From Pricia mediterranea (GTDB lineage: Bacteria; Bacteroidota; Bacteroidia; Flavobacteriales; Flavobacteriaceae): 64,000 nucleotides of DNA. Each line of letters opens with the position of its first letter. Within the stretch, counting starts at the first letter, position 1. The stretch lies in the NCBI RefSeq assembly GCF_032248455.1, contig NZ_JAVTTP010000001.1, forward strand, positions 310,001 to 374,000, given 5' to 3'. Under the pieces are notes generated by a model that saw nothing but the letters and a program-made list of their open reading frames with translations, searched no databases and had not been told where the DNA came from. Below are positions 1 to 64,000 of this stretch, piece after piece. The position numbers and the translations under genes were made by a program.

Positions 1-3000
1 GTTTAAAAGTCGGATTTCCCGAACTGGCCGAGACCGTGACCGTTTGCGGGGCGATAGTCTCACCGACCGTTCCGTTAAAATTCAGTGTTTGCGTATCGAA
101 GGCCAGCACTAACGGCTGTTGCTCCGCGGCAATCTCAAAATCCTTGAACACTACCGCAATCGGTTGGTCGACCTCCGCTCTCCGATGGGTGGTGAAAATT
201 CCGGCGAAATTCAAGGTTTCGGCAGGGTTACTGGTATCGTATGATATTCCGGAAAAATAGCTGGCAGGAACCGATAAACCGTCCGATCCGCCTTCGTTCA
301 CCAAAATTTCCGTTCCGCCACCTAGGGCGTAATAACCCTTGGCCGTGAGGCTGACCGGATCGAGTTCGAGCCTAAGGCTAATGTCCCCGGTATCCGAACC
401 TATGTTCCCAGTATTCAGTTCGGGGTACGCGGTAGCACTGGTCGTTTGGTCCATATCCTCGACCTGAAGCTGTACTTTTCGGGTGGTATTGCCTGTTTTT
501 ACCACCACTAATTTTACGATATGATCTTCATCGAGACCGTACCAGATTCCGGCCTGCTGGGAGTTGGTACCATTGCTAACCGAAAAATCCGGATTCTGAA
601 GCGTGGAGGACACATTGAACGTTGAAGATGGGGCACTGACACCGGTACCCAGGGCGTTCATCTGGGAATTGGTGTCCGAACTGCTTGGAGTGCCCTGCGC
701 GGGCAACTGACTGTAAAAGATACCTTTGGTACTGGTAAGGGAAAGTCCCGCTGCACTTTGGGCGATAAGGCTCGGTGCGTACCCGGGCACATTGGCATCG
801 GCGATAGCATCGTCGGAAGCCAATCGGACACTGGGCTCGAGGACCATGGTCATACCGGATTCGGAGATATTTCCATTGGCGGCCGTGAAGTCGAGGGAAA
901 CGGGGAGTGTGGTTTCCAATTCATCGCAAGGCAAGGTACTTAATGGATTACAAGGAATTATTTCGAGGCTATTATCGATTTCTTCAGTGACCACGGCGGA
1001 ATAATCCGTCGCAAGGCGTACGGGGCCCAATCGGGCATCATTGGTATTGGCCGAACTGATGAACAGCCGCCCGATTTTCGGCGTTCCCTGAACCGTGTGT
1101 GTACCGGCATTGGTCCACAGCGTTTCTTCGAGGACCAGTTTTGGTTCGGTAGTCCAAGAGTAGTTGATGGTATTCGCGCCATCCCATTCTCCCCGGACAA
1201 CAAATTGGAAGACCTCATCGGAATCGATCGCCACTACCCCGTTGTCCGATCCAGCATTTCCGAGACCTATCCTCGCTATGAGTCCGCCCGAACCGTCGTT
1301 GGCAACTTGTTCGCGCACCCATTGATCGCCGGCCGCGTCGTCGTCGATGCGGATGGCGGTCCGCACCCGGTCGCCTGCGCTGGCCACCTTGAAATATGTT
1401 GCAAAGTAAAAGGGCTGTCCGGACTCCAAATCCACTGGATTATTGGTCAAAGGAATCAAATCATGGGCGTGCCCGCCATTCGAAAAATCGAGGGAATGAG
1501 TCGTATTCGGGGTAAGGCCTTCCGCGAGTACGGGAATGGCCGCATCACCGGTTTTCTCCTTCAACCACTGTTGGGGAGCAATGTCATGCAAGTTGCCCGT
1601 TCCATACGCGTCGAAATCTTCAATAAAGGCAAAAGTGGAAGGTGCTCCGGCCGTTACGGTCAAATCCGCCGCCAAGATAGCAGGCTCGAAACCTTTGGCC
1701 GTTGCGATGATTACATTGTTTCGGGTATAATCGGCTACCAATGCGGTGGCGTCGATAGCAAAATCGAATTGCCCCAAATCGGTTTTAATCGGGAGTGCCA
1801 GCCACTCGTTACCGGCCGTTTCGTCGATGTTGTCGTCGATGACCAATCCGATACCGGTGGCGCCGTCACCGGAAAGTTCACTGGAGAAGTTTCCGGTGAT
1901 ACCCGCTTCCATGGTTTCGCTGACGGATGCGGGCGTGAAGGTCAAGATTCCATTTACGGGAGTCTCCGTACTCTTGACGACATCGATATGGGTAATCTTT
2001 GAGTTAAAACCGCCCAGGCCGTTCATGGTCAACAGTCCGTCGGTGACCTCGACGACCATGGAAGCGGTTCGTACTTCTGTACTAGTGGGGCTAAAGGCGG
2101 AAATAATGGTGTAGCCTTCTATGGTAGCACTATGGCGGCTATCTATATTGTCCGCGAGCCTGTCTCCCAGTCCGATGGTCACCTCATAAATGCCATCGGG
2201 AATCTCCAGTTCCCAAAAAAGTTCGTTCTTCCTGGGCTGGCCATCGTTCCAGCCGGCAATATTATCGCCTTGGAAATGAACCAACGTACCCTCTAATTTT
2301 TGCTGAGGGGCAGCGCTATTGTAGTTCGCGATGGTTCCGAGCCGCATACGGCCTACGCCGGACGAATTATCGGGTGCTTCTTCGGACGCATCGAAGGCAA
2401 GGCCTGTTTCCAATAGCTTCCATCCAAAATCATAGTCCGAACCATCGGAGGTTACCGCAGAAAAGCCGAATTGTTTTCCGTAATCCGCCAAGTACCCGGC
2501 AGGAGGAGTGGTTGAAGCAGGATTGTCCTGAAAATTGATATGGGCCTCGAAATTCGTCGTCTCGACGACATCGGTTACGGTAACAGCAAGGTCTTGGATG
2601 GCGGTGAGGTTTCCGGAATCCGTGACTACCACTTGGATATTATATACGTTGTCGGCCCCATCGTCCGCGGGAGACTCAAAATCGGGTTCTGTCAAGAAGG
2701 TCACTATCCCGGTTTGGGTATCGATAGCAAAGAGCGCATCGTCTAATCCGTCGCCGAACGCATAATTGATTCCCGAACCTTCGGAGTCCGAATCATCCGT
2801 TGTTTCCACATCGATGACGACAAACTGGTTCTCATCGACCTCTAAGACATTTAAGCTAGTTATAACGGGAGATTCGTTGGCCTTCTCCGAATTGGATACG
2901 CCCGGGGTGCCTAAATCCCCGGTCCCGAATGCTGTCGTAGCTGTGGTCCAATTACTACCGTCATTATTATCGTTCAGCGGATCGTTCAGGGCAATGGAGG

Positions 3001-6000
3001 CCCCCTGGGGATTGGGGAATGTCGTACCCCCATCGTATTCGACCCGGTCGATTTCGTTGGTCGCATCATCGATCAAGATTATCTCATCCGGTGAGTTTGC
3101 GAGCAGGATGCCCGTGTACTGATAATCGACGATTGTTCCTCCGTTACTGCCGGTATCCGAATTATTTCCTAGTATCAAGTAACCCATAGCGGCAACCTGC
3201 AATGGCCCTCCATTGTTTATAACGTGGGCATCGGAGTCATTGTCCGCAATTGTCCATCCTTCGATATCCACGACCTCGGTACCGGGATTGTAAATTTCGA
3301 ACCATTCGCCGGAAGCATCGTTGACCACGGTGGGATCGAACATAATCTCGGTAATGACCAAATCGTTGTCTGGTTCGGAGGTCGCGGGAAGTATTTCGAT
3401 GGCCTGTACGATTCCGTTGTTGACAGAGGCCTTAAAATCGATATTCAGCACATTGTCGGAAACCTCGACATTATAGGTGGCGATGTGTAGGACACCTTTT
3501 CCGTAGGAAGCCACAAGATCGAGGTCGTCCATCACGATATCACCCTCTAGGCTAAGGTCAAAAATTCGTTCCAAGGGATCGGTAAAATAATTCTCGACCA
3601 TATGCACCGCCACGGTATAGTCACCGTTGGGGATGGGAAAAGCGTATCCAAAATCGGGATTGAAACGTCGCGGAAAGTACAGGTCGGTGTTCCCAGGGTT
3701 AGGGTCATAGGTACTAGTGCTGGTCTCACTCACTCCATCGCGCTCTACCAAATAAGATAGTTCTTCCGCAAAATATGTATCGCCCGCCTTGGTCACTTCG
3801 CCACCCGCCACATTCATTCTGTAAGGGGTTGTGATTTCTACGGCCGGAGGGGCGGCAGCAGTGAGGTCCGCCGCCAGTTCGGCAGGTCGAAAGCCTTTTG
3901 CAGTGGCGACTATGGTATTGCTCCGAAGCTCACCAACGGCAAGTTCATTGGAGTTAATTGTGAAGTCAACCTGCCCAATCGCTGCGGCGGCCGGCAGAGT
4001 CAACCAATCGTTGGTGCCCGTCAGGTTTTTATCCGTTATATTGATATTATCATCAATGACCAGTCCAATTTCGGTCGCACCGGCACCGGACAAAGTGCTG
4101 GAAAAACTTCCGGTGGAACCGGTCTCCAAGGTTTCAGTAATCTCCGCAGGATCGAAGGCAAGTTGACCATCTACGGGAGTAGCCGTACTTTCAATTACAT
4201 CTAAATGGGTGATCTTTGAATTAAAACCGCCCTGGCCGTCTATGGTCAACAGACCGTCGCTTACGACAACAACCATGGTTTCGACCACGGTTTGACCGGG
4301 ATTCGGTACAAAGGCCGGGATGATGGTGTAGCCCTCTACGGTGGCACTGTGCCTACTATCGATATTGTTGGCGTCCTTGTCGCCAAGGCCGATGGTCACG
4401 GCATAGGTACCGTTGGGAATCTCCAACTCCCATAGCAGTTCGTTGCCTCGGGGCTGTCCGGCCCAGGACAAGTTACCGCCGGTTGCGGAGATGATGTTAT
4501 CCCCCTGAAAATGAATCAGGGTACCTTCCAATTTTTCTTGGTCGGTTGCGCCGGAATAGGCAGTTCCGATACGGTTTCGTCCTGCCCCGTTGGAGTTGTT
4601 CGCCGCTTCTTCGGATACGTCAATCGCCGTACCGTCCGAACGTTTTTTCCACCCATAAGAATAGGAATCGGAACCGATATCGAGGGTCGAGGTTCCAAAG
4701 CCTTTTCCGAAATCCGCCACATATCCCGAGGGTGGGCTTACCGCACTGTTCTGGAAATTGACATGGGCCTCGAAAGGCAAAGTCTCCACAACATCGGTTA
4801 TATCGATGGTCACTTGGGCCGTATCGGTCAAAGTACCATCGGAGACCTCAACGGTCAGCACGTATTGGGGCACGGTCTCAAAATCTAATGTCGCCGTGTT
4901 TGTGATTTCTCCCGTTGCAGAGGCTAAGGCAAAATGTCCATCGTCATTGCCCGCTGTAATGGCGAAGGTCAGATCATCGGCGTCGTTGTCGGTCGCGGCT
5001 ACCGTGCCGACCCCTGTATTGGGAGCGGCATCTTCCGCAATCGCGAAGTTTTGGTTTTCGACTATCGGAGCCGTATTCACAGGAAGGGCTTCGGTAACGC
5101 TTACCGCCCAATCTTGGGCAGTCGTTCCGTCTTCTGCGGTGACCGTATAAGTTACCGTTCCGTTACTGAAATCCGTAGCTTCTTCGGAAGCGGGACTAGC
5201 AGTAGCTCCATCAGAAAGGGTAATTACAGGGGCCAAAGAGGTCAGGTCCGTACCGTTCGCTACCTCGATAGCGACCGTGTGGGCCCCGGAATCGATGGTA
5301 GCCCCGGCTGTCTGATCGTTTAGCCCAAAAGATAACACATCGGTCTCATCGCTCAACGGTACAGGTAGGATTTCGATGGCCTGGACGATACCATTATCAA
5401 CGGAGGCCAAAAAGTCGATGTTCAATTCGTTGTCGGTCACAGCCACATCAAAACTCAAAAGTGCCAAAGCCCCTTTGCCATAGGTGGCAAAAAGATCAAT
5501 ATCATCAATAATCTGTGTGTTTTCGATGGATACGTCAAAGATCCGGGCGTTTGCCGTTGTCTGATAATTCTCCACCATATGTAGGGCCACTATGTAGTCG
5601 CCGTTTGCAATAGGGAAATTATAACTGAATTCCGGTCCGTATCGCCGGGGATAGTAAAGGTCTTGATGCCCGCCGGGAACAGTGTAGGGGGTATACGAAG
5701 TGCTCGATATCGTCGTGGGTTGCTGTGCTTCGAGGTATACTTCGGTGTCTGTCAAAAACAGATCTGAATCTTTGGTGTAATCGTTCCCGGCGACGTTAAG
5801 GTGGAAGGGAGCGGTAATTTCGGGAATTACGGGCGCCACTACCTTTTCAACGCTAAACCCGTCAAAGCTGGCCGTAAATTGAGATCCGTTTCGGTGGGAG
5901 GCAAAGATTCCCGCAAAGGACATATTATCCTGGCCGCCCGTGGCACTGATATCCCTTCCGGTAAAATAGGATGCCGGTATGGGAAGGCTTCCCAACAAAG

Positions 6001-6697
6001 TACGCGTCCCGTTGCCTATGGTGTAAAAGGCCTCTGCAGTAAGGGTTGCCGGATCGATAATCATCTCGAGCTGGACATCGTTCCCCGATGCTCCTAAGTC
6101 CAACTGGACCTGATCTGACCCCGTCGAGCCGTTCCCCGAAAGCCCCTGACTTTCGACCCGTAGTTCAACGTTATTATCATTTACGTTCAATTTTACAAAA
6201 TTGTCCTCATCATATCCGTACCATATACCCGCTTGGGCCGATTGCCCCCCGGTCACAATATTCTCCAAGGTGGTCTTGATTACAATAGATTCACCCAGAT
6301 CGCTCAACCCGATCCCAAGGGTATTGACCTGATTGTTGTTGTTCGAGCTACCTCCGGGTTTTCTGAATGCGATTCCCGCTTGGGACTGAAGCTGCAGCAA
6401 ACCTCCCGTTACGTTCAACAAGGAAGGCTCATAACCGTTCAGGGCCGGATTGGATACGGCCAGATCCCCTTCCGCGGTCCGTCTGGCCTCGGAATGTTCC
6501 AAAACCGTAGTAAATCCCGTGCCGACACCGCTCCCGTCAAGGATAGAATTCGGCGAACCGGAATTAAATTCGAAATTGACGGGCAGGGACACCTCTACCT
6601 CTGCACAATCTAGGGGACTGACAGGGGAACAGGGGGTCTGGGCAAGGCCCAATGCCGAAAAAAGTAAAAAGTACGGGAGGAACGTAATTTTTCTCAT
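1..6697 (-). CDS. Giant secreted multidomain protein (malectin/cadherin/lamin-tail/BACON-like), 3' end outside window
   Basis: A single open frame runs from ATG at 6697 to the window edge (over 2,230 codons). Residues 1-20 are a signal peptide (ends ALGLAQT), so it is exported and probably surface-attached or secreted. Reading N to C: a LamG/concanavalin-like module (about 35-290), malectin-type sugar-binding domain 1 (about 295-445; motif FHLNVAG and GKGALALLSFDV), an Ig-like segment with VTAEDGTTAQDW (about 450-538), cadherin-like repeat 1 (about 540-635), a GYVADFGKGFG...RHSATVEG module (about 638-833), a BACON/ASPM-like segment, malectin 2 (about 951-1110), a lamin-tail domain (about 1112-1225; LVITEIMFDP, GEWFEIYNPG), cadherin 2, and second copies of the following modules, then two more lectin-like modules. 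Likely role is carbohydrate binding or adhesion. No catalytic domain is visible; one could sit in the missing C-terminus, where a type IX sorting signal would also be expected. Confidence 0.85.
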   Translation of the reverse strand, partial: MRKITFLPYFLLFSALGLAQTPCSPVSPLDCAEVEVSLPVNFEFNSGSPNSILDGSGVGTGFTTVLEHSEARRTAEGDLAVSNPALNGYEPSLLNVTGGLLQLQSQAGIAFRKPGGSSNNNNQVNTLGIGLSDLGESIVIKTTLENIVTGGQSAQAGIWYGYDEDNFVKLNVNDNNVELRVESQGLSGNGSTGSDQVQLDLGASGNDVQLEMIIDPATLTAEAFYTIGNGTRTLLGSLPIPASYFTGRDISATGGQDNMSFAGIFASHRNGSQFTASFDGFSVEKVVAPVIPEITAPFHLNVAGNDYTKDSDLFLTDTEVYLEAQQPTTISSTSYTPYTVPGGHQDLYYPRRYGPEFSYNFPIANGDYIVALHMVENYQTTANARIFDVSIENTQIIDDIDLFATYGKGALALLSFDVAVTDNELNIDFLASVDNGIVQAIEILPVPLSDETDVLSFGLNDQTAGATIDSGAHTVAIEVANGTDLTSLAPVITLSDGATASPASEEATDFSNGTVTYTVTAEDGTTAQDWAVSVTEALPVNTAPIVENQNFAIAEDAAPNTGVGTVAATDNDADDLTFAITAGNDDGHFALASATGEITNTATLDFETVPQYVLTVEVSDGTLTDTAQVTIDITDVVETLPFEAHVNFQNSAVSPPSGYVADFGKGFGTSTLDIGSDSYSYGWKKRSDGTAIDVSEEAANNSNGAGRNRIGTAYSGATDQEKLEGTLIHFQGDNIISATGGNLSWAGQPRGNELLWELEIPNGTYAVTIGLGDKDANNIDSRHSATVEGYTIIPAFVPNPGQTVVETMVVVVSDGLLTIDGQGGFNSKITHLDVIESTATPVDGQLAFDPAEITETLETGSTGSFSSTLSGAGATEIGLVIDDNINITDKNLTGTNDWLTLPAAAAIGQVDFTINSNELAVGELRSNTIVATAKGFRPAELAADLTAAAPPAVEITTPYRMNVAGGEVTKAGDTYFAEELSYLVERDGVSETSTSTYDPNPGNTDLYFPRRFNPDFGYAFPIPNGDYTVAVHMVENYFTDPLERIFDLSLEGDIVMDDLDLVASYGKGVLHIATYNVEVSDNVLNIDFKASVNNGIVQAIEILPATSEPDNDLVITEIMFDPTVVNDASGEWFEIYNPGTEVVDIEGWTIADNDSDAHVINNGGPLQVAAMGYLILGNNSDTGSNGGTIVDYQYTGILLANSPDEIILIDDATNEIDRVEYDGGTTFPNPQGASIALNDPLNDNNDGSNWTTATTAFGTGDLGTPGVSNSEKANESPVITSLNVLEVDENQFVVIDVETTDDSDSEGSGINYAFGDGLDDALFAIDTQTGIVTFLTEPDFESPADDGADNVYNIQVVVTDSGNLTAIQDLAVTVTDVVETTNFEAHINFQDNPASTTPPAGYLADYGKQFGFSAVTSDGSDYDFGWKLLETGLAFDASEEAPDNSSGVGRMRLGTIANYNSAAPQQKLEGTLVHFQGDNIAGWNDGQPRKNELFWELEIPDGIYEVTIGLGDRLADNIDSRHSATIEGYTIISAFSPTSTEVRTASMVVEVTDGLLTMNGLGGFNSKITHIDVVKSTETPVNGILTFTPASVSETMEAGITGNFSSELSGDGATGIGLVIDDNIDETAGNEWLALPIKTDLGQFDFAIDATALVADYTRNNVIIATAKGFEPAILAADLTVTAGAPSTFAFIEDFDAYGTGNLHDIAPQQWLKEKTGDAAIPVLAEGLTPNTTHSLDFSNGGHAHDLIPLTNNPVDLESGQPFYFATYFKVASAGDRVRTAIRIDDDAAGDQWVREQVANDGSGGLIARIGLGNAGSDNGVVAIDSDEVFQFVVRGEWDGANTINYSWTTEPKLVLEETLWTNAGTHTVQGTPKIGRLFISSANTNDARLGPVRLATDYSAVVTEEIDNSLEIIPCNPLSTLPCDELETTLPVSLDFTAANGNISESGMTMVLEPSVRLASDDAIADANVPGYAPSLIAQSAAGLSLTSTKGIFYSQLPAQGTPSSSDTNSQMNALGTGVSAPSSTFNVSSTLQNPDFSVSNGTNSQQAGIWYGLDEDHIVKLVVVKTGNTTRKVQLQVEDMDQTTSATAYPELNTGNIGSDTGDISLRLELDPVSLTAKGYYALGGGTEILVNEGGSDGLSVPASYFSGISYDTSNPAETLNFAGIFTTHRRAEVDQPIAVVFKDFEIAAEQQPLVLAFDTQTLNFNGTVGETIAPQTVTVSASSGNPTFK
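1650..3845 (-). repeat. Intragenic superblock copy 2 (malectin - lamin-tail - cadherin - RHSAT module - BACON-like)
   Basis: This is the second superblock of the giant gene. It follows the same module order as copy 1, except that the Ig-like segment after malectin is replaced by a lamin-tail domain. This points to an internal segmental duplication followed by module exchange. Confidence 0.7.
3860..5815 (-). repeat. Intragenic superblock copy 1 (malectin - Ig-like - cadherin - RHSAT module - BACON-like)
   Basis: This is the first of two about 2-kb blocks inside the giant gene. Protein-level landmarks recur in the same order in copy 2: FHLNVAG/YRMNVAG, the cadherin DNDADDL-type loop, GYVADFGKGFG versus GYLADYGKQFG, LEGTLIHFQGDN versus LEGTLVHFQGDN, DSRHSATVEGYTII versus DSRHSATIEGYTII, and GGFNSKITHLDV versus GGFNSKITHIDV. 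The copies have diverged at DNA level. Confidence 0.75.
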
Positions 6698-7347
6698 AAG
6701 GGGATGGTATTTGAACGATTAACGAGGTAACGCTTGGAGAAGTTTACTTTGAAAGCAACGAAGGAATTTAAAACTACTGCATACAACGACACCGGCCGAT
6801 ACTCGACTGAACATTCTTTCGGATAATTACGATGTATGAGGGATGCGTTGAAAGCTTTAAATTTCATTCTTGGTTGGTTCGGTAAATGGTCCGGCAAGCT
6901 AAATTGGTTGTAAGAAATAGAGATTGCGGTACAAATATTAAGCATAAGTATAGAAAGGTCTACGGCTAATCACGCTACAAAAACGCTCAATGACAGTAAT
7001 TTATCGACGAACTGTACTACCTCGCAAGGTTGCCTTTAACATCTTGTTAACTTGGACTAATTACTTTAAAAGAAAATTCTTACTGCTAACGAAGGAAGGA
7101 CAAAAGTTGAAACCAGACATTAGATACCGGTCCCACCCCCTAAAAAGCCGCTATTTTCGATCGGGGTGGGACGGTAAAATCAAATAAAATCGGGAATTGT
7201 TCAATCGGTAGCCACTCAAGATGTAGCTAGACATGCAAGGCAAAAAATGGTTGTACCATCGATGGACACGAACCTTTAAATGCTGTAGAATGGTGAAATC
7301 GGGTAGAAAAAGGATTAAATGAAAGTCTTTGACTCGAAACAACGTCA
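6698..7347. other. 650-bp intergenic region between the giant gene and kdnB
   Basis: No convincing gene is present. Short frames on both strands (for example minus 6694-6945 and 7151-7369) have no recognisable motif and atypical composition. The stretch is AT-rich and must hold the leader and promoter of the giant gene. I found no exact TAnnTTTG element upstream of 6697; the nearest is AATATTTG on the minus strand near 6940. Confidence 0.5.
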
Positions 7348-8478
7348 TTATATCTTCCGGTAGATGCACGCTAATTTTTCCGGTGTAATGACATTACGCC
7401 AATCCGAGCCCAGGGCATTTTCCCAGAGCGGCACCATACCCATGGCAACCGAGATCATGGTGTCGAGCTCGTTCTCGTCCAAGTTGGCGCAAATGCCCGT
7501 GGGCAATTCAATCTCATGCTTCTCTAACATTCGGTCAAAAAGGGCGACACCTTCGGGATAAAATTCATTCAGATGCTTAAATACCAGGCAGTTGCCAATA
7601 CCGTGTCGGACGCCCAACAGAAAACCAAGACCATAGCTCATGGCGTGGGCCACTCCTACTTGCGAGTAGGCGATGCTCATGCCCCCGTGCCAAGAGGCCA
7701 TCATCAATTTGTCCCGGGATTCTTTGGGATTGAGTTCTTCCAAAAATACTTCCTTGCAGAGCTCTAAGGCCTTCTCCCCGTAACTTTGACTAAAGGCGTT
7801 GAGAAATGTACCCTGGAGCGATTCGATACAGTGAATAAAACAGTCCATTCCCGTATAGAACCACTGTGCCCTCTCGACCCCTTTGGTCAGATCAGGGTCC
7901 AACAGCACTTGATCGAACGTGGTGTAATCTGAATTGATGCCCAATTTTTTTTCGGGTCCCAACAGTACGGTAGTTCTGGACACCTCCGCGCCGGTACCGC
8001 TAATAGTGGGTATTCCTACATGATAGAGAGCGGGTTTAAGTACCAGGTCCCACCCTTGATACCGAGAGGCGCTCCCGTTGTTCGTGAGAAGGATGGCAAC
8101 AGCCTTGGAAAGGTCCAGCAGGGTGCCGCCACCGATCCCCACAATGCCCGAGGGAAGGTCGTCGAAGTCTTTTTCAATCCTTTTTACCAGAACATCGACC
8201 TGTTTCGTCGTCGGTTCCTGATCGGCGGAAATGAATATCAGCTGGTCGTTGAAGATACGGGGAATTCTGGAAGTCAGTTCCGTTCCTTCAAAAACATCAT
8301 CCACCAAAAAAATGAAAGGTGCATCGGAATGTTTTCTTTTTGCCATAAGAATATCGCCCAGCTGGTCAAAACATCCGCTACCGAAAACAACCCGGGGCAC
8401 CATCGGAAAATTTCGAAACTTCGGTTTGACATCCTTGATTGCCCTTGGTCGGGCCAAATAATCCTTTTTAACCTCCAT
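7348..8478 (-). CDS. kdnB: Kdo 8-oxidase, iron-containing alcohol dehydrogenase family (KdnB-like)
   Basis: A 376-residue group III (Fe-type) alcohol dehydrogenase. It carries the NAD-binding GIGGGTLLDLSKA (about 117-129), then YQGWDLVLKPALYHVGIPT, SGTGAEVSRT, YTGMDCFIHCIES and HGIGNC, the His-containing metal-site region. These segments match what I know of Shewanella KdnB, which oxidises the C8 hydroxyl of Kdo to an aldehyde. KdnA then transaminates that to 8-amino-Kdo for lipopolysaccharide. The gene is last in a three-gene run kdsB-HAD-kdnB, only 6 bp after the HAD gene, which supports a Kdo role. No KdnA aminotransferase lies in this window. An alternative is a generic Fe-ADH, but the motif match and the kdsB context make KdnB the better call. 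Confidence 0.82.
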   Translation of the reverse strand: MEVKKDYLARPRAIKDVKPKFRNFPMVPRVVFGSGCFDQLGDILMAKRKHSDAPFIFLVDDVFEGTELTSRIPRIFNDQLIFISADQEPTTKQVDVLVKRIEKDFDDLPSGIVGIGGGTLLDLSKAVAILLTNNGSASRYQGWDLVLKPALYHVGIPTISGTGAEVSRTTVLLGPEKKLGINSDYTTFDQVLLDPDLTKGVERAQWFYTGMDCFIHCIESLQGTFLNAFSQSYGEKALELCKEVFLEELNPKESRDKLMMASWHGGMSIAYSQVGVAHAMSYGLGFLLGVRHGIGNCLVFKHLNEFYPEGVALFDRMLEKHEIELPTGICANLDENELDTMISVAMGMVPLWENALGSDWRNVITPEKLACIYRKI

Positions 8479-8484
8479 AAAAAA

Positions 8485-9186
8485 CTACTTCAAATACTCC
8501 AGAATATCCGACAGCCTATTTATTTTCAAATAACCGAACTCCCCCTCTTTGACCTTTGCCTCCTCGTGCTGCCAAGTGGTATGAAAAGGTACATGCACCG
8601 CCTGTGCCCCTATCTTTAGTAAGGGAAGCACATCGGATTTAAGGGAATTACCTATCATCAGAAAATCTTCTACGTCAATGTCTAGGTGACGCAGCAAATG
8701 TAGGTAGTTTTCTTCTTTTTTATCGCTTAGCACCTCGACATGGTGAAAATATTCGGAGAGTCCGGAGCGTTCCAGCTTACGTTCCTGATCCAGAAGGTCT
8801 CCTTTGGTCAATACGATCAAACGATATTTCTTTTGTAAGTTGTCCAATACTTCCTTGACCCCATCCAAAAGCTCAACGGGCTGTTCCAACATCGTTTTGC
8901 CCAGCTCTAAAATTTCGGCAATAGTTTTCGCGGGGATTCGACCATTGGAAATTTCCAGGGCCGATTCTACCATACTCAGCACAAACCCCTTAACACCGTA
9001 TCCGTAATGGTCTAGGTTACGTATCTCGGTCTTAAAAAGTTCTTGGTCGATCCGGTTTTTGGTTTCGTAGCCTTCCAAAAGGGAAGCAAATTTTTCCTCG
9101 GTATCCCTAAAATAGGTTTCGTTGACCCAAAGGGTGTCGTCGGCATCCAAACCGATGACCTTGATGCGGCTAAAGTCTATTTCCAT
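8485..9186 (-). CDS. HAD-family phosphatase in the Kdo gene run
   Basis: A 233-residue haloacid dehalogenase-like hydrolase, cytosolic. Motif I is DADDTLW (residues 15-21, nucleophile Asp15 and Asp17), motif II is the LTKGD Thr, and motif IV is [11 protein letters not shown] helical C1 cap lies between about residues 30 and 105. The start overlaps the end of kdsB by 10 bp and the stop is 6 bp before kdnB, so it is translationally coupled. The context suggests action on a sugar phosphate of the Kdo pathway. It is longer than KdsC and has a cap that KdsC lacks, so it is not an orthologue of Kdo-8-phosphate phosphatase by sequence. Substrate unknown. Confidence 0.8.
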
Positions 9187-9905
9187 GCCCGTTGTGCTCT
9201 TTTGAGATCATCGGGCGTATCGATTTCAATACCCGATACTTCCGTTTCGACCATCTTGATTTTCTTTCCATATTCCAAATAGCGGATCGCCTCTATTTTT
9301 TCGGTCGCTTCCAACGGTAGCATCGGTAAACGTTGAAAGTCCATCAAGGCGGTCTTCCGAAAGGCATAGATACCTTTATGCTTGTAATGGGATGCCTCGA
9401 TTTCCCGGTTTCGGGGATAGGGGATCGGGGAGCGCGAAAAATAGAGCGCGAAGTTGCGCTGATCGACGATGACCTTCACCGTATTGGGGTCATCGATTTC
9501 TTCTTGATCAGTGATTTTGACCATTAGGGAGGCTAAATCGATTTCCCGGTCCGGATCGTTGCGGAAAACCTCGAGGACCCCGACCAGACTTTCTCGATCG
9601 GTAAAAGGTTCATCACCCTGAACGTTTACAATAATATCGACTTCCATATCCGCCACAGCCTCCGCGATACGGTCACTGCCACATTCATGTTCTTTCTGGC
9701 TCATAAGGGCCTTGCCCCCTGCCTGGGATATCGTGTCGAAAATCACTTTACTGTCCGTGACCACATAGACGTTATCAAAAAGTCCGGTCTTTACCGCGGC
9801 CTCGTAGGTACGCAGGATAACGGGTTTGCCCGATAGGTCCTGCATCAGCTTGGCCGGAAAACGGGATGCCGCATAGCGGGCGGGAATCATGGCGATTATT
9901 TTCAC
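9177..9905 (-). CDS. kdsB: CMP-Kdo synthetase (3-deoxy-manno-octulosonate cytidylyltransferase)
   Basis: Transfers CMP from CTP to Kdo (or 8-amino-Kdo) before its transfer to lipid A in the cytoplasm. The N-terminal nucleotide-binding signature is [17 protein letters not shown], followed by [18 protein letters not shown] and HKGIYAFR; all are typical of KdsB. I chose the GTG at 9905 ([11 protein letters not shown]), giving 242 residues, the usual family length. An upstream ATG at 9968 would add 21 residues of non-conserved sequence. It heads the run kdsB-HAD-kdnB and overlaps the HAD gene by 10 bp. Because kdnB is downstream, the physiological substrate may be 8-amino-Kdo, as in Shewanella. 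Confidence 0.93.
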
Positions 9906-9967
9906 TGGAAAACTATTAACGGTGGTTTTTGATTTTGTCCACTTGTTTCGGGACGCAACATTCTTCA

Positions 9968-10185
9968 CGGTGCACTATCCTCTATTCTCTCTTTCACTCT
10001 TCTCCGTACACTCTTTCACTCTCCACTTTTCACTTTTCACTTTTCAATGTTCACTGTTCACTGTTCACTGTTTAATCTTCACTTTTTTCATTCTTCATTC
10101 TTCAATTCTCACTTCTCACTTCTCACATTTTACTCTACACTTATCACTCTTCACTACTTAATACTCAATACTTAATACTCAATGT
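9968..10185. repeat. Pyrimidine-rich degenerate repeat (TTCACT / CTTCA units)
   Basis: The plus strand is an almost unbroken series of 6-8 bp units such as ttcactt, ttcactc, ttcactg and finally acttaatactcaat. It lies between kdsB and the DUF4126 gene. It opens a meaningless frame on the plus strand but shows no gene. Such decayed simple repeats recur at several junctions in this window. Confidence 0.75.
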
Positions 10186-10758
10186 TCACTCCCTCCCCCG
10201 TCGCGGCCTTATCTTTCTGTATATCCTAAATATTATAAATAGGATGATAATGACCAAGATGGCGGCAAAGACCGGTGCAAAAATGGAAGCGGTGGTCACC
10301 ACCGCCGCCGTGCCGGTCTCCAAGGTCGATACCACTGGATTGGCCAAACCCCCGGTCGTGGCCGTCGAGGTCATTCGACCTGCGGCGTTCGCTCCCTTTA
10401 TTGCGGTAGCCGTGCCGCCACCAGCGATTATCGCCAGCGACCAAGTAACGACCGGGTCGAGATCGGCAACGGTCGATACCATGACGGCCGTCCCGGCGAT
10501 GGCTGCCAGTGGAACTGCAAAACTATCCAAAAGATTGTCCACCCAAGGAATAAAATAAGCGAAAATTTCCACAGCCGTGGCAACGCCCAATACGATGATC
10601 GCGGCAAGGCTACCGATCCATTGCCAGCTTTCATTGAGTTCCCAAAACCCGAAATACGAGGCCAAGCTCAATGCAAACAAAGGTAGAAAGACACGGAAGC
10701 CCACCGAAGCGGCAAGCCCGATGCCCAAGAAAATGCTCATGATGGTTTCGGAGGTCAT
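10186..10758 (-). CDS. DUF4126 family membrane protein
   Basis: A 190-residue protein with about four to five hydrophobic segments: residues 7-35 (GIGLAASVGFRVFLPLFALSL), 47-70, 80-100 and 155-178. It ends in a basic tail RKIRPRRGRE on the cytoplasmic side. The GFRVFLPLF and AGTAVMVS segments fit the DUF4126 family of inner-membrane proteins, whose function is unknown. It stands alone on the minus strand between repeat-rich spacers. Confidence 0.8.
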   Translation of the reverse strand: MTSETIMSIFLGIGLAASVGFRVFLPLFALSLASYFGFWELNESWQWIGSLAAIIVLGVATAVEIFAYFIPWVDNLLDSFAVPLAAIAGTAVMVSTVADLDPVVTWSLAIIAGGGTATAIKGANAAGRMTSTATTGGLANPVVSTLETGTAAVVTTASIFAPVFAAILVIIILFIIFRIYRKIRPRRGRE

Positions 10759-10991
10759 TGTTGAGTTTATTGGTTTATGGGTTTAAAATAGCTTAGGCTT
10801 GTTCGACACCTAGACCCTACTAAGGACTGTAAGACTTAGAATAAAGGACTAAAAAAACGAAAAAGCGGTATATTCTAAGGGGCAGAGCAACCGTCTTACG
10901 TCCTAGGCCCTATTGTCTTATGTTTTATTTGATGGTTCGGTAATCTGTCAGATGGATAAGCATGATATAGTTATGGATATATTTATTTCGA
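10759..10991. other. Intergenic spacer with decayed short repeats
   Basis: A 233-bp gap. It starts with a gtttattggtttatgggttt stretch related to the octamer repeats at 28660-28750 and 30911-30942, then has several gtctta/taagac-like words. No gene or clear terminator seen. Confidence 0.5.
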
Positions 10992-12431
10992 TCATTCGCT
11001 CCCGACGAAAAACTCACTTTTGAAACCAAGCAGGTACAAGCGTTTTTTGGCGCGGGTCACGGCGGTGTACAGCCAGCGCAGATACTCCTTGTCCACTCCG
11101 TTGGGCAGATAGGGCTGCTCGACGAAAACGGTATCCCACTGCCCGCCTTGTGATTTGTGGCAGGTTATGGCGTAGGAGAACTTGACCTGTAGGGCGTTAA
11201 AGTACTTGTTGTTCTTGACGGCCTGGAATTTTTTGTATTTGGATTTTTCTTCGACATAGTCCATCATCACCTCTTGATACAAACGGTTCCCGTCTTCGTA
11301 GGATAACGAAGCGGTGACGGACTTAACGGTGTCCAACAGCAAAACGGTCTCCAAGGGTGGCTGATCCGGATAATCGACCATTTTGACCAGGACCTCCGCA
11401 AAACGGAAGCCGTACAGGTTCTTGATGGCGAAGATCTCGAGCACCTCGATAATATCCCCGTTGGCGATAAACCCGGCTTTTGAATTGGGTTTCAGCCAGA
11501 AGTAATTGTTCTTGACCACCATCATATAATCGCCTACCGCCAGTTCGTTTTCCAAAAAAAGTATCCGGCTACGGATGCTCTCGTTATACAGGTTGGCCCG
11601 TTTGTTCGAACGGACGATAAATGCGGTCTCCTCTTTTCCGTTTTCCGAATAGGAAGAATCGATGGCTTCCTGTATCTCATAACCGTCCACCAGTCTGACG
11701 ATATCCTTAAAGGGATCGACGTCGAATTGAAAGGAATCGAAAAATTCGCTTTGCAGTTGTTCCCGGAGCAGGGTGGCATTGACCAAGATACCTGAATCTT
11801 CCGCCTGGCGCACTACCTCGTCCAATTCCAAATTGATGACTTCCTTGTTGTAGTTCATCCTTAGCTTGTCCGCATCCAATGCAGGACTCAAATTCAGGTG
11901 TACCGGTGGTAGCTGCGCGGTATCCCCTATCAAGATCAGTTTGCAGTTGTGACCGGAATAAACGTACATCAGCAGATCATCCAATAGCGAGCCGTTACCA
12001 AAAAGCCGTGAATCACTGGGCGCATCGGGTATCATCGAGGCCTCGTCAACAATAAAGATGGTGTTGCGGTGCTTGTTGGGCGCCAGTTCGAAATGAATCG
12101 ACCCGCCCCGCTGTTTTTTGGGGAAGTATATCTTTCTGTGGATCGTAAACGCTTGGCTCTTGGCATAATTGGCCATCACCTTGGCCGCTCTTCCCGTCGG
12201 CGCCATGAGGACGGACTTTTGGGTCGTCTTCCAGAGACTGTTGACCAAAGTACCGACAAGGGTTGTTTTTCCGGTGCCGGCGAACCCCCTGAGCAGAAAC
12301 ACCTTTTCTTTGTCTTTGGAGAGTATATAACCCGCTAATTGTTGTAGGGCGACCGACTGCTTCAAGGTGGGCTCATGGGGAAATCTATCCTTTAATATTT
12401 GGTAAAACGATGTGTCGGTCAATGTGGCCAT
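10992..12431 (-). CDS. RecD/Dda-like superfamily 1 DNA helicase (AAA family ATPase)
   Basis: A 479-residue ATP-dependent helicase. The N-terminal core has Walker A GFAGTGKTTL (about 45-54), motif Ia LMAPTGRAA, Walker B FIVDEAS, and motif III LIGDTAQLPPV. The C-terminal core has SYAITCHKSQGGQW (motif V) and WLYTAVTRAKKRL (motif VI). This is the RecD2/Dda pattern of a 5'-3' helicase, but without RecB/RecC neighbours and shorter than RecD2. I start at ATG 12431 (MATLTDTSF), because the upstream 37 residues to 12542 are non-conserved and basic. Role: probably a stand-alone DNA repair or replication helicase; family members are common in Flavobacteriaceae. Confidence 0.87.
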   Translation of the reverse strand: MATLTDTSFYQILKDRFPHEPTLKQSVALQQLAGYILSKDKEKVFLLRGFAGTGKTTLVGTLVNSLWKTTQKSVLMAPTGRAAKVMANYAKSQAFTIHRKIYFPKKQRGGSIHFELAPNKHRNTIFIVDEASMIPDAPSDSRLFGNGSLLDDLLMYVYSGHNCKLILIGDTAQLPPVHLNLSPALDADKLRMNYNKEVINLELDEVVRQAEDSGILVNATLLREQLQSEFFDSFQFDVDPFKDIVRLVDGYEIQEAIDSSYSENGKEETAFIVRSNKRANLYNESIRSRILFLENELAVGDYMMVVKNNYFWLKPNSKAGFIANGDIIEVLEIFAIKNLYGFRFAEVLVKMVDYPDQPPLETVLLLDTVKSVTASLSYEDGNRLYQEVMMDYVEEKSKYKKFQAVKNNKYFNALQVKFSYAITCHKSQGGQWDTVFVEQPYLPNGVDKEYLRWLYTAVTRAKKRLYLLGFKSEFFVGSE

Positions 12432-12629
12432 GGGCCAAAGATAATGAACTCCCGCAGACTTACCGGACAAGCGCCGTTCGCAAAATGTGATAAAAAATAG
12501 CCCGCCCTGAGTAAATACTGTCCTTTTCTGTAGGCGAGACAAAGGCCATATAAAGTCAGTGACTTCATGCGCAAAAAAGTCCCGACCGGTATTTTTTAAA
12601 GAAAAACTTTTACGATTGAAAAAAAATTG

Positions 12630-12637
12630 TAGATTTG
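12630..12637 (+). promoter_or_regulatory. Candidate -7 element TAGATTTG upstream of the 12738 gene
   Basis: An exact match to the Bacteroidota -7 consensus TAnnTTTG, about 95 bp before the start at 12738. A well-spaced -33 TTG is not evident, so this is a moderate call. Confidence 0.45.
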
Positions 12638-12737
12638 TGTTAGAGACTATCTTTCATGGGAGTGGGGTGTCCTGCCAACGGATGGCCCTATTTATATAGT
12701 TTAGCCTTTTAACCACTAAATTTAACAACACTAAGAA

Positions 12738-13391
12738 ATGAAAACCGTAATTCAAATCGTACTTTGGATAGTCTGTATAGGCTTGGGATACCTTATCTAT
12801 CAATCCGTAACCGGACCTATCCGCTTTAATGAAGTCAAGAAGGAGCGTTTTGCCAAAGTAGTTTCAAAACTTAAGGATATTCGTGCGGCCCAGGAAGCCT
12901 ATAAAACGGTAAACCGAAGGTATGCCAAGGATTTTAATAGCCTTATTCAGTTCATCGATACCGCGAATTACACCATTACGCAACAACGGGACTCCTCATA
13001 TATGGAGTATGACCAAACCTACCAGATCGATATGTTAAAAGAGGTCAAGATCATCGATACCCTCGGCACGGTTTCTGTCAAGGATTCCCTTTTCGGGGAA
13101 GATGGACGTTATAAGAATTTGGCCAAGGTACCCACTGCACAAGGCGACGCGGAGTTTCAGATGGAAGCCAATGTCATCGACAAGAGCGGTTTCAAGGCCC
13201 CCGTTTTCGAAGCAAAAGTGGAGAAAAAAGTGGTACTCTACGATCAGCCCCAAACACTTTTGGATAAAGAAAACGCCGAAATGGGCGTGGATGAAGTAAA
13301 CGGAAATTGGATCAAGGTCGGATCTTTGTCCGAAGTGAGTACCAGCGGAAACTGGCCTCCCATCTACGATGGAATAATACAAAATAATTAG
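12738..13391 (+). CDS. Conserved membrane-anchored protein of unknown function
   Basis: 217 residues. Residues 5-24 are one hydrophobic helix (VIQIVLWIVCIGLGYLIYQS). It is followed by a periplasmic-type region with KDIRAAQEAYKTVNRRYAKDF (about 47-67), reminiscent of the alpha-helix start of pilin-like proteins, and a beta-rich C-terminus ending in a VGSLSEVSTSGNWPP segment. No catalytic motif is seen. It precedes the DUF3822 and rsmD genes on the same strand (11-bp gap), an order I associate with flavobacterial genomes, and is probably co-transcribed with them. Function not assigned. Confidence 0.75.
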   Translation: MKTVIQIVLWIVCIGLGYLIYQSVTGPIRFNEVKKERFAKVVSKLKDIRAAQEAYKTVNRRYAKDFNSLIQFIDTANYTITQQRDSSYMEYDQTYQIDMLKEVKIIDTLGTVSVKDSLFGEDGRYKNLAKVPTAQGDAEFQMEANVIDKSGFKAPVFEAKVEKKVVLYDQPQTLLDKENAEMGVDEVNGNWIKVGSLSEVSTSGNWPPIYDGIIQNN

Positions 13392-13401
13392 GGTCTTATC
13401 C

Positions 13402-14280
13402 GTGGAAAATCATACTAAATTGTCCATTCAGGTTAGCTTGAATGGACTTTCTTTTTGTATTCTAAATACTCAGGCCAATGAGGTTATTCAAACCGAAAGT
13501 CAGGTTTTTGCGAAACAATTGACCCCATACGCAGTTTTAGAGCGACTGAAAGCCCTATTCCTAGAGCACAAAATAGGTCAAAAGCGATTTTCGGAAGTAG
13601 TCGCAGTGCACCGGAACAACCTATTCGGACTCGTACCACAGCTATTTTTTAATGCGGACGAACTGGCCAACTATTTGAAATTCAACACCAAACTGCTCTC
13701 CACCGATCATATCACCTACGATGAATTGAAGAAAGACGGTCTGGTCAACGTCTACGTGCCCTTCGTGAACATCAATAATTATATTTACGATCTTTTTGGG
13801 GCATTCACCTTTAAGCACCACGGAACCGTGATGATAGAATCACTGCTGGGCAGACCCGTGCAACCGGACAATCGACAAGTGCAGGTGTCAGGACGGCAAA
13901 ATGCTGTCTCGGATGGGACCGGCCGTTCCGAAGAATTAAAATCCAAGGGGAAAGAACCAGTTTGCTACGTATATGTTTGCGAGCGCAAAATCGATGTAAC
14001 CGTCGTTGTCCAGAACAAGTTGTTGCTGTATAATAATTTCAGCTTCGTTACCAAGGAAGATTTTTTGTATTATCTGCTTTTTACCTTAGAGCAGCTAAAA
14101 CTAGATGCCTCCACGGTTTCGGTCAAACTTTTTGGCGATATCGAGGAAGATGATGACATATACGAACTCTGTTATCGATATATACCCCATGTGGGTATTT
14201 TTGCACCCTCCGCTATGGAGCATCCGTTGACGCACGGTCACGATGAGCCTATTGATTTTACCGTACTAAACGCCCTCTAA
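13402..14280 (+). CDS. DUF3822 family protein
   Basis: A 292-residue cytosolic protein with a GTG start (MENHTKLSIQ). Family features include NGLSFCIL near residue 14, DELANYLKFN, and LVNVYVPFVNINNYIYDLFG in the middle. The fold is known to resemble an ASKHA/actin-like ATPase, but catalytic residues are not obvious here. The stop overlaps the rsmD start by one base (TAATG), so translation is coupled. A tandem with rsmD is the usual context of DUF3822. Function unknown. Confidence 0.85.
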   Translation: MENHTKLSIQVSLNGLSFCILNTQANEVIQTESQVFAKQLTPYAVLERLKALFLEHKIGQKRFSEVVAVHRNNLFGLVPQLFFNADELANYLKFNTKLLSTDHITYDELKKDGLVNVYVPFVNINNYIYDLFGAFTFKHHGTVMIESLLGRPVQPDNRQVQVSGRQNAVSDGTGRSEELKSKGKEPVCYVYVCERKIDVTVVVQNKLLLYNNFSFVTKEDFLYYLLFTLEQLKLDASTVSVKLFGDIEEDDDIYELCYRYIPHVGIFAPSAMEHPLTHGHDEPIDFTVLNAL

Positions 14281-14819
14281 TGCGAATCATTTCCGGCACA
14301 TATAAAGGGAAGCGAATCGTAGCACCGAAAAAACTTCCGGTGCGCCCAACTACGGATATGGCCAAGGAAGCTCTTTTTAACATTCTCAATAATCGCTACT
14401 ACTTCTCCGATATTGCGGTACTTGATCTCTTTGCAGGCACGGGCAATATCAGTTATGAATTTGCCTCGAGGGGCACGGACCGGATTACGGCCGTCGATGT
14501 CGATTCGGCATGTATCCGGTTTATCGATTCGATTTCGGAAGAAATGGATTTGGATATCTCCGCCCTTAAAAGCGACGTTTTCGATTATTTGGCAAAGACA
14601 GGCGCCCGAGTGGATATCATTTTTGCGGACCCGTTCTACGAAATGTCCCAAACGGATTTTCAAAAGCTGGTAAGCCTAACCTTCGACCGGAATTTGCTTT
14701 TGCAAGACGGCACCCTGATCATCGAGCATTCTAGCCGGATGGATCTGTCAGAACTCCACAATTTTACCGAAAAACGGAAGTACGGGGGAACAGCGTTCAG
14801 TTTTTTCAATGAGGGTTAG
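14280..14819 (+). CDS. rsmD: 16S rRNA (guanine(966)-N(2))-methyltransferase RsmD
   Basis: A 179-residue SAM-dependent methyltransferase that methylates G966 of 16S rRNA in the 30S subunit. The N-terminal MRIISGTYKGKRI and RPTTDMAKEALFNIL are diagnostic, and the SAM motif is VLDLFAGTGNI (about 48-58). The catalytic motif IV is FADPFY (Asp117-Pro118-Phe119-Tyr120) instead of the usual DPPY. The rest of the protein is intact and of normal length, so it is probably active. It is translationally coupled to the DUF3822 gene, and convergent with the RNase P RNA gene 39 bp downstream. Confidence 0.92.
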   Translation: MRIISGTYKGKRIVAPKKLPVRPTTDMAKEALFNILNNRYYFSDIAVLDLFAGTGNISYEFASRGTDRITAVDVDSACIRFIDSISEEMDLDISALKSDVFDYLAKTGARVDIIFADPFYEMSQTDFQKLVSLTFDRNLLLQDGTLIIEHSSRMDLSELHNFTEKRKYGGTAFSFFNEG

Positions 14820-14855
14820 GTGTTTTTAGGATTGCCAACCCAGGACTTGGAAAAA

Positions 14856-15175
14856 AAAAGCAGGCCATAAGCCGGATTCTGTGCTGCGCTAGAAGCGCAA
14901 TCCCTATCATTTATCTAGGCCCATGGTTGCCCAATGGCTCGATCCGCCTACCCTTCGGCTCGGGCGTGCCGCCCTCAAACACCGATTTACGTGACGTTTC
15001 ACCGCATAGAGTTTACCTGATTTCACTACAGCATTACCTGTACATTCTTTCTGCTGCACTGGTCCGCGTCTCTCGACGGACGGGTGTTACCCGCTATGCC
15101 GCACTTCGGTGTCCGGACTTTCCTCCTCGTCCCGAAACAAGTTCGGCACAAGGCGATAGGGTAGCCTGCTTGGTA
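14856..15175 (-). ncRNA. rnpB: RNase P RNA (bacterial class A)
   Basis: The minus strand reads from about 15172 to 14859. It contains the universal GAGGAAAGTCCGGAC core (near 15115-15130) and the 3' hallmark ACAGAATCCGGCTTA (near 14867-14882). Ends pair as helix P1: AGCAGGC at 15164-15170 with GCCTGCT at 14859-14865. Length is about 315 nt. This is the catalytic RNA that trims tRNA 5' leaders. A run of U residues (A tract 14851-14859 on plus) follows P1 and can serve as terminator. It is transcribed toward rsmD. Confidence 0.95.
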
Positions 15176-15183
15176 CAAAGGTA
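15176..15183 (-). promoter_or_regulatory. -7 element TACCTTTG of rnpB
   Basis: Exact TAnnTTTG on the minus strand, ending a few bases before the P1 helix, the spacing expected for a transcript starting at about 15171. This makes it one of the better supported promoters in the window. Confidence 0.6.
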
Positions 15184-15502
15184 GCCGAATTGTTGATAAA
15201 AAAGGATTTTATGCCTTTGAAATAAGCTCCCGGAAGGCTTCCTATTTTTATATTTGTAACCGGTGCTTAGAGGGTGCTGCATCAGATAAAACAATTACGG
15301 CCAATGTTGCCCATCCGGTAGGTGGGTCCGCCTTCGGCAGGTTTAGGGTTTAAAGTGGTTTCAGGTTTTAAAAGCTACGTAAACTCCCGCCCTGAGTGCA
15401 ATCAAAAAGTCGAAAAGTGGCGCAGCAGGAATTGAACCTTAAACCAAGTTTTTGTTTACGTTAATCCCAATCTGCACCTTTTAACTTGAAACAAAAAAAA
15501 TA
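15184..15502. other. Intergenic region between rnpB and dnaX
   Basis: A 319-bp gap. It holds a TATATTTG (-7-like) on plus at 15249-15256, a ccgccttcggcagg palindrome-like word near 15328, and a short sequence at 15418-15438 whose reverse complement resembles a tRNA T-arm plus CCA end. No gene found. Confidence 0.5.
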
Positions 15503-17893
15503 GTGGAACATTTCATCGTATCGGCGCGGAAATATAGGCCTGAGACCTTCAAGGATGTCGTCGGGCAAGAGGCCATTACCAATACCCTGACCAATGCCAT
15601 CGAGAACCACCACCTGGCCCAGGCCCTGTTGTTCTGCGGTCCGCGTGGGGTGGGAAAGACCACCTGTGCCCGGATTTTGGCCAAAAACATTAATCAGGAC
15701 GGAAGTCAAGGAGAGGATGAGGACTTTGCCTTCAACATTTTTGAGCTCGATGCCGCTTCCAACAACTCCGTCGACGACATTAGAAACTTGACCGACCAGG
15801 TCCGGATTCCTCCACAGGTGGGTAAATACAAAGTGTATATCATCGACGAGGTGCACATGCTTTCCCAAGCCGCCTTCAATGCATTTCTGAAGACCCTGGA
15901 AGAGCCCCCGAAACACGCCGTTTTTATCTTGGCGACTACAGAGAAACATAAAATCATTCCCACTATTTTGTCCCGCTGCCAGATATTCGACTTTAAGCGG
16001 ATTACCGTGAAGGATGCGGCGGAATATTTGAAATACATCGCCAAGGAACAAGGAATCGAAGCGGAGGACGACGCCTTGCACATCATTGCCCAAAAGGCGG
16101 ACGGAGCCATGCGCGATGCCCTCTCCATATTTGATAGGGTCGTGAGTTTTGCCGGGAAACACCTGACCCGAAAGGCGGTGACCGAGAATCTCAACGTACT
16201 TGACTACGACACCTATTTTTCTGCGACCGATCTGATTTTGGAGCACAACATCCCCGATTTGTTGCTACTGCTCAACAAAACCCTCTCATTGGGCTTCGAC
16301 GGGCATCATTTTATAAGCGGATTGGCATCGCATTTCCGGGATCTTATGGTCTGCCAACACCAAAACACCATCGAACTTTTGGAAGTGGGCGATACGGCCA
16401 AAGCCCAGTACTTGGAGCAATCCAAAAAGACCTCGAACGCTTTTCTTTTAAAGGCGATCGATCTGGCCAATGATTGCGACCTGAAATATAAGACCAGTAA
16501 GAACCAGCGGCTTTTGGTCGAGCTTACCCTGATGAAACTGGCCTCCATCGACTTCGACGGACAAAAAAAAAATTACACGACCCTAGGTAGTGACGGCGAA
16601 ACCCGCGCTGATGTCATTGCACCCGCCGCTTATTTTAAGGATCGGAAAGTGACGAATACCCCCGAGAAAGCCCCCATGCCCTCCACTCTTTCCGAATATC
16701 GAAACAAGAATTCGGAAACGCTCGGGCAGCAAAAAGAGGGACATTCCGAAAATCCTTTTCAAGGGGCCGATCCACTAAAGGGAAAAGACCTGGGAAACAG
16801 CCAGGCTACCGACGGCCAAACATCCCGACCCGATACCGGCAAGGAGGGTACGCCAAAAGAAGAAAGTTCTGAAAACACGAAGGAAACTTTCGGCACCAAA
16901 AACAAAGTCACGGAACGGGAGGAGAAGAATCGAGAAATTAGCTCCCAAGACGTAGCCCTCGGCAACGCGACCGAAAGTGGCATTTACAAGACCCAACCCG
17001 AAGGCAACGGGAAACACGAAAACGGCTCTCCGACCGTCAGCAACGAATCTGAAGGTGAAATTAAGAAGCCCCATCCCTCAGGTGATGGAAAAGAGGAGAA
17101 CAGCTCCGCGACCGTCGGCAACGACACCAAAATTGTTGCCGGGAAGCGGAAACAACCGGAACTACATAACCTGGGCAACAGGGCGGAAGCCACGGTTCAA
17201 ACCAATATCGGGCACCGCGAGGAATCTTTCAAATCACAAAAAGAGAATCAAGTCACTACCAGTAGTACTCCGAACAACGAACAAGAAACAAAAAATCAGC
17301 AGACCAAAGGGAGTAATGATCGTGCGGAACCAAAGGCCGCTGGTAACATTGACGTAAATACAGAAAAAGCCGAAAACCCAGATATCAAAACCCCCGACCC
17401 CCGGAAGAAAGTGCAGCTCGACATCGCTTCCAAGCGGGTATCGGCCCTCTCGATCTCAAGCCTTAAAGCCAAAAAGGAGCACAGACTTTCAAAAAAAGAT
17501 GAGGACATTGATGAAAGTCAGCTGCCAAACGAGCACTTCACCGAAGAGGAAATGCAAAAACATTGGGCGGACTTTGTAGACAGAATAGATATGGAAGGGC
17601 GCAAGATACTGGCCTCCAGCCTCACCACCGATACGCCCAAACTCTTTGACGAAAACACAATTTGGATCGAACTCCCCAACGATACCATGAAAAAAGAAGT
17701 CGAAAGGGAACAGTATGACCTAATGACCTACCTAAAACATAAACTGAACAACCATTTTATCTCTTTGCGGATCACGGTCAACGAAGAGACCGCTGTAAAA
17801 TTCGCCTTCACCCCCGAGGAAAAATATCAAAAATTACGGGAGAAAAACCCCGCTATCGACTTGCTGAGACAGACTTTTGATTTGGATCTTTAG
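15503..17893 (+). CDS. dnaX: DNA polymerase III subunits gamma/tau
   Basis: The clamp-loader ATPase of the replisome. GTG start (MEHFIVSARKYRP, residues 1-13). Walker A GPRGVGKTTCAR (about 50-61), Walker B IDEVHML, the sensor LATTEKHK, and the SRC motif (SRCQIFDF) are intact. The four cysteines of the zinc module seen in E. coli DnaX are absent: the chain runs from KNINQDG through an acidic loop straight to LDAASNNSVDDIR. After domain III (about residue 365) comes a linker of about 270 residues, very rich in E, K, N, S, T and G, with imperfect repeats (NGKHENGSPTVSN / GDGKEENSSATVGN). A folded C-terminal domain (about 680-796) closes it. At 796 residues it is longer than usual; the excess is linker. 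No tau/gamma frameshift signal was recognised. Confidence 0.95.
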   Translation: MEHFIVSARKYRPETFKDVVGQEAITNTLTNAIENHHLAQALLFCGPRGVGKTTCARILAKNINQDGSQGEDEDFAFNIFELDAASNNSVDDIRNLTDQVRIPPQVGKYKVYIIDEVHMLSQAAFNAFLKTLEEPPKHAVFILATTEKHKIIPTILSRCQIFDFKRITVKDAAEYLKYIAKEQGIEAEDDALHIIAQKADGAMRDALSIFDRVVSFAGKHLTRKAVTENLNVLDYDTYFSATDLILEHNIPDLLLLLNKTLSLGFDGHHFISGLASHFRDLMVCQHQNTIELLEVGDTAKAQYLEQSKKTSNAFLLKAIDLANDCDLKYKTSKNQRLLVELTLMKLASIDFDGQKKNYTTLGSDGETRADVIAPAAYFKDRKVTNTPEKAPMPSTLSEYRNKNSETLGQQKEGHSENPFQGADPLKGKDLGNSQATDGQTSRPDTGKEGTPKEESSENTKETFGTKNKVTEREEKNREISSQDVALGNATESGIYKTQPEGNGKHENGSPTVSNESEGEIKKPHPSGDGKEENSSATVGNDTKIVAGKRKQPELHNLGNRAEATVQTNIGHREESFKSQKENQVTTSSTPNNEQETKNQQTKGSNDRAEPKAAGNIDVNTEKAENPDIKTPDPRKKVQLDIASKRVSALSISSLKAKKEHRLSKKDEDIDESQLPNEHFTEEEMQKHWADFVDRIDMEGRKILASSLTTDTPKLFDENTIWIELPNDTMKKEVEREQYDLMTYLKHKLNNHFISLRITVNEETAVKFAFTPEEKYQKLREKNPAIDLLRQTFDLDL

Positions 17894-18043
17894 AAGCCGA
17901 TCAGACGCAACCAAATACGCGCATTCTCGCACTCATTTTTGCGGCAATTTAAACTTGAAGATTTGGAAGGCAACTACGATGACGCCAATGACTTTCTATT
18001 AAACTTATGGCCACATCGCATGAACATAAAAATTTGGACGCTA

Positions 18044-18409
18044 CTATGATGGCACCAAGGTTTTTCTTTTATACCATATCCGCAGGGCATACACCAAAAA
18101 GGCAGTCGATACGATGAGCAGCCCCCCGGCCTCCCGGGCACGTTCGATGTTATCGATATCGCCGGCGCCGATTTCAAAACCTTCGAAGGTTTCGGGCCAG
18201 GATACGATGCCCCCGACAAGATAGGCGACACACAAGATGATGGCGGCACTAAATGGCAGACGGCCGAATACAAACAGGAGCGAGCCCAAGGCGGCCAGCC
18301 CGTATATGCCGTACCATAACAAGGCATCGGGGTCGTTGTACTGTAAGACGGCGGACCAAACAAACAAGCTCCCAAAAACAAAGGCTAAAATTTTAAAAAA
18401 AATCTTCAT
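18044..18409 (-). CDS. TMEM220-like small membrane protein
   Basis: 121 residues with four hydrophobic segments. The start is ATG 18409 (MKIFFKILAFVFGSLF); ATG 18421 would add four residues. The motif QYNDPDALLWYGIYG (about 23-37) is diagnostic of the transmembrane 220 family, which has no known function. It lies 101 bp downstream of eboF on the same strand and could be a distal member of the ebo transcript. Confidence 0.8.
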   Translation of the reverse strand: MKIFFKILAFVFGSLFVWSAVLQYNDPDALLWYGIYGLAALGSLLFVFGRLPFSAAIILCVAYLVGGIVSWPETFEGFEIGAGDIDNIERAREAGGLLIVSTAFLVYALRIWYKRKTLVPS

Positions 18410-18510
18410 AATTGGTAGCATAAATAGTTTGGGGTTCGTTTTCCTGTTTCGGTATAAGCTAAATCATAGGTTTGGGTACACGATCCTCAATCCGATCTGG
18501 GTTGAACCAG

Positions 18511-19890
18511 CTATGATTTATCCACTACGTGCCGCTCTAAAATTTTAAAAACATCCGTGGCCCTGATTTCTTCCTTGAGATCCGCCGTTGCATCATTGGT
18601 AATCAAGATGGGATAATCGGCCCGATCTTCGGGAACACGGCCGTGGGAGCCTTTGATCAAGGTGGCATCTAGCGGAATAATATCTAACACGGTTCGAAAG
18701 CCCAGTTTCTTTTTGAGGAGTTTTCCGGCCACTTTCGGCATAACGAACGGATCTTTGGGATCGGTCATCATCTCGACTGGATCGTAGCCCGGTTTTTTGT
18801 GAATGTCCACCATCCGGGCGTAATCGGGCGCCTTGGCATCGTCTAACCAAAAATAATATGAGAACCACGAATCGGCATCCGCCAAAACCACCAGATCGCC
18901 GCTACGGTCGTGGTCGAGGCCGGCCGCCTTAATCTCTTCGTCCGACCATACTTCTTCTACTCCCGTGACCGGTTCCAACAAGGCCTTGATCTCGGACTTA
19001 AGGGAAGGGTCGTTCAGGTACACGTGCGCGATTTGATGGTCGGCCACGGCAAAGGCACGGCTGGCCCCGGCATCCAACAGCTCCAGTCCCCTTTCCACCC
19101 GTATCGCCAGATAGCCCTCTTTTCTGAGGATCCGATTTAGATAAATGGGGTTATTCACATCGGTGATGCCGTATTCGGACAAGAGAACAATGCTCGCATC
19201 CTGCCTTTCGTAGTGTTCGACCAGCTGTTGCACCACCCCGTCGATTTCCTCGAGATCGTTTTTGATTTTATCGAAATCGATGCCGTGGCGCTGCAGGTTA
19301 TAGTCCAAATGCGGTAGATAGACCAGGGTCAAGGTAGGATTATGGATTTGGTCGGTACGGATGGTAGCATCGGCAATCCACTGACTCGCCTTGATGGAGG
19401 TCTTTGGCCCCCAAAAATGAAAGAGGGGAAATTGGCCTAGTTCCGTTTGCAACGTGTCCCTCAACTCGGCGGGATGGGAATAGATATCGGGAATCTTACG
19501 GCCATCGGCCAAGTAGTTGGGCCGCGGCGTTACTGTATAATCCGCGGTGGAATACATATTGTACCACCAGAACATATTGGAACAGGTGAAAGTTGGGTCT
19601 TCTCTCTGCAACTTTTCCCAAATCTTTTCGGCTTGGACCAATTTGTTGGATTGCCGCCAAAATTTTATTTCGCATTCTGTTTTAAAATACCAGCCGTTGG
19701 CCACGATACCGTGTACGGAAGGGGTCTTCCCGGTCAGGTAGGTGGACTGGGCCGCGCAGGTCACCGCAGGCAACACGGGATGGATAGGCGCCGATTTTCC
19801 TTTTTTCAAAAACCCTTCTATAAAGGGAGTATGCTCTCCGATAAGACGTTGGGTGAGCCCTACAACATTGATGACTACTGTTTTCTTCAT
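18511..19890 (-). CDS. eboF: EboF: alkaline phosphatase superfamily (nucleotide pyrophosphatase-like) protein
   Basis: 459 residues from ATG 19890 (MKKTVVINVVGLTQRL); an ATG at 19902 would add four residues. Alkaline-phosphatase-superfamily features: CAAQSTYLTGKTPSVHG (about 45-61, Thr/Ser nucleophile region), LPHLDYNLQRHG (metal Asp and His), LLSEYGITDV (metal site) and KGSHGR near the C-terminus. The family hydrolyses phosphodiester or pyrophosphate bonds. Here it is the last catalytic member of a complete ebo operon. In cyanobacteria the ebo genes are reported to be needed for scytonemin-monomer export; the substrate in flavobacteria is unknown. Gap to eboE is 32 bp. Confidence 0.85.
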   Translation of the reverse strand: MKKTVVINVVGLTQRLIGEHTPFIEGFLKKGKSAPIHPVLPAVTCAAQSTYLTGKTPSVHGIVANGWYFKTECEIKFWRQSNKLVQAEKIWEKLQREDPTFTCSNMFWWYNMYSTADYTVTPRPNYLADGRKIPDIYSHPAELRDTLQTELGQFPLFHFWGPKTSIKASQWIADATIRTDQIHNPTLTLVYLPHLDYNLQRHGIDFDKIKNDLEEIDGVVQQLVEHYERQDASIVLLSEYGITDVNNPIYLNRILRKEGYLAIRVERGLELLDAGASRAFAVADHQIAHVYLNDPSLKSEIKALLEPVTGVEEVWSDEEIKAAGLDHDRSGDLVVLADADSWFSYYFWLDDAKAPDYARMVDIHKKPGYDPVEMMTDPKDPFVMPKVAGKLLKKKLGFRTVLDIIPLDATLIKGSHGRVPEDRADYPILITNDATADLKEEIRATDVFKILERHVVDKS

Positions 19891-19922
19891 TTTCGATTGC
19901 ATCCTAAAAAAATTGTTTCAAC

Positions 19923-21116
19923 TCAAAATTTGTCCATCAACCATTGGATTTCTCGGACGATGGATTCCGAAAGGTCCTTTTTGAGCCCGGCAGGCAGTAC
20001 ATCCCAAGTATAGGTTTCGATTTCGAGATGTTCCGATACCGGGTGCTGTTTCAAATAATCGAGTACTTTTAAAATTTGGTCCTGGGTGGAATCCAGAACG
20101 TCGAATCGTTCTAAAAAGATGGGAACATGAAAATGCGCCCGTAATTCTTTAAAGGGATTTTTTTTCTGTAGCACTTCGGGCAAGTCACTATAGGTCGTGA
20201 CCGCGCCGTTGGACTTTTCCGTAACCTGATGCAGGTAGGTCGGTTCATTAAATAGTGCCAAGGCCTCCCAAATTCTATCGTTCCCAACGTCATCGGAGCG
20301 AATTTTAAGGGCGGCGCTCACCTGTATCTTACCCACTTTGATTCGCGCTGCGGCCAACTTGGTGAACGTATCCTTAGGGGCTTCGAAAGCCAGGGAAAAA
20401 TGGCAGATGTCATAGCAAACGGTAATATATCTATGAATGAGCTCCGTCGCCGCATCCGCTTCTATTCCTAATTGGTCTTCTAGGATGGGCTTAGCGATCG
20501 GTATCAAATAATCGGCGAAAAAACGCACCACCCCATCACTGTTTTCCAGCATCCCATCCGGCTCGGGCTCGATATCTAGATGCAGGTATTTTCCCGTTTT
20601 AGCTTCCAGATGATATAAATGCAAGAGGATTTCCGTCAGGTTTTCGGCGCCTTTCTTAAACACTTCTTTGGTGGCCGATTCCGACGTATGCCAGTGTTTG
20701 TAACTGATCGGGGAGGTCGAAATACCACCTTGCATCCCCTCCGGCAGCAAAACGGCCAATTGATCGAACAATCGTTTGGTGTAATCGAGTCGTTTGCGGG
20801 TAGTCCAATCCGGGGCGTGTACCTTGTCCTTTACCCGTTCGTCGTGAAAATTTCCGTAAGGAAATCCGTTCATCGTAAACACATAGACCCCGTGGTCGGA
20901 AAGCCATTTTTTAAATTCGATCAGCTTCCCATCCATCCCCAATTGTTCACTGGCCTTATTGGATAGCCTAAGTCCCAATCCGAATGAAGTATCGGGAGCG
21001 ACTCGGGATTTTATTTCGGGAACATGTTTTTTTAAACTGTCGAAGGTCGTTACCCAATCCTGTCCGGGATGGATGTTCGTGCAATAGGTGAGATGAACAT
21101 TATTGGAGGTGCGCAC
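19923..21116 (-). CDS. eboE: EboE: metabolite traffic protein, xylose-isomerase-like TIM barrel
   Basis: 397 residues starting at GTG 21116, two bases after the eboD stop. N-terminal HLTYCTNIHPGQDW (about 8-21) and later HLDIEPEPDG and VCYDICHFSLAF are the hallmarks of EboE. The fold is that of sugar-phosphate isomerase/epimerase TIM barrels, and LDIEPEPDG supplies acidic metal ligands. Presumed soluble and cytosolic. It sits between eboD and eboF. The reaction is not known for any member I can name. Confidence 0.88.
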   Translation of the reverse strand: MRTSNNVHLTYCTNIHPGQDWVTTFDSLKKHVPEIKSRVAPDTSFGLGLRLSNKASEQLGMDGKLIEFKKWLSDHGVYVFTMNGFPYGNFHDERVKDKVHAPDWTTRKRLDYTKRLFDQLAVLLPEGMQGGISTSPISYKHWHTSESATKEVFKKGAENLTEILLHLYHLEAKTGKYLHLDIEPEPDGMLENSDGVVRFFADYLIPIAKPILEDQLGIEADAATELIHRYITVCYDICHFSLAFEAPKDTFTKLAAARIKVGKIQVSAALKIRSDDVGNDRIWEALALFNEPTYLHQVTEKSNGAVTTYSDLPEVLQKKNPFKELRAHFHVPIFLERFDVLDSTQDQILKVLDYLKQHPVSEHLEIETYTWDVLPAGLKKDLSESIVREIQWLMDKF

Positions 21117-21117
21117 G

Positions 21118-22296
21118 TTATATCGTTTTTGAGTTCGCTATTTCCTTTACTTGGTGCAAAGCTTCAACCATGAGGTCGTTATCGATTTCATGAACATCAT
21201 GTTTTTTTCCGATTCCCGAAATCAGGGTGATAGTCAGTTGTCCGCCAAGATGTTCCCTAAATTCCTCAATCCCGTTTAGCAAACGCTTTATTTCGGATTC
21301 GGTATCGATGGGAAGCTCCAGATTAAATCCGATAGCCTGAAAGACACGGACAATACGGTCCAGATCGACATCGGTAATCAATTCCATTAAATGGGCGTAG
21401 GTCACGTCTAACACAATGCCCATGGCCACCGCCTCGCCATGTCGCAGGCGGTAATCGGTCATGTGTTCGAGCTTATGGGCTGCCCAATGCCCGAAATCCA
21501 GCGGTCGGGAGGAGCCGCTTTCAAAGGGATCGCCGCCTTGGGCGATATGCTGCATGTGCATTTCGGCGCACTTGTAAATCGTGTACTGCATGGCCTCATC
21601 ATCCCTTTCCCGCAACTTACGGGCGTTTCCCTCAAGATATGCGAAGAAATCGGCATCCTTGATCAAGGCAACCTTTAAGGCCTCGGCGATACCGGCAATC
21701 CAATCCCGCTGCTCTAAGGTCTTCAGGAATTCAATATCGTTGATAATGGCAAAGGGCGGGGCGAAAGTTCCCAAAAAATTCTTTTTCCCAAAGGCATTGA
21801 TACCGTTCTTGACTCCGACGGCAGCGTCATTCTGGGAGAGTACCGTGGTCGGCACCCGAATCAGCTTCACCCCCCGGTGGGCGATTGCAGCGGCATATCC
21901 CGTCATATCGATTACGGCCCCACCGCCGACGGCCACCACGAAGGAATGGCGGCAGATGGCCTTTTCGTTGATAGCGCTCAAAATTTCGGTGACGTTGGCG
22001 GAATCGTTCTTGGTTCGCTCCCCGCCTTGTACGACTATTGTTTCGACACGATCGAGATAAGTTGGGTATTCTTCGCAATAGGTGTCGATTCTATCCAACA
22101 AACGGGGATGGGCTTCCGCGACGCCATCATCAACGACGAACAGTACCTTGAAAGGGCCGGATTCGCTGCTCTCATGCAAGCCATACTCCTTAAAAACATC
22201 CCTAAGCAAGGTATTTCCCGTGCCGAACAGGTTCACCGTAAAGTGGAGTTTATACCGATAATTTACCTGAAAATCCTGTTCAATCGACTTAAACAT
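21118..22296 (-). CDS. eboD: EboD: 3-dehydroquinate synthase-like sugar phosphate cyclase
   Basis: 392 residues of the dehydroquinate-synthase/sugar-phosphate-cyclase family (NAD- and metal-dependent). Seen: VQGGERTKND (about 91-100), VAVGGGAVIDMTGY (NAD-binding Gly motif), IRVPTTVLSQNDAAVG (PTT..AQ.D-type motif), GIAEALKVALIKD, and the metal ligands FGHWAAHKLEH and RHGEAVAMG. The context with eboA, B, C, E and F shows it is not the shikimate-pathway aroB. A 124-bp gap separates it from eboC. The substrate is unknown; it probably forms a cyclitol-like product or head group for the ebo metabolite. Confidence 0.88.
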   Translation of the reverse strand: MFKSIEQDFQVNYRYKLHFTVNLFGTGNTLLRDVFKEYGLHESSESGPFKVLFVVDDGVAEAHPRLLDRIDTYCEEYPTYLDRVETIVVQGGERTKNDSANVTEILSAINEKAICRHSFVVAVGGGAVIDMTGYAAAIAHRGVKLIRVPTTVLSQNDAAVGVKNGINAFGKKNFLGTFAPPFAIINDIEFLKTLEQRDWIAGIAEALKVALIKDADFFAYLEGNARKLRERDDEAMQYTIYKCAEMHMQHIAQGGDPFESGSSRPLDFGHWAAHKLEHMTDYRLRHGEAVAMGIVLDVTYAHLMELITDVDLDRIVRVFQAIGFNLELPIDTESEIKRLLNGIEEFREHLGGQLTITLISGIGKKHDVHEIDNDLMVEALHQVKEIANSKTI

Positions 22297-22420
22297 TTTT
22301 TAGTCTTTTTAAATTCACAAAAGGTCGTTTAAAACAACCTGATAGATTTTGGCTATGACCGCTGTCTTGAGCTTAGTTCCAATAACCTGCCCGAAAGTGG
22401 CGCCGGCCCTCGGCTCCCTA

Positions 22421-23332
22421 TTAGGTCACCGCAAACATTTTGGACAGGGCTTTGGACAACGGCAATAACAACAATACCAATAATCCGTACCACCAAGTGG
22501 AAAAGGAAACGGCAATCGACGCATCCAACACTACCAAGGACAAAACTCCCGCCATTACGGCCTTTTTAATGTGCTGCGGCGAGTTTTCGGAATGGGCCTT
22601 CAGCAAGGGCCGGAAGACCAGAACGGCAAACAGCGTCAAGAATAAGGACGGTACCAGTAGGTTTTCCGAATACACATAAGTCACGCTCAACACGGTGAGA
22701 ATGACAGTAGTGTAGAGCACCCCCGCTAAAACGATATGACTTTTATTCTCCCCGTGCACCTCTCCCCTACTGATCAAGGTGATGGCAAAGATGTATACGA
22801 TCGGTATAGCGGCCATCCACCAGTACTGCAAAACACCCAATATGGACAGGCCCAATATCAGGTTCAGTCCCCTGCAGACTCCCATACACAAGGGCCCGAA
22901 AAAGCCGTGTTTCTTGGCAATGGCATCGTACAGTACAATAGCGGCCGCCAAGGCAATGGCCACCCATCCTGAAATCGCATGCACCAAGAACGCGAACACA
23001 ATTCCGATAAATAGCACCGTACTGCCATAAATCGCAGCGGTTCGTATGGGAACGAGTCCACTTGGAATCGGGCGTTCAGGACGTTCCACAACATCGATTC
23101 TATAATCGAAAACATCGTTCAAAATCACGCCCCCCGCATAAAGAAGAATCGAGGCGAGCACCAAAAAAAGGATATCAAGACCGGGTACGGACTGTAAAAA
23201 ACCACCTTGAATCGGGGGCGTAAACACCCCCGCAATGGCCACTCCCGTCAAAATATCAGCTGCCGCTGTAGGTAGGTTGGCGGGCCGGGCTAAACGCGCA
23301 TATCCCATTAATTTAGATATTGTTGCAGTCAA
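22421..23332 (-). CDS. eboC: EboC: UbiA-like membrane prenyltransferase
   Basis: 303 residues with eight to nine hydrophobic helices, an integral inner-membrane protein. The first aspartate-rich motif is NDVFDYRIDVVERPERPIPSG (about 92-112), the NDxxDxxxD plus RPIPSG signature of UbiA aromatic prenyltransferases. The second motif is around YDAIAKKHGFFGP (weaker YDxxxK). It would attach a polyprenyl chain to a small acceptor at the membrane. It is separated from eboB by 72 bp and from eboD by 124 bp; all are on the minus strand. Confidence 0.88.
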   Translation of the reverse strand: MTATISKLMGYARLARPANLPTAAADILTGVAIAGVFTPPIQGGFLQSVPGLDILFLVLASILLYAGGVILNDVFDYRIDVVERPERPIPSGLVPIRTAAIYGSTVLFIGIVFAFLVHAISGWVAIALAAAIVLYDAIAKKHGFFGPLCMGVCRGLNLILGLSILGVLQYWWMAAIPIVYIFAITLISRGEVHGENKSHIVLAGVLYTTVILTVLSVTYVYSENLLVPSLFLTLFAVLVFRPLLKAHSENSPQHIKKAVMAGVLSLVVLDASIAVSFSTWWYGLLVLLLLPLSKALSKMFAVT

Positions 23333-23404
23333 TTTGGTAAAGAATCAGTTTAAGGTAGTTGGCTTAATGGCATAGAAAATGGATCGAACCTTGATTAAAG
23401 CGGC

Positions 23405-24313
23405 TCACTCCATGTGATCGGCATCGACCCGTGGTTTCTGTCCCCTTAATACGCTATTGTCATTGAATAATTCCGCTTGATTGACACCATCGGCGTCCAA
23501 CCAATCCGATTCCTTCATTTTTCCGTTATCCCCAAAAACATCGAGGGCATTCTGATAACAGGTTTTTATCACATCTTCCTTGGCAATCCCTCTTTTAAGC
23601 ATAAGCCGAGCCGTTTTAGGAACCGCCAACGGGTCGCTCACCCCCCAATCCGCCGAACTATCTACGATGATGTTCGTACTGCCGAATTTTTGGACGACGC
23701 TTACCATGCGCTCGTTGCCCATTTTGGTTTTGGGATAGATCGTAAACGCGGCAATAAAACCGCGGTCCAACACCTCTTTGACCGTCTCTTCGTTATTATG
23801 GTCGATGACCACTTTAGAGGGGTCCAGGCCATGCTCGAGACAGACTTCCATACTTTTTAAGGTCCCCGCCTTTTTGTCGCGATGGGGCGTGTGTACCTGT
23901 ACCACCATATCGAGTTCCTTGGCCATATCGAGTTGCATTCTAAAGTACTTATCCTCCGCAGGGGTCTGATCGTCGTAGCCTATTTCGCCCACGGCGACCA
24001 CATTTTCTTTATGAAGGTATAGGGGCAACAATTCTATCACTTGTTCCGCCAGGGCCTCGTTATTGGCCTCCTTGGAATTCAAGCCAATGGTACAATAATG
24101 CTTGATATCGAACTGGCTTGCGCGAAAAGGCTCCCACCCCACCAGACTGCTGTAATAATCCTGAAAAGAACCGACCTGGGTCCGTGGCTGGCCCAGCCAA
24201 AACGAAGGCTCGATTAATGCCACGATACCTGCTTCTGCCATGGCCTCGTAGTCATCGGTAGTACGGGATGTCATATGCACGTGAGGATCTATAAACATCA
24301 TTTTGTCATTCAT
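23405..24313 (-). CDS. eboB: EboB: TatD-like metal-dependent hydrolase
   Basis: 302 residues, amidohydrolase/TatD superfamily. Metal ligands are visible in FIDPHVHM (about 7-14), VAVGEIGYDDQ, VQVHTPHRD, VIDHNNEE and VDSSADWGVSD. The C-terminus (about 270-302) is charged and non-conserved. TatD proteins often act as nucleases, but EboB members group with cyclic-metabolite operons and probably hydrolyse a small molecule. It follows eboA by 9 bp and precedes eboC. Confidence 0.87.
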   Translation of the reverse strand: MNDKMMFIDPHVHMTSRTTDDYEAMAEAGIVALIEPSFWLGQPRTQVGSFQDYYSSLVGWEPFRASQFDIKHYCTIGLNSKEANNEALAEQVIELLPLYLHKENVVAVGEIGYDDQTPAEDKYFRMQLDMAKELDMVVQVHTPHRDKKAGTLKSMEVCLEHGLDPSKVVIDHNNEETVKEVLDRGFIAAFTIYPKTKMGNERMVSVVQKFGSTNIIVDSSADWGVSDPLAVPKTARLMLKRGIAKEDVIKTCYQNALDVFGDNGKMKESDWLDADGVNQAELFNDNSVLRGQKPRVDADHME

Positions 24314-24322
24314 GTCGTAAAA

Positions 24323-25192
24323 TTATAAGTTGTTCTTATCGTTTAGGTCAGCCCAAGTAATTTCTCCGTCGGCCACTGCATTTTTAAGTTCGGGATGCGT
24401 ATCCAGCAGTTCCTTGGCCTCCTTTTTATTCGAGCGGAAACAGCACAAGGCTCCCGCCTTATTTTCTGCGGGATTTTCACTTTGCAATAGGCGCTCCATG
24501 TCCTTGAGAAGGCCCTCGTCCAAATATTCGGCGACCGGTCTCCAAAACTGGGGATCTACATCGCGGGATGCTGCCCATCGCTCATGGGCATAATCGGATA
24601 TAATCCGCGCCAAGTCGGCGTTCGCCCGCTTGTCCACGTCCAAAATACGGGATAGGTCCTGCTGCATAAAAGCGGCCTTCAGATACATTTGGTTCCACTG
24701 CCGGTCGTTGAAATATTTTCCCGGGTAGGGGTTGTAGGCACTGATCGCATCAAAAATCGTTGCGATGTTCGTACGCAGGGCCTCCACGGCGGTCTGCTTA
24801 TAATTTTCGGGATGGGGCAACAGCGTAAGGAATTTAAGAAAAGTCTCCAGCTCTCCGGTATCCGCCACCTGAATCAGGTTGGCCACTTTAGGCCGAAAAT
24901 AATCACCGTTCGCTTCCAGCACTCTCGATAACAAATATATGCGGGCAACTTGCAGGGCATCGGCGCTATGTCTGGTCAAATATTCTTTTAAGGCAGCATT
25001 GTCTATCGTTTTGTAATTCAAAGAACCTGCGGACCGTAACTTATTGCCCAAAAGACTATAGGTTAGGTAGAGATCTTTGGTGGATTCCGAATCGATAATC
25101 TCGGCTAATTTTTGTTGCAACCAAGCGGCCGTGTCCGAATCGATTGTTGCATCCAGCAGCGACTTTAGTTCATTTGTCCGATTAACATCCAT
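24323..25192 (-). CDS. eboA: EboA domain-containing protein
   Basis: 289 residues from ATG 25192 (MDVNRTNELKSLL); an alternative ATG at 25237 adds 15 residues. It is mostly alpha-helical, with AAWLQQKLAEII, ARIYLLSRVLEANGDYF and FMQQDLSRILDVDKRAN, the conserved core of EboA. No enzymatic motif is known for the family. It is first in the ebo operon, with a consensus -7 element about 75 bp upstream, and its stop is 9 bp before eboB. Confidence 0.87.
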   Translation of the reverse strand: MDVNRTNELKSLLDATIDSDTAAWLQQKLAEIIDSESTKDLYLTYSLLGNKLRSAGSLNYKTIDNAALKEYLTRHSADALQVARIYLLSRVLEANGDYFRPKVANLIQVADTGELETFLKFLTLLPHPENYKQTAVEALRTNIATIFDAISAYNPYPGKYFNDRQWNQMYLKAAFMQQDLSRILDVDKRANADLARIISDYAHERWAASRDVDPQFWRPVAEYLDEGLLKDMERLLQSENPAENKAGALCCFRSNKKEAKELLDTHPELKNAVADGEITWADLNDKNNL

Positions 25193-25266
25193 AAATGAAA
25201 CGTTAGACCCCAATTTGGCGAGGGTTAAATTAAGCATTGGAAAGTGCCATAATAAATAACTGTTAA

Positions 25267-25274
25267 CAAAGCTA
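25267..25274 (-). promoter_or_regulatory. Candidate -7 element TAGCTTTG of the ebo operon
   Basis: Exact TAnnTTTG on the minus strand, 75 bp upstream of the eboA start at 25192 and within the divergent eboA/miaE spacer. No well-placed -33 TTG was seen. Confidence 0.45.
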
Positions 25275-25354
25275 ATTATTATAAAGGAGATGGGGTATTG
25301 TTGATATACAAAATCTTGTTAAGTCCTTCGTCTACCAGTCCCCAACCTTTTCCC

Positions 25355-25362
25355 TATTTTTG
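25355..25362 (+). promoter_or_regulatory. Candidate -7 element TATTTTTG of miaE
   Basis: Exact TAnnTTTG on plus, 75 bp before miaE. It lies in the same divergent spacer as the ebo promoter candidate. Confidence 0.4.
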
Positions 25363-25437
25363 CAGGAAAGGCAATTCCGGCCGAAGTTTATGTCGAATGT
25401 AGACGAAGTTCGGAATTACCCATAAAAAAGTAAGCTG

Positions 25438-26019
25438 ATGTTAGGCCTAAAACTTCCCACAGATCCGCGATGGGTGAATATCGTGGAAAAGAATATCGAC
25501 GAAATCTTGACCGATCATGCCTATTGCGAGCAGAAGGCCGCAAGCACGGCGATATCCTTAATTATAGGATTTCCCGAATATACCGAGCTGGTCAGGGAGA
25601 TGACGGCCTTGGCCCGGGAGGAAATGGGGCATTTCAAAATGGTACACGATCGAATTGTAGCACGCGGAAAATCATTGGGACGGGACCGTAAGGATATATA
25701 CGTCGTCGAACTCCTTAAATTCTTCCCTAAAGGCGGTAGCCGCACCACGCAAATGGTACACCGGCTCTTATATGCGGCCTTGATCGAAGCCCGTAGCTGC
25801 GAACGCTTCCGATTGCTATCGGAAGAACTTGAGGACCGTGAACTGGCAGAGTTCTACCACAAACTGATGATCAGCGAGGCGGGGCACTATACGATGTTCT
25901 TAAAGTTTGCCCGCCAGTACGGCGACCGTCAGGAAGTCGATCGCAAGTGGGAAGACTTACTCGAATATGAGGCCTCGATCATGAAGGATCTGGGAAAAAA
26001 CGAAACCATTCATGGTTGA
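25438..26019 (+). CDS. miaE: tRNA-(ms2io6A)-hydroxylase MiaE
   Basis: A 193-residue non-haem diiron enzyme that hydroxylates the isopentenyl group of ms2i6A37 in tRNA. Ferritin-like diiron ligands are visible as repeated Glu and ExxH motifs: DHAYCEQKAAS (about 29-39), REEMGHF (about 60-66), EARSCERF and SEAGHYTMF. The length is normal for the family. It stands alone on plus, divergent from the ebo operon and convergent with ppk1, whose end is 9 bp away. Confidence 0.93.
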   Translation: MLGLKLPTDPRWVNIVEKNIDEILTDHAYCEQKAASTAISLIIGFPEYTELVREMTALAREEMGHFKMVHDRIVARGKSLGRDRKDIYVVELLKFFPKGGSRTTQMVHRLLYAALIEARSCERFRLLSEELEDRELAEFYHKLMISEAGHYTMFLKFARQYGDRQEVDRKWEDLLEYEASIMKDLGKNETIHG

Positions 26020-26028
26020 GAAAGTCAT

Positions 26029-28155
26029 TTAGACCTCCTCGGCAATGGAACTTGTCTGTGACGACTGCCCCACAGGTGCCAGCTTCTCCACGTAATAATC
26101 GTACATCGCGAACTGGGACCGGAGTTTCGGCCTATCGTTTTTTCGATAGGCATTATTCCGGGCCTTATTGAATACCCGCGCCTTGACATTGTCGTTCCAA
26201 GAAATTTCGAACGTATCCAAAAGTTCCTGTTTGATATCTTCGTCGTAAATAGGGCAACCGACCTCTACCCTATTGACCAGATTTCGGGTCATGAAGTCCG
26301 CGGAGGAGATGTATATTTTGGTATCGCCTTCGTTGCAAAAAACAAACATCCGAGGGTGCTCCAAAAATTTATCGACCACACTGATGGCCTCGATATTCTC
26401 GCTCATTCCCTTGATACCCGGCACCAAACAACAGATACCTCTTACAATTAGCTGGATTTTCACCCCGGCGTTACTGGCATCGTATAGCTTATCTACCATT
26501 TCGTACGAGGTAAGGCTGTTCATCTTTATCTTTATAAACGACTCTTTTCCGGCCTTGGCATTCTTGATTTCGTTATTGATCAGTTTTTTGAAAAACTTTT
26601 TCGTGTAATGCGGGGAGACTACCAAATGTTTGTACTTGTTGATCTTATAGGTCGTCTCAAAGAAATCGAACACCTTGTTCAATTCCTTTAAAATCGGTTC
26701 ATGAGCCGTAAATAAAGTATAATCGGTATATATGCGGGCGGTAGATTCATTAAAGTTACCCGTGCTTATAAATCCGTAGCGTTTAATGTCATCGTCTTCC
26801 TCGCGTTCGATCAGACAGATTTTACTGTGCACCTTGAGACCGGGAACCCCAAAGTTCAGCTTCACTCCCTCAGCCTGGAGTTCTTCGGCATATCGTATGT
26901 TGGCCTGTTCGTCGAATCGGGCCCGCAACTCGATCTGCAGGGTGACCTGTTTGCCATTTTTTACGGCGTTGGACAGACAGGCCGCCACTTGGGAATCTTT
27001 CGCCAGGCGATACACCGTTATCTTGATGGCTTTAACCTTGGGATCTAGCGCGGCTTCCCGCAAGAACTTGATTACATAAGAAAAGGTATGGTACGGCGTA
27101 TACTGCAGATAATCCTTTTCGGCAATTTTTTCCAAGAGGCTTCCTTCCAGACTAAGGCCTTTGACCGGTAAAGGGGTGATTTTATCGTACATCAAATCGG
27201 TTCTTCCCAAACTGGGAAATCCCATATAATCCCTTTTATTATGGTACCTCCCCCCGGGAATGACGCTGTCGGTATCTTCTACCTCCATCTTTTCCTTAAG
27301 GAATTCCAAAGTATCCTTTTCAATGGCCTTATCGTAAACGAAACGTACCGGATCGCTGATTTTACGATGCTCGACGCTCGAATAGATCTTTTCGATAAAA
27401 CTTTTGCTGAGATCGTTGTCGATATCGAGCTCGGCATCGCGGGTAATTTTGATCATGTGCGCGGAGATGGACCGGTAGTCGAACATCGGAAAGACACTGT
27501 CAAGACAATACCGGATCACGTCATCCAACATAATGATAAAACTTCTGTCGCCTTCCTTGGGCAATTCAATGAACCGGTCGATGCCTTTGGGGATTTCGAT
27601 AAGCGCATAGCGTTTCTCCCTCTTTTCATAGGTCTGCCGGGTACGGTCGTCTCCCTTTAGGATCATTTTAATCGCAAGGTAAGCGGCAGTATCCTTTAGC
27701 ATGGGGAATTCCGCTAAATCGTTGAGAATGATGGTCATCAATTGGGGACTCACCTTCTGTATAAAGTAGTTCTTGACGAATTCGCCCTGTTTCTCGGATA
27801 GTTCGGTCTCGTTCAACAGGAAAATATTCTGCTCTTCCAGCTCCTTTACCAGTTTTTTCAGCACCTCGACACTCCTGCTTTGCTGCTCTATCGCAATTTT
27901 CGTGATTTCTTCCAATAAATCCTTGGCCTTCTCCCCGCCCAAGACACTTTTGCCCGTCTTCCCGGCGTCGACGATACGCTTCACCGTGGCATAGCGTACC
28001 TTAAAGAACTCATCGAGGTTATTGGAGAAAATTCCAAGAAATCGAAGCCTTTCTATCAAGGGTACGTTATTGTCGGTACATTCCTGAAGGACTCTCGCGT
28101 TGAACTGTAGCCAACTGATTTCCCGGTTGACGTATTGGTATTTTGATTTTGTCAT
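26029..28155 (-). CDS. ppk1: Polyphosphate kinase 1
   Basis: 708 residues. Reversibly transfers the ATP gamma-phosphate to polyphosphate. The N-terminal YVNREISWLQFNARVL, middle-domain structure, and the two catalytic-domain His motifs VHSKICLIERE (phospho-accepting His) and LEHPRMFVF are present, as is ISTGNFNESTARIYTD. The first C-terminal motif is IKITVYRLAKDS. The start codon directly follows the stop of the upstream sixA-like gene (TAGATG), so the two are co-translated. Full length; no anomalies. Confidence 0.96.
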   Translation of the reverse strand: MTKSKYQYVNREISWLQFNARVLQECTDNNVPLIERLRFLGIFSNNLDEFFKVRYATVKRIVDAGKTGKSVLGGEKAKDLLEEITKIAIEQQSRSVEVLKKLVKELEEQNIFLLNETELSEKQGEFVKNYFIQKVSPQLMTIILNDLAEFPMLKDTAAYLAIKMILKGDDRTRQTYEKREKRYALIEIPKGIDRFIELPKEGDRSFIIMLDDVIRYCLDSVFPMFDYRSISAHMIKITRDAELDIDNDLSKSFIEKIYSSVEHRKISDPVRFVYDKAIEKDTLEFLKEKMEVEDTDSVIPGGRYHNKRDYMGFPSLGRTDLMYDKITPLPVKGLSLEGSLLEKIAEKDYLQYTPYHTFSYVIKFLREAALDPKVKAIKITVYRLAKDSQVAACLSNAVKNGKQVTLQIELRARFDEQANIRYAEELQAEGVKLNFGVPGLKVHSKICLIEREEDDDIKRYGFISTGNFNESTARIYTDYTLFTAHEPILKELNKVFDFFETTYKINKYKHLVVSPHYTKKFFKKLINNEIKNAKAGKESFIKIKMNSLTSYEMVDKLYDASNAGVKIQLIVRGICCLVPGIKGMSENIEAISVVDKFLEHPRMFVFCNEGDTKIYISSADFMTRNLVNRVEVGCPIYDEDIKQELLDTFEISWNDNVKARVFNKARNNAYRKNDRPKLRSQFAMYDYYVEKLAPVGQSSQTSSIAEEV

Positions 28156-28641
28156 CTATTTAAGTTTTTTTGGAAACAAGGTTTGCGCAGTCTTTCCTGT
28201 GGTAACAGAAGACCAATTATTGACCTCAAAATCCAGTTGCACCAGCCCCGTGGTCGGCACCTTTTCAATTTGGGAATCTCCCAAGGTATTGGCCACGTTC
28301 GTAAAAGCTTCGTTATGGCCAAAAATCATCACGGTATCGAAACGGTCGTCGAGCTTCTGAATGAATTTAAGCACGCTTTCCCCCGAGAAATCATATAGAT
28401 CGTTGGTGACCTCGAAATTTATAAAAGGAAAGTTCAGTTGCCGTAAAAATATCAAACAGGTGTGCAGGGCCCGGTTCGCGGGACTGGAAAAGACAGCGTC
28501 GATGGAGAGGTCTTGGGATCTGAGCTCTGCGGAAACCAGATGTCCGTCATCGATTCCCCTTTCCTTGAGCGGTCGGTCTTTGTCGTCTACGGAATACTCC
28601 CATGACGATTTACCGTGGCGTACTAGTATTAATGTTTTCAT
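28156..28641 (-). CDS. SixA-like histidine phosphatase
   Basis: 161 residues of the histidine phosphatase superfamily: LVRHGKSSWEY (RHG at about 7-9 with the catalytic His), FSSPANRALHT (second Arg), and IFGHNEAFTNVAN (second His). The length fits SixA-type phosphohistidine phosphatases. It is immediately upstream of ppk1, with no spacer. This suggests a role connected to phosphohistidine or polyphosphate metabolism, but that is inference from position only. Confidence 0.85.
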   Translation of the reverse strand: MKTLILVRHGKSSWEYSVDDKDRPLKERGIDDGHLVSAELRSQDLSIDAVFSSPANRALHTCLIFLRQLNFPFINFEVTNDLYDFSGESVLKFIQKLDDRFDTVMIFGHNEAFTNVANTLGDSQIEKVPTTGLVQLDFEVNNWSSVTTGKTAQTLFPKKLK

Positions 28642-28654
28642 AGTTAAGTTTATT

Positions 28655-28760
28655 GAGTTTATGGGTTTGTGGGTTTATCAGTTTATTTTGTTTGTAGGTC
28701 TACGTGTTTACGGATGTAATGAATTTATAAGTTTATGGGGTTATTTGGGAGGGCATTGGT
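28655..28760. repeat. Degenerate GTTTATGGG-type repeats
   Basis: The plus strand carries gtttattga, gtttatggg, gtttgtggg, gtttatca and gtttatgggg words between the sixA-like gene and pdxH. They are the same 8-9 bp family as the perfect array at 30911-30942. Confidence 0.7.
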
Positions 28761-28821
28761 ATCTTCGACCGCGTTTATTGACGAGCAAAACTTGTACGCT
28801 GTTGCCTGTAACTATGGCACT

Positions 28822-29469
28822 TTAAGGTGCGAGGCGCGCTATCTTCCAATTCATCCCATCGTCTAAGGTATATAGGATGCGGTCATGCAACCTGTTGGGC
28901 CTACCCTGCCAAAACTCGATGGATTCCGGTCGTACAAGATAGCCGCCCCAGTGATCGGGACGCGGAACTTCCTTGTCCCGATATTCCTTTTCCAGCCCTT
29001 TCAATTTCTTTTCCAGAAACCCCCTTGAGGGGATAACGCTGCTCTGGTCGGATACCAACGCGCCAAGCTGACTGCCGTCGGGGCGGGATTTGAAATAGGC
29101 GTCCGATTCTTGAGCGGAAAGCTTTTCCGCACGGCCCTTGATAATGACCTGCCGTTCAAGGCTCGGCCAAAAGAACGAAAGGCAGAGCTGCGGTACGTTG
29201 GCAATGGCCGTTCCCTTTTCGCTCTGGTAATTCGTGTAGAATTCGAAACCTTTCTCGCTGAACTTTTTGAGCAGCACTACCCTACTCTTCGGAAACCCGT
29301 CCGACCCAATGGTCGAAACCGTCATCGCGTTGGGCTCCTCTACTCCCTTTGAAGCTTCGAGCTCATCGAACCAGGTCTGGAAAAGCGCCATCGGCGTCTC
29401 GGGAATCGTATCTTCCGTCAGCTCGCTCTTTTCGTAGGATTTTCGGTAATCGGCAAGGTCTTTTGGCAT
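28822..29469 (-). CDS. pdxH: Pyridoxamine/pyridoxine 5'-phosphate oxidase
   Basis: FMN enzyme of the last step to pyridoxal 5'-phosphate. It has the N-terminal LADYRKSYEKSEL, the FMN-contact SRVVLLKKFSEKGFEFYTNY, QVIIKGRAEKLS, FKSRPDGSQLGALVSDQS and the C-terminal EFWQGRPNRLHDRILY signature. 215 residues from ATG 29469 (MPKDLADYRK), which fits the family; ATGs at 29475 and 29487 are also possible. It is monocistronic, separated from rnz by about 195 bp with no gene in between. Confidence 0.94.
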   Translation of the reverse strand: MPKDLADYRKSYEKSELTEDTIPETPMALFQTWFDELEASKGVEEPNAMTVSTIGSDGFPKSRVVLLKKFSEKGFEFYTNYQSEKGTAIANVPQLCLSFFWPSLERQVIIKGRAEKLSAQESDAYFKSRPDGSQLGALVSDQSSVIPSRGFLEKKLKGLEKEYRDKEVPRPDHWGGYLVRPESIEFWQGRPNRLHDRILYTLDDGMNWKIARLAP

Positions 29470-29664
29470 ATGCATTCCTTCTGTCATCTAACTGGCTACT
29501 CCCTTGTTTCCTAATCACGGACCAACGGACCGGGTAAGGGACTTGGCATAAATCAAACAAAGTTGGGCAAAAGATAGGAAAAAAAGAAAACGGGAGCCTT
29601 CAATTCGCAAGAAAAAATGGTGGGAAAGATACCGATACCTGATAAATTCCGAATAGGGATTCCC

Positions 29665-30570
29665 TTAAAACTCAAAAAACTTCCCATCATCCGCCAATTC
29701 CACTGATTCAAATATCTCTTGCGCCTCTTCCTTAAAGGGTGCTATGGCTTTATAGCGCGTGGAATAATGCCCCAGTATCAGGGTTCCCACACCGGCATTC
29801 CGCGCGATAGTAGCGGCTTCCTTTGCCGTGCAGTGCTTGGTTTTTGGTGCCAAATGCGCTTCCGATTCCAGAAAGGTGGATTCGTGGTAGAGCACACTGG
29901 CCCGTCTTATTTGATTGACCATATCCGGTTTAAAGCCGGTATCGCTGCAATACGCATAACTTTTGGGTTCAGGGGGATCGAAGGTCATATTTTTGTTGGG
30001 AATGGTTCGGCCATCCTCCAAAACGATATCCTTTCCTTTTTTGATACTGCGAAAATAGGCCTTGTCAATGCCATATGCGTTTACCGCTTCGATATCCAAT
30101 TTACGGTCACCCGGTTTTTCGCGAAAAAGAAATCCATTGGTGTACACCCTGTGCTTCAGGGGAATGGTCTCTACGCTTATCCTGTCATCCTCAAAGACAA
30201 GCTCAGGCGTTCTAGAGGTGAGCTCATGGAACGTTAGCTGATAGTTCGTCCACGAATCCCCCAGCTTCATCAAAAGGGTGATGGCCTCTTTGATGCCCTT
30301 GGGACCGTAGACGTGCAGTTCCCTGGTCCTTCCCAACAGCCTGAAGGTGGAGACCAGACCGGGCAATCCGAAAAAATGGTCGCCGTGAAGATGGGAGATG
30401 AAAATATGATTGATGCGTGAAAACTTGATTTTGTTCTTCCTTAGCTGTACCTGCGTACCTTCACCGCAGTCGATCAGCATCATGCGATTCTGGATTTCCA
30501 AGACTTGGGAGGTGGGATTGGTCATCGTCCGCGGCGTGGCGGCGTAGCAACCGAGGATGGTCAATTTCAT
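29665..30570 (-). CDS. rnz: Ribonuclease Z
   Basis: 301 residues, metallo-beta-lactamase fold endonuclease for tRNA 3' processing. The zinc motif is ISHLHGDHFFGLPG (about 58-71). Further ligands are in AYCSDTG, LYHESTF and ILGHYSTRY. The length matches short-form RNase Z. Its start overlaps the end of the preceding small gene by 4 bp (ATGA), so they are coupled. Confidence 0.94.
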   Translation of the reverse strand: MKLTILGCYAATPRTMTNPTSQVLEIQNRMMLIDCGEGTQVQLRKNKIKFSRINHIFISHLHGDHFFGLPGLVSTFRLLGRTRELHVYGPKGIKEAITLLMKLGDSWTNYQLTFHELTSRTPELVFEDDRISVETIPLKHRVYTNGFLFREKPGDRKLDIEAVNAYGIDKAYFRSIKKGKDIVLEDGRTIPNKNMTFDPPEPKSYAYCSDTGFKPDMVNQIRRASVLYHESTFLESEAHLAPKTKHCTAKEAATIARNAGVGTLILGHYSTRYKAIAPFKEEAQEIFESVELADDGKFFEF

Positions 30571-30899
30571 AGGTCCAGATCCCGCTCGATTTCCTCCATC
30601 TCAATAATGTCCTGGGCTTCCTGTAGGGTGGGCACCACGATCAGCGCCTCGGGCACTTGGTCGTAGGGGACCTTATCAGTGACCAAAACGAAAGATTTTT
30701 CGGCCTTTCGGTGGGTATCCGAAAGCTGATAAAACTCCATCAAATCGTCTGTCGTCAGATTTGAAAAAGAGAACAGGTTGACAATGATATGGTCGTTCTT
30801 TATTTTGGGAAAGCCCTCGTTCAGGTTTTTTAGGAATTTCTGAAGGGAGATATCTTCCTGAAAGACTATCGTTGTGGCTCCATCGGAATCGAAGATCAT
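30567..30899 (-). CDS. Small STAS-like protein coupled to rnz
   Basis: 110 residues, no signal peptide. The alternating beta/alpha pattern with DHIIVNLFSFSNLTTDDLMEF (about 36-56) resembles STAS-type folds. Flavobacterial genomes often have this gene just ahead of rnz, where it is sometimes mislabelled as ribonuclease Z. No catalytic residues of RNase Z are present. It overlaps rnz by 4 bp. Function unknown; a regulatory or protein-binding role is possible. Confidence 0.75.
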   Translation of the reverse strand: MIFDSDGATTIVFQEDISLQKFLKNLNEGFPKIKNDHIIVNLFSFSNLTTDDLMEFYQLSDTHRKAEKSFVLVTDKVPYDQVPEALIVVPTLQEAQDIIEMEEIERDLDL

Positions 30900-30910
30900 A
30901 GTTTATTTGG

Positions 30911-30942
30911 TTTATGGGTTTATGGGTTTATGGGTTTATGGG
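30911..30942 (+). repeat. Tandem octamer array (TTTATGGG)4
   Basis: Four perfect consecutive copies of TTTATGGG, followed by ggcgtgactgtcggcagacagg. Placed in the pyrB to STAS-gene spacer. Related degenerate arrays lie at 10770-10790 and 28655-28760. Confidence 0.9.
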
Positions 30943-31007
30943 CGTGACTGTCGGCAGACAGGTTTATGAAATCAGGGGCTCTGCATTCAGCGCCGATATT
31001 TTCTTGA

Positions 31008-31934
31008 TCATTTTATTTTGGAGGCCAATAAGTACAATACCGCCATCCGGATGGCGACCCCGTTTTCTACCTGGTTCAAAATAATCGACTGTTTGGAATC
31101 GGCCACGTCGCTCGTAATTTCCACGCCTCTGTTTATCGGGCCCGGATGCATGATGACAATGTCCTTATCCAAACTATCCAACAACTTTCTATTGACGCCG
31201 AACTGCTGGGTGTATTCCCTTATCGTAGGAAAATAGCTGATATCCAGACGTTCGTTTTGAATGCGCAACATATTGGCCACATCGCACCAGTTCAAGGCCT
31301 TTCTTAGATTCGGCTCTACCTCCACGCCTAGGGATTCCACGTGCTTGGGCATCAAGGTCCGGGGACCGCATACCTTGACCGTTGCTCCCTGCAATTTTAG
31401 GGCGAAAATGTTGGATAGCGCGACCCGGGAATGTAGAATATCGCCAACGATAACCACTTTTTTACCGGCAACACCGCCCAATTTCTCACGGATGGAATAG
31501 GAATCCAGCAAGGCCTGGGTCGGATGCTCGTGCGCCCCGTCACCTGCGTTGACGATGGACGCCTTTACGTGTCTGGACAGAAAGATGCCCGCCCCGGGAT
31601 TCGGATGCCGCATCACCACCATATCAACTTTCATCGATAGAATGTTGTTCACCGTATCGATTAGGGTCTCCCCTTTCTTGACGGAGGATTGTCCCGCGGA
31701 AAAGTTAATGACATCGGCGGAAAGGCGCTTTTCGGCCAGTTCGAAGGAGAGCTTCGTGCGCGTACTGTTCTCGAAAAAAATATTGGCAATAGTGATATCG
31801 CGCAACGAGGGCACTTTCTTGATCGAGCGGTTGATGACCTCCTTAAACTGGTCCGCCGTCTCGAAAATAAGGTCAATGTCCGCTTCGTTCAGATACTTGA
31901 TTCCCAATAAGTGGTGGACACTTAGCTCGCTCAT
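31008..31934 (-). CDS. pyrB: Aspartate carbamoyltransferase catalytic chain
   Basis: 308 residues. Condenses carbamoyl phosphate and aspartate in pyrimidine synthesis. The carbamoyl-phosphate motif is FFENSTRTKLSFE (about 53-65), then HPNPGAG, HEHPTQALLDSY, and the aspartate-site HPGPINRGVEI. The stop of pyrR is 3 bp upstream of the pyrB start, so pyrR-pyrB form an operon. No regulatory chain gene (pyrI) is nearby. Confidence 0.96.
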   Translation of the reverse strand: MSELSVHHLLGIKYLNEADIDLIFETADQFKEVINRSIKKVPSLRDITIANIFFENSTRTKLSFELAEKRLSADVINFSAGQSSVKKGETLIDTVNNILSMKVDMVVMRHPNPGAGIFLSRHVKASIVNAGDGAHEHPTQALLDSYSIREKLGGVAGKKVVIVGDILHSRVALSNIFALKLQGATVKVCGPRTLMPKHVESLGVEVEPNLRKALNWCDVANMLRIQNERLDISYFPTIREYTQQFGVNRKLLDSLDKDIVIMHPGPINRGVEITSDVADSKQSIILNQVENGVAIRMAVLYLLASKIK

Positions 31935-31937
31935 ACG

Positions 31938-32477
31938 CTATCCGTTTACCAAATACACTACATCTTCCCCTTCGTTTTCTTCCCACATGACTTTTACCCG
32001 TTCATCGTTAATGGCATCGACCTGTCGGCCCCGGTAATTGGGCTGTATCGGCAGGTGCCGGCTAAAGCGCCTGTCGATAAGGGTCAATAATTCAATCTCC
32101 TTAGGCCTTCCGAAGGATTGCATGGCCGTTAACGCGGCGCGGATGCTTCTTCCGGTATAAAGCACATCGTCGATCAAGACCACCTTCTTGTCCTCTACCA
32201 AAAAATCGATATCCGTCTTGTTGGCCTCCAAGACCCTATCGCCCCGTCGGAAATCGTCGCGATAAAAAGTGATGTCCAAATAGCCGGTTTGAATCCGGGT
32301 CACCCCGTATTCCTCCCTCAGAATTTGGGTCAGCCTTTTGGCCACAAAGATGCCCCTCGGCTGTATGCCGATCAGTACTGTCTCTTTGAAGTCCAGATGG
32401 TTTTCAAGCAATTGACAGGCCAAACGGTGGAGGATGATGTTGATTTCCTTTTCGGATAACAATACTTTTTGACCCAT
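31938..32477 (-). CDS. pyrR: PyrR: bifunctional pyr operon regulator / uracil phosphoribosyltransferase
   Basis: 179 residues from ATG 32477 (MGQKVLLSEKEINIIL); an ATG at 32486 would add three residues. The PRPP loop VVLIDDVLYTGRSIRAAL (about 98-115) and the N-terminal LHRLACQLLENH are diagnostic. In Firmicutes PyrR binds mRNA attenuators; I saw no convincing anti-antiterminator stem loop here, so only the enzymatic role is safe. Directly upstream of pyrB. Confidence 0.93.
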   Translation of the reverse strand: MGQKVLLSEKEINIILHRLACQLLENHLDFKETVLIGIQPRGIFVAKRLTQILREEYGVTRIQTGYLDITFYRDDFRRGDRVLEANKTDIDFLVEDKKVVLIDDVLYTGRSIRAALTAMQSFGRPKEIELLTLIDRRFSRHLPIQPNYRGRQVDAINDERVKVMWEENEGEDVVYLVNG

Positions 32478-32606
32478 TTTCACCAATCCCTTTAGTGGAG
32501 CAAAAATAGGGAATTCTTACTACAATGTCGCAAATTTGTCGATACGTCCGTATTTTGGAGGACACCTTATGGGAGCGGAAAAATTTCGCCCTGAAAATCG
32601 AAAAAT

Positions 32607-33305
32607 TTATTTATCGACCCATTTCATTTGCCGTACGGAAGCGAGATGTCCCCGTACCGCTAGCGCGCCTATGTATCTATCATCAGGTGCAAACCCGAAC
32701 ATATACCATTCCGATTTTTCGGCAGCGTCCCAAGCAGTGCGTAAAAGCTCTGCACTTTCGACATCCAATGATACGGAAAATGAAGTTAGCGGAAGCGAGA
32801 GTCCCATGCCCTTGGCCTTTATAAAAGATTCCTTTCTGGTCCAGCAGCGATAAAATGCCGCGACCTTCGCTTTTTCCGGTAAGGCTTCCAAAACAAGAAT
32901 CTCATCGGAAGAAAAAAAATGCCGCGCAACCTCCATCACCTCGAAATCGTTTTTAATACTTTCGATATCGACCCCGATATCATTATTCCTGACAAAGGCA
33001 AGGACAATTCGATTTCCCGAATGTGAAATGTTGAATTTAATAGCGGTGTCAAAATTAAAATAGGGTTTTCCATATTCCCCTTCATCGAAAGTAATATGGG
33101 CCGGGACGCGATTCAGATAGCGGCCCGATAAAGTTCGAAGTAGTCCCCTGGCCAAGGTATAAACCCTCCTGTCCCTGACAAATTTGAAACTGTCCGCTTT
33201 TTGTATTTCCGCCGGGGAAAGCAGATTTTTATAGAAATCCATATCCGTAGAAAGCTCATCGACCTTCGTATGCCAGAGGTGGACCTCATGTGCGGGCAGT
33301 ATCAT
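32607..33305 (-). CDS. 4'-phosphopantetheinyl transferase (Sfp type)
   Basis: 232 residues. Converts apo to holo carrier proteins by attaching the CoA phosphopantetheine arm to serine. Sfp-type motifs: FNISHSGNRIVLAF (about 90-103), VGIDIES-like IGVDIESIKND (Mg-binding Asp/Glu, about 111-121) and FYRCWTRKESFIKAKGMGL (WxxKEA-like, about 150-168). It lies 105 bp downstream of the C-A-T-TE NRPS on the same strand, and presumably activates the three carrier domains of this cluster. The FNISHSGN and WTRKESF variants are normal for Bacteroidota. Confidence 0.93.
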   Translation of the reverse strand: MILPAHEVHLWHTKVDELSTDMDFYKNLLSPAEIQKADSFKFVRDRRVYTLARGLLRTLSGRYLNRVPAHITFDEGEYGKPYFNFDTAIKFNISHSGNRIVLAFVRNNDIGVDIESIKNDFEVMEVARHFFSSDEILVLEALPEKAKVAAFYRCWTRKESFIKAKGMGLSLPLTSFSVSLDVESAELLRTAWDAAEKSEWYMFGFAPDDRYIGALAVRGHLASVRQMKWVDK

Positions 33306-33410
33306 TTTGGAAAACGCTTAATGCTTGCACACGAAAATACCTAATCCCGACCTATCCGGCAAATGAATTCCCGAGATGCGAGCGCTCCCGCGTAAGGTAA
33401 CCGGGCGGGC

Positions 33411-36400
33411 TTACGAAGTATCACTCAGGTTCTCGAAGTCTTCCATGCACGATTTTAGACTTTGGGCCGTACTTTTTACCGTAGGTGTCAGAAAGAGACT
33501 TCCATGATGTCCTTCCACAGGCACTACCTTGACCTTCGTGTTGCTAAGTTTCTCCCAAGAGGCGATTAGTTTGGTGTTGAATTCGACATCCTTTTTTTCG
33601 CTCAATAGTAATTGTATGCCGCTTTCTGCCTTCTTCCAGGTGTAATCGGCGTATATTTTTAGGTGATTATCGTGTAATCGCTGGATTGTCTTTTGGCTAC
33701 CGCTACTGGCTATGTACCTAATTTTACGGGTCAGCGGCTTAATTACCTTACTCTTTAACAATCTCCCGACCGTTCGTAACGGATTCTTCTTGAACCTTCG
33801 CAGGAATGCCAAGATCCTGATTTTGGTCCTAGAGGCCGAAAACATACTTAGATAGTCAGCCATGGTATCGGCAATGATAAGGTTGACGGATTCGGACTCG
33901 GCTTCAAGTTTTCTAAGGATCTCAATTCCAATCGCGGTGTTGAAGCAGTACGCAAGAAGATGATAGGGCCCGTGGGCTTGTACCTTCTTGATTTCCGCAA
34001 TAAAATCCACTGCCATTTCGGCGACACTGCGATGTAGGATGGGTTTACCCTCGTGGCGCGATGCCTGTACGGCGTACACCGGTCTGTCGGAAGAAAGGTT
34101 TTCGGCCAAGAGGTTGTAAAAAAAGAAATGACTCCCGCCCGAATGAAGACAAAAAAGAGGGGGTTTCGAGCCGGTGGCCCTGATGGGTACCACATGTTTA
34201 AATCCCTCGGTTATTTCTTCGGTATCAGGGTCGTCGCTTTCGGACATCAAGAAATGCGCCAGCTCGGCTATGGTCTGATATTCGAAAAATTGGTTGGGCG
34301 ACAAATCTATTTCAGCTGCCCGAGCTTTTGCGATTGCTTGAATGCTCAATATAGAATCCCCGCCGATCCTAAAAAAATTATCATGGATTCCGATGGGGGA
34401 CACATGTAGGACTTCCTCCCAAATTCCCACCAGTTTTTCTTCCACTGCATTCGTAGCAGCTGTGACCTCATCGGGCCTTGCCCCTCCTTTCGATTTTCCC
34501 AATTCGCGCAACGCCCTGACATCAACTTTTCCGTTCGGCAAGAGCGGGAGCCCGTTAATGGTAATTAATCGGGACGGCACCATATAATCCGGGATCCTCG
34601 ATTTCAGGCCACGTTTTACCCTATCCGCATCAAAGCTACCGGCCGGTACAATAAAGGCTATCACTTGCCAGGCAGTTGGCAGATCTGATTCTTGTACGAG
34701 AACTACCGCATTTTTAATGGAAGGGTCGTTCAACAAAACCCGTTCAACTTCCTCTAATTGAATACGATGCCCCCGAATCTTCACCTGCATATCGAGCCTT
34801 CCCAGAAATTCCACAGCCCCGTCTTTTCGATAGCGGGCCAGGTCGCCCGTACGGTATAATCGATGAATCTTATTGGTATTAAATCGATGTTGAACAAACG
34901 CGGCCTCCGTAAGTTCCGGTCTGTCGATATACCCTTCCGAAACCCCCGGACCCCCAATAAAGATTTCCCCAACCGCTCCGTAGGGCACTAAGTTCAAGCT
35001 TTCGTTCAAAAGGTAAATTTCCGCTTTGGCAACCGGTTTTCCAATAGGAACGCCCCTTGTTACATCCTCTCTCTCGATCTGGTGCGCCATACACCAAACG
35101 CAGGCTTCGGTCGGGCCGTATTCGTTGTACAGTGAGGTACGGGGGAGTATATCGAAATGAAGGTCCACCACAGCGGGGCCACAGGCCTCCCCCGCTACTA
35201 TGATCGTTTGCAGACTTTCTAATGTATCGGTCTCCGCATGTTCCAGGACCATTTTATATAAACTGGGCAGCATCAACGTATGGGTTACAGCATGTTCTCG
35301 GATCAATTTTGTGATTTTTAAAATATCCTGCTCGATACGGTTCTCGGTAATGACTAGATTGCCAGCGGTACAGAGGGTCCAGAAAATTCCTGCTTTAGAG
35401 CTGTCGAAAGAAATGGAGGACAACAGCAGAAAGACATCTGGATTTTGAGGATAAAAATCTAACCTGCCTTCCGTAGAATTAATAAGGCTTGCATGTGAAA
35501 CCGAAACCCCTTTAGGCTGCCCGGAACTACCGGAAGTATAGATTATATAGGCAAGGGCATCGGAGGATACCCGGGGTAATTTCGTCAATATTGGTCCGAC
35601 CGGTTTTTCAATGGAACCAAGAAAAATCAGGTCTTTGTCCGATTCCTTGAAAAGAGAGGCCAGGGCGTGCTGGGTCAGGATAATATTAACCCCCGCATCC
35701 TTTAAAACAAAATCGAGCCGCTCGGAAGGATAGTTGGGATCGATGGGCAGATACGCGCAGCCCGCTTTTAAGATACCCAACATGCCTATGATCATTTCAA
35801 TCGATCTTTCGGTACACAACGCTATACTCTCGTTACTTTTATTGGTCTTAGCGAGCAAGGCTAGAGCAACCAGTTCAGCTTTTTGGTTCAAGCTTGCGTA
35901 GGATATCGATTCCCCATCGAATGTTAGGGCCGTCTTATCGGGTTCGGTTTTGGCAACGTCTTCAATAATATGGTGTATAGCGGAATCGGAGGGGAAAGCA
36001 TTACGGATCGCATCCGGTTCTTTGAGAAAGACCGCCCTCTCCCATTCTGTAAGCATGTCGATATCCGCTATTCTTTGCAGGGGATCTTCTGTCAGTACCT
36101 CCAGCAACAAGGTAAGGTGTTTTTGAAACTGGATGATCGTGGATTCATGGAATAAATCACTAGCGTATTCGAACCCCGATGAAAGCCTTCCGTCTTCATT
36201 GGCTACATATAGGGTAAGGTCGAATTTGGACACTCCCGGGTTGAAAAACGAATGGGACATCTCGAGATCGCCACCGAACGAGGGGGCAATTCTGGCACTG
36301 TGATAAATGAACATCACCCGAAAAAACGGATTTACGCCTAAGGAACGCTCGGGCCGAAGAGCTTTGACCAAGGCCTCGAAGGGTACATCCTTGTTTGAGA

Positions 36401-37457
36401 AAGCCTCTAGCACTGTCTTTTTCACCTGCGCTACGAAATCGGTGAATCTTTTTTCAGGAGCTATGTCGGACCTTAATACGACTGTCTCATCGAAAAAACC
36501 GATAAGATTTTCCAAGACCCTATCGTTCCTGAGAGAAATAGGAGATCCGACCAGGATATCCTTTTGACCGCTGTACCTATGAAGCAAAACGTAGAAGACC
36601 GAAAGCAAGAACACATAAGGCGTGGTTTCCATCTCTTTCGACAAATCCAATACCCGTTTGGAAAGCGCCGGAGAAAATTTGGTCCGATAAGAGGTGCCCT
36701 TATACGAGGGATTTGCGGGCTGGGGGAAATCGGTCGGTAGGGCCAGCAGAGGAATCTTCCCCGACAATTTGGTTCGCCAGTAATCTATCTGGGAGGCATC
36801 CAATCCCCTATTCCTTTGCCAATAGGCGTAATCGGCAAACTGAAGGGCATCTTTTTTCCTATCATCAAATTCCCTATCGGTACCGAAGGCCATGTAATAC
36901 ATCGCCAATTCCTTCAAGAAGATATCCATGGACCATTTATCGAATATGATATGGTGCATGGTCAGCAAAAAAAAGTATTCCTCGTTATCCAATTTTATCA
37001 AAGTGCAACGTACGAGGGGAAATTCGTCCAAATGGAAAGCTTGACCTGCATCGGCCATTAGAATATCCGATTTTTGTTTATCCCGTTCATCCTGGGGAAG
37101 AGCGCTCAAATCGAACCGTTTCAGTTCAATCTCTGATTTTTCGTTAACGGACTGAACGGGACTGCCGTTTTCATAGGGGTAATAAGCGCTTAGGATTCGG
37201 TGCTTCTTAAAGACCTGTTGCAGGCTCTCGGCGAACGCGGTTTGGTTCAATGCACCTTTGAAAATAAGACCTTCCGCATAGTTGTACACCGGGTTGTCCG
37301 GAAGCAGGCGCTGCAAAAACCATAGCCTTTGCTGTCCGCTCGTTAGTGGAACGGGAGCGTCTTTGGGTACCTTGGGAACGGGCGTCCGAACCGGTGCCTT
37401 GTTTTCCCTTTTTTTCCATTGACTTAAAACAGAAGTGTTTTCAGTTTCTTTTTTCAA
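33411..37457 (-). CDS. Nonribosomal peptide synthetase, C-A-T-TE termination module
   Basis: 1,348 residues, TTG start at 37457. After a basic leader: condensation domain (about 36-470; LTSGQQRLWFLQR), adenylation domain (about 490-985; IIYTSGSSGQPKG at 638-650, NEYGPTEACVW at 778-788, A8 GHRIQLEEVE, A10 Lys977), carrier domain (about 1000-1070; Ser1035 in GGDSI), and thioesterase (about 1088-1340). Oddities: the condensation motif is HHIIFDK (168-174) rather than HHxxxDG, and the thioesterase nucleophile elbow is AYCFN with Cys1171 instead of GxSxG. The catalytic His is likely in EGHHGSLF. Hand alignment to GrsA gives pocket residues D-S-A-L-I-A-E-V-W-K, no confident substrate. It should be the last module, condensing and releasing the product. 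It shares a strand with hupE (16 bp upstream) and the PPTase gene. Confidence 0.93.
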   Translation of the reverse strand: MKKETENTSVLSQWKKRENKAPVRTPVPKVPKDAPVPLTSGQQRLWFLQRLLPDNPVYNYAEGLIFKGALNQTAFAESLQQVFKKHRILSAYYPYENGSPVQSVNEKSEIELKRFDLSALPQDERDKQKSDILMADAGQAFHLDEFPLVRCTLIKLDNEEYFFLLTMHHIIFDKWSMDIFLKELAMYYMAFGTDREFDDRKKDALQFADYAYWQRNRGLDASQIDYWRTKLSGKIPLLALPTDFPQPANPSYKGTSYRTKFSPALSKRVLDLSKEMETTPYVFLLSVFYVLLHRYSGQKDILVGSPISLRNDRVLENLIGFFDETVVLRSDIAPEKRFTDFVAQVKKTVLEAFSNKDVPFEALVKALRPERSLGVNPFFRVMFIYHSARIAPSFGGDLEMSHSFFNPGVSKFDLTLYVANEDGRLSSGFEYASDLFHESTIIQFQKHLTLLLEVLTEDPLQRIADIDMLTEWERAVFLKEPDAIRNAFPSDSAIHHIIEDVAKTEPDKTALTFDGESISYASLNQKAELVALALLAKTNKSNESIALCTERSIEMIIGMLGILKAGCAYLPIDPNYPSERLDFVLKDAGVNIILTQHALASLFKESDKDLIFLGSIEKPVGPILTKLPRVSSDALAYIIYTSGSSGQPKGVSVSHASLINSTEGRLDFYPQNPDVFLLLSSISFDSSKAGIFWTLCTAGNLVITENRIEQDILKITKLIREHAVTHTLMLPSLYKMVLEHAETDTLESLQTIIVAGEACGPAVVDLHFDILPRTSLYNEYGPTEACVWCMAHQIEREDVTRGVPIGKPVAKAEIYLLNESLNLVPYGAVGEIFIGGPGVSEGYIDRPELTEAAFVQHRFNTNKIHRLYRTGDLARYRKDGAVEFLGRLDMQVKIRGHRIQLEEVERVLLNDPSIKNAVVLVQESDLPTAWQVIAFIVPAGSFDADRVKRGLKSRIPDYMVPSRLITINGLPLLPNGKVDVRALRELGKSKGGARPDEVTAATNAVEEKLVGIWEEVLHVSPIGIHDNFFRIGGDSILSIQAIAKARAAEIDLSPNQFFEYQTIAELAHFLMSESDDPDTEEITEGFKHVVPIRATGSKPPLFCLHSGGSHFFFYNLLAENLSSDRPVYAVQASRHEGKPILHRSVAEMAVDFIAEIKKVQAHGPYHLLAYCFNTAIGIEILRKLEAESESVNLIIADTMADYLSMFSASRTKIRILAFLRRFKKNPLRTVGRLLKSKVIKPLTRKIRYIASSGSQKTIQRLHDNHLKIYADYTWKKAESGIQLLLSEKKDVEFNTKLIASWEKLSNTKVKVVPVEGHHGSLFLTPTVKSTAQSLKSCMEDFENLSDTS

Positions 37458-37473
37458 AAGTCGTATTACTTTT

Positions 37474-38736
37474 TTACACCAACCCTAAGAATCGGGCGAT
37501 AGGGAATAGTAGTTTTCCGTTAATGTACTCGTCCAATGGCATGTCGATATCGAAGACGCGCTCAATGAACCAGTACAATGAGATTATGATAAGTAGTATC
37601 GAAAGCCATACCATGAATTTCGGATAGCGTTTCGATTTTCGAATGAGATACAGTACCGGAAATATCAACATGATGATGACTATCTGTCCCAGTTCTACCC
37701 CGATATTAAAACCTAATAAAGATAAGGAAAGATTTTCACCCTTAAATCCCAGTTCCGAAAGTACGGTGGCAAAACCAAATCCGTGGAACAGACCGAAAAC
37801 AAACGCTATCACCCATTCCCTAGATATGAAAATGGGTTTGATGTTATGGTAGGCGGCAAGACCGATGGAAAAGGCAATGATCGATTCCACCCATCTTGAG
37901 GGTAAGTTCACGATGTTCAAAGAGGCTAGGCTCAAGGTTATGGAATGGGCGATGGTAAAAAAGGTTACGATTTTTATGATATACCAAAATGCGGGCTTAA
38001 ATTTCTGTACCGCCACCCACTTCCAACCAGGAGAAACCGATGTTATGGCCTTAAGCTTATCGGATGCCGAGGTTATTTTTCTCCGCCGGACTACCGAAGG
38101 AAGAATCAGGGCAACCAAAAATAAAATATGGTCCAGCCCGATCCAAATGTGCCAGGCTCCCTGCTCGACCATGGCCACAAATCCCTTCCAAACCGAGGTA
38201 TCGGTTAGATCCAACGTCTTTGTGCTTTGTTTTGGGGAGAACTCAAGGGCTATAATTTTTTCGTTATTGATGAGTCCTGCCTTCCAGTTATATTCCATGC
38301 CCAACCCGTTCGAATGCAGTGGATTTTGATCGAAGAATACGGAATAGGTGACCTCCAACCGGTCGGGTATTTTTTCGGTATTGTCGAGCTCAAAGTGAAT
38401 GGCGACGAACGACCCGAAATCGATGTATAAAGTACTGATCTCTCCGGTAAATATTATTTTATGCTTTCCATAGACGGAGGTAAACCCACTATGCTCAAGG
38501 AGGTATTCCTGTATCCTATCCCGATATACCGCGACCTCCCCCGCTGAGGGATGTTTCCCGAGCTCAAGGCCAAGATACCTGTCCAGATCCGTGGCCATAA
38601 TCTCGAAACGCCCCTCGATTCCAGCGGTTTCATAGACCCTGAGATAAATGAGACTTCGATCTGGTCGATGTGCGAATACGGTAATCGGAATAAGGAACAA
38701 AAGGATAAAAATGAGTTGACCCGTAATTTTTTTCAT
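37474..38736 (-). CDS. HupE/UreJ family metal permease-like protein
   Basis: 420 residues. Residues 1-22 are a signal peptide (ITVFA-H). Next comes an extracytoplasmic domain (about 23-195), then a seven-helix membrane domain with HIWIGLDHILFL (about 205-216), FTIAHSITLSL and GLFHGFGFATVL, the HupE/UreJ_2 hallmark with His/Asp-rich helices. Members of this group are linked to Ni, Co, Cu or Zn handling. It ends 16 bp before the NRPS start and should be co-transcribed with it, which ties metal transport to the peptide product. Confidence 0.85.
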   Translation of the reverse strand: MKKITGQLIFILLFLIPITVFAHRPDRSLIYLRVYETAGIEGRFEIMATDLDRYLGLELGKHPSAGEVAVYRDRIQEYLLEHSGFTSVYGKHKIIFTGEISTLYIDFGSFVAIHFELDNTEKIPDRLEVTYSVFFDQNPLHSNGLGMEYNWKAGLINNEKIIALEFSPKQSTKTLDLTDTSVWKGFVAMVEQGAWHIWIGLDHILFLVALILPSVVRRRKITSASDKLKAITSVSPGWKWVAVQKFKPAFWYIIKIVTFFTIAHSITLSLASLNIVNLPSRWVESIIAFSIGLAAYHNIKPIFISREWVIAFVFGLFHGFGFATVLSELGFKGENLSLSLLGFNIGVELGQIVIIMLIFPVLYLIRKSKRYPKFMVWLSILLIIISLYWFIERVFDIDMPLDEYINGKLLFPIARFLGLV

Positions 38737-39128
38737 CTGGTTGCTGTTATGGTTTCAACTTTCGGCCTGGCCCGGATCGACCATACCTCAAATTGTCCTC
38801 AATTTTTGTTTAACCTTTTATTTAAATTTCAAAACATTAAAAATGATGCCTCTAACCCTAGATAGTTAGAACTTTTGAAAATAGTAGTACTCAAAGCCTT
38901 AAACAAAATTAATTTTATTTATAAATATTACATTATTTTCTAAATAATAGTACTTTATTGCTACTTTTTCGATGTAAAGCTCAGTAACAAGCCAATGAAC
39001 CCTTGAGTTTTTTGAAAAAATAAAAATCTAGAATTACCTTTATCCTCTGACACCCGAATGATCCAAGATAGTAGATGGCCGAGGCGGTATACTATGATTT
39101 TTTTGGGCCAGCACCTTAAACAAGATAG
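38737..39128. promoter_or_regulatory. Divergent promoter region of the NRPS cluster
   Basis: A 392-bp AT-rich spacer between the leftward hupE-NRPS-PPTase unit and the rightward A-ACP-NRPS unit. On minus there is a TAATTTTG (-7-like) at 38904-38911. On plus no exact TAnnTTTG was found. Any metal-responsive operator (Fur/Zur-like) was not recognisable by eye. No gene here. Confidence 0.55.
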
Positions 39129-40700
39129 ATGATCTATAATCTAGCTCAAATGATCGAGCGAACGGCCGATCTTTTTCCGGAAAAGGAGGCTTTTACCTGT
39201 GCGGGTAATGCCATCACCTACGGAGACCTAAATCTAAAAGCGAACCAATTGGCTTTTTGTCTCAGGGAAAACGGACTGCAAAAGGGCGATCGCGTAGGCA
39301 TCTATATGAACCGTTGTCTAGATACGGCCGTAGCCGTTTATGGAGTACTTAAATCGGGCGGGGCGTTTGTTGCCATTGACCCTTTTTTACCGCTGGAAAG
39401 AACCCTTATCATAATGAACGATTGCGACATCGCGCAACTGGTTACCACACCCTCGCAATCGAAAAAAATTCGGGGAATATCAAAAGAGGTGCATCCCCTT
39501 ACCTCCATATTGGGGGTTTCGGACGAACTTGAGGTAAAGACGGTTTCATGGGAAGCTATATTTTCAAAGTCCGCTACGGATTTCGCCTCCCGGCGGATCT
39601 TGGAAGAGGACCTGGCATCGATTCTCTACACTTCAGGCTCTACCGGAACGCCGAAAGGAATCATGCATTCGCACCACAATATTTTGACCTTGGCTCGGTT
39701 GGAGGCCGAGCTTCATGGTTCGGATGACCGTGATCGAATCGGAAATTTTGCCCCATTGCACTTCGACCAATCGCTATTTGGTTATTTTTCAGGACCTTTA
39801 GTAGGAGCGACTACGGTTATTTTTCCAGATGCGTACGTGAAACTACCGGCAAGCCTTTCGGCACTGGTAGCAAAAGAAAAAATTACCATCTGGTTTTCTG
39901 TACCCTTGATACTGGTACAGGTTTTACTACATGGTGCAATAGAAAATCATGATTTTAGCGCTCTCCGTTGGATTAGGTTCGGGGGCGAAATATTTCCCGT
40001 AAAGTATTTGAGGGCGCTGATGCAGCAATGGCCGCATGCCAAGTACATCAATTCCTATGGACCCTCCGAACTTTTCAGGTGTACCTATTATATAATCGAA
40101 GAACCGCCCAAGACCGATGATCCCATCCCTTTGGGAACGGTCTGGGGCAATACGGAATATAAAATTTTGGACGAAAACGATGAGGAAGTAGAAAAGGGAG
40201 AGTCCGGTGAGCTTGTGGTCCGTACGGCCACACTTATGATGGGCTACTGGAACGATAGGATGCGAACCGAAAACTCACTCTTTAAGGTTGAAACCGTACC
40301 GGGCCATGATCACATCTATTATAGGACCGGGGATACCGTTCTAGAAAATAACAAGGACGAACTCATGTTTTTGGGTAGAAACGACCGACAGATAAAACTC
40401 CGGGGTTATCGCATAGAGCTCGATGAAATTGAAACCGTACTCCTGAAAAACAATGTCGTAAAAGAAACAGTGGTAGTGACGATTCTGAACGATGAGGCCG
40501 AAGAGACCGGAATCACGGCCGTGGTGCGACTTGAAAACGCCACCGTTGGACGCCCCGAAGATCTGATGCGCTTTTGCAAAGCCCGGCTCCCCCCCTATTC
40601 CGTACCGCAAAAAATCGTAATCCTAAACGAGTTTCCGAGAACTGGCACCGGAAAAACCGATCGTAACCAAATCATTACCCTACTTAAAGCCTCTTTTTGA
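39129..40700 (+). CDS. Stand-alone amino acid adenylation enzyme
   Basis: 523 residues, one ANL-superfamily adenylation domain with no fused partner. A3 ILYTSGSTGTPKG (about 166-178), A4 HFDQSLF, A5 NSYGPSELF, A7 YRTGDT, A8 LRGYRIELDEIE and A10 TGTGKTDR with the catalytic Lys are all intact. It activates an amino or aryl acid as the adenylate. It overlaps the carrier-protein gene by 4 bp (ATGA), so the natural acceptor is the 84-residue carrier downstream, and this pair acts as the loading module. The A5 motif has Ser in place of Thr (GPSE). The substrate is not predictable by eye. Confidence 0.92.
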   Translation: MIYNLAQMIERTADLFPEKEAFTCAGNAITYGDLNLKANQLAFCLRENGLQKGDRVGIYMNRCLDTAVAVYGVLKSGGAFVAIDPFLPLERTLIIMNDCDIAQLVTTPSQSKKIRGISKEVHPLTSILGVSDELEVKTVSWEAIFSKSATDFASRRILEEDLASILYTSGSTGTPKGIMHSHHNILTLARLEAELHGSDDRDRIGNFAPLHFDQSLFGYFSGPLVGATTVIFPDAYVKLPASLSALVAKEKITIWFSVPLILVQVLLHGAIENHDFSALRWIRFGGEIFPVKYLRALMQQWPHAKYINSYGPSELFRCTYYIIEEPPKTDDPIPLGTVWGNTEYKILDENDEEVEKGESGELVVRTATLMMGYWNDRMRTENSLFKVETVPGHDHIYYRTGDTVLENNKDELMFLGRNDRQIKLRGYRIELDEIETVLLKNNVVKETVVVTILNDEAEETGITAVVRLENATVGRPEDLMRFCKARLPPYSVPQKIVILNEFPRTGTGKTDRNQIITLLKASF

Positions 40701-40951
40701 TGAATGAAAAAATTATATCCTATATCAAAACCGAAATATCCATGAGTCCGCTGACCGATATCGAATTTGATGAAGATCTGTTAGGAAATGGTATTGTGGA
40801 TTCCTTGGGTATGGTCAAACTCACTGTATTTCTTGAGCGGGAATTCAAAATAAAAATTGCCCCGGAAGATATGACAGTCGAAAATTTTAATACGATCCAA
40901 AGTATAAGCCACTATCTGTCGGAGAAACTGGATCAAGCAAAAAACAAATGA
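40697..40951 (+). CDS. Acyl/peptidyl carrier protein
   Basis: 84 residues, acidic, four-helix carrier fold. The phosphopantetheine attachment is in LLGNGIVDSLGMVKL (Ser near residue 36). It overlaps both neighbours by 4 bp: the adenylation enzyme before it and the C-A-T NRPS after it, which starts in its stop. It should be loaded by the stand-alone enzyme and donate to the condensation domain of the next gene. Confidence 0.92.
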   Translation: MMNEKIISYIKTEISMSPLTDIEFDEDLLGNGIVDSLGMVKLTVFLEREFKIKIAPEDMTVENFNTIQSISHYLSEKLDQAKNK

Positions 40952-43900
40952 AACGAAAGCTAACAACCGGTCAACTGTCGCTATGGGCGGGTCAAAAAAT
41001 TCACCCGGATGCTCCTTTGTACAACACGGCCTGTTCGTACGATATAAGGGGGAAGATCGATCTCATTAAATTCAAAAAAGCTTTACAGACCCTTTTAAAC
41101 AGTACCGATGCTTTCCGCATCCGGTTTTCGGAAGAAGAAGGCATTCCGTATCAATACGTTAGGGAGACAGTCGATTTCGACTTGCCCCTCATCGATTTTT
41201 CTCCGAACCCTGACACTGAAACTATTTCGAAATGGTTGTTGCAACGTAGCCAGCTGCCCTTGGTGTTATCTGATCGGGTGTTTGACAGCGCCCTACTTAA
41301 AATTGATGAAAATAGATACGTCTGGTATCTTAATATGCACCACTTGGTCACCGACGGCGTTTCAAGAAAAATCGTGTTCAAGAGAATGTCCAGTCTTTAT
41401 GCCGCTCTTTTAAATGAAACGACAGTGACACCGGGAGCGGATATTCCGTCTTTTTTAGAGTACGTCGAAGCCGAACAGGAACGAACAAATCCCTTTGGTC
41501 CAACATCCGGAGCCAATGCCATCAACGGTTCCAACTCGAAAGAGATGCCCGCTTTTTACGGGGTCAAGTCCGAGTACCGAACGACCGAGGCCACCCGCAT
41601 TCCTATTCGCCTGGGTTCAGAACGCTCGGTGCAATTAAAGGCGCTTCTTAGGCATCCGGACCTTCGGGGCTTTACCGAGCAACAAACCTTGTTTACCATA
41701 CTATCCGGTCTTCTTTTTGTTTTCATGTACCGGGTAAGTAACCAAAGAAGACTCGTTCTGGGAGCGCCCCTGCACAATCGCGTATCCAGAAAATTTCGCG
41801 AGACTGTGGGGTATTTCATTGAAGTCTATCCCTTGCGTACCGAGGTGAGAGAAGATGATACCTTTCGAACCCTCCTTAGCCGGGTTAGACGCGATAACAA
41901 CGAGAGCTTAAAAAATGCCTTACAACCTACGATAGAACAAGGTGAAGAAAAGAATTTCAACGCGGTCCTGAATTTCATTCACACCAGTTTCCCTGATTTT
42001 AACGGTTTTGAAACTATTTCACAATGGATCTATACGGGGCATATCGATAGCAAGCATCAAATACGATGTCATGTGATGGATTATGACCCCGATTCGGAAA
42101 TCCGTCTATTTCTCGATCTTAATCACGGTACTTTCGATGAGGAACTGATTCAAAGGGTGCCGCACCATTTCCTCAGGATACTCGACGCCTTGTTAAGGAA
42201 TTTAGACACTACGATCGGAAAACCGGCTTTACCGATTCCCGAAGAACGCCAATTTCTTTTACATAAGAACAGCGCCTTTCTTGAAACTCTTCCCAATATC
42301 GTAACCAGCTTCGAAAATATCGCGGTCAAGCATCCGAACGCGGTAGCCTTGCAATCCAGCAAAGAGGCTTTCACCTACGCCGACCTGAATAAAAAATCCA
42401 ATCAGCTGGCCCATTATCTACGAAAAAAAGGCGTTAATGAAGATGATAAGGTTGCCCTTTATTTCCAAAGGGGTTCTGAATATATCATCAGTGTTCTCGG
42501 GGTCTTAAAAACCGGGGGCGCATTTGTTCCCATCGCGACGGATCAAGCTTTGGATCGTATTGCCTATATACTTTCAGATTCCGGATGTTCCTTGGTGCTG
42601 ACGGAAAAAAGTTTGCGGCAAAAACTTGGTTCAGTCGGTATTCCCGTCCTAGCGTTATCCGAAGAAAAACACAGGCTGTCAAAGGAAGCAACCTCAAGTT
42701 TAGGGATGGCGGTGAATCTTGAAAGCCTTGCCTACATCCTTTATACATCGGGAAGTACAGGCCGCCCGAAAGGGGTTTTAATAACCCATGCGGCGATTTC
42801 CAATTATTTGAATTGGGCCGGAAATCAATATCGAATCGATAAAAAATCGGTATTCCCGTTGTTCACTTCCATAGGTTTTGACCTGACCTTGACCTCTACC
42901 TTCCTGCCGTTGATGAATGGCGGGCGGATTATCGTTTATGAAGAAAATAATACCGGGCCGGATATGGCTTTTTTACAAGTGATCGATGATAATTTGGTGA
43001 ATGTCATTAAACTGACTCCGTCCCATTTGGCCTTGTTACAAAAGCGTAATTTAAGCGCATCGCATGTAGAAACGATGATTGTCGGAGGCGAGGACTTTAA
43101 GGTGCTACTTGCAAAATCGATAGCGTCCAACTTTCCGAAGGATTTAAAAATCTATAACGAATATGGTCCGACCGAGGCGACGGTAGGCTGTATCGTCGGT
43201 GAGTTCGATATCGAGAAACATAATGACACGTCCGTACCTATTGGAAAACCAATCGCCAATATGCAGGCGTTTGTTTTGGATAAGCATTTGAACTTGGTAC
43301 CAAAAGGGGTTATCGGCGAACTTTATCTGAGCGGAACAGGACTTGCGAAAGGCTACCTTAATGCCGACGAAATGACAGCGACGAAATTCGTGGACCATCC
43401 TTTTACCGAGGATGGGAAAATGTACCATACCGGAGATTTGGCCCGCATAAATGCTACTGGGGATTTTGAATATCTGGGCCGAATTGACGATCAGGTCAAA
43501 CTTCGGGGCTACCGTATCGAACTATCCGATATTGAGGCTAACCTCACCGCGCATCCTGCAATTGATAATTGTGCCGTGGTGTTGGTGGAAGACAAGAAAC
43601 GAATACAGGAAAACGAGGTGGTCAATTGCATCCAATGTGGCCTACCATCCAATTATCCCAACATAGACTTTAACGAACAGGGCATCTGCCAGCTTTGCAC
43701 CGCCTTCTTGAACTATGAAGAAAAGGTAAAGCGCTACTTTAAAAACGATGATGAACTTGTGCGGATCTTGAGCTCGAAACGTGATGAAAACCCCAAGTAC
43801 GACTGTATCTCCCTTTTGAGCGGAGGCAAGGATAGCACCTACGTGCTGGCCCGCTTGGTAAATATGGGACTGAACGTTTTGGCCTTTACCATGGACAATG

Positions 43901-45078
43901 GTTACATTTCAGATCAGGCCAAGGCCAATGTCGACCGTATCGTAACAAAATTGGGCGTGGATCACGTGTACGGCGCGACACCGCATATGGACGAAATATT
44001 TGTTGACAGCCTGCACCGGCACCACAATGTCTGCAACGGTTGTTTTAAGACCATTTATACGCTGAGCACCCAGCTCGCTTTAGAAAAAGGGATTCCGTTT
44101 ATCGTGACCGGACTTTCACGGGGCCAGTTCTTCGAGACCCGGTTGACCGAGGAGCTTTTTTGGGACGATGCTTTGGATACCGTAAAAATAGACGACACTA
44201 TTTTAGAGGCCCGAAAACTATATCATCGCGAATCGGATGCCGTTAAAAGGCTGTTGGATGTTTCCGTTTTTGAAGATGATGCTGTTTTTGAAAAAGTACA
44301 ATTCGTTGATTTTTACCGATATAGCGACGTGAGTCTGGAAGAATTGTTGGCCTACCTAAAGGATAAAATAGGATGGGTGCGACCGACGGACACCGGACGC
44401 TCGACCAATTGCCTGATCAATCAGGTCGGCATCTATGTACATAAAAAGGAAGAGGGGTACAGCAATTACGCTTTTCCATATAGTTGGGACGTTCGCCTGG
44501 GCCACAAATCCCGCGATGAAAGCCTGGAAGAAATCAACGAGTCCATAGACGAGCCCGAGGTCAAAAGAATCATGGACGAAATCGGATATGAAAGCTTGGA
44601 TACCGAATATCCCCAGTCCGAACGGCTGGTCGCTTATTTTACCGGAAACCGGGATGCCTCCGTCAAAGATTTGAAGAAGTTCCTGTCCGAAAGACTCCCA
44701 TATTACATGATACCCACGATATTCAAGCCTTTGGACACCATGCCGCTGACCAAAAATGGAAAAGTGGACAAAAACTCCTTGAAAAAACTCAATAGCGCGC
44801 AGCTGGCCTTGGAAGCCCCCTACTCCGCGCCTACAAACGAAATCGAAGAACTGTTGGAACGTATCTGGAAGGAGGTGCTTCAGCTTCAGAAAGTGGGTAT
44901 TTACGATGATTTCATTGCATTGGGCGGGCATTCTTTGGCCGCTATACGGGTCACGGCACGGATCAACGAGGAAGTCGAAACGGAATTTCCGTTGAACAAA
45001 ATTTTTGAGCATCCGACCATTGCCGAATATGCGAACTATATCGAGGAGACCTTGACCGCATTGTTGGAAAATAGCTAA
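40948..45078 (+). CDS. NRPS C-A-T with a PP-loop ATP-pyrophosphatase domain inserted in the adenylation domain
   Basis: 1,376 residues in one frame. Condensation domain 1-430 (intact HHLVTDG, 131-137). Adenylation N-terminal part about 455-885: A3 ILYTSGSTGRPKG (597-609), A5 NEYGPTEA (737-744), A8 LRGYRIELSDIE (852-863). Insert about 888-1220: CIQC (894-897) and CQLC (914-917) cysteine pairs, PP-loop SGGKDS (958-963), CNGC (1029-1032). The adenylation domain then resumes (LVAYFTGN, A9 LPYYMIP, A10 Lys1272). Carrier domain about 1295-1370 with Ser1329 (GGHSL). The insert resembles N-acetyl-sugar amidotransferases (WbpG-like). Hand-read pocket D-L-T-K-I-G-E-V-G-K is nearly the textbook Asn code DLTKLGEVGK. 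It should add Asn and modify it or its bond in cis. Confidence 0.93.
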   Translation: MKRKLTTGQLSLWAGQKIHPDAPLYNTACSYDIRGKIDLIKFKKALQTLLNSTDAFRIRFSEEEGIPYQYVRETVDFDLPLIDFSPNPDTETISKWLLQRSQLPLVLSDRVFDSALLKIDENRYVWYLNMHHLVTDGVSRKIVFKRMSSLYAALLNETTVTPGADIPSFLEYVEAEQERTNPFGPTSGANAINGSNSKEMPAFYGVKSEYRTTEATRIPIRLGSERSVQLKALLRHPDLRGFTEQQTLFTILSGLLFVFMYRVSNQRRLVLGAPLHNRVSRKFRETVGYFIEVYPLRTEVREDDTFRTLLSRVRRDNNESLKNALQPTIEQGEEKNFNAVLNFIHTSFPDFNGFETISQWIYTGHIDSKHQIRCHVMDYDPDSEIRLFLDLNHGTFDEELIQRVPHHFLRILDALLRNLDTTIGKPALPIPEERQFLLHKNSAFLETLPNIVTSFENIAVKHPNAVALQSSKEAFTYADLNKKSNQLAHYLRKKGVNEDDKVALYFQRGSEYIISVLGVLKTGGAFVPIATDQALDRIAYILSDSGCSLVLTEKSLRQKLGSVGIPVLALSEEKHRLSKEATSSLGMAVNLESLAYILYTSGSTGRPKGVLITHAAISNYLNWAGNQYRIDKKSVFPLFTSIGFDLTLTSTFLPLMNGGRIIVYEENNTGPDMAFLQVIDDNLVNVIKLTPSHLALLQKRNLSASHVETMIVGGEDFKVLLAKSIASNFPKDLKIYNEYGPTEATVGCIVGEFDIEKHNDTSVPIGKPIANMQAFVLDKHLNLVPKGVIGELYLSGTGLAKGYLNADEMTATKFVDHPFTEDGKMYHTGDLARINATGDFEYLGRIDDQVKLRGYRIELSDIEANLTAHPAIDNCAVVLVEDKKRIQENEVVNCIQCGLPSNYPNIDFNEQGICQLCTAFLNYEEKVKRYFKNDDELVRILSSKRDENPKYDCISLLSGGKDSTYVLARLVNMGLNVLAFTMDNGYISDQAKANVDRIVTKLGVDHVYGATPHMDEIFVDSLHRHHNVCNGCFKTIYTLSTQLALEKGIPFIVTGLSRGQFFETRLTEELFWDDALDTVKIDDTILEARKLYHRESDAVKRLLDVSVFEDDAVFEKVQFVDFYRYSDVSLEELLAYLKDKIGWVRPTDTGRSTNCLINQVGIYVHKKEEGYSNYAFPYSWDVRLGHKSRDESLEEINESIDEPEVKRIMDEIGYESLDTEYPQSERLVAYFTGNRDASVKDLKKFLSERLPYYMIPTIFKPLDTMPLTKNGKVDKNSLKKLNSAQLALEAPYSAPTNEIEELLERIWKEVLQLQKVGIYDDFIALGGHSLAAIRVTARINEEVETEFPLNKIFEHPTIAEYANYIEETLTALLENS
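43609..44613 (+). other. Embedded PP-loop (adenine nucleotide alpha-hydrolase-like) domain
   Basis: This is the segment coding residues about 888-1222 of the NRPS, between adenylation motifs A8 and A9. It starts with a four-cysteine zinc-ribbon-like motif (C894, C897, C914, C917), as in WbpG-type N-acetyl-sugar amidotransferases, then SGGKDSTYVLARL, FTMDNGY, CNGCFKTIY, VTGLSRGQFFETRL and AFPYSWDVRLGHKSRDE. All parts of an active ATP-pyrophosphatase appear present. Expected chemistry is adenylation of a C=O oxygen with loss of PPi, followed by attack of N or S. Confidence 0.88.
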
Positions 45079-45199
45079 GCACCGCATGCCCGGGCCAGGC
45101 GCTTTTTTTGTGATGTGCACGGGGCAAAGCGGTTGGTAAACGGCGCGAAGTGATTGGTGCACCAAGCCCGACCCAAAGCTTTAAAGGGCAACGACATAA

Positions 45200-45667
45200 A
45201 TGAAAAAGGAAACGAAAAAAGGCTCAAAGCCGTTCCTGTTAAAATACATGGCCCTGCTCATCGGCATCTGCTATTTGGCGAACCCGATGCACCGACAGAT
45301 CAGCAGCGTATTCCATGAAATTTCGCATGTGCTGGAATCGCCCGAAACCTTCCTTTCCCATCCGCATGCGGCAGACCATGACCACGGAATCCACGGCGAT
45401 AACGAACACCGTTCGGTTACCACCGACCACCGGCACCATCTGCTCGACCTGATAGATTCCGTTTTCAGGGCCTCCGATGAACAACATCCCGGAGATGATA
45501 CGGCGCTTATCCTTATCAAATGGGACAATCATATCGGTTCACAACGGGTCATCCTACTAAAAATAGTGCCCCTAGCGACTTCCCAAAATTCCATTGTGAT
45601 AGAACAAAAGGTCAAAACAGGCTATTTCACCCCTCCCGAAGAACCTCCGCAGTCAATTTCCGCATAG
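45200..45667 (+). CDS. His-rich exported protein, probable metal binding
   Basis: 155 residues. The N-terminus has a basic then hydrophobic stretch (FLLKYMALLIGICYLANP, about 12-29), a likely membrane or signal segment. The middle (about 50-85) is dense in His and acidic residues: HPHAADHDHGIHGD then DHRHHLLD, typical of metal-buffering loops. No enzymatic motif. It lies 121 bp after the NRPS and 104 bp before the TonB receptor gene on the same strand. Such small His-rich genes preceding metal-related receptors are known in Bacteroidota. Its presence strengthens the metal theme of the cluster. Confidence 0.75.
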   Translation: MKKETKKGSKPFLLKYMALLIGICYLANPMHRQISSVFHEISHVLESPETFLSHPHAADHDHGIHGDNEHRSVTTDHRHHLLDLIDSVFRASDEQHPGDDTALILIKWDNHIGSQRVILLKIVPLATSQNSIVIEQKVKTGYFTPPEEPPQSISA

Positions 45668-45771
45668 TAGAAAACACATCCAAAAAAATTTGTATCCACC
45701 GAAACCTTTTAGAAAGATCCATTTCTTCACGGAACATCCGGTATGGATAACAAGGAACAAAAAACTCTAAA

Positions 45772-48003
45772 ATGAAGAAATATATACTCACTCTATTTAC
45801 TATTATCGCATTCGGTGCTCTTCATGCCCACGAACTCAGCGGCACCGTAACCTCGGAAGACGCCAAGGCCCTTGAAGGGGTCGGGGTCTATAACAAGTCC
45901 ACCGGCGCATACACCTATACCAACGTTTCGGGCTATTTCGAGCTTGACGATATTTCCGTCGGCGATATCGTTCGATTCTACAGCCTTGGATATCTGACCC
46001 AACAGGTGACGGTTACCGAAAATCAACTGGACGGCACCGTTAATATCACCATGATCGAATCGGCGGTATCGCTCGATCAGGTCGTTCTGGTCTCCAAAGT
46101 GAACGCGATGAGCAATTTCGTCAACGTCGATATCAAGACCAACCCCGTGAAATCATCGCAGGAAATCCTGCGTAAGGTACCGGGACTCATCATCGGCCAA
46201 CATGCCGGCGGCGGAAAAGCGGAGCAGATTTTTTTGCGCGGCTTCGATATCGACCATGGCACCGATGTTGCCATCGATGTCGATGGCATGCCCGTAAACA
46301 TGGTTTCGCATGCCCACGGTCAAGGGTATTCGGATATGCATTTTATCATTCCCGAGACCATCGATAATATCGACTTCGGAAAGGGACCCTATTATGCCTA
46401 TAAGGGAAACTTCAATACCGCTGGCTATATCGACCTCAAACTTCGGAAACAAATCGATAAAAATACCGTCTCCTTGGAAGCGGGCCAGTTCAATACCCTT
46501 CGTACGATGGGGATGTTCAAGGTGGCGGAAAGCGATTTTAGCAATGCCTATGTGGCTTCCGAGCTCGTGCTGACCGACGGTCCCTTCGAATCTTCGCAAA
46601 ATTTTAACCGCATCAATCTGATGGGACGTTATAATTATAGCAATCGCGTAGACCAGGACCTAACGCTTACCCTGTCGCACTTTCAGAGCAAATGGGATGC
46701 ATCGGGACAGATTCCCCAGCGGGCCATCGACCAGGGATTGATAGGCAGGTTCGGGGCCATCGACGATACCGAGGGTGGGAAGACGAGCCGATCGAACCTT
46801 TTGATCAATCATACCAACCAGCTCGATGAGCATTCAAGCGTACGGTCAAAAGCCTACATTTCAAAATACGATTTCGAGCTATTCTCGAACTTTACCTTCT
46901 TCTTGGAAGATCCGGTAAATGGCGACCAGATACGCCAATACGAAGATCGTACGATCATCGGCGCGGAGACCGCCTATGCACATTCGATCCATGTGGGCGA
47001 CCATGACTCCCAATTGAAATATGAGGCAGGCATCGGGTTTCGCTACGACGATGTCAACGACGTTCAGCTCTCCCGTACCGCCGACCGTCAGATGTTGTTG
47101 GAACGATTGGCCTACGGGAATGTCGACGAGGTAAACGGTTATGGATTTTTTGACCTCACCTATAAGAGAAACAAATGGACTATCAATCCCGGATTGCGTT
47201 TGGATTATTTCAAATTTGACTATGTCAACCTATTAACGGAGACCTATGATTCCAATAGTCAGGACAAACTGTTTTTAGGCCCTAAGCTGAACGTAATCTA
47301 TGCTCCGAGTCCCTCTGTGCAGCTATTCGCCAAATCGGGCATCGGATTCCACTCCAACGACACGAGAGTCGTCATCGCAGATACCGGGGAAGATATTTTG
47401 CCGCTGGCCTTCGGCGCGGACCTGGGCACGATCCTGAAGCCCATCGACAAATTGGTCGTTAATGCCGCCTTGTGGACCCTGTTTTTGCAGCAGGAATTCG
47501 TATATGTCGGGGATGCCGGCATCGTCGAACCCAGCGGGAAAACACGTAGGTACGGGGTTGACCTTGGCTTGCGCTATCAATTGACCGATGGGCTGTACGC
47601 CAACGGCGACATCAACTATACCCATGCCCGAAGTACGGAAGAGCCCGATGGGGAAAACTATATCCCTTTAGCCCCAGAACTCACTTCTTCAGCGGGACTG
47701 TCGTTTAGGGATATTCATAAATTTTCAGGTGGTATCAGCTATCGTTATGTCAAAGATCGGCCAGCCAACGAAGATAATTCAATTGTCGCGGAAGGCTATT
47801 TCGTGACCGACCTGAACCTCAACTACTCACACAAAAACTGGACGTTGGGCATCATCATCGAGAATCTCTTCGACACCGAATGGAACGAGACCCAGTTCGC
47901 CACGGAAAGCCGACTGTTCAATGAACCACAATCTGTCGAGGAAATCCATTTTACCCCCGGTATCCCTTTTTATCTGAGGGGGAAAATTTCGGTAACATTT
48001 TGA
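45772..48003 (+). CDS. TonB-dependent outer-membrane receptor
   Basis: 743 residues. Signal peptide 1-19 (ends GALHA), a carboxypeptidase-regulatory-like domain (about 20-105; SGTVTSEDAKALEGVGVY), a plug (about 110-230; AHGQGYSDMHFIIPE, the His-containing loop typical of one metal-receptor subgroup), and a 22-strand barrel ending in terminal Phe (ISVTF). It would import a metal complex with TonB energy. No SusD-like partner follows, so it is not a polysaccharide-utilisation pair. A clear terminator follows at 48026. Placed right after the NRPS operon, it is the natural candidate receptor for the peptide product or the metal itself. Confidence 0.9.
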   Translation: MKKYILTLFTIIAFGALHAHELSGTVTSEDAKALEGVGVYNKSTGAYTYTNVSGYFELDDISVGDIVRFYSLGYLTQQVTVTENQLDGTVNITMIESAVSLDQVVLVSKVNAMSNFVNVDIKTNPVKSSQEILRKVPGLIIGQHAGGGKAEQIFLRGFDIDHGTDVAIDVDGMPVNMVSHAHGQGYSDMHFIIPETIDNIDFGKGPYYAYKGNFNTAGYIDLKLRKQIDKNTVSLEAGQFNTLRTMGMFKVAESDFSNAYVASELVLTDGPFESSQNFNRINLMGRYNYSNRVDQDLTLTLSHFQSKWDASGQIPQRAIDQGLIGRFGAIDDTEGGKTSRSNLLINHTNQLDEHSSVRSKAYISKYDFELFSNFTFFLEDPVNGDQIRQYEDRTIIGAETAYAHSIHVGDHDSQLKYEAGIGFRYDDVNDVQLSRTADRQMLLERLAYGNVDEVNGYGFFDLTYKRNKWTINPGLRLDYFKFDYVNLLTETYDSNSQDKLFLGPKLNVIYAPSPSVQLFAKSGIGFHSNDTRVVIADTGEDILPLAFGADLGTILKPIDKLVVNAALWTLFLQQEFVYVGDAGIVEPSGKTRRYGVDLGLRYQLTDGLYANGDINYTHARSTEEPDGENYIPLAPELTSSAGLSFRDIHKFSGGISYRYVKDRPANEDNSIVAEGYFVTDLNLNYSHKNWTLGIIIENLFDTEWNETQFATESRLFNEPQSVEEIHFTPGIPFYLRGKISVTF

Positions 48004-48025
48004 AACTTTGAGATAGAACAATGTC

Positions 48026-48065
48026 AGCAGGGTACACGTATACCAAGGTATCCTGCTCTTTTTTT
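48026..48065 (+). terminator. Rho-independent terminator after the TonB receptor gene
   Basis: AGCAGGGTAC (48026-48035) pairs with GTATCCTGCT (48048-48057), ten pairs with one G-T wobble, followed by C and seven T. It lies 23 bp after the stop at 48003. Confidence 0.85.
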
Positions 48066-48296
48066 GTTCTTCCCCGGTCTCCAATTCCATTTCATACCTG
48101 ACCTTTTGAACCCACAACGCAAAATCCAGTACACGATACCCAGTCCCTAATATCTGATATTTAATACACGATACTGAATACTGCCTGTTCAACACACCAT
48201 ACACAGTAGGCACACCACCCACTAATTTTCAGTCTTACCTCTTACGTCTAACAGTCTTACATCTTTTTAAACTATCTTCGCCGCTTATACCAAAAT
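48066..48296. other. Repeat-rich intergenic spacer before the RNA helicase gene
   Basis: It holds decayed direct words (tacacgata, aatacacgatactgaatac, gtcttac). No gene. The helicase promoter was not recognised. Confidence 0.4.
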
Positions 48297-49595
48297 ATGA
48301 CATTTAAAGAACTCGGGTTGGCCGAACCCATTTTAAAAGCGGTCGAGAAAGAAGGATACACCCATCCCACCCCCATACAGGAAAAAGCGATTCCCATTCT
48401 ACTTCGCGGAAAAGACCTTTTGGGCGTAGCCCAGACCGGCACCGGAAAAACTGCTGCTTTCGGTATTCCCATTCTCAATTATCTGCACAATTCCCAAAAC
48501 GGCCAATCCGGTAAACGGCGAATCAAAGCCTTGGTGGTGACGCCTACCCGAGAACTGGCTATTCAAATCGGAGAAAGTTTTACGGCGTACGGCCGGTATA
48601 CCAACCTTAAGACCACCGTCATCTTCGGTGGCGTAAAACAAGGTAGCCAGACCCGGGCCTTAGATCGAGGGGTAGATATTTTGGTCGCCACTCCCGGGAG
48701 GTTGTTGGACCTTATGGGCCAAGGCTATATCTCTTTCCGCGACCTGGAGTTCGCGGTGTTGGACGAGGCCGACCAGATGTTGGACATGGGCTTTATTCAC
48801 GATATCAAAAAAATTATCGCCAAACTGCCCCCAAAACGCCAATCCCTTTTCTTTTCGGCTACCATGCCGAAATCCATCGTGGACCTGTCCCGAAAAATAC
48901 TTGGTGATTTTGAACGGGTGACCATCAAGCCGGAGCAGCCTACCGCTGAAAAGGTCGACCAGGGGGTGTATTTTGTATCTAAAATAAACAAGGTCAAACT
49001 ACTGAAGCACATCGTTACGGAACGGCCTGAGGCTTCCGTTCTCGTATTTTCCAGAACCAAGCACGGAGCCAACAAAATAGTAAAGAAACTGGCCCAGGGC
49101 GACATCCGCTCCGCAGCCATTCACGGCAACAAGTCCCAAGCCGCTCGGCAGAAGGCCTTAGGCGCGTTCAAGGAGGGAAAGCTACGGATATTGATCGCCA
49201 CCGATATTGCCGCGCGCGGTATCGATGTCGAAGCCTTGGATTTGGTCATAAATTACGATTTGCCGAATGTACCCGAAACCTACGTACACCGAATTGGCCG
49301 TACGGGGCGGGCCGATGCCAGTGGAATGGCGCTATCTTTTTGCGACAAGGAAGAGAGGCCGTACTTAAAGGATATCGAAAAATTGATCAAACAAGAGGTA
49401 CCCCGAATGCCGGAACATCAGTTCGTCGATGGGGATGAGGAAGATGCTACGGAGCCGGAACCCCGACGGAAGCAGAACCCCGACCGCAACCGTTCAAGAA
49501 ATCGCACCCGGAGCCGTTCTAACTATCGTGGCGGTACGTCAAGGAACAGAAGCCGGAACCGTAAGGATAGCAACAAGTCGCGAGGAAGGAACTAA
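48297..49595 (+). CDS. DEAD-box RNA helicase (RhlE type)
   Basis: 432 residues, cytosolic. All SF2 motifs: Q motif TPIQEKAIP (about 23-31), AQTGTGKTAAFG, PTRELA, ATPGRLLDL, DEAD (VLDEADQMLD), SAT, and in domain 2 IATDIAARGID and YVHRIGRTGRAD. The C-terminal 50 residues are a basic RNA-binding tail rich in Arg, Ser and Asn (RNRSRNRTRS). Typical of cold-adapted RhlE-like helicases in ribosome assembly or RNA turnover. Monocistronic. Confidence 0.93.
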   Translation: MTFKELGLAEPILKAVEKEGYTHPTPIQEKAIPILLRGKDLLGVAQTGTGKTAAFGIPILNYLHNSQNGQSGKRRIKALVVTPTRELAIQIGESFTAYGRYTNLKTTVIFGGVKQGSQTRALDRGVDILVATPGRLLDLMGQGYISFRDLEFAVLDEADQMLDMGFIHDIKKIIAKLPPKRQSLFFSATMPKSIVDLSRKILGDFERVTIKPEQPTAEKVDQGVYFVSKINKVKLLKHIVTERPEASVLVFSRTKHGANKIVKKLAQGDIRSAAIHGNKSQAARQKALGAFKEGKLRILIATDIAARGIDVEALDLVINYDLPNVPETYVHRIGRTGRADASGMALSFCDKEERPYLKDIEKLIKQEVPRMPEHQFVDGDEEDATEPEPRRKQNPDRNRSRNRTRSRSNYRGGTSRNRSRNRKDSNKSRGRN

Positions 49596-49611
49596 CACGG
49601 CTTACAAGATT

Positions 49612-50349
49612 TCAGACCCGCCGAATACGACTTAACAAGCGTTCTCTGTACGACTTGCTGATCGGGATGACTTTTCGGCCGATTTCCAAATGGCCGTCCC
49701 CAATGACATCCAGTTTTGAAATATTTACCATATACGACCGATGAACACGCATAAAAAAGGCTGCTGGCAGCTTTTCTTCCAAAACTTTTAATGTGCTGGC
49801 CAGCAGGTACGCGGAAGAAAGGGTTTTTATGTTCGAGTAATTCCGATCCGCTTCGATATACAGTATATCTTCCAATAATAGTTTTTCCATTTTTCCGTTG
49901 TGCCTGATAAAGATACGGTCTTCCAACACCTGCAGTTCCGGCATTGGCACCTTCGGGTCAGCCATTTCCTTTCCTTGTTCCACGACCAGTGCTAGGGCCC
50001 GTTGTAGGTTTAGTCGGTTGAAGGGTTTAGTAATAAAAGCCCAAGGCCGCGTCTGTTTGGCTTTTAAAAAAGTAGTTTCATCGCTGTTCGCGGTCAAATA
50101 AATTATGGGAATCTGATTTTCGCTGTGAATGGCCGAAACGGTCTCAATACCGTTCAGCTTTCCGTTTAAGTTAATGTCCATCAAGATGATATCGGGGGGA
50201 TTGGCCAGGGCATGGGACACCGCTTCCTCCCCACGCGATTCGATACCCGTAACCTCATATCCCAATTGGGTCAACTGCAACGATAGGTTGGCCGCGATGA
50301 CCATATCGTCTTCAACAATCAAGATACGGGTTGCATGCTCCATGGTCAT
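49612..50349 (-). CDS. LytTR-family response regulator
   Basis: 245 residues. Receiver domain (about 6-120): RILIVEDDMVIAANL, phospho-Asp in ILMDINLNG, Thr/Lys in TANSD and TKPFN. LytTR DNA-binding domain from about 150 (LLEDILYIEADRNYS, MRVHRSYMVN). I chose ATG 50349, which overlaps the histidine kinase stop by 4 bp (ATGA); ATG 50343 is also possible. It is the partner of the kinase directly upstream. Confidence 0.92.
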   Translation of the reverse strand: MTMEHATRILIVEDDMVIAANLSLQLTQLGYEVTGIESRGEEAVSHALANPPDIILMDINLNGKLNGIETVSAIHSENQIPIIYLTANSDETTFLKAKQTRPWAFITKPFNRLNLQRALALVVEQGKEMADPKVPMPELQVLEDRIFIRHNGKMEKLLLEDILYIEADRNYSNIKTLSSAYLLASTLKVLEEKLPAAFFMRVHRSYMVNISKLDVIGDGHLEIGRKVIPISKSYRERLLSRIRRV

Positions 50350-52304
50350 GCCGCTTTTTTGGATTGGAATCGAATGCATACCGAGGTGCCCTTATGGGTA
50401 TTCAACACCATTCTGCCCTCCAGTTGTTTGGTCAATAACCGAATGAGCTGGGTGCCAAATCCCGTCCCCGGTATATTGTTGTGGGCCTGCATCCCCACCC
50501 CATCGTCGGTAACATCGAGCTTAAGCTGGTCATCTGTTTTTTCCAGACTGATGTGAATGTTCCCTTTTTGTCCGTCCGGAAATGCATATTTTAAGGAGTT
50601 CGTCAGCAATTCGTTGACGATAAGCCCCACGGGAATCGCCATATCGACATCAAGTTCACATGCATCCATTGCCACATCGATACAAATCCGCTTTTCCATT
50701 CCGTAGGCATCGACGATGTAATCGGCCAGATTTCTAAAATAATCCTTCATTTCCACCGCCGCCAAATTCTTGCCCATATACAATTTTTGATGGATCATGC
50801 CCATACTCTGTACTCGGTGCCTGCTTTCGGCCATGGCGTTCAGGACATCGGTGTCATTGATCTGTGCGGACTGTAGCGATAAGAGGCTCGACACGATTTC
50901 CAGGTTGTTTTTGACCCGATGATGTATCTCCTTCAACAAAAACTCCTTTTCCGTGTTCTGTTTTTGGAGTATACGATTCTTTTTACGATTGTTCGAAATG
51001 GCCTTGTACGCCAGTAACAGAAATAAGAGCAACAGTACGGCAATAACAATAATCAAAGTTTGCCGAGCCTTCTGTTTTTGAATCAGATTTTCTTGGAGCG
51101 TAATGGTGCCTTCCTTATCGGCCACCTCGAATTCGGTGCGGAGCAGGGAAATGCGTTGATCCGCCTCTGCGGTAAAGATTCTGCTCTTCAAGGTGTCGTA
51201 CTCGGCGAAGGCCCGGTAAGCCTTCTGGTACTCATGGTTCCCGGCATAGGCTTTCCCCAATGCCTCGTATGCCTGGCTCAAGTAGTACTCGTCGCCAAAA
51301 TTGTCAGTGGCGATATGGATGCACTTTTGCAAACTTTCTATGGCGGCCTCAAAATTAGCTTGCTTGTTTCGAAGTTTTCCGATGGAGAGCCATGAGCGCA
51401 TAACCATAAAATTATTTTCGAGCAGTTCGGCATATTTTATGGCACTCATACCGGCCCGGTCCGCTTTTTCGAAAGTACCCAAATAAGCGTACAGATCGAC
51501 CAAGGAGATATACACGTCGCTCAGGTTATTGTAAAAACCGTAGCGCTCCCCGATAACGATGGCGTGTTCATAGTATTTACGGGCATTTTCAAAATCGTTT
51601 AACGCTAAATAATTATTGCCCACTACGTAGAGCGTAAAATCGTAATCGAGATCGGTGATGCCCCGTTCCTCAAAAATCTGTACCGATTTTAGTCCATATT
51701 CCAGTCCGGTTTCGAATTTGGACTGCTTCCAGAACAGGTTGCTTAAATCACTATAGGCCAATGCTTTGGCCTTCATATCATCTAATTTTTTTCCCAGTTC
51801 AAGAGATTGCAGCGCATGGTCTGCCGCTTTGTCCAACTGCCCCCTGCGTTCATAAACGTAGCCCAATTGGGTGTGCAAAAAGGCTAGGTCGCTCTCGCAG
51901 ACCTTGTTGTAGGCCTCCCGGAGCACGGTTTCGGCACTGTCCAATTTTTCCATCCGCAGCAGGATGGCCCCTTGGGTAATCTGAAACCTTCCTTCCCACA
52001 AGGTGTTTTTTTTAGCGGCCGTCAACTGCAATCCCTTTCGGGTAAATCCCATCCCTTTAAACAGATTTCTAGTGTGCCAATAATAGGCGAGATCGTTGAG
52101 CATTGAAAATTGAAGGGAATCTGGAGTGGCTTTATCGTAGGATTTCTCCAACTTGGCTAAGTAAGAAATTCCGAAGTTATCTGTATCTACGAATACCCTT
52201 TTGTAAGGCTTTTCGCTGTTCAGGTCAATAAATTGGGCAAAGGCAGAGTAGCAATTCAGGAAAGAAAAGATAAAAAGGCAAACGGCTTTTGGAGAAAAGC
52301 GCAT
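50346..52304 (-). CDS. TPR-containing sensor histidine kinase (HisKA_2 type)
   Basis: 652 residues. Signal peptide 1-23 (ends SAFA). About seven TPR-like helical pairs (about 90-380; for example AYVYERRGQLDKAADHALQS-type repeats) sense in the periplasm. One transmembrane helix lies near 415-437 (IIVIAVLLLLFLLLAY). Then KEIHHRVKNNLEIVSSLLSLQ, the phospho-acceptor region of HisKA_2/HWE kinases, and a HATPase with NELLTNSLKYAF and DDGVGM. It overlaps the LytTR regulator by 4 bp. Signal unknown. Confidence 0.92.
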   Translation of the reverse strand: MRFSPKAVCLFIFSFLNCYSAFAQFIDLNSEKPYKRVFVDTDNFGISYLAKLEKSYDKATPDSLQFSMLNDLAYYWHTRNLFKGMGFTRKGLQLTAAKKNTLWEGRFQITQGAILLRMEKLDSAETVLREAYNKVCESDLAFLHTQLGYVYERRGQLDKAADHALQSLELGKKLDDMKAKALAYSDLSNLFWKQSKFETGLEYGLKSVQIFEERGITDLDYDFTLYVVGNNYLALNDFENARKYYEHAIVIGERYGFYNNLSDVYISLVDLYAYLGTFEKADRAGMSAIKYAELLENNFMVMRSWLSIGKLRNKQANFEAAIESLQKCIHIATDNFGDEYYLSQAYEALGKAYAGNHEYQKAYRAFAEYDTLKSRIFTAEADQRISLLRTEFEVADKEGTITLQENLIQKQKARQTLIIVIAVLLLLFLLLAYKAISNNRKKNRILQKQNTEKEFLLKEIHHRVKNNLEIVSSLLSLQSAQINDTDVLNAMAESRHRVQSMGMIHQKLYMGKNLAAVEMKDYFRNLADYIVDAYGMEKRICIDVAMDACELDVDMAIPVGLIVNELLTNSLKYAFPDGQKGNIHISLEKTDDQLKLDVTDDGVGMQAHNNIPGTGFGTQLIRLLTKQLEGRMVLNTHKGTSVCIRFQSKKAA

Positions 52305-52355
52305 TAATTCTCGGTTTGGTCATTGGCCGGGGGAAGAACGCAATTGTTAAATGTA

Positions 52356-52363
52356 CAAAATTA
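52356..52363 (-). promoter_or_regulatory. Candidate -7 element TAATTTTG of the kinase operon
   Basis: Exact TAnnTTTG on minus, 52 bp before the histidine kinase start. No clear -33 TTG. Confidence 0.4.
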
Positions 52364-52516
52364 TTCCCTGATATTGTTCGGATAACTGAAAAACAAGCTT
52401 CGGACAGTAAATGCTGGCGTTCGTCCTTATCCGTATGGCAAATACATCCAAATAAATTTTATTAGTGCCAGATTCAGAAAAGCGAATGTATCCGGTATCA
52501 ACGAAACTCTGTTACT

Positions 52517-53047
52517 ATGAAGAAATCGAATTTGTTTTCTGTAACGGTCTTTTTGCTTCTGTTGGTGCATTGTATTGATCCTGCGAAAAAGAAACCGGTC
52601 AAGGCCGATGCCGTCACTATAGAACAACGGTTGAAAATGGCCAGTAAAAATTATTTAAAGGCATGGAGCGATCAAGACAGTAATTTGCTACAAGCCACAG
52701 CCATAAGGAACACGGTACGGAACGTCAACGGGAAAATTGTTTCGAGCAACCGATCGGGATTGTCGGAAACCATGGAGTTTTGGCACACGGCGATGCCCGA
52801 TTTCAAGATAGTCGAACGGGAAATCATAGTGGTAGAAAACAGAACTTACACCAATTGGACCTGTACCGGAACGAATACAGGTATGTTGGGAGACAATCCA
52901 CCAACAGGCAAAAAAAGCATAACCGAGGGCTTTAGTATCCTAACATTTGACGACCAAGGAAAACTGGTACACGAAACCGCCTATTTTGACGTAATGGGCA
53001 CGATGGAAGATTGGGGATATTCGATGGTCGCACCGATAATGGAGTGA
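52517..53047 (+). CDS. SnoaL/NTF2-like lipoprotein (ester cyclase-type)
   Basis: 176 residues. An N-terminal lipoprotein signal (hydrophobic 7-18 then LLVHC, Cys19) anchors it to a membrane. The rest is an NTF2-like alpha+beta cone, about 35-176: YLKAWSDQDSNLL, FWHTAMPDFKIVEREIIVV and TEGFSILTFDDQGKLVHE, as in SnoaL-like ester cyclases or steroid-isomerase folds. Catalytic residues cannot be assigned. It opens a run of related small proteins on plus. Confidence 0.82.
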   Translation: MKKSNLFSVTVFLLLLVHCIDPAKKKPVKADAVTIEQRLKMASKNYLKAWSDQDSNLLQATAIRNTVRNVNGKIVSSNRSGLSETMEFWHTAMPDFKIVEREIIVVENRTYTNWTCTGTNTGMLGDNPPTGKKSITEGFSILTFDDQGKLVHETAYFDVMGTMEDWGYSMVAPIME

Positions 53048-53121
53048 GGGGTTTTGAGGGGGCCATGCTTCCGAGACTGGCGTACTCCCCTTCCGAATAA
53101 GTTACGAAATATGAATGGTAG

Positions 53122-53240
53122 ACAGGCAGGCCGACAGTTTTGGGGGAAACTGAATGGTAGAACAGAGAGTAGGTTTATTTGAATTAGCGTTTTAATGACC
53201 AATTTCGATTTTACACCATTATCAGGCCTGCCTGTTTTTT
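53122..53240 (+). repeat. Inverted repeat ACAGGCAGGCC ... GGCCTGCCTGT plus T tract
   Basis: Arms at 53122-53132 and 53225-53235, an 11-bp perfect inverted pair 92 bp apart. The downstream arm runs into six T. It may be a bidirectional terminator or a small mobile palindrome. No gene lies between the arms. Confidence 0.5.
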
Positions 53241-53299
53241 AAAATGACGTTCGAATACGAAACCAATTAAATATTCTTCTAACTAAAATCAATACTGTT

Positions 53300-54265
53300 A
53301 TGAAAGCAAAAAATACACTTTTCGTGCTTGCCTTTTTAAGCCTTCCGGCCCTATTCGCCCAAAAGAAAACGAACGGGAAAATCTATATCGAACACCCGGC
53401 AATTAACGTGGTGCAGAATTTCGTAAAAGCTTCCGTGGCCGGAGACACCACCCAATTGGTTCAATATATGGCCGAGGACTTCACGGCGTATAATGGTACC
53501 TCTGACGACCCCTTGGGACAAAGCATGGATCAAGAAGCCTATATAAGGAATGTCATGCTCTATCACGATCAGCTCGATTATTATTCGATCGAACCGTTCC
53601 CTGGTTCCTATCCAGATGCGCTTGAGTATAAGGAAAGGGAACAGGAAAACCTTACCACCGTTCTGACCTGGAACCAAGTTAAAGGAGTCCATAAAACCAC
53701 GGGAGTAAAAATCGATGCCGCGGCGCATCGCCAATATGACGTTACCAAGGATGATAAAATCAAAAGGATCATTACCTACAGCAACGGGGGTGTCATCGAT
53801 GAGATTAGGGCAAGCTTTGCGGACCGGACCAATGGCACCATATACAACCACCACGACAACATCAATACCGTGAGAAAAATGGTGTATGCCCTGGAAAAGG
53901 GGGATATGGAAAAAGTCTACAGTTTTTTCGATAAGGATGCCCGGTTCGGCAATCTCAGCTCGTTCAAGACCCGGGGAGTTTCTTTGGAGGAACAAAAGGC
54001 GCTCGATAAAAAAGTTTTGGAGCAATTTGAGATCAAGCATATTGAGATGTCGGGATATCCGGACTATCTGGAATACGAGATGGACAACGGACGGGTCGTA
54101 CAATCGTGGTGGAATTTTCAGTTGATCAGAAAATCGGATAAGATGGCCATCGAACTCCCCATGTTTTACCTCCATGATTTTGACGGGGAAGGAAAGATTA
54201 TCCGTGAGGCCGCCTATTATAACGAAAAACTAATGGAGCAGCCAGTCAAAGTAGCCAGTAACTAA
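53300..54265 (+). CDS. Secreted tandem NTF2-like protein
   Basis: 321 residues. Signal peptide 1-20 (ends ALFAQ). Two NTF2/SnoaL-like domains in series: about 30-165 (VVQNFVKASVAGDTTQLVQYM) and about 185-315 (TVRKMVYALEKGDMEKVYSFFDKDARF). Each starts with the helix that precedes the cone. Likely periplasmic or outer-membrane-facing. No enzymatic assignment. It follows a lipoprotein of the same fold and precedes a NIPSNAP-like protein. Confidence 0.82.
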   Translation: MKAKNTLFVLAFLSLPALFAQKKTNGKIYIEHPAINVVQNFVKASVAGDTTQLVQYMAEDFTAYNGTSDDPLGQSMDQEAYIRNVMLYHDQLDYYSIEPFPGSYPDALEYKEREQENLTTVLTWNQVKGVHKTTGVKIDAAAHRQYDVTKDDKIKRIITYSNGGVIDEIRASFADRTNGTIYNHHDNINTVRKMVYALEKGDMEKVYSFFDKDARFGNLSSFKTRGVSLEEQKALDKKVLEQFEIKHIEMSGYPDYLEYEMDNGRVVQSWWNFQLIRKSDKMAIELPMFYLHDFDGEGKIIREAAYYNEKLMEQPVKVASN

Positions 54266-54321
54266 CAGAGCAATACTAACCTGTCGACCGCCCGATGGAG
54301 GGAGACACAACCTTTATCATT

Positions 54322-55092
54322 ATGAAAAAAGCAATTCTTTTAATGCTTCTAGTACCTCTAATGGCACTGGCGCAAAGTGAAAACGAGTATCTGATTTTTG
54401 AAACTGCAATTCTGACACCGAACCCGACCCAGATAGCCCAATTTGAAAAAGGGTTGGCGGCCCACAATAAAAAATTCCACGGGGATGGGCCCTACGGCGC
54501 AAGGATCTACTGGATCAGTAGCGGACCGAACACCGGTAGTTATAACTGGACGATGGGCCCCCTCCCGTGGAGTGCCCTTGACGGCCGTCCCGGAGAAGAA
54601 GAAGGCCACGATGCCGATTGGAACTCCAATGTGCTGGCCTACGTTGCCCCAGGCAGTGGTACTACGGGCTATTGGAAACATGAAACTCACGTAAGCCGAT
54701 TTTCCAAAGATTTCACCATCAAAAACATGCTGGTGGACTATCATGACATTACAAGGGGCAAGGGCAAAGAGGCCATGGCACTCGTAGAAAAAATAGGAAA
54801 GGTCTATGCCGAAAAATTCCCTGATGAAACCTATGGTATCTATACCAATCAATTGAGCAGTACCAAGGAGGGCAGGGACCTCGTAGTCATTTCTTTTTTT
54901 GACAAATCGGCCTGGATGGGCGAAGACAACGAATTTGCGGCGAAATACGATGAAGTACATGGAGAAGGCGGTTTTGAACAATTCCTTCAAGACTGGTATG
55001 CCGTTACCGAAGGCGGGGAATCTGAATTGTGGCTGTTCCGTCCCGAGTTGAGCGGTATAAATGGCAAGGTCGACGTTGCGGATCGTAAATAA
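54322..55092 (+). CDS. Secreted protein with dimeric alpha-beta barrel-like repeats, unknown function
   Basis: 256 residues from ATG 54322 (MKKAILLMLLVPLMALAQS); the upstream start would include no signal peptide context. Signal peptide 1-18. Motifs: TPNPTQIAQFEKGLAAHNKKFH and KGKEAMALVEKIGKVYAEKFP, two helix patterns suggesting two ferredoxin-like (NIPSNAP/EthD) repeats. The C-terminal peptide from ESELWLFRP to the stop is repeated as a remnant at 55862-55945. The family is not one I can name firmly. Confidence 0.75.
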   Translation: MKKAILLMLLVPLMALAQSENEYLIFETAILTPNPTQIAQFEKGLAAHNKKFHGDGPYGARIYWISSGPNTGSYNWTMGPLPWSALDGRPGEEEGHDADWNSNVLAYVAPGSGTTGYWKHETHVSRFSKDFTIKNMLVDYHDITRGKGKEAMALVEKIGKVYAEKFPDETYGIYTNQLSSTKEGRDLVVISFFDKSAWMGEDNEFAAKYDEVHGEGGFEQFLQDWYAVTEGGESELWLFRPELSGINGKVDVADRK

Positions 55093-55301
55093 AACAACCC
55101 TACAGCTGATCGAACCAGGGAAGAAGATGCCAGCAACTAGCCTCTTCACTAGTTTATTCCATGACCGTCCGGATGGGCCGGGAAGCATCACGTTCGGCAG
55201 GGAGTTTAGGCGGCAACATGACCAAAGATCTGAGACCGGGTGAAAAAAATGCCACCGTATTTAAAACCTGTCAGGCTTGACAAACAAAGAATATTTAAAC
55301 G

Positions 55302-55847
55302 ATGCTATACTACTGGCTTCACATACTATATATTTTTATAGGTTCAAAATTATTCTGGGACAAAGTGGATTTGGTTTCCAACCAAACTAGAAAAAGATGG
55401 GTCAGCCTTTTAGACTGCGACACATTTCGGTACATGTCCAATTCTAAATATGCCTATTACATGGATTTCATTAGGTTTGAAAAGATGTTCCGCTCCAAGT
55501 TATACCAGAATACGGTAAAAAAAGGGATGTTTGCCGTTCTGGGCTCCCAAAAGATTATCTATAAAAAACCCTTAAAAATGTGGTCTACCTTCCATATTAC
55601 ATTGGCAGTCGAAGGTTGGGACGACAAATGGGTCTACCATAAACATATTTTTACCCAAAAAGATGAAGTTTGCGCAATAGGGTACACAAAAGCCGCTTTT
55701 TGGAAAAATAATAAAGCACAGGATATCAGAAAGATTTTTAAAAACTGTGGTTTAACTCAAAATGAAATGAACATTTCCCAAAAAATACAGCAAGTTTTCG
55801 ACGGGGATTACCAGCTTTTGAAAAGCTCGACCGATTCCTCAATTTGA
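55302..55847 (+). CDS. Hotdog-fold acyl thioesterase-like protein (THEM6/4HBT_2 type)
   Basis: 181 residues. An N-terminal hydrophobic stretch (MLYYWLHILYIFIGSKLF, about 1-18) suggests membrane association. The hotdog domain follows: LLDCDTFRYMSNSKYAYYMDFIR (about 36-58), with the Asp/Asn region of 4HBT_2, and IIYKKPLKMWSTFHITL. This is the THEM6-like family. Base use is more AT-rich than its neighbours, and it sits between a gene and a remnant of a related gene, so it may have been inserted there. Confidence 0.75.
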   Translation: MLYYWLHILYIFIGSKLFWDKVDLVSNQTRKRWVSLLDCDTFRYMSNSKYAYYMDFIRFEKMFRSKLYQNTVKKGMFAVLGSQKIIYKKPLKMWSTFHITLAVEGWDDKWVYHKHIFTQKDEVCAIGYTKAAFWKNNKAQDIRKIFKNCGLTQNEMNISQKIQQVFDGDYQLLKSSTDSSI

Positions 55848-55861
55848 AAACGAAAAATATC

Positions 55862-55945
55862 GAAGGCGGGGAATCTGAATTGTGGCTGTTCCGTCCCGAT
55901 TTGAGCGGTATCGACGGAGAGGTAACAGTTGCCGACCGACAATAA
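55862..55945 (+). pseudogene. Remnant: duplicated 3' end of the 54322-55092 gene
   Basis: This frame ends ESELWLFRPDLSGIDGEVTVADRQ-stop. Its DNA is nearly identical to the end of the gene at 54322-55092 (39 consecutive identical bases from 55861, then substitutions). Nothing of the upstream part of that gene is present here. So this is the tail of a lost tandem copy, separated from the parent by the thioesterase gene. Confidence 0.85.
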
Positions 55946-56003
55946 AATCGAATTTACATAGTCCGAATACGTTCAAATCTTGTTTCAGCTAAGACCTAAT
56001 ATA

Positions 56004-56396
56004 ATGAAAACCATTATCAAAGACATGTATAATGCCTTTGCCGAAGGCAATATCCCCGCCGTTCTTGCGGGTATGGACGATTATATTGTCTGGAACGAGG
56101 CCGAAGGAAACTCCTTGGCCGATGGCAACCCATATAAAGGCCCGGATGCAGTGATGAACGGCGTTTTTGGGAGGCTCGGCGCCGAATGGGAAAATTTTCG
56201 GCTTGTCGACATAAAACTGCACGGGATGTCTAACGATCAAGTATTGGCTACCCTACGGTACCATGGTAAATATATAAAGACCGGCAAGTCTATAAATGCT
56301 CAAGCCGCACATCATTGGACCCTTAAAGATGGTAAGGTCATCGGTTTTCAACAATATGTCGATACCAAACAATTAGCGGAAGCTGAGAATAAATAG
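56004..56396 (+). CDS. NTF2/SnoaL-like protein
   Basis: 130 residues, no signal peptide (ATG 56004, MKTIIKDMYNAFAEGN; an in-frame start at 55980 adds eight residues). A single SnoaL-like cone: YNAFAEGNIPAVLAGMDDYIVWNEAEG (about 9-35) and WTLKDGKVIGFQQYVDTKQL. The Asp and His positions fit the polyketide cyclase-type pocket, but function cannot be assigned. It is a cytosolic member of the NTF2-like run. Confidence 0.82.
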   Translation: MKTIIKDMYNAFAEGNIPAVLAGMDDYIVWNEAEGNSLADGNPYKGPDAVMNGVFGRLGAEWENFRLVDIKLHGMSNDQVLATLRYHGKYIKTGKSINAQAAHHWTLKDGKVIGFQQYVDTKQLAEAENK

Positions 56397-56476
56397 AACG
56401 TCATCTTAAAACAAAGAGTGTAAACAGAGAAGCTGAAAACTGATTAGAGTAAACATAAAAACAAAAATAGAGGAAA

Positions 56477-56743
56477 ATGAAAAAAACAATCGTAGGAAGA
56501 CACAAAGTAGGAGACTTTGACGTGTGGCTTAAAGGCCATCAAGACCGGGTAGATCTATTCGCTCCCGCAGTATCCAGTTTCAGGACTTTTCAAGATACCG
56601 ACGACCCAAATTCCGTTATGGTAGTTTTTGAAGATGCAGATGTAGAAATGCTTGGAGCTATCATCAATGACCCAAAGAACCAAGGAATAAAAGATAGGCA
56701 CACTGTATTGGAACCCGTTGTATTATCAATGCAGGTAGCTTAA
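56477..56743 (+). CDS. Small dimeric alpha-beta barrel-like protein
   Basis: 88 residues. The pattern VGRHKVGDFDVWLKGHQDRVDLF and SVMVVFEDADVEMLGAIINDP fits the single ferredoxin-like units of the antibiotic-monooxygenase/DUF3764 group. No catalytic residues recognised. It is followed directly by a truncated RidA frame. Confidence 0.68.
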   Translation: MKKTIVGRHKVGDFDVWLKGHQDRVDLFAPAVSSFRTFQDTDDPNSVMVVFEDADVEMLGAIINDPKNQGIKDRHTVLEPVVLSMQVA

Positions 56744-56751
56744 AAAATACG

Positions 56752-57039
56752 ACCGAGCAGGGGTACGCAGCTTCCCGCCTGACCTGTATCAATTTGTTGC
56801 TTATGGTCCGGTTAGCCGTCAAGACCCTTGATAATGTGGTCGAAATCATAGAAGTAAACGGCATGGTCAACTGTACGCCGACATTTACGGCCCAATCTGA
56901 TGTGATCAATGGGTGTTCTGATTTGTTGGTAAGCATTTTTGGGCAGAACGGCCGACATACAAGGGCAGCAGTGGGCATGAACTCCCTGGCCTTTAATATT
57001 TCCGTCGAAATTTCTATATCCCTCTTGGTAAAAACATAA
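56752..57039 (+). pseudogene. 5'-truncated RidA (YjgF/UK114) family remnant
   Basis: The frame from about 56752 reads like the C-terminal two-thirds of a RidA-type enamine/imine deaminase: EQGYAASRLTCINLL, VEIIEVNGMVNCTPTFTAQ, VINGCSDLLVSIFG, GRHTRAAVGMNSL and VEISISLLVK. The N-terminal part (about 60 residues including the first strands) is missing. The only starts available are TTG/ATG near 56794, inside a helix. Most likely a pseudogene or a non-functional fragment. RidA would fit the imine-forming amine oxidase downstream. Confidence 0.75.
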
Positions 57040-57073
57040 CAGCGTAATTTTTATTCATACTAAGTCAATATAT

Positions 57074-58834
57074 ATGGCAAATCAGATAACCGTAGGTACC
57101 TACCTTACCACCCGCCTTGAGCAATTGGGAGTCAACCATCTCTTCGCCGTTCCCGGCGACTATACCAGTGATTTCCTAGAAATAGTCGACCAACAGAGCA
57201 CTATTGAAAGAATAGGCAACTGCAACGAATTAAATGCTGGCTATGCCGCCGATGGATATGCAAGGGCAAACGGACTAGGGGCGATGGCCGTTACCACGGG
57301 CGTAGGTGCCTTTAGTGCGCTCAACGCCATCGGGGGGGCGTATGTGGAAAAGATACCCGTTGTATTGATCATTGGCACTTTGAGCAACACAAAATTGTTG
57401 CAGGAAATGAACGAGGCGGAACTCTACCACCATCAGGTCAATGACACCGATTTCAATAAAACCGTGTTCAAGGAGGTTACCGTTGCCTTCGAAAGGATAA
57501 GCAACCCCATGGCGGCCCCAGCTCAAATCGATGCGGTCATTACCGCCTGCATCAGCCAAAGTAGGCCGGCGGCCCTGGAAATAATGGAAGATTGTTACTA
57601 CATGCCGTGCCCCGCCCCGGAGGGGACCTTGGCTCCGGTTGCTTCCTACGAATCGTTCGCCGTATTACAGCAAATGGCCGCTACGGAACCCCCGAACAAA
57701 TACGCAGCACAGATCGTAAAGGCCGTCAACGATTCGGCCGATGCTATCTACGGGCAACTTGTCGCCAGTAAAAGACCGATCTTACTGGCCGGTAAAGATA
57801 TAGGAACCCAAAGGCTGCAATCAAAATTCCAGCAATTGTTAGATGCCATACAAGCACCCTTTGCTACCAGTCTGTTAGGCAAATCGGTCATCGCCGAGAA
57901 CAACGCATGGTATATTGGACAATGGGACAATGTTTTTACACAGCCCTACACGGCTTCGATAGCCGATAGTAACGACTGTTTGATCGGCTTGGGCGTTTGG
58001 AATACCGACTTGAACAATTTCGGTCCTCCCAATGTCACCCCAAATGATGCGGCACCCATATTCGCATCGAGGGAGATGGTAAAAGTCGGTGGGAAACAAT
58101 ACGCACAAGTTTCCCTTGAAAATCTAATGGACGCACTAATCGAGAGAATACGGACCAAAGGATATAACCCGGTCTGGAACCAACCCCCGGGTAATCCGCC
58201 CATGCCGGCAATACCTTCGCCTACGGATGTGATTACTTACGACCACTTTTTTGACGTGATGAGCAACTATCTAAGACCTGAACATATACTGGTTTCGGAA
58301 ATAGGGCTCTCTACCTTTGGTGGGTCTTCCTTTTTAAAGACCAAACGGCAGAATGGATATTTGGGACAAAATATCTGGGCCTCGATCGGTTGGAGCGTGC
58401 CAGCGGGCCTAGGAGCATCCTTCACCCCCGATTCAAGGACCATTGTGACCGTAGGCGATGGTGCTTTCAAGCTTACCTGCCAAGCCATATCAACCATGGT
58501 CATGGAAAAGAGGAACACTGTTGTTTTCGTCTTCAACAACAAGGTCTACGCGGTAGAGCAAATCCTGCTCGACCCGAAACCCTTCGAGACCGGTTCCAAT
58601 GCACCATTTGAAGCCGCCAACGTGCTTCAACAATGGGATTATGTGAGCCTAATGAACGCTTTTTCCAATAATGACACCAGTGCCGGTAAGAGTGCCAACG
58701 TAAATACGGTCGCCGACCTACAACAGATACTGGCGAGCATCGATCAAAATCCGAACGCCGCTTGGTTGGTCAATATAAATTTAAATGAGAGGGACTACCC
58801 TATCGCATGGAAACGCTTCGTGCCGGGAAGTTGA
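57074..58834 (+). CDS. Thiamine-diphosphate-dependent 2-oxo-acid decarboxylase (pyruvate/indolepyruvate decarboxylase type)
   Basis: 586 residues, slightly longer than the family (about 550-570). It has Asp29 in VPGDYTSDF, Glu52 in NCNELNAGYAADGYAR, and the His pair H119-H120 in ELYHHQ, all matching the catalytic residues of Zymomonas PDC. The ThDP motif is VGDGAFKLTC ... NNKVYAVEQ with the active-site Glu. So it decarboxylates a 2-oxo acid to an aldehyde. An aromatic or branched substrate is plausible, as for indolepyruvate decarboxylases. The amine oxidase follows after 32 bp, so one may make the oxo acid and the other decarboxylate it. Confidence 0.9.
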   Translation: MANQITVGTYLTTRLEQLGVNHLFAVPGDYTSDFLEIVDQQSTIERIGNCNELNAGYAADGYARANGLGAMAVTTGVGAFSALNAIGGAYVEKIPVVLIIGTLSNTKLLQEMNEAELYHHQVNDTDFNKTVFKEVTVAFERISNPMAAPAQIDAVITACISQSRPAALEIMEDCYYMPCPAPEGTLAPVASYESFAVLQQMAATEPPNKYAAQIVKAVNDSADAIYGQLVASKRPILLAGKDIGTQRLQSKFQQLLDAIQAPFATSLLGKSVIAENNAWYIGQWDNVFTQPYTASIADSNDCLIGLGVWNTDLNNFGPPNVTPNDAAPIFASREMVKVGGKQYAQVSLENLMDALIERIRTKGYNPVWNQPPGNPPMPAIPSPTDVITYDHFFDVMSNYLRPEHILVSEIGLSTFGGSSFLKTKRQNGYLGQNIWASIGWSVPAGLGASFTPDSRTIVTVGDGAFKLTCQAISTMVMEKRNTVVFVFNNKVYAVEQILLDPKPFETGSNAPFEAANVLQQWDYVSLMNAFSNNDTSAGKSANVNTVADLQQILASIDQNPNAAWLVNINLNERDYPIAWKRFVPGS

Positions 58835-58866
58835 AATAAGAGACTGAAAGTCAAAATCAAAAGATT

Positions 58867-60570
58867 ATGAAAAAATCCAGATCCCAGACCATAGCATGTG
58901 ATGCGTTGATAGTAGGTGCCGGAATGGCCGGCCTCTTCGTGGCGTGGCGGGCATTGAACAATGATCCGAACCTAGAGGTCACCATCGTCGATAAACTCGG
59001 GCGCACCGGGGGTCGTCTTGAAACGACTACTGTACCGATCAAAGGTAAGGACGGCCAGGTATACGAGGTACGTGATGAAGAAGGCGGCATGCGTTTCGTG
59101 CCAAAGGGCACCGGCATGGAAAATCTGTGGAAACTCATTGATGATCTCGGGCTGAACACCGTACCCTTCCCCATGGCGGATGAAAATAACAGGTATTATT
59201 TCCGGGGCGAATCGTTTACCCTTGGGGAGTCGGAAGCCAATAGCAATGCCAAATGGTCGACCCTTTACAACCTATCGGAGAAAGAACAAAATATAAAGCC
59301 TATCGAAATTTTGGCGAAAGTCATGCAGGATATTTTGGACAAAAATCCAGGGGGCCACCTGGCGCTCAAATGGCCACATAGTCCTGAAACATGGATTGAG
59401 TTCAGAAATACGTTTTCCTATCCCGATGCCAACGGCAACCCAGTGCCTATGAACCAATGGGGATTGTGGAGCCTGCTTCACGCGTACGGCCTTACCGAGG
59501 AAAGTATTGAACTTCTAGACCATGTTATCGGTTTTATGGGGCCGTTCGGACAGTTTATCAATGCGGGCGAATCTTTACAGATCATTTTTGATTTTCCGGC
59601 GGCGGCCCATTTCTTTGCCTTGGAAAACGGGTACGAATCCCTACCGGATGCCTTGACCTCAGCGATTTTGAACAAGGAAAATTATCCCTCCGCCCGGATT
59701 ATCCTAAAAGAAGAGATTTCCAGTATCGAAAACGAGGGTGACGGCACAACCGTATATGGCACTAAAAATACCTATTCGGCCGGCAAGGTCATCTTGGCCG
59801 TACCCCAAACGGGACTTGAGCAAATTACCCGGGCATCCCCACTGTTATCGGATAATGTCGGTTTTGTGCGTGCCATGAACAGTGTTCAGAATATGGAGCT
59901 CAGCAAAGTAGGTCTTTACTTTGATGAACGCTGGTGGCATTCCCATCCCGACATAAATATTTCAAGTGGCCCGAGCTTTACAGATCTTCCCTTGGGGTCG
60001 GTATATTGCTTTGCGCAATTTCCCGCTCATCCCGAAAGGGATAAAACGTACAACGGTCCGGCGGCCTTGACCTTGTATACCGATTTCATCAGGGGAAATT
60101 TCTGGAAAGAAATGCAAAACAATGGGCCCATGTACCATACACAACAATTTCCAAATAATCCGGAAGGCACTTTTCCGGCCACCGTCAATCTGGTCGAGGA
60201 AGTTATGAAACAGATAAAAATGGTCTATGGTCTAGATCCCGATGATTCGAGCATACCTATGCCCGTTTTAAGCACCTATCGTGTCTGGGGGCAGGGAGAA
60301 TTCGGTTATGGGTACCATCAATTCAAGCTCAATGAGGTCGATGCGGAAGTCTACGCCCAAATCACCTGGCCGGCCAAGAATGTCTTTGTCTGCAATGAGG
60401 CCTGGTCCCCGGAACAAGGTTGGGTAGAAGGCTCCTTGATCATGGGCGACTTGGTCTCAAGGCTCGCGTTCGATCTATCGTCCTTTACCCAGGATTCAGG
60501 GCTGTCGGGCATTCCCATGGAGACGATTAAGGCCCCAAAGAACACCAAAGAGGCAAATATGGGGTCTTAG
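58867..60570 (+). CDS. Flavin-containing amine oxidase
   Basis: 567 residues. FAD-binding DALIVGAGMAGLFVAW (about 12-27), the second Gly motif GRTGGRLETTTV (about 45-56) and the C-terminal FAD contact NVFVCNEAWSPEQGWVEGSLIMG are those of monoamine/L-amino-acid oxidases. It oxidises an amine or amino acid to the imine with H2O2 release; the imine hydrolyses to the oxo acid or aldehyde. It is the last gene of the cluster and co-oriented with the decarboxylase. No signal peptide. Substrate unknown; the insert between about 90 and 250 is substrate-domain-like. Confidence 0.87.
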   Translation: MKKSRSQTIACDALIVGAGMAGLFVAWRALNNDPNLEVTIVDKLGRTGGRLETTTVPIKGKDGQVYEVRDEEGGMRFVPKGTGMENLWKLIDDLGLNTVPFPMADENNRYYFRGESFTLGESEANSNAKWSTLYNLSEKEQNIKPIEILAKVMQDILDKNPGGHLALKWPHSPETWIEFRNTFSYPDANGNPVPMNQWGLWSLLHAYGLTEESIELLDHVIGFMGPFGQFINAGESLQIIFDFPAAAHFFALENGYESLPDALTSAILNKENYPSARIILKEEISSIENEGDGTTVYGTKNTYSAGKVILAVPQTGLEQITRASPLLSDNVGFVRAMNSVQNMELSKVGLYFDERWWHSHPDINISSGPSFTDLPLGSVYCFAQFPAHPERDKTYNGPAALTLYTDFIRGNFWKEMQNNGPMYHTQQFPNNPEGTFPATVNLVEEVMKQIKMVYGLDPDDSSIPMPVLSTYRVWGQGEFGYGYHQFKLNEVDAEVYAQITWPAKNVFVCNEAWSPEQGWVEGSLIMGDLVSRLAFDLSSFTQDSGLSGIPMETIKAPKNTKEANMGS

Positions 60571-60821
60571 AGACTGTTGTTCCTTGCGGGAGCAGATGTT
60601 CCAGCAGAAAATAGTTCCCTAAGCGCCCATTAATTTGATCAACCCTATGAACTCATTTAGACTTTTTGTTTGGAACCGAGAATTTTGGCTTTTGCGGCCC
60701 AATGAAGACATTTTAAACAGCATAGTCGAGCTACGGTGCGAGAAAAAGGCAAAATTAGGCTGCAAAATGTAAAATTTGTAGGTAAAAGAAAATGTCTTAA
60801 TGAATTCTATAATAAAATGAC
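60571..60821. other. Intergenic spacer before the FIST gene
   Basis: 251 bp without a gene or clear promoter motif. A short antisense frame (60619-60885) is not convincing. Confidence 0.4.
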
Positions 60822-61961
60822 ATGAAGGCAAAATCCATAAAGGGGGATTCTCCCCAGCAAATTGCGGAAAGATTGAATAGAACAATTTCCGACGGGTTTA
60901 AACCTACCTTGGCAATAGTCTTTCTTTCCATTAAACAAGATAGGGAGGCCATTTGCCAACTGCTCGACGAAAAAGGCATTGCCATTTTTGGAGCAACGAC
61001 CGCGGGGGAATTTATCGATGGGGACATTGGAGAAGAATCAGCTGCCATTATGTTGTTGGATATCGATGCTGCCTTTTTCAAAGTATCATTTGTCGAGACC
61101 GGTAATGGGCATACCCGTGATTTGGCCAGACAGATTGGCGAAGAGGGGTTAAAAATGTTTAATAATCCGGCCTATATCATGGTGTCCGGCGGTATCAGTA
61201 CAGATGGGGAAATGATTATAAGAGGGATTGAAGATGCCATGGGAGAAGCGGTTACCATCTTCGGGGGCATGGCCGGGGATGACTTTACCATGACAGGCAC
61301 CTACGTTTTTACAAACAAAAAATGCAGTGATAATGCTCTAACAGCCCTGATCATTGATGAGGACAGGATAAGTGTAAAAGGACTTGCTACCAGTGGTTGG
61401 CGGCCAGTGGGCACGGTACGCACCATAACGAAAAGCAAAGGAAATGTAATTCATACCATCGATCATGAGCCGGCGCTCGACGTGGTCATCAAATATATGG
61501 GGGTATCAAAAGACCTGGACGGATGGAAGGATGTCATCGTGAATGTAGGCTCCGAATTTCCCATGCAATTACAACGGGAGGGAAGAGATCCAGTCTTGAG
61601 GGCACCATTATTCGCTAATAAAACCGACCGGTCCCTGACCTGTGCCGGAAGCGTCCCGCAAGGTTCAAAAATTCGGTTCTCCCTACCGCCTACTTTTGAT
61701 GTAATCGACAAGGTGGTGGCCGAATGTGAAGAAATAAAAAACCATGATCAGCAAAACGGGGACGCCATGATCATGTTTTCATGTAAGGCAAGACATTTGT
61801 CCCTAGGACCTATGGTAAGCGATGAAATAAACCAAGTTAAGGAGGTTTGGGATGTACCGCTAGTAGGCTTTTTCAGCTATGGGGAGATGGGTAAGGCCAC
61901 AAAGGGCAAGCACGAGTTTCACAATAACACCTGTTCTTTGGTCGTACTCGCGGAATTATAG
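60822..61961 (+). CDS. FIST-domain sensory protein
   Basis: 379 residues, cytosolic. FIST N (about 30-220; FGATTAGEFIDGDIGEESAA, DGEMIIRGIEDAMGEAVTIFGGMAGDD) and FIST C (about 225-365; GFFSYGEMG near the end), a ligand-sensing pair, perhaps for amino acids. No output domain. The downstream histidine kinase (36-bp gap) has no sensory domain of its own, so this protein should act as its input. Confidence 0.9.
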   Translation: MKAKSIKGDSPQQIAERLNRTISDGFKPTLAIVFLSIKQDREAICQLLDEKGIAIFGATTAGEFIDGDIGEESAAIMLLDIDAAFFKVSFVETGNGHTRDLARQIGEEGLKMFNNPAYIMVSGGISTDGEMIIRGIEDAMGEAVTIFGGMAGDDFTMTGTYVFTNKKCSDNALTALIIDEDRISVKGLATSGWRPVGTVRTITKSKGNVIHTIDHEPALDVVIKYMGVSKDLDGWKDVIVNVGSEFPMQLQREGRDPVLRAPLFANKTDRSLTCAGSVPQGSKIRFSLPPTFDVIDKVVAECEEIKNHDQQNGDAMIMFSCKARHLSLGPMVSDEINQVKEVWDVPLVGFFSYGEMGKATKGKHEFHNNTCSLVVLAEL

Positions 61962-61996
61962 GAAACGGAAGATGTTCGAAACGAATCGATGAGGCT

Positions 61997-63100
61997 ATGA
62001 ACAAAAACCTACAATCCGTGTTGGATGTAATACATGGGAATTCAGCCCTAAATGAAACCGACAAGAAAACGATTGCCGATTTTTTAAAACAGGCGGAAAA
62101 AATAATCGTTCTCAACGAATTTAAATTCCACAGGGTCGAGAAAGAACGGAATACCTTGTCGATACTATTGGAGGAGACCATTGATGAACTGCAAAAAAAA
62201 TCGCTGGTATTGGAAGGAGCCAATAAAACCCTGCGGATAACATTGGAAGATTTGAAGGAGGCCCAACAACAACTCATCATGTCGGAAAAAATGGCATCAT
62301 TGGGCCAACTTACCGCCGGGGTGGCCCATGAGATCAATAATCCGATCAATTTCGTATCGGCTAATATAAAACCCTTAAAGGAGGATCTATCGGAAATTAT
62401 TGAAGGCATCCATCGGTATGAAGATGTAATCAAAAAAAACAAACTGGAAGCCTTTTTTGAAGGTGTCGGACAATTCAATAAAGATCAAGATTTAGCCTTT
62501 ACCCTGCAGGAAGTGCAAGAATTGCTGAAGGGCATTGAAGAAGGGGCCAAGCGCACCTCTGAAATCGTAAAAGGACTTAGAAATTTTTCCCGGTTGGACC
62601 AAAACGTGATGAAGAAGGCCGATTTGAACGAGGGATTGGATTCGACCCTGGCCATTTTGCACAACGTGTACAAAGACGACATTGAAATCGTTAAGGAATA
62701 CGGCACGATTCCGGAGGTCGAGTGTCTTCCGGGCGAAATCAATCAAGTGCTGATGAACATCCTGTCCAATGCCATACAGGCCATTACGGGTGCGGGAAAA
62801 ATATGTATTCAAACATGGGAGGCCAACAATCATGTAAAGATAATGATTAAAGATACCGGGGCTGGTATGGACCAGGCCGTTCAAAGCAAAATTTTCGATC
62901 CCTTTTTTACGACAAAGGAAGTTGGGAAAGGAACCGGCCTAGGGCTCTCCATTAGCTACGGGATCATTAAAAAACACAAGGGTAAAATTGAAGTGGAATC
63001 AGTGGTGGGGAAAGGAACGGAATTTATTATAAGCCTTCCCGTCGATCAAAATGAAAATTCCGGAACAAAAAACACATCGCAAGATGGAATTAAATCGTAA
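61997..63100 (+). CDS. Soluble sensor histidine kinase
   Basis: 367 residues with no membrane segment. Coiled coil about 30-95, then MASLGQLTAGVAHEINNPINF (about 97-117), an H-box of the HisKA type with phospho-His in AHEINNP. The HATPase has NQVLMNILSNAIQA, DTGAGM, GTGLGLSIS. It is fed by the FIST protein upstream and overlaps the REC-adenylate cyclase gene by 17 bp, so phosphotransfer to that receiver is likely. Confidence 0.93.
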   Translation: MNKNLQSVLDVIHGNSALNETDKKTIADFLKQAEKIIVLNEFKFHRVEKERNTLSILLEETIDELQKKSLVLEGANKTLRITLEDLKEAQQQLIMSEKMASLGQLTAGVAHEINNPINFVSANIKPLKEDLSEIIEGIHRYEDVIKKNKLEAFFEGVGQFNKDQDLAFTLQEVQELLKGIEEGAKRTSEIVKGLRNFSRLDQNVMKKADLNEGLDSTLAILHNVYKDDIEIVKEYGTIPEVECLPGEINQVLMNILSNAIQAITGAGKICIQTWEANNHVKIMIKDTGAGMDQAVQSKIFDPFFTTKEVGKGTGLGLSISYGIIKKHKGKIEVESVVGKGTEFIISLPVDQNENSGTKNTSQDGIKS

Positions 63101-64000
63101 AAATTTCAACATTCTGTATGTAGATGACGAAGAAAACAACCTCATCTCCTTCCGGGCGGCCCTACGACGCCACTTCACCATTTTTACAGCCTTGAGCGGG
63201 GAGGAAGGCATGGAAATCGTCAAACAGAATGACATTCACGTCATCGTTACCGACCAGCGCATGCCGGGCATGACGGGGGTGCAGTTTTTACAGCGTCTGC
63301 CCGACGAACCCGACAGCATTCGGATGATACTGACCGGCTTCAGCGATATCGAGGCCATTATTGAGGCCATCAACACGGGAAGGGTGTACCGCTACATTAC
63401 CAAGCCCTGGGACAAAGATGAACTCAAGATAACCATTGACAACGCCTTGGAGGCCGTTAACCTCAGACGGCACAACAAGCACCTGATAAAAGAGCTTAAG
63501 GACCATAATGACAAACTAGAGGAAACAGTAGCGCAACGCACCCTGGAAATCGAAAAAAAGTCGCTGCAGCTCCAATCCGAAATCGAAAAATCGGATAAAT
63601 TACTGCTAAATATTTTACCTGAGGAAATTGCCGGCGAACTCAAACGATTCGGTAAATCCTACGCCCGTAAATACGAGCAAGTAAGCGTATTATTTTCAGA
63701 CATAAAGGGGTTTACCACCATTGCCGAAGTTATGGAGCCCGACGAATTAATCGCACAGTTGGACGATAGTTTTCGCGGCTTCGACCGAATCATCGAAAAA
63801 TATGGTATTGAAAAGATTAAAACGATCGGCGATAGCTACATGTGCGTTAGCGGCCTCCCCACCCCGGTTGAAAACCATGCCCAAGTTCTAATCAAAGTGG
63901 CCTTGGACATGCAGGAATTCATGCGAGGTTTCAATACCACGAAAAGAATCCAGAACCTGCCCGAATTTCAAATCAGGATCGGGGTGCACACCGGCCCTGT
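63084..64000 (+). CDS. Response regulator with class III adenylate/guanylate cyclase output, 3' end outside window
   Basis: 305 codons seen, truncated by the window edge. Start ATG 63084 (MELNRKNFNILYVDDEENN). Receiver domain about 8-120 with phospho-Asp in VTDQRMPGMTG, Thr in LTGFSD and Lys in ITKPWDKDE. A coiled-coil linker (about 125-175) precedes the cyclase domain: VLFSDIKGFTTI with the first metal Asp, and IEKIKTIGDSYMCVSGLP with the substrate-selecting Lys and second metal Asp. So it makes cAMP (Lys favours ATP), controlled by phosphorylation from the kinase encoded upstream. Confidence 0.92.
   Translation, partial: MELNRKNFNILYVDDEENNLISFRAALRRHFTIFTALSGEEGMEIVKQNDIHVIVTDQRMPGMTGVQFLQRLPDEPDSIRMILTGFSDIEAIIEAINTGRVYRYITKPWDKDELKITIDNALEAVNLRRHNKHLIKELKDHNDKLEETVAQRTLEIEKKSLQLQSEIEKSDKLLLNILPEEIAGELKRFGKSYARKYEQVSVLFSDIKGFTTIAEVMEPDELIAQLDDSFRGFDRIIEKYGIEKIKTIGDSYMCVSGLPTPVENHAQVLIKVALDMQEFMRGFNTTKRIQNLPEFQIRIGVHTGP

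Follow-up and report, generated by a model that had tools for sequence, protein, structure and literature searches.

We find that a single open frame at 40948-45078 (+) of the window, the whole 64,000-nucleotide stretch of Pricia mediterranea DNA that was analysed, encodes a 1376-residue C-A-T NRPS whose adenylation (A) domain carries a 335-residue PP-loop insert. This insert is probably an AMDH-type domain that would act in cis, dehydrating carrier-bound Asn to beta-cyanoalanine, an assignment drawn by analogy from the published description of AlbIV and CysH (code, size, position and motif). The architecture is already known from albicidin and cystobactamid; the iron-sulfur-like cysteine trio of the insert and the syntenic, metal-type locus around it look new.

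The interrupted adenylation domain and its distribution

Pfam placed Condensation, AMP-binding, QueC (953-1026), AMP-binding_C and PP-binding in this order along the protein, in agreement with the initial annotation, which had described an uninterrupted frame with a PP-loop domain inside the A domain. The insert follows GRIDDQVKLRG (844-854) and precedes NGKVDK, both intact, which we take to be motifs A8 and A10, and the insertion site proposed earlier, at A8-A9/A10, thus stands. The insert and the motifs CIQC, CQLC, SGGKDS and CNGC had been located at exactly the positions given here; STNC, with its invariant C1155, was absent from that earlier list of motifs.

40948..45078, + strand: NRPS module C-A[PP-loop]-T, 1376 aa, A code DLTKIGEVGK (Asn)
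42310..43359, + strand: Pfam AMP-binding match, residues 455-804, forming the core of the A domain that the insert interrupts
43609..44613, + strand: PP-loop (AANH) insert, predicted AMDH-type asparagine amide dehydratase, residues 888-1222
43627..43698, + strand: tetracysteine motif, CIQC (894-897) to CQLC (914-917), similar to the zinc-binding motif in the solved structure of a sugar amidotransferase, 8wex
43819..43836, + strand: PP-loop SGGKDS (958-963), invariant in 30 of 30
44032..44043, + strand: CNGC (1029-1032), whose cysteines would be ligands one and two of a CxxC...C iron-sulfur site predicted from sequence
44401..44412, + strand: STNC (1152-1155), which would supply the last of the three cysteines in this predicted site
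44620..44763, + strand: A-domain C-terminal subdomain, downstream of the insert (Pfam AMP-binding_C, 1225-1272; NGKVDK, 1270-1275)
44851..45042, + strand: thiolation (PP-binding) domain (Pfam, 1302-1365; GGHSLAA, 1326-1332)

The methyltransferase-interrupted A domains (TioS, 5wmm) share the A8-A9 insertion and the modification of a carrier-bound residue, but the inserted enzyme is unrelated. A structure model of the A domain with its insert (pLDDT 81.1, pTM 0.54) did not fix the placement of the insert, and each of the 50 Foldseek matches listed for this model was an A domain or an A-domain-containing protein.

Of 397 genomes from this family, 28, P. mediterranea among them, have the insert within a single open frame (1373-1426 aa, 68-100% identical), with relatives in another family of the same phylum and on two Rhodobacterales plasmids. 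Zobellia, culturable and non-pathogenic, is among the carriers. An assembly error or gene fusion, which the initial annotation had named as a possible refutation, is ruled out by this recurrence. A class-wide search of 295 genomes (E 1e-30) returned only the genome of origin. Scanning of genome contigs used patterns from this NRPS and detects close relatives only; on viral contigs, none of 53 pattern matches was confirmed with the insert profile. Neither AlbIV nor CysH, for which PMC7966384 prints GenBank accession KP836244.2, appeared among the matches from PDB, plasmid and viral sequences.

SGGKDS and seven cysteines (894, 897, 914, 917, 1029, 1032 and 1155) were invariant in all 30 distinct sequences compared, so that the PP-loop residues, whose loss in orthologues would have told against the earlier proposal, are retained. 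The insert has 137 invariant columns out of 335 and the A core has 67 out of 436, so the insert is conserved better than its host domain.

Relatives of the insert and the cysteine trio

The insert matched NCBIfam TIGR03573 (WbuX) at 7.4e-37 (127.6 bits, below the cut-off of 203.2) over residues 15-333 of a 353-residue query, which excludes a chance family match. Its best Foldseek structural neighbour was 8wex (LpNASAT; 6.7e-11), followed among others by TtuA, YcfA, NcsA, LarE, asparagine synthetases and NAD synthetases. These results bear out the earlier description of the domain as WbpG-like, and the N-acetyl sugar amidotransferases (WbpG, WbuX, LpNASAT) share with it the N-terminal tetracysteine, SGGXDS and the overall fold. 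One explanation is that the insert is itself an amidotransferase, using ammonia to convert the activated amide into an amidine, as suggested by a match spanning nearly the whole domain and by 8wex as its top structural neighbour. However, the score falls short of the family cut-off and the tree places the insert in a clade of its own, separate from sugar-type enzymes. Moreover, HisF or HisH lies within 6 kb of 53 of the 60 stand-alone relatives that lack the CxxC...C trio, whereas HisF was found in none of 35 NRPS loci (some of which end at contig ends) and HisH in just two (L105 and L107; plasmid), about 12 kb upstream of the NRPS gene and beside polysaccharide genes. We consider amidine formation very improbable.

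The trio formed by C1029, C1032 and C1155 matches that of iron-sulfur PP-loop enzymes and looks new. A profile alignment placed CNGC on the cysteine pair of the [4Fe-4S] LarE 8cnz (E 5.2e-6). TtuA, NcsA and [4Fe-4S] LarE combine a PP-loop with a three-cysteine iron-sulfur site (stated as CxxC-C for LarE), as predicted here, but they are distant from the insert and transfer sulfur to tRNA or to a nicotinic-acid nucleotide. Among the 69 stand-alone relatives examined, 60 were without the trio and nine carried it, two of these nine adjoining HisF and HisH and being sugar-type enzymes.

The probable reaction on carrier-bound asparagine

The host A domain has an Asn-type code, as initially proposed. 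The window reads DLTKIGEVGK; among 29 readings from other loci, 24 are the same and the remaining five are one residue off. Codes were read without counting gaps, at positions that we take to follow GrsA numbering, and the last residue, K, was assumed. The identical code is reported, in PMC12283262, for Cya-3, known only from albicidin, together with a 342-aa AANH insertion.

The initial annotation was aware of no described case of such an insert. However, AlbIV (albicidin) and CysH (cystobactamid) have a PP-loop insert, named AMDH, in an Asn A domain, and the CysH domain dehydrates Asn to beta-cyanoalanine in vitro and is also credited with isomerising Asn to isoAsn (PMC7966384, PMC12283262 and PMC8949500). 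Asn bound to CysH loses 18 Da, a loss not seen without the AMDH domain. This domain shares 69% identity with its AlbIV counterpart, and its BLAST homologues reportedly all lie within A domains of predicted Asn specificity. Both known proteins resemble the module in the window in having the PP-loop/AANH domain within an A domain that activates Asn and adjoins a T domain, with SGGKD and a similar length (342 aa in AlbIV, 335 here). They differ in being stand-alone A-T modules that act in trans (cystobactamid also uses a shuttle protein), whereas the domain in the window sits in a C-A-T module, a difference that speaks against the nitrile. The locus in the window also has a TonB receptor and a HupE/UreJ protein. 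Action on the carrier-bound Asn amide, as first suggested, is judged likely, with a nitrile more likely than the amidine or thioamide put forward then. The amidation of Asp to Asn, also put forward, fits poorly with the Asn code and with the failure of CysH to accept Asp.

In the proposed reaction, the A domain would activate L-Asn and load the adjacent T domain, after which the PP-loop domain would bind ATP and adenylate the side-chain carboxamide oxygen of Asn-S-T. Departure of AMP would dehydrate the amide to the nitrile, giving beta-cyanoalanyl-S-T, and the module would then transfer the cyanoalanyl unit to the neighbouring NRPS with its His-type C-A-T-TE. This reading is supported by the A code shared with albicidin's cyanoalanine, the invariant catalytic residues, the conserved locus and the separate clade. 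It is the best of the readings because HisH and HisF are missing near the module and because no TauD-family (CysJ-type) hydroxylase was detected in the 29 module-bearing genomes. That search used PF02668, presumably the family of SyrP; it covers one oxygenase family, with others outside its reach, and E. coli alone was positive among 14 controls.

The hydroxylase bears directly on a second possibility, that the insert is an aminomutase that isomerises carrier-bound Asn to isoasparagine, the peptide continuing through the side chain. The CysH AMDH domain makes isoAsn linkers in vivo and, to a lesser extent, does so without CysJ, which also counts against the nitrile reading. However, deletion of cysJ, which encodes a SyrP-like hydroxylase, raised the nitrile product and cut the isoAsn/Asn ratio six- to eightfold, all 29 genomes are without a TauD-family match, and no isoAsn form is reported for albicidin, with the same A code. 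We therefore regard isomerisation as unlikely.

Because the CxxC...C trio is best known in sulfur-inserting PP-loop enzymes (TtuA, LarE, CtaC), it would favour a thioamide over the nitrile, and the initial annotation had pointed to the closthioamide enzyme. This resemblance is borne out in enzyme type and cysteine spacing: CtaC is a PP-loop enzyme that acts on a carrier-bound amide, and by its published positions 77 residues separate the PP-loop Asp from the first cysteine (67 here) and 127 the second from the third (123 here). In such a reaction, a [4Fe-4S] cluster would mediate the replacement of the amide oxygen of carrier-bound Asn by sulfur. The product would be a soft metal ligand suited to a metallophore, and both the LarE alignment and the presence of TtuA, YcfA, NcsA and LarE among the structural neighbours agree with it. 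However, CtaC is stand-alone, places sulfur into backbone amides and has no A-domain context, and in albicidin the same A code and type of insert go with a nitrile. The Foldseek neighbours also include asparagine and NAD synthetases and are unspecific for sulfur enzymes. A Pfam scan of 17 window proteins found no sulfur carrier, yet the closthioamide cluster likewise has no sulfur-mobilising enzyme. Thiolation argued from the trio alone was dropped, as the two sugar-type enzymes beside HisF/HisH make the trio unspecific and the albicidin code points to a nitrile. A thioamide product is thus distinctly unlikely, somewhat more so than isomerisation. CysH is brown, a colour left open by its discoverers, and the predicted iron-sulfur trio could explain it.

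The surrounding locus and possible metal uptake

The module is flanked by the following genes.

32607..33305, - strand: 4'-phosphopantetheinyl transferase
33411..37457, - strand: second NRPS, C-A-T-TE, with the code DSAMIAEVWK, which differs at one position from the His code DSALIAEVWK
37474..38736, - strand: HupE/UreJ_2 family membrane protein (metal permease relatives; Pfam)
39129..40700, + strand: stand-alone adenylation protein, 523 aa (Pfam)
45200..45667, + strand: His-rich protein, 155 aa, no Pfam or NCBIfam match
45772..48003, + strand: TonB-dependent outer membrane receptor (Pfam)

The His-type C-A-T-TE, HupE/UreJ permease, His-rich protein and TonB receptor are syntenic in related bacteria, and the codes of the stand-alone A protein differ from locus to locus. 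The TonB receptor had no match among solved structures at 1e-5. Searches of open-licence PMC literature on the architecture, its chemistry, metal uptake, codes and albicidin/cystobactamid listed no paper on this Flavobacteriaceae locus, and the available parts of PMC13185837, PMC12914433 and PMC11278768 contain nothing on a PP-loop insert domain.

The conserved gene set suggests a metallophore product, apparently a new context for the insert, a proposal to which we give about even chances. By this separate and weaker inference, the small peptide would be exported and then retaken via the TonB receptor. A more tentative proposal, which we hold to be doubtful as a whole, is that AMDH domains are iron-sulfur PP-loop enzymes whose [4Fe-4S] cluster, bound by C1029, C1032 and C1155, participates in amide dehydration (or in a thioamide intermediate). 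In Flavobacteriaceae, the domain would help to make a peptide of His with cyanoalanine or thioAsn, a metallophore for copper, nickel or zinc whose uptake would run through the TonB receptor and HupE/UreJ permease.

A rare assembly-line reaction, so far from two topoisomerase-inhibiting antibiotics, would thus be tied to a conserved locus resembling those for metal uptake. The three-cysteine site offers a testable account of the colour of CysH, and the 30 natural sequences with their invariant residues are a resource for mutagenesis.

The interrupted adenylation domain and its precedent

The nonribosomal peptide synthetase (NRPS) module at 40948-45078 is read in one open frame in which a PP-loop domain lies inside the adenylation (A) domain, and all four motifs named for that domain in the initial annotation were found. 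The insert (residues 888-1222) is bounded by VVLVEDKK (877-884) on one side and RLVAYF (1226-1231) on the other; in addition to the domains listed, Pfam recognised a condensation (C) domain.

Features of the module and its inserted domain
40948-45078, + strand: NRPS module C-A[PP-loop]-T, uninterrupted frame, 1376 aa
Residues 455-804: AMP-binding (Pfam)
Residues 844-854: A8 motif GRIDDQVKLRG, upstream of the insert
Residues 894-897: CIQC, between A8 and A10
Residues 914-917: CQLC, between A8 and A10
Residues 953-1026: QueC (Pfam)
Residues 958-963: SGGKDS, between A8 and A10
Residues 1029-1032: CNGC, between A8 and A10
Residues 1152-1155: STNC, between A8 and A10, absent from the initial annotation
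Residues 1225-1272: AMP-binding_C (Pfam)
Residues 1270-1275: A10 motif NGKVDK, downstream of the insert
Residues 1302-1365: PP-binding (Pfam)

The insert has 137 invariant columns out of 335 across 30 distinct full sequences (that of the window and 29 others, L066 being left out as identical to L003), against 67 out of 436 for the A core and 12 out of 440 for the C domain. All seven cysteines tested (894, 897, 914, 917, 1029, 1032 and 1155) were invariant in 30 of 30, as was the whole of SGGKDS; the loss of PP-loop residues in orthologues that had been proposed as a refutation did not appear. We conclude that the insert is a real, conserved and functional-looking domain.

The suggestion that no such case had been described did not survive, since CysH (cystobactamid) and AlbIV (albicidin) already have this architecture; both are reviewed in PMC8949500. 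The insertion in the albicidin A domain is described as 342 aa long and as a member of the AANH superfamily (PMC12283262). The CysH domain, 69% identical to its AlbIV counterpart, was named AMDH (asparagine amide dehydratase type); CysH-bound Asn is reported to lose 18 Da only when this domain is present, and AMDH homologues, many of them from unknown clusters, are said to occur exclusively within A domains for Asn (PMC7966384). Judged by these published descriptions, the code, size, position and motif of the window module all agree with the CysH/AlbIV domain; the homologues left unnamed in PMC7966384 may well include the Flavobacteriaceae proteins.

Distribution and locus context

Within the same family the insert was matched in 40 of 397 genomes. 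In 28 of these, Pricia's own counted, the match (68-100% identity) lay within one frame of 1373-1426 aa; 11 others gave weak matches only (E 1e-5 to 1e-18, frames of ~300-420 aa), and the sole match in genome G209 (C1:3426575-3426733), a 53-residue piece matching the insert's end at 47% identity with two stops inside, is perhaps the remnant of a lost module. The profile matched 61 of 395 genomes of the phylum sample, strongly only in the own genome and in G587, a genome of another family (547 bits, frame of 1347 aa), and none of the 295 genomes of the class sample besides the own genome passed 1e-30. Scanning genome contigs for patterns taken from the window protein, an approach that detects close relatives only, turned up Zobellia barbeyronii, Wocania arenilitoris and an uncultured Flavobacteriaceae bacterium.

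Among 72,556 plasmid records there were 14 matches: Pseudohalocynthiibacter aestuariivivens and Roseovarius pelagicus at 53% identity, Streptomyces sp. NBC_01216 at 38%, and 11 either below 30% or at 33-35% over only a third of the query. The Roseovarius protein (2682 aa) is C-A[PP-loop]-T-C-A-T-TE. The Streptomyces case (L106:14932-17112) does not fit the published rule that AMDH homologues are confined to A domains: there the PP-loop domain is joined to a C domain instead of lying in an A domain, and the neighbours include asnB and a gene for an uninterrupted A-T protein. Genes flanking the NRPS carry the same protein accessions (WP_165198429 to WP_165198437) in Roseovarius and Pseudohalocynthiibacter, and in Roseovarius TniB/TniQ-type transposition genes lie downstream, which together point to recent horizontal movement of the locus. 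A possible pyrrole-forming unit (L105:6780-10957) adjoins the Roseovarius NRPS. It comprises a stand-alone A protein, a carrier protein and an acyl-CoA dehydrogenase that comes closest, below cut-off, to the PigA and RedW models of prolyl-carrier dehydrogenases from prodigiosin-type pathways.

A hand tally over the other 29 distinct loci gave a TonB receptor (29), a HupE/UreJ protein (28, the exception being L041, an 11.4-kb locus ending at a contig end), a 155-aa His-rich protein (27), a stand-alone A protein (22) and a phosphopantetheinyl transferase (15; several loci stop short of this gene). On the plasmids of Roseovarius and Pseudohalocynthiibacter the module has HupE/UreJ beside it as well; inspection by eye of the frames near the G587 module did not reveal it. 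Divergent genes like the second NRPS were detected in all loci but L041, split into at least two frames in several. The A code of the second NRPS, DSAMIAEVWK in the window and in 17 of 24 readings elsewhere (the other seven differ by one residue), is DSACIAEVWK in Roseovarius; DSALIAEVWK is counted among His codes in PMC12283262. From the neighbour genes only, we infer that the locus serves metal uptake.

The cysteine trio and kinship of the insert

C1029, C1032 and C1155, a possible iron-sulfur site, match the three-cysteine site described for CtaC, the closthioamide thioamide synthetase (C154, C157, C284), and the CxxC-C rule that [4Fe-4S] LarE is described as following. Among 69 stand-alone PP-loop relatives from 59 loci (which cover the phylum-sample places in part, those passed over being mostly weaker ones), HisF or HisH, partners of sugar amidotransferases, lay within 6 kb of 53 of the 60 that lack the trio and of 2 of the 9 that have it (Fisher p 9e-5, indicative only, given that relatives are not independent, that contig ends truncate some loci and that a window around the aligned columns was used to score the trio). 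Since two trio-bearing relatives adjoin HisF/HisH, the trio alone names no reaction. Two loci (L112, L115) hold trio-bearing stand-alone genes without HisF/HisH, close to genes that, by eye, resemble NodU/TobZ-kind carbamoyltransferases. In six others (L119, L122, L123, L124, L134, L143) the PP-loop protein measures ~600-680 aa, has a WbuX-like part and lacks the trio; two asnB genes follow downstream in L119.

TIGR03573 (sugar amidotransferase, NCBIfam) matched the insert at E 7.4e-37, yet short of its cut-off. The AlphaFold model (pLDDT 78.9, pTM 0.79) best matched LpNASAT 8wex (6.7e-11, TM-score 0.53), followed by TtuA, YcfA, NcsA and LarE; asparagine and NAD synthetases were matched as well, so these neighbours indicate PP-loop fold kinship only. 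In a maximum-likelihood tree of 47 rows, rooted for drawing only, we placed nine NRPS inserts (7 of 30 from Flavobacteriaceae, Roseovarius and G587) and, from the 69 stand-alone relatives, 37 (the full set of 9 trio bearers plus 28 hand-picked from the 60 that lack it). The inserts grouped with the Streptomyces PP-loop/C protein (support 96/92), and a trio-bearing Streptomyces protein (L108:11740-12888) joined them (100/99), but with a branch length of 2.68; all of these fall outside the sugar-type enzymes, and support at the deepest split is weak (78/57). The L108 protein, encoded near acyl carrier protein and ketosynthase genes, possibly modifies a carrier-bound substrate.

Choice of reaction

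In cystobactamid, hydroxylation by CysJ is reported to direct the AMDH domain to isomerisation, the nitrile rising without CysJ (PMC7966384). A TauD-family search of 29 carrier genomes, including one of 86% completeness, gave no match. HisF was absent from 35 of 35 NRPS loci (34 if the duplicate L066 is omitted), and just two plasmid loci had HisH, each at its far end. The A code is DLTKIGEVGK in the window, in G587 and in 24 of the 29 remaining readings (for the interrupted domain of Roseovarius only the last part, VGEVG, was read); this code is said also to fit beta-cyanoalanine, found only in albicidin (PMC12283262). These four points favour dehydration of carrier-bound Asn to beta-cyanoalanine as the most likely reaction: the A domain would load Asn and the insert, working in cis, would dehydrate it on the carrier. 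The alternatives, in falling order, are isoAsn, thioamide, for which the CtaC-like trio might speak, and amidine.

A dark brown colour has been reported for CysH, in which a CxxCxxxC motif was sought and not found (PMC7966384); the iron-sulfur prediction can be put to a specific test in AMDH domains generally. The architecture is already known, and the lineage, the cis setting and the metal-uptake context are what is added; a nitrile within a putative metallophore might provide soft coordination or undergo further cyclisation.
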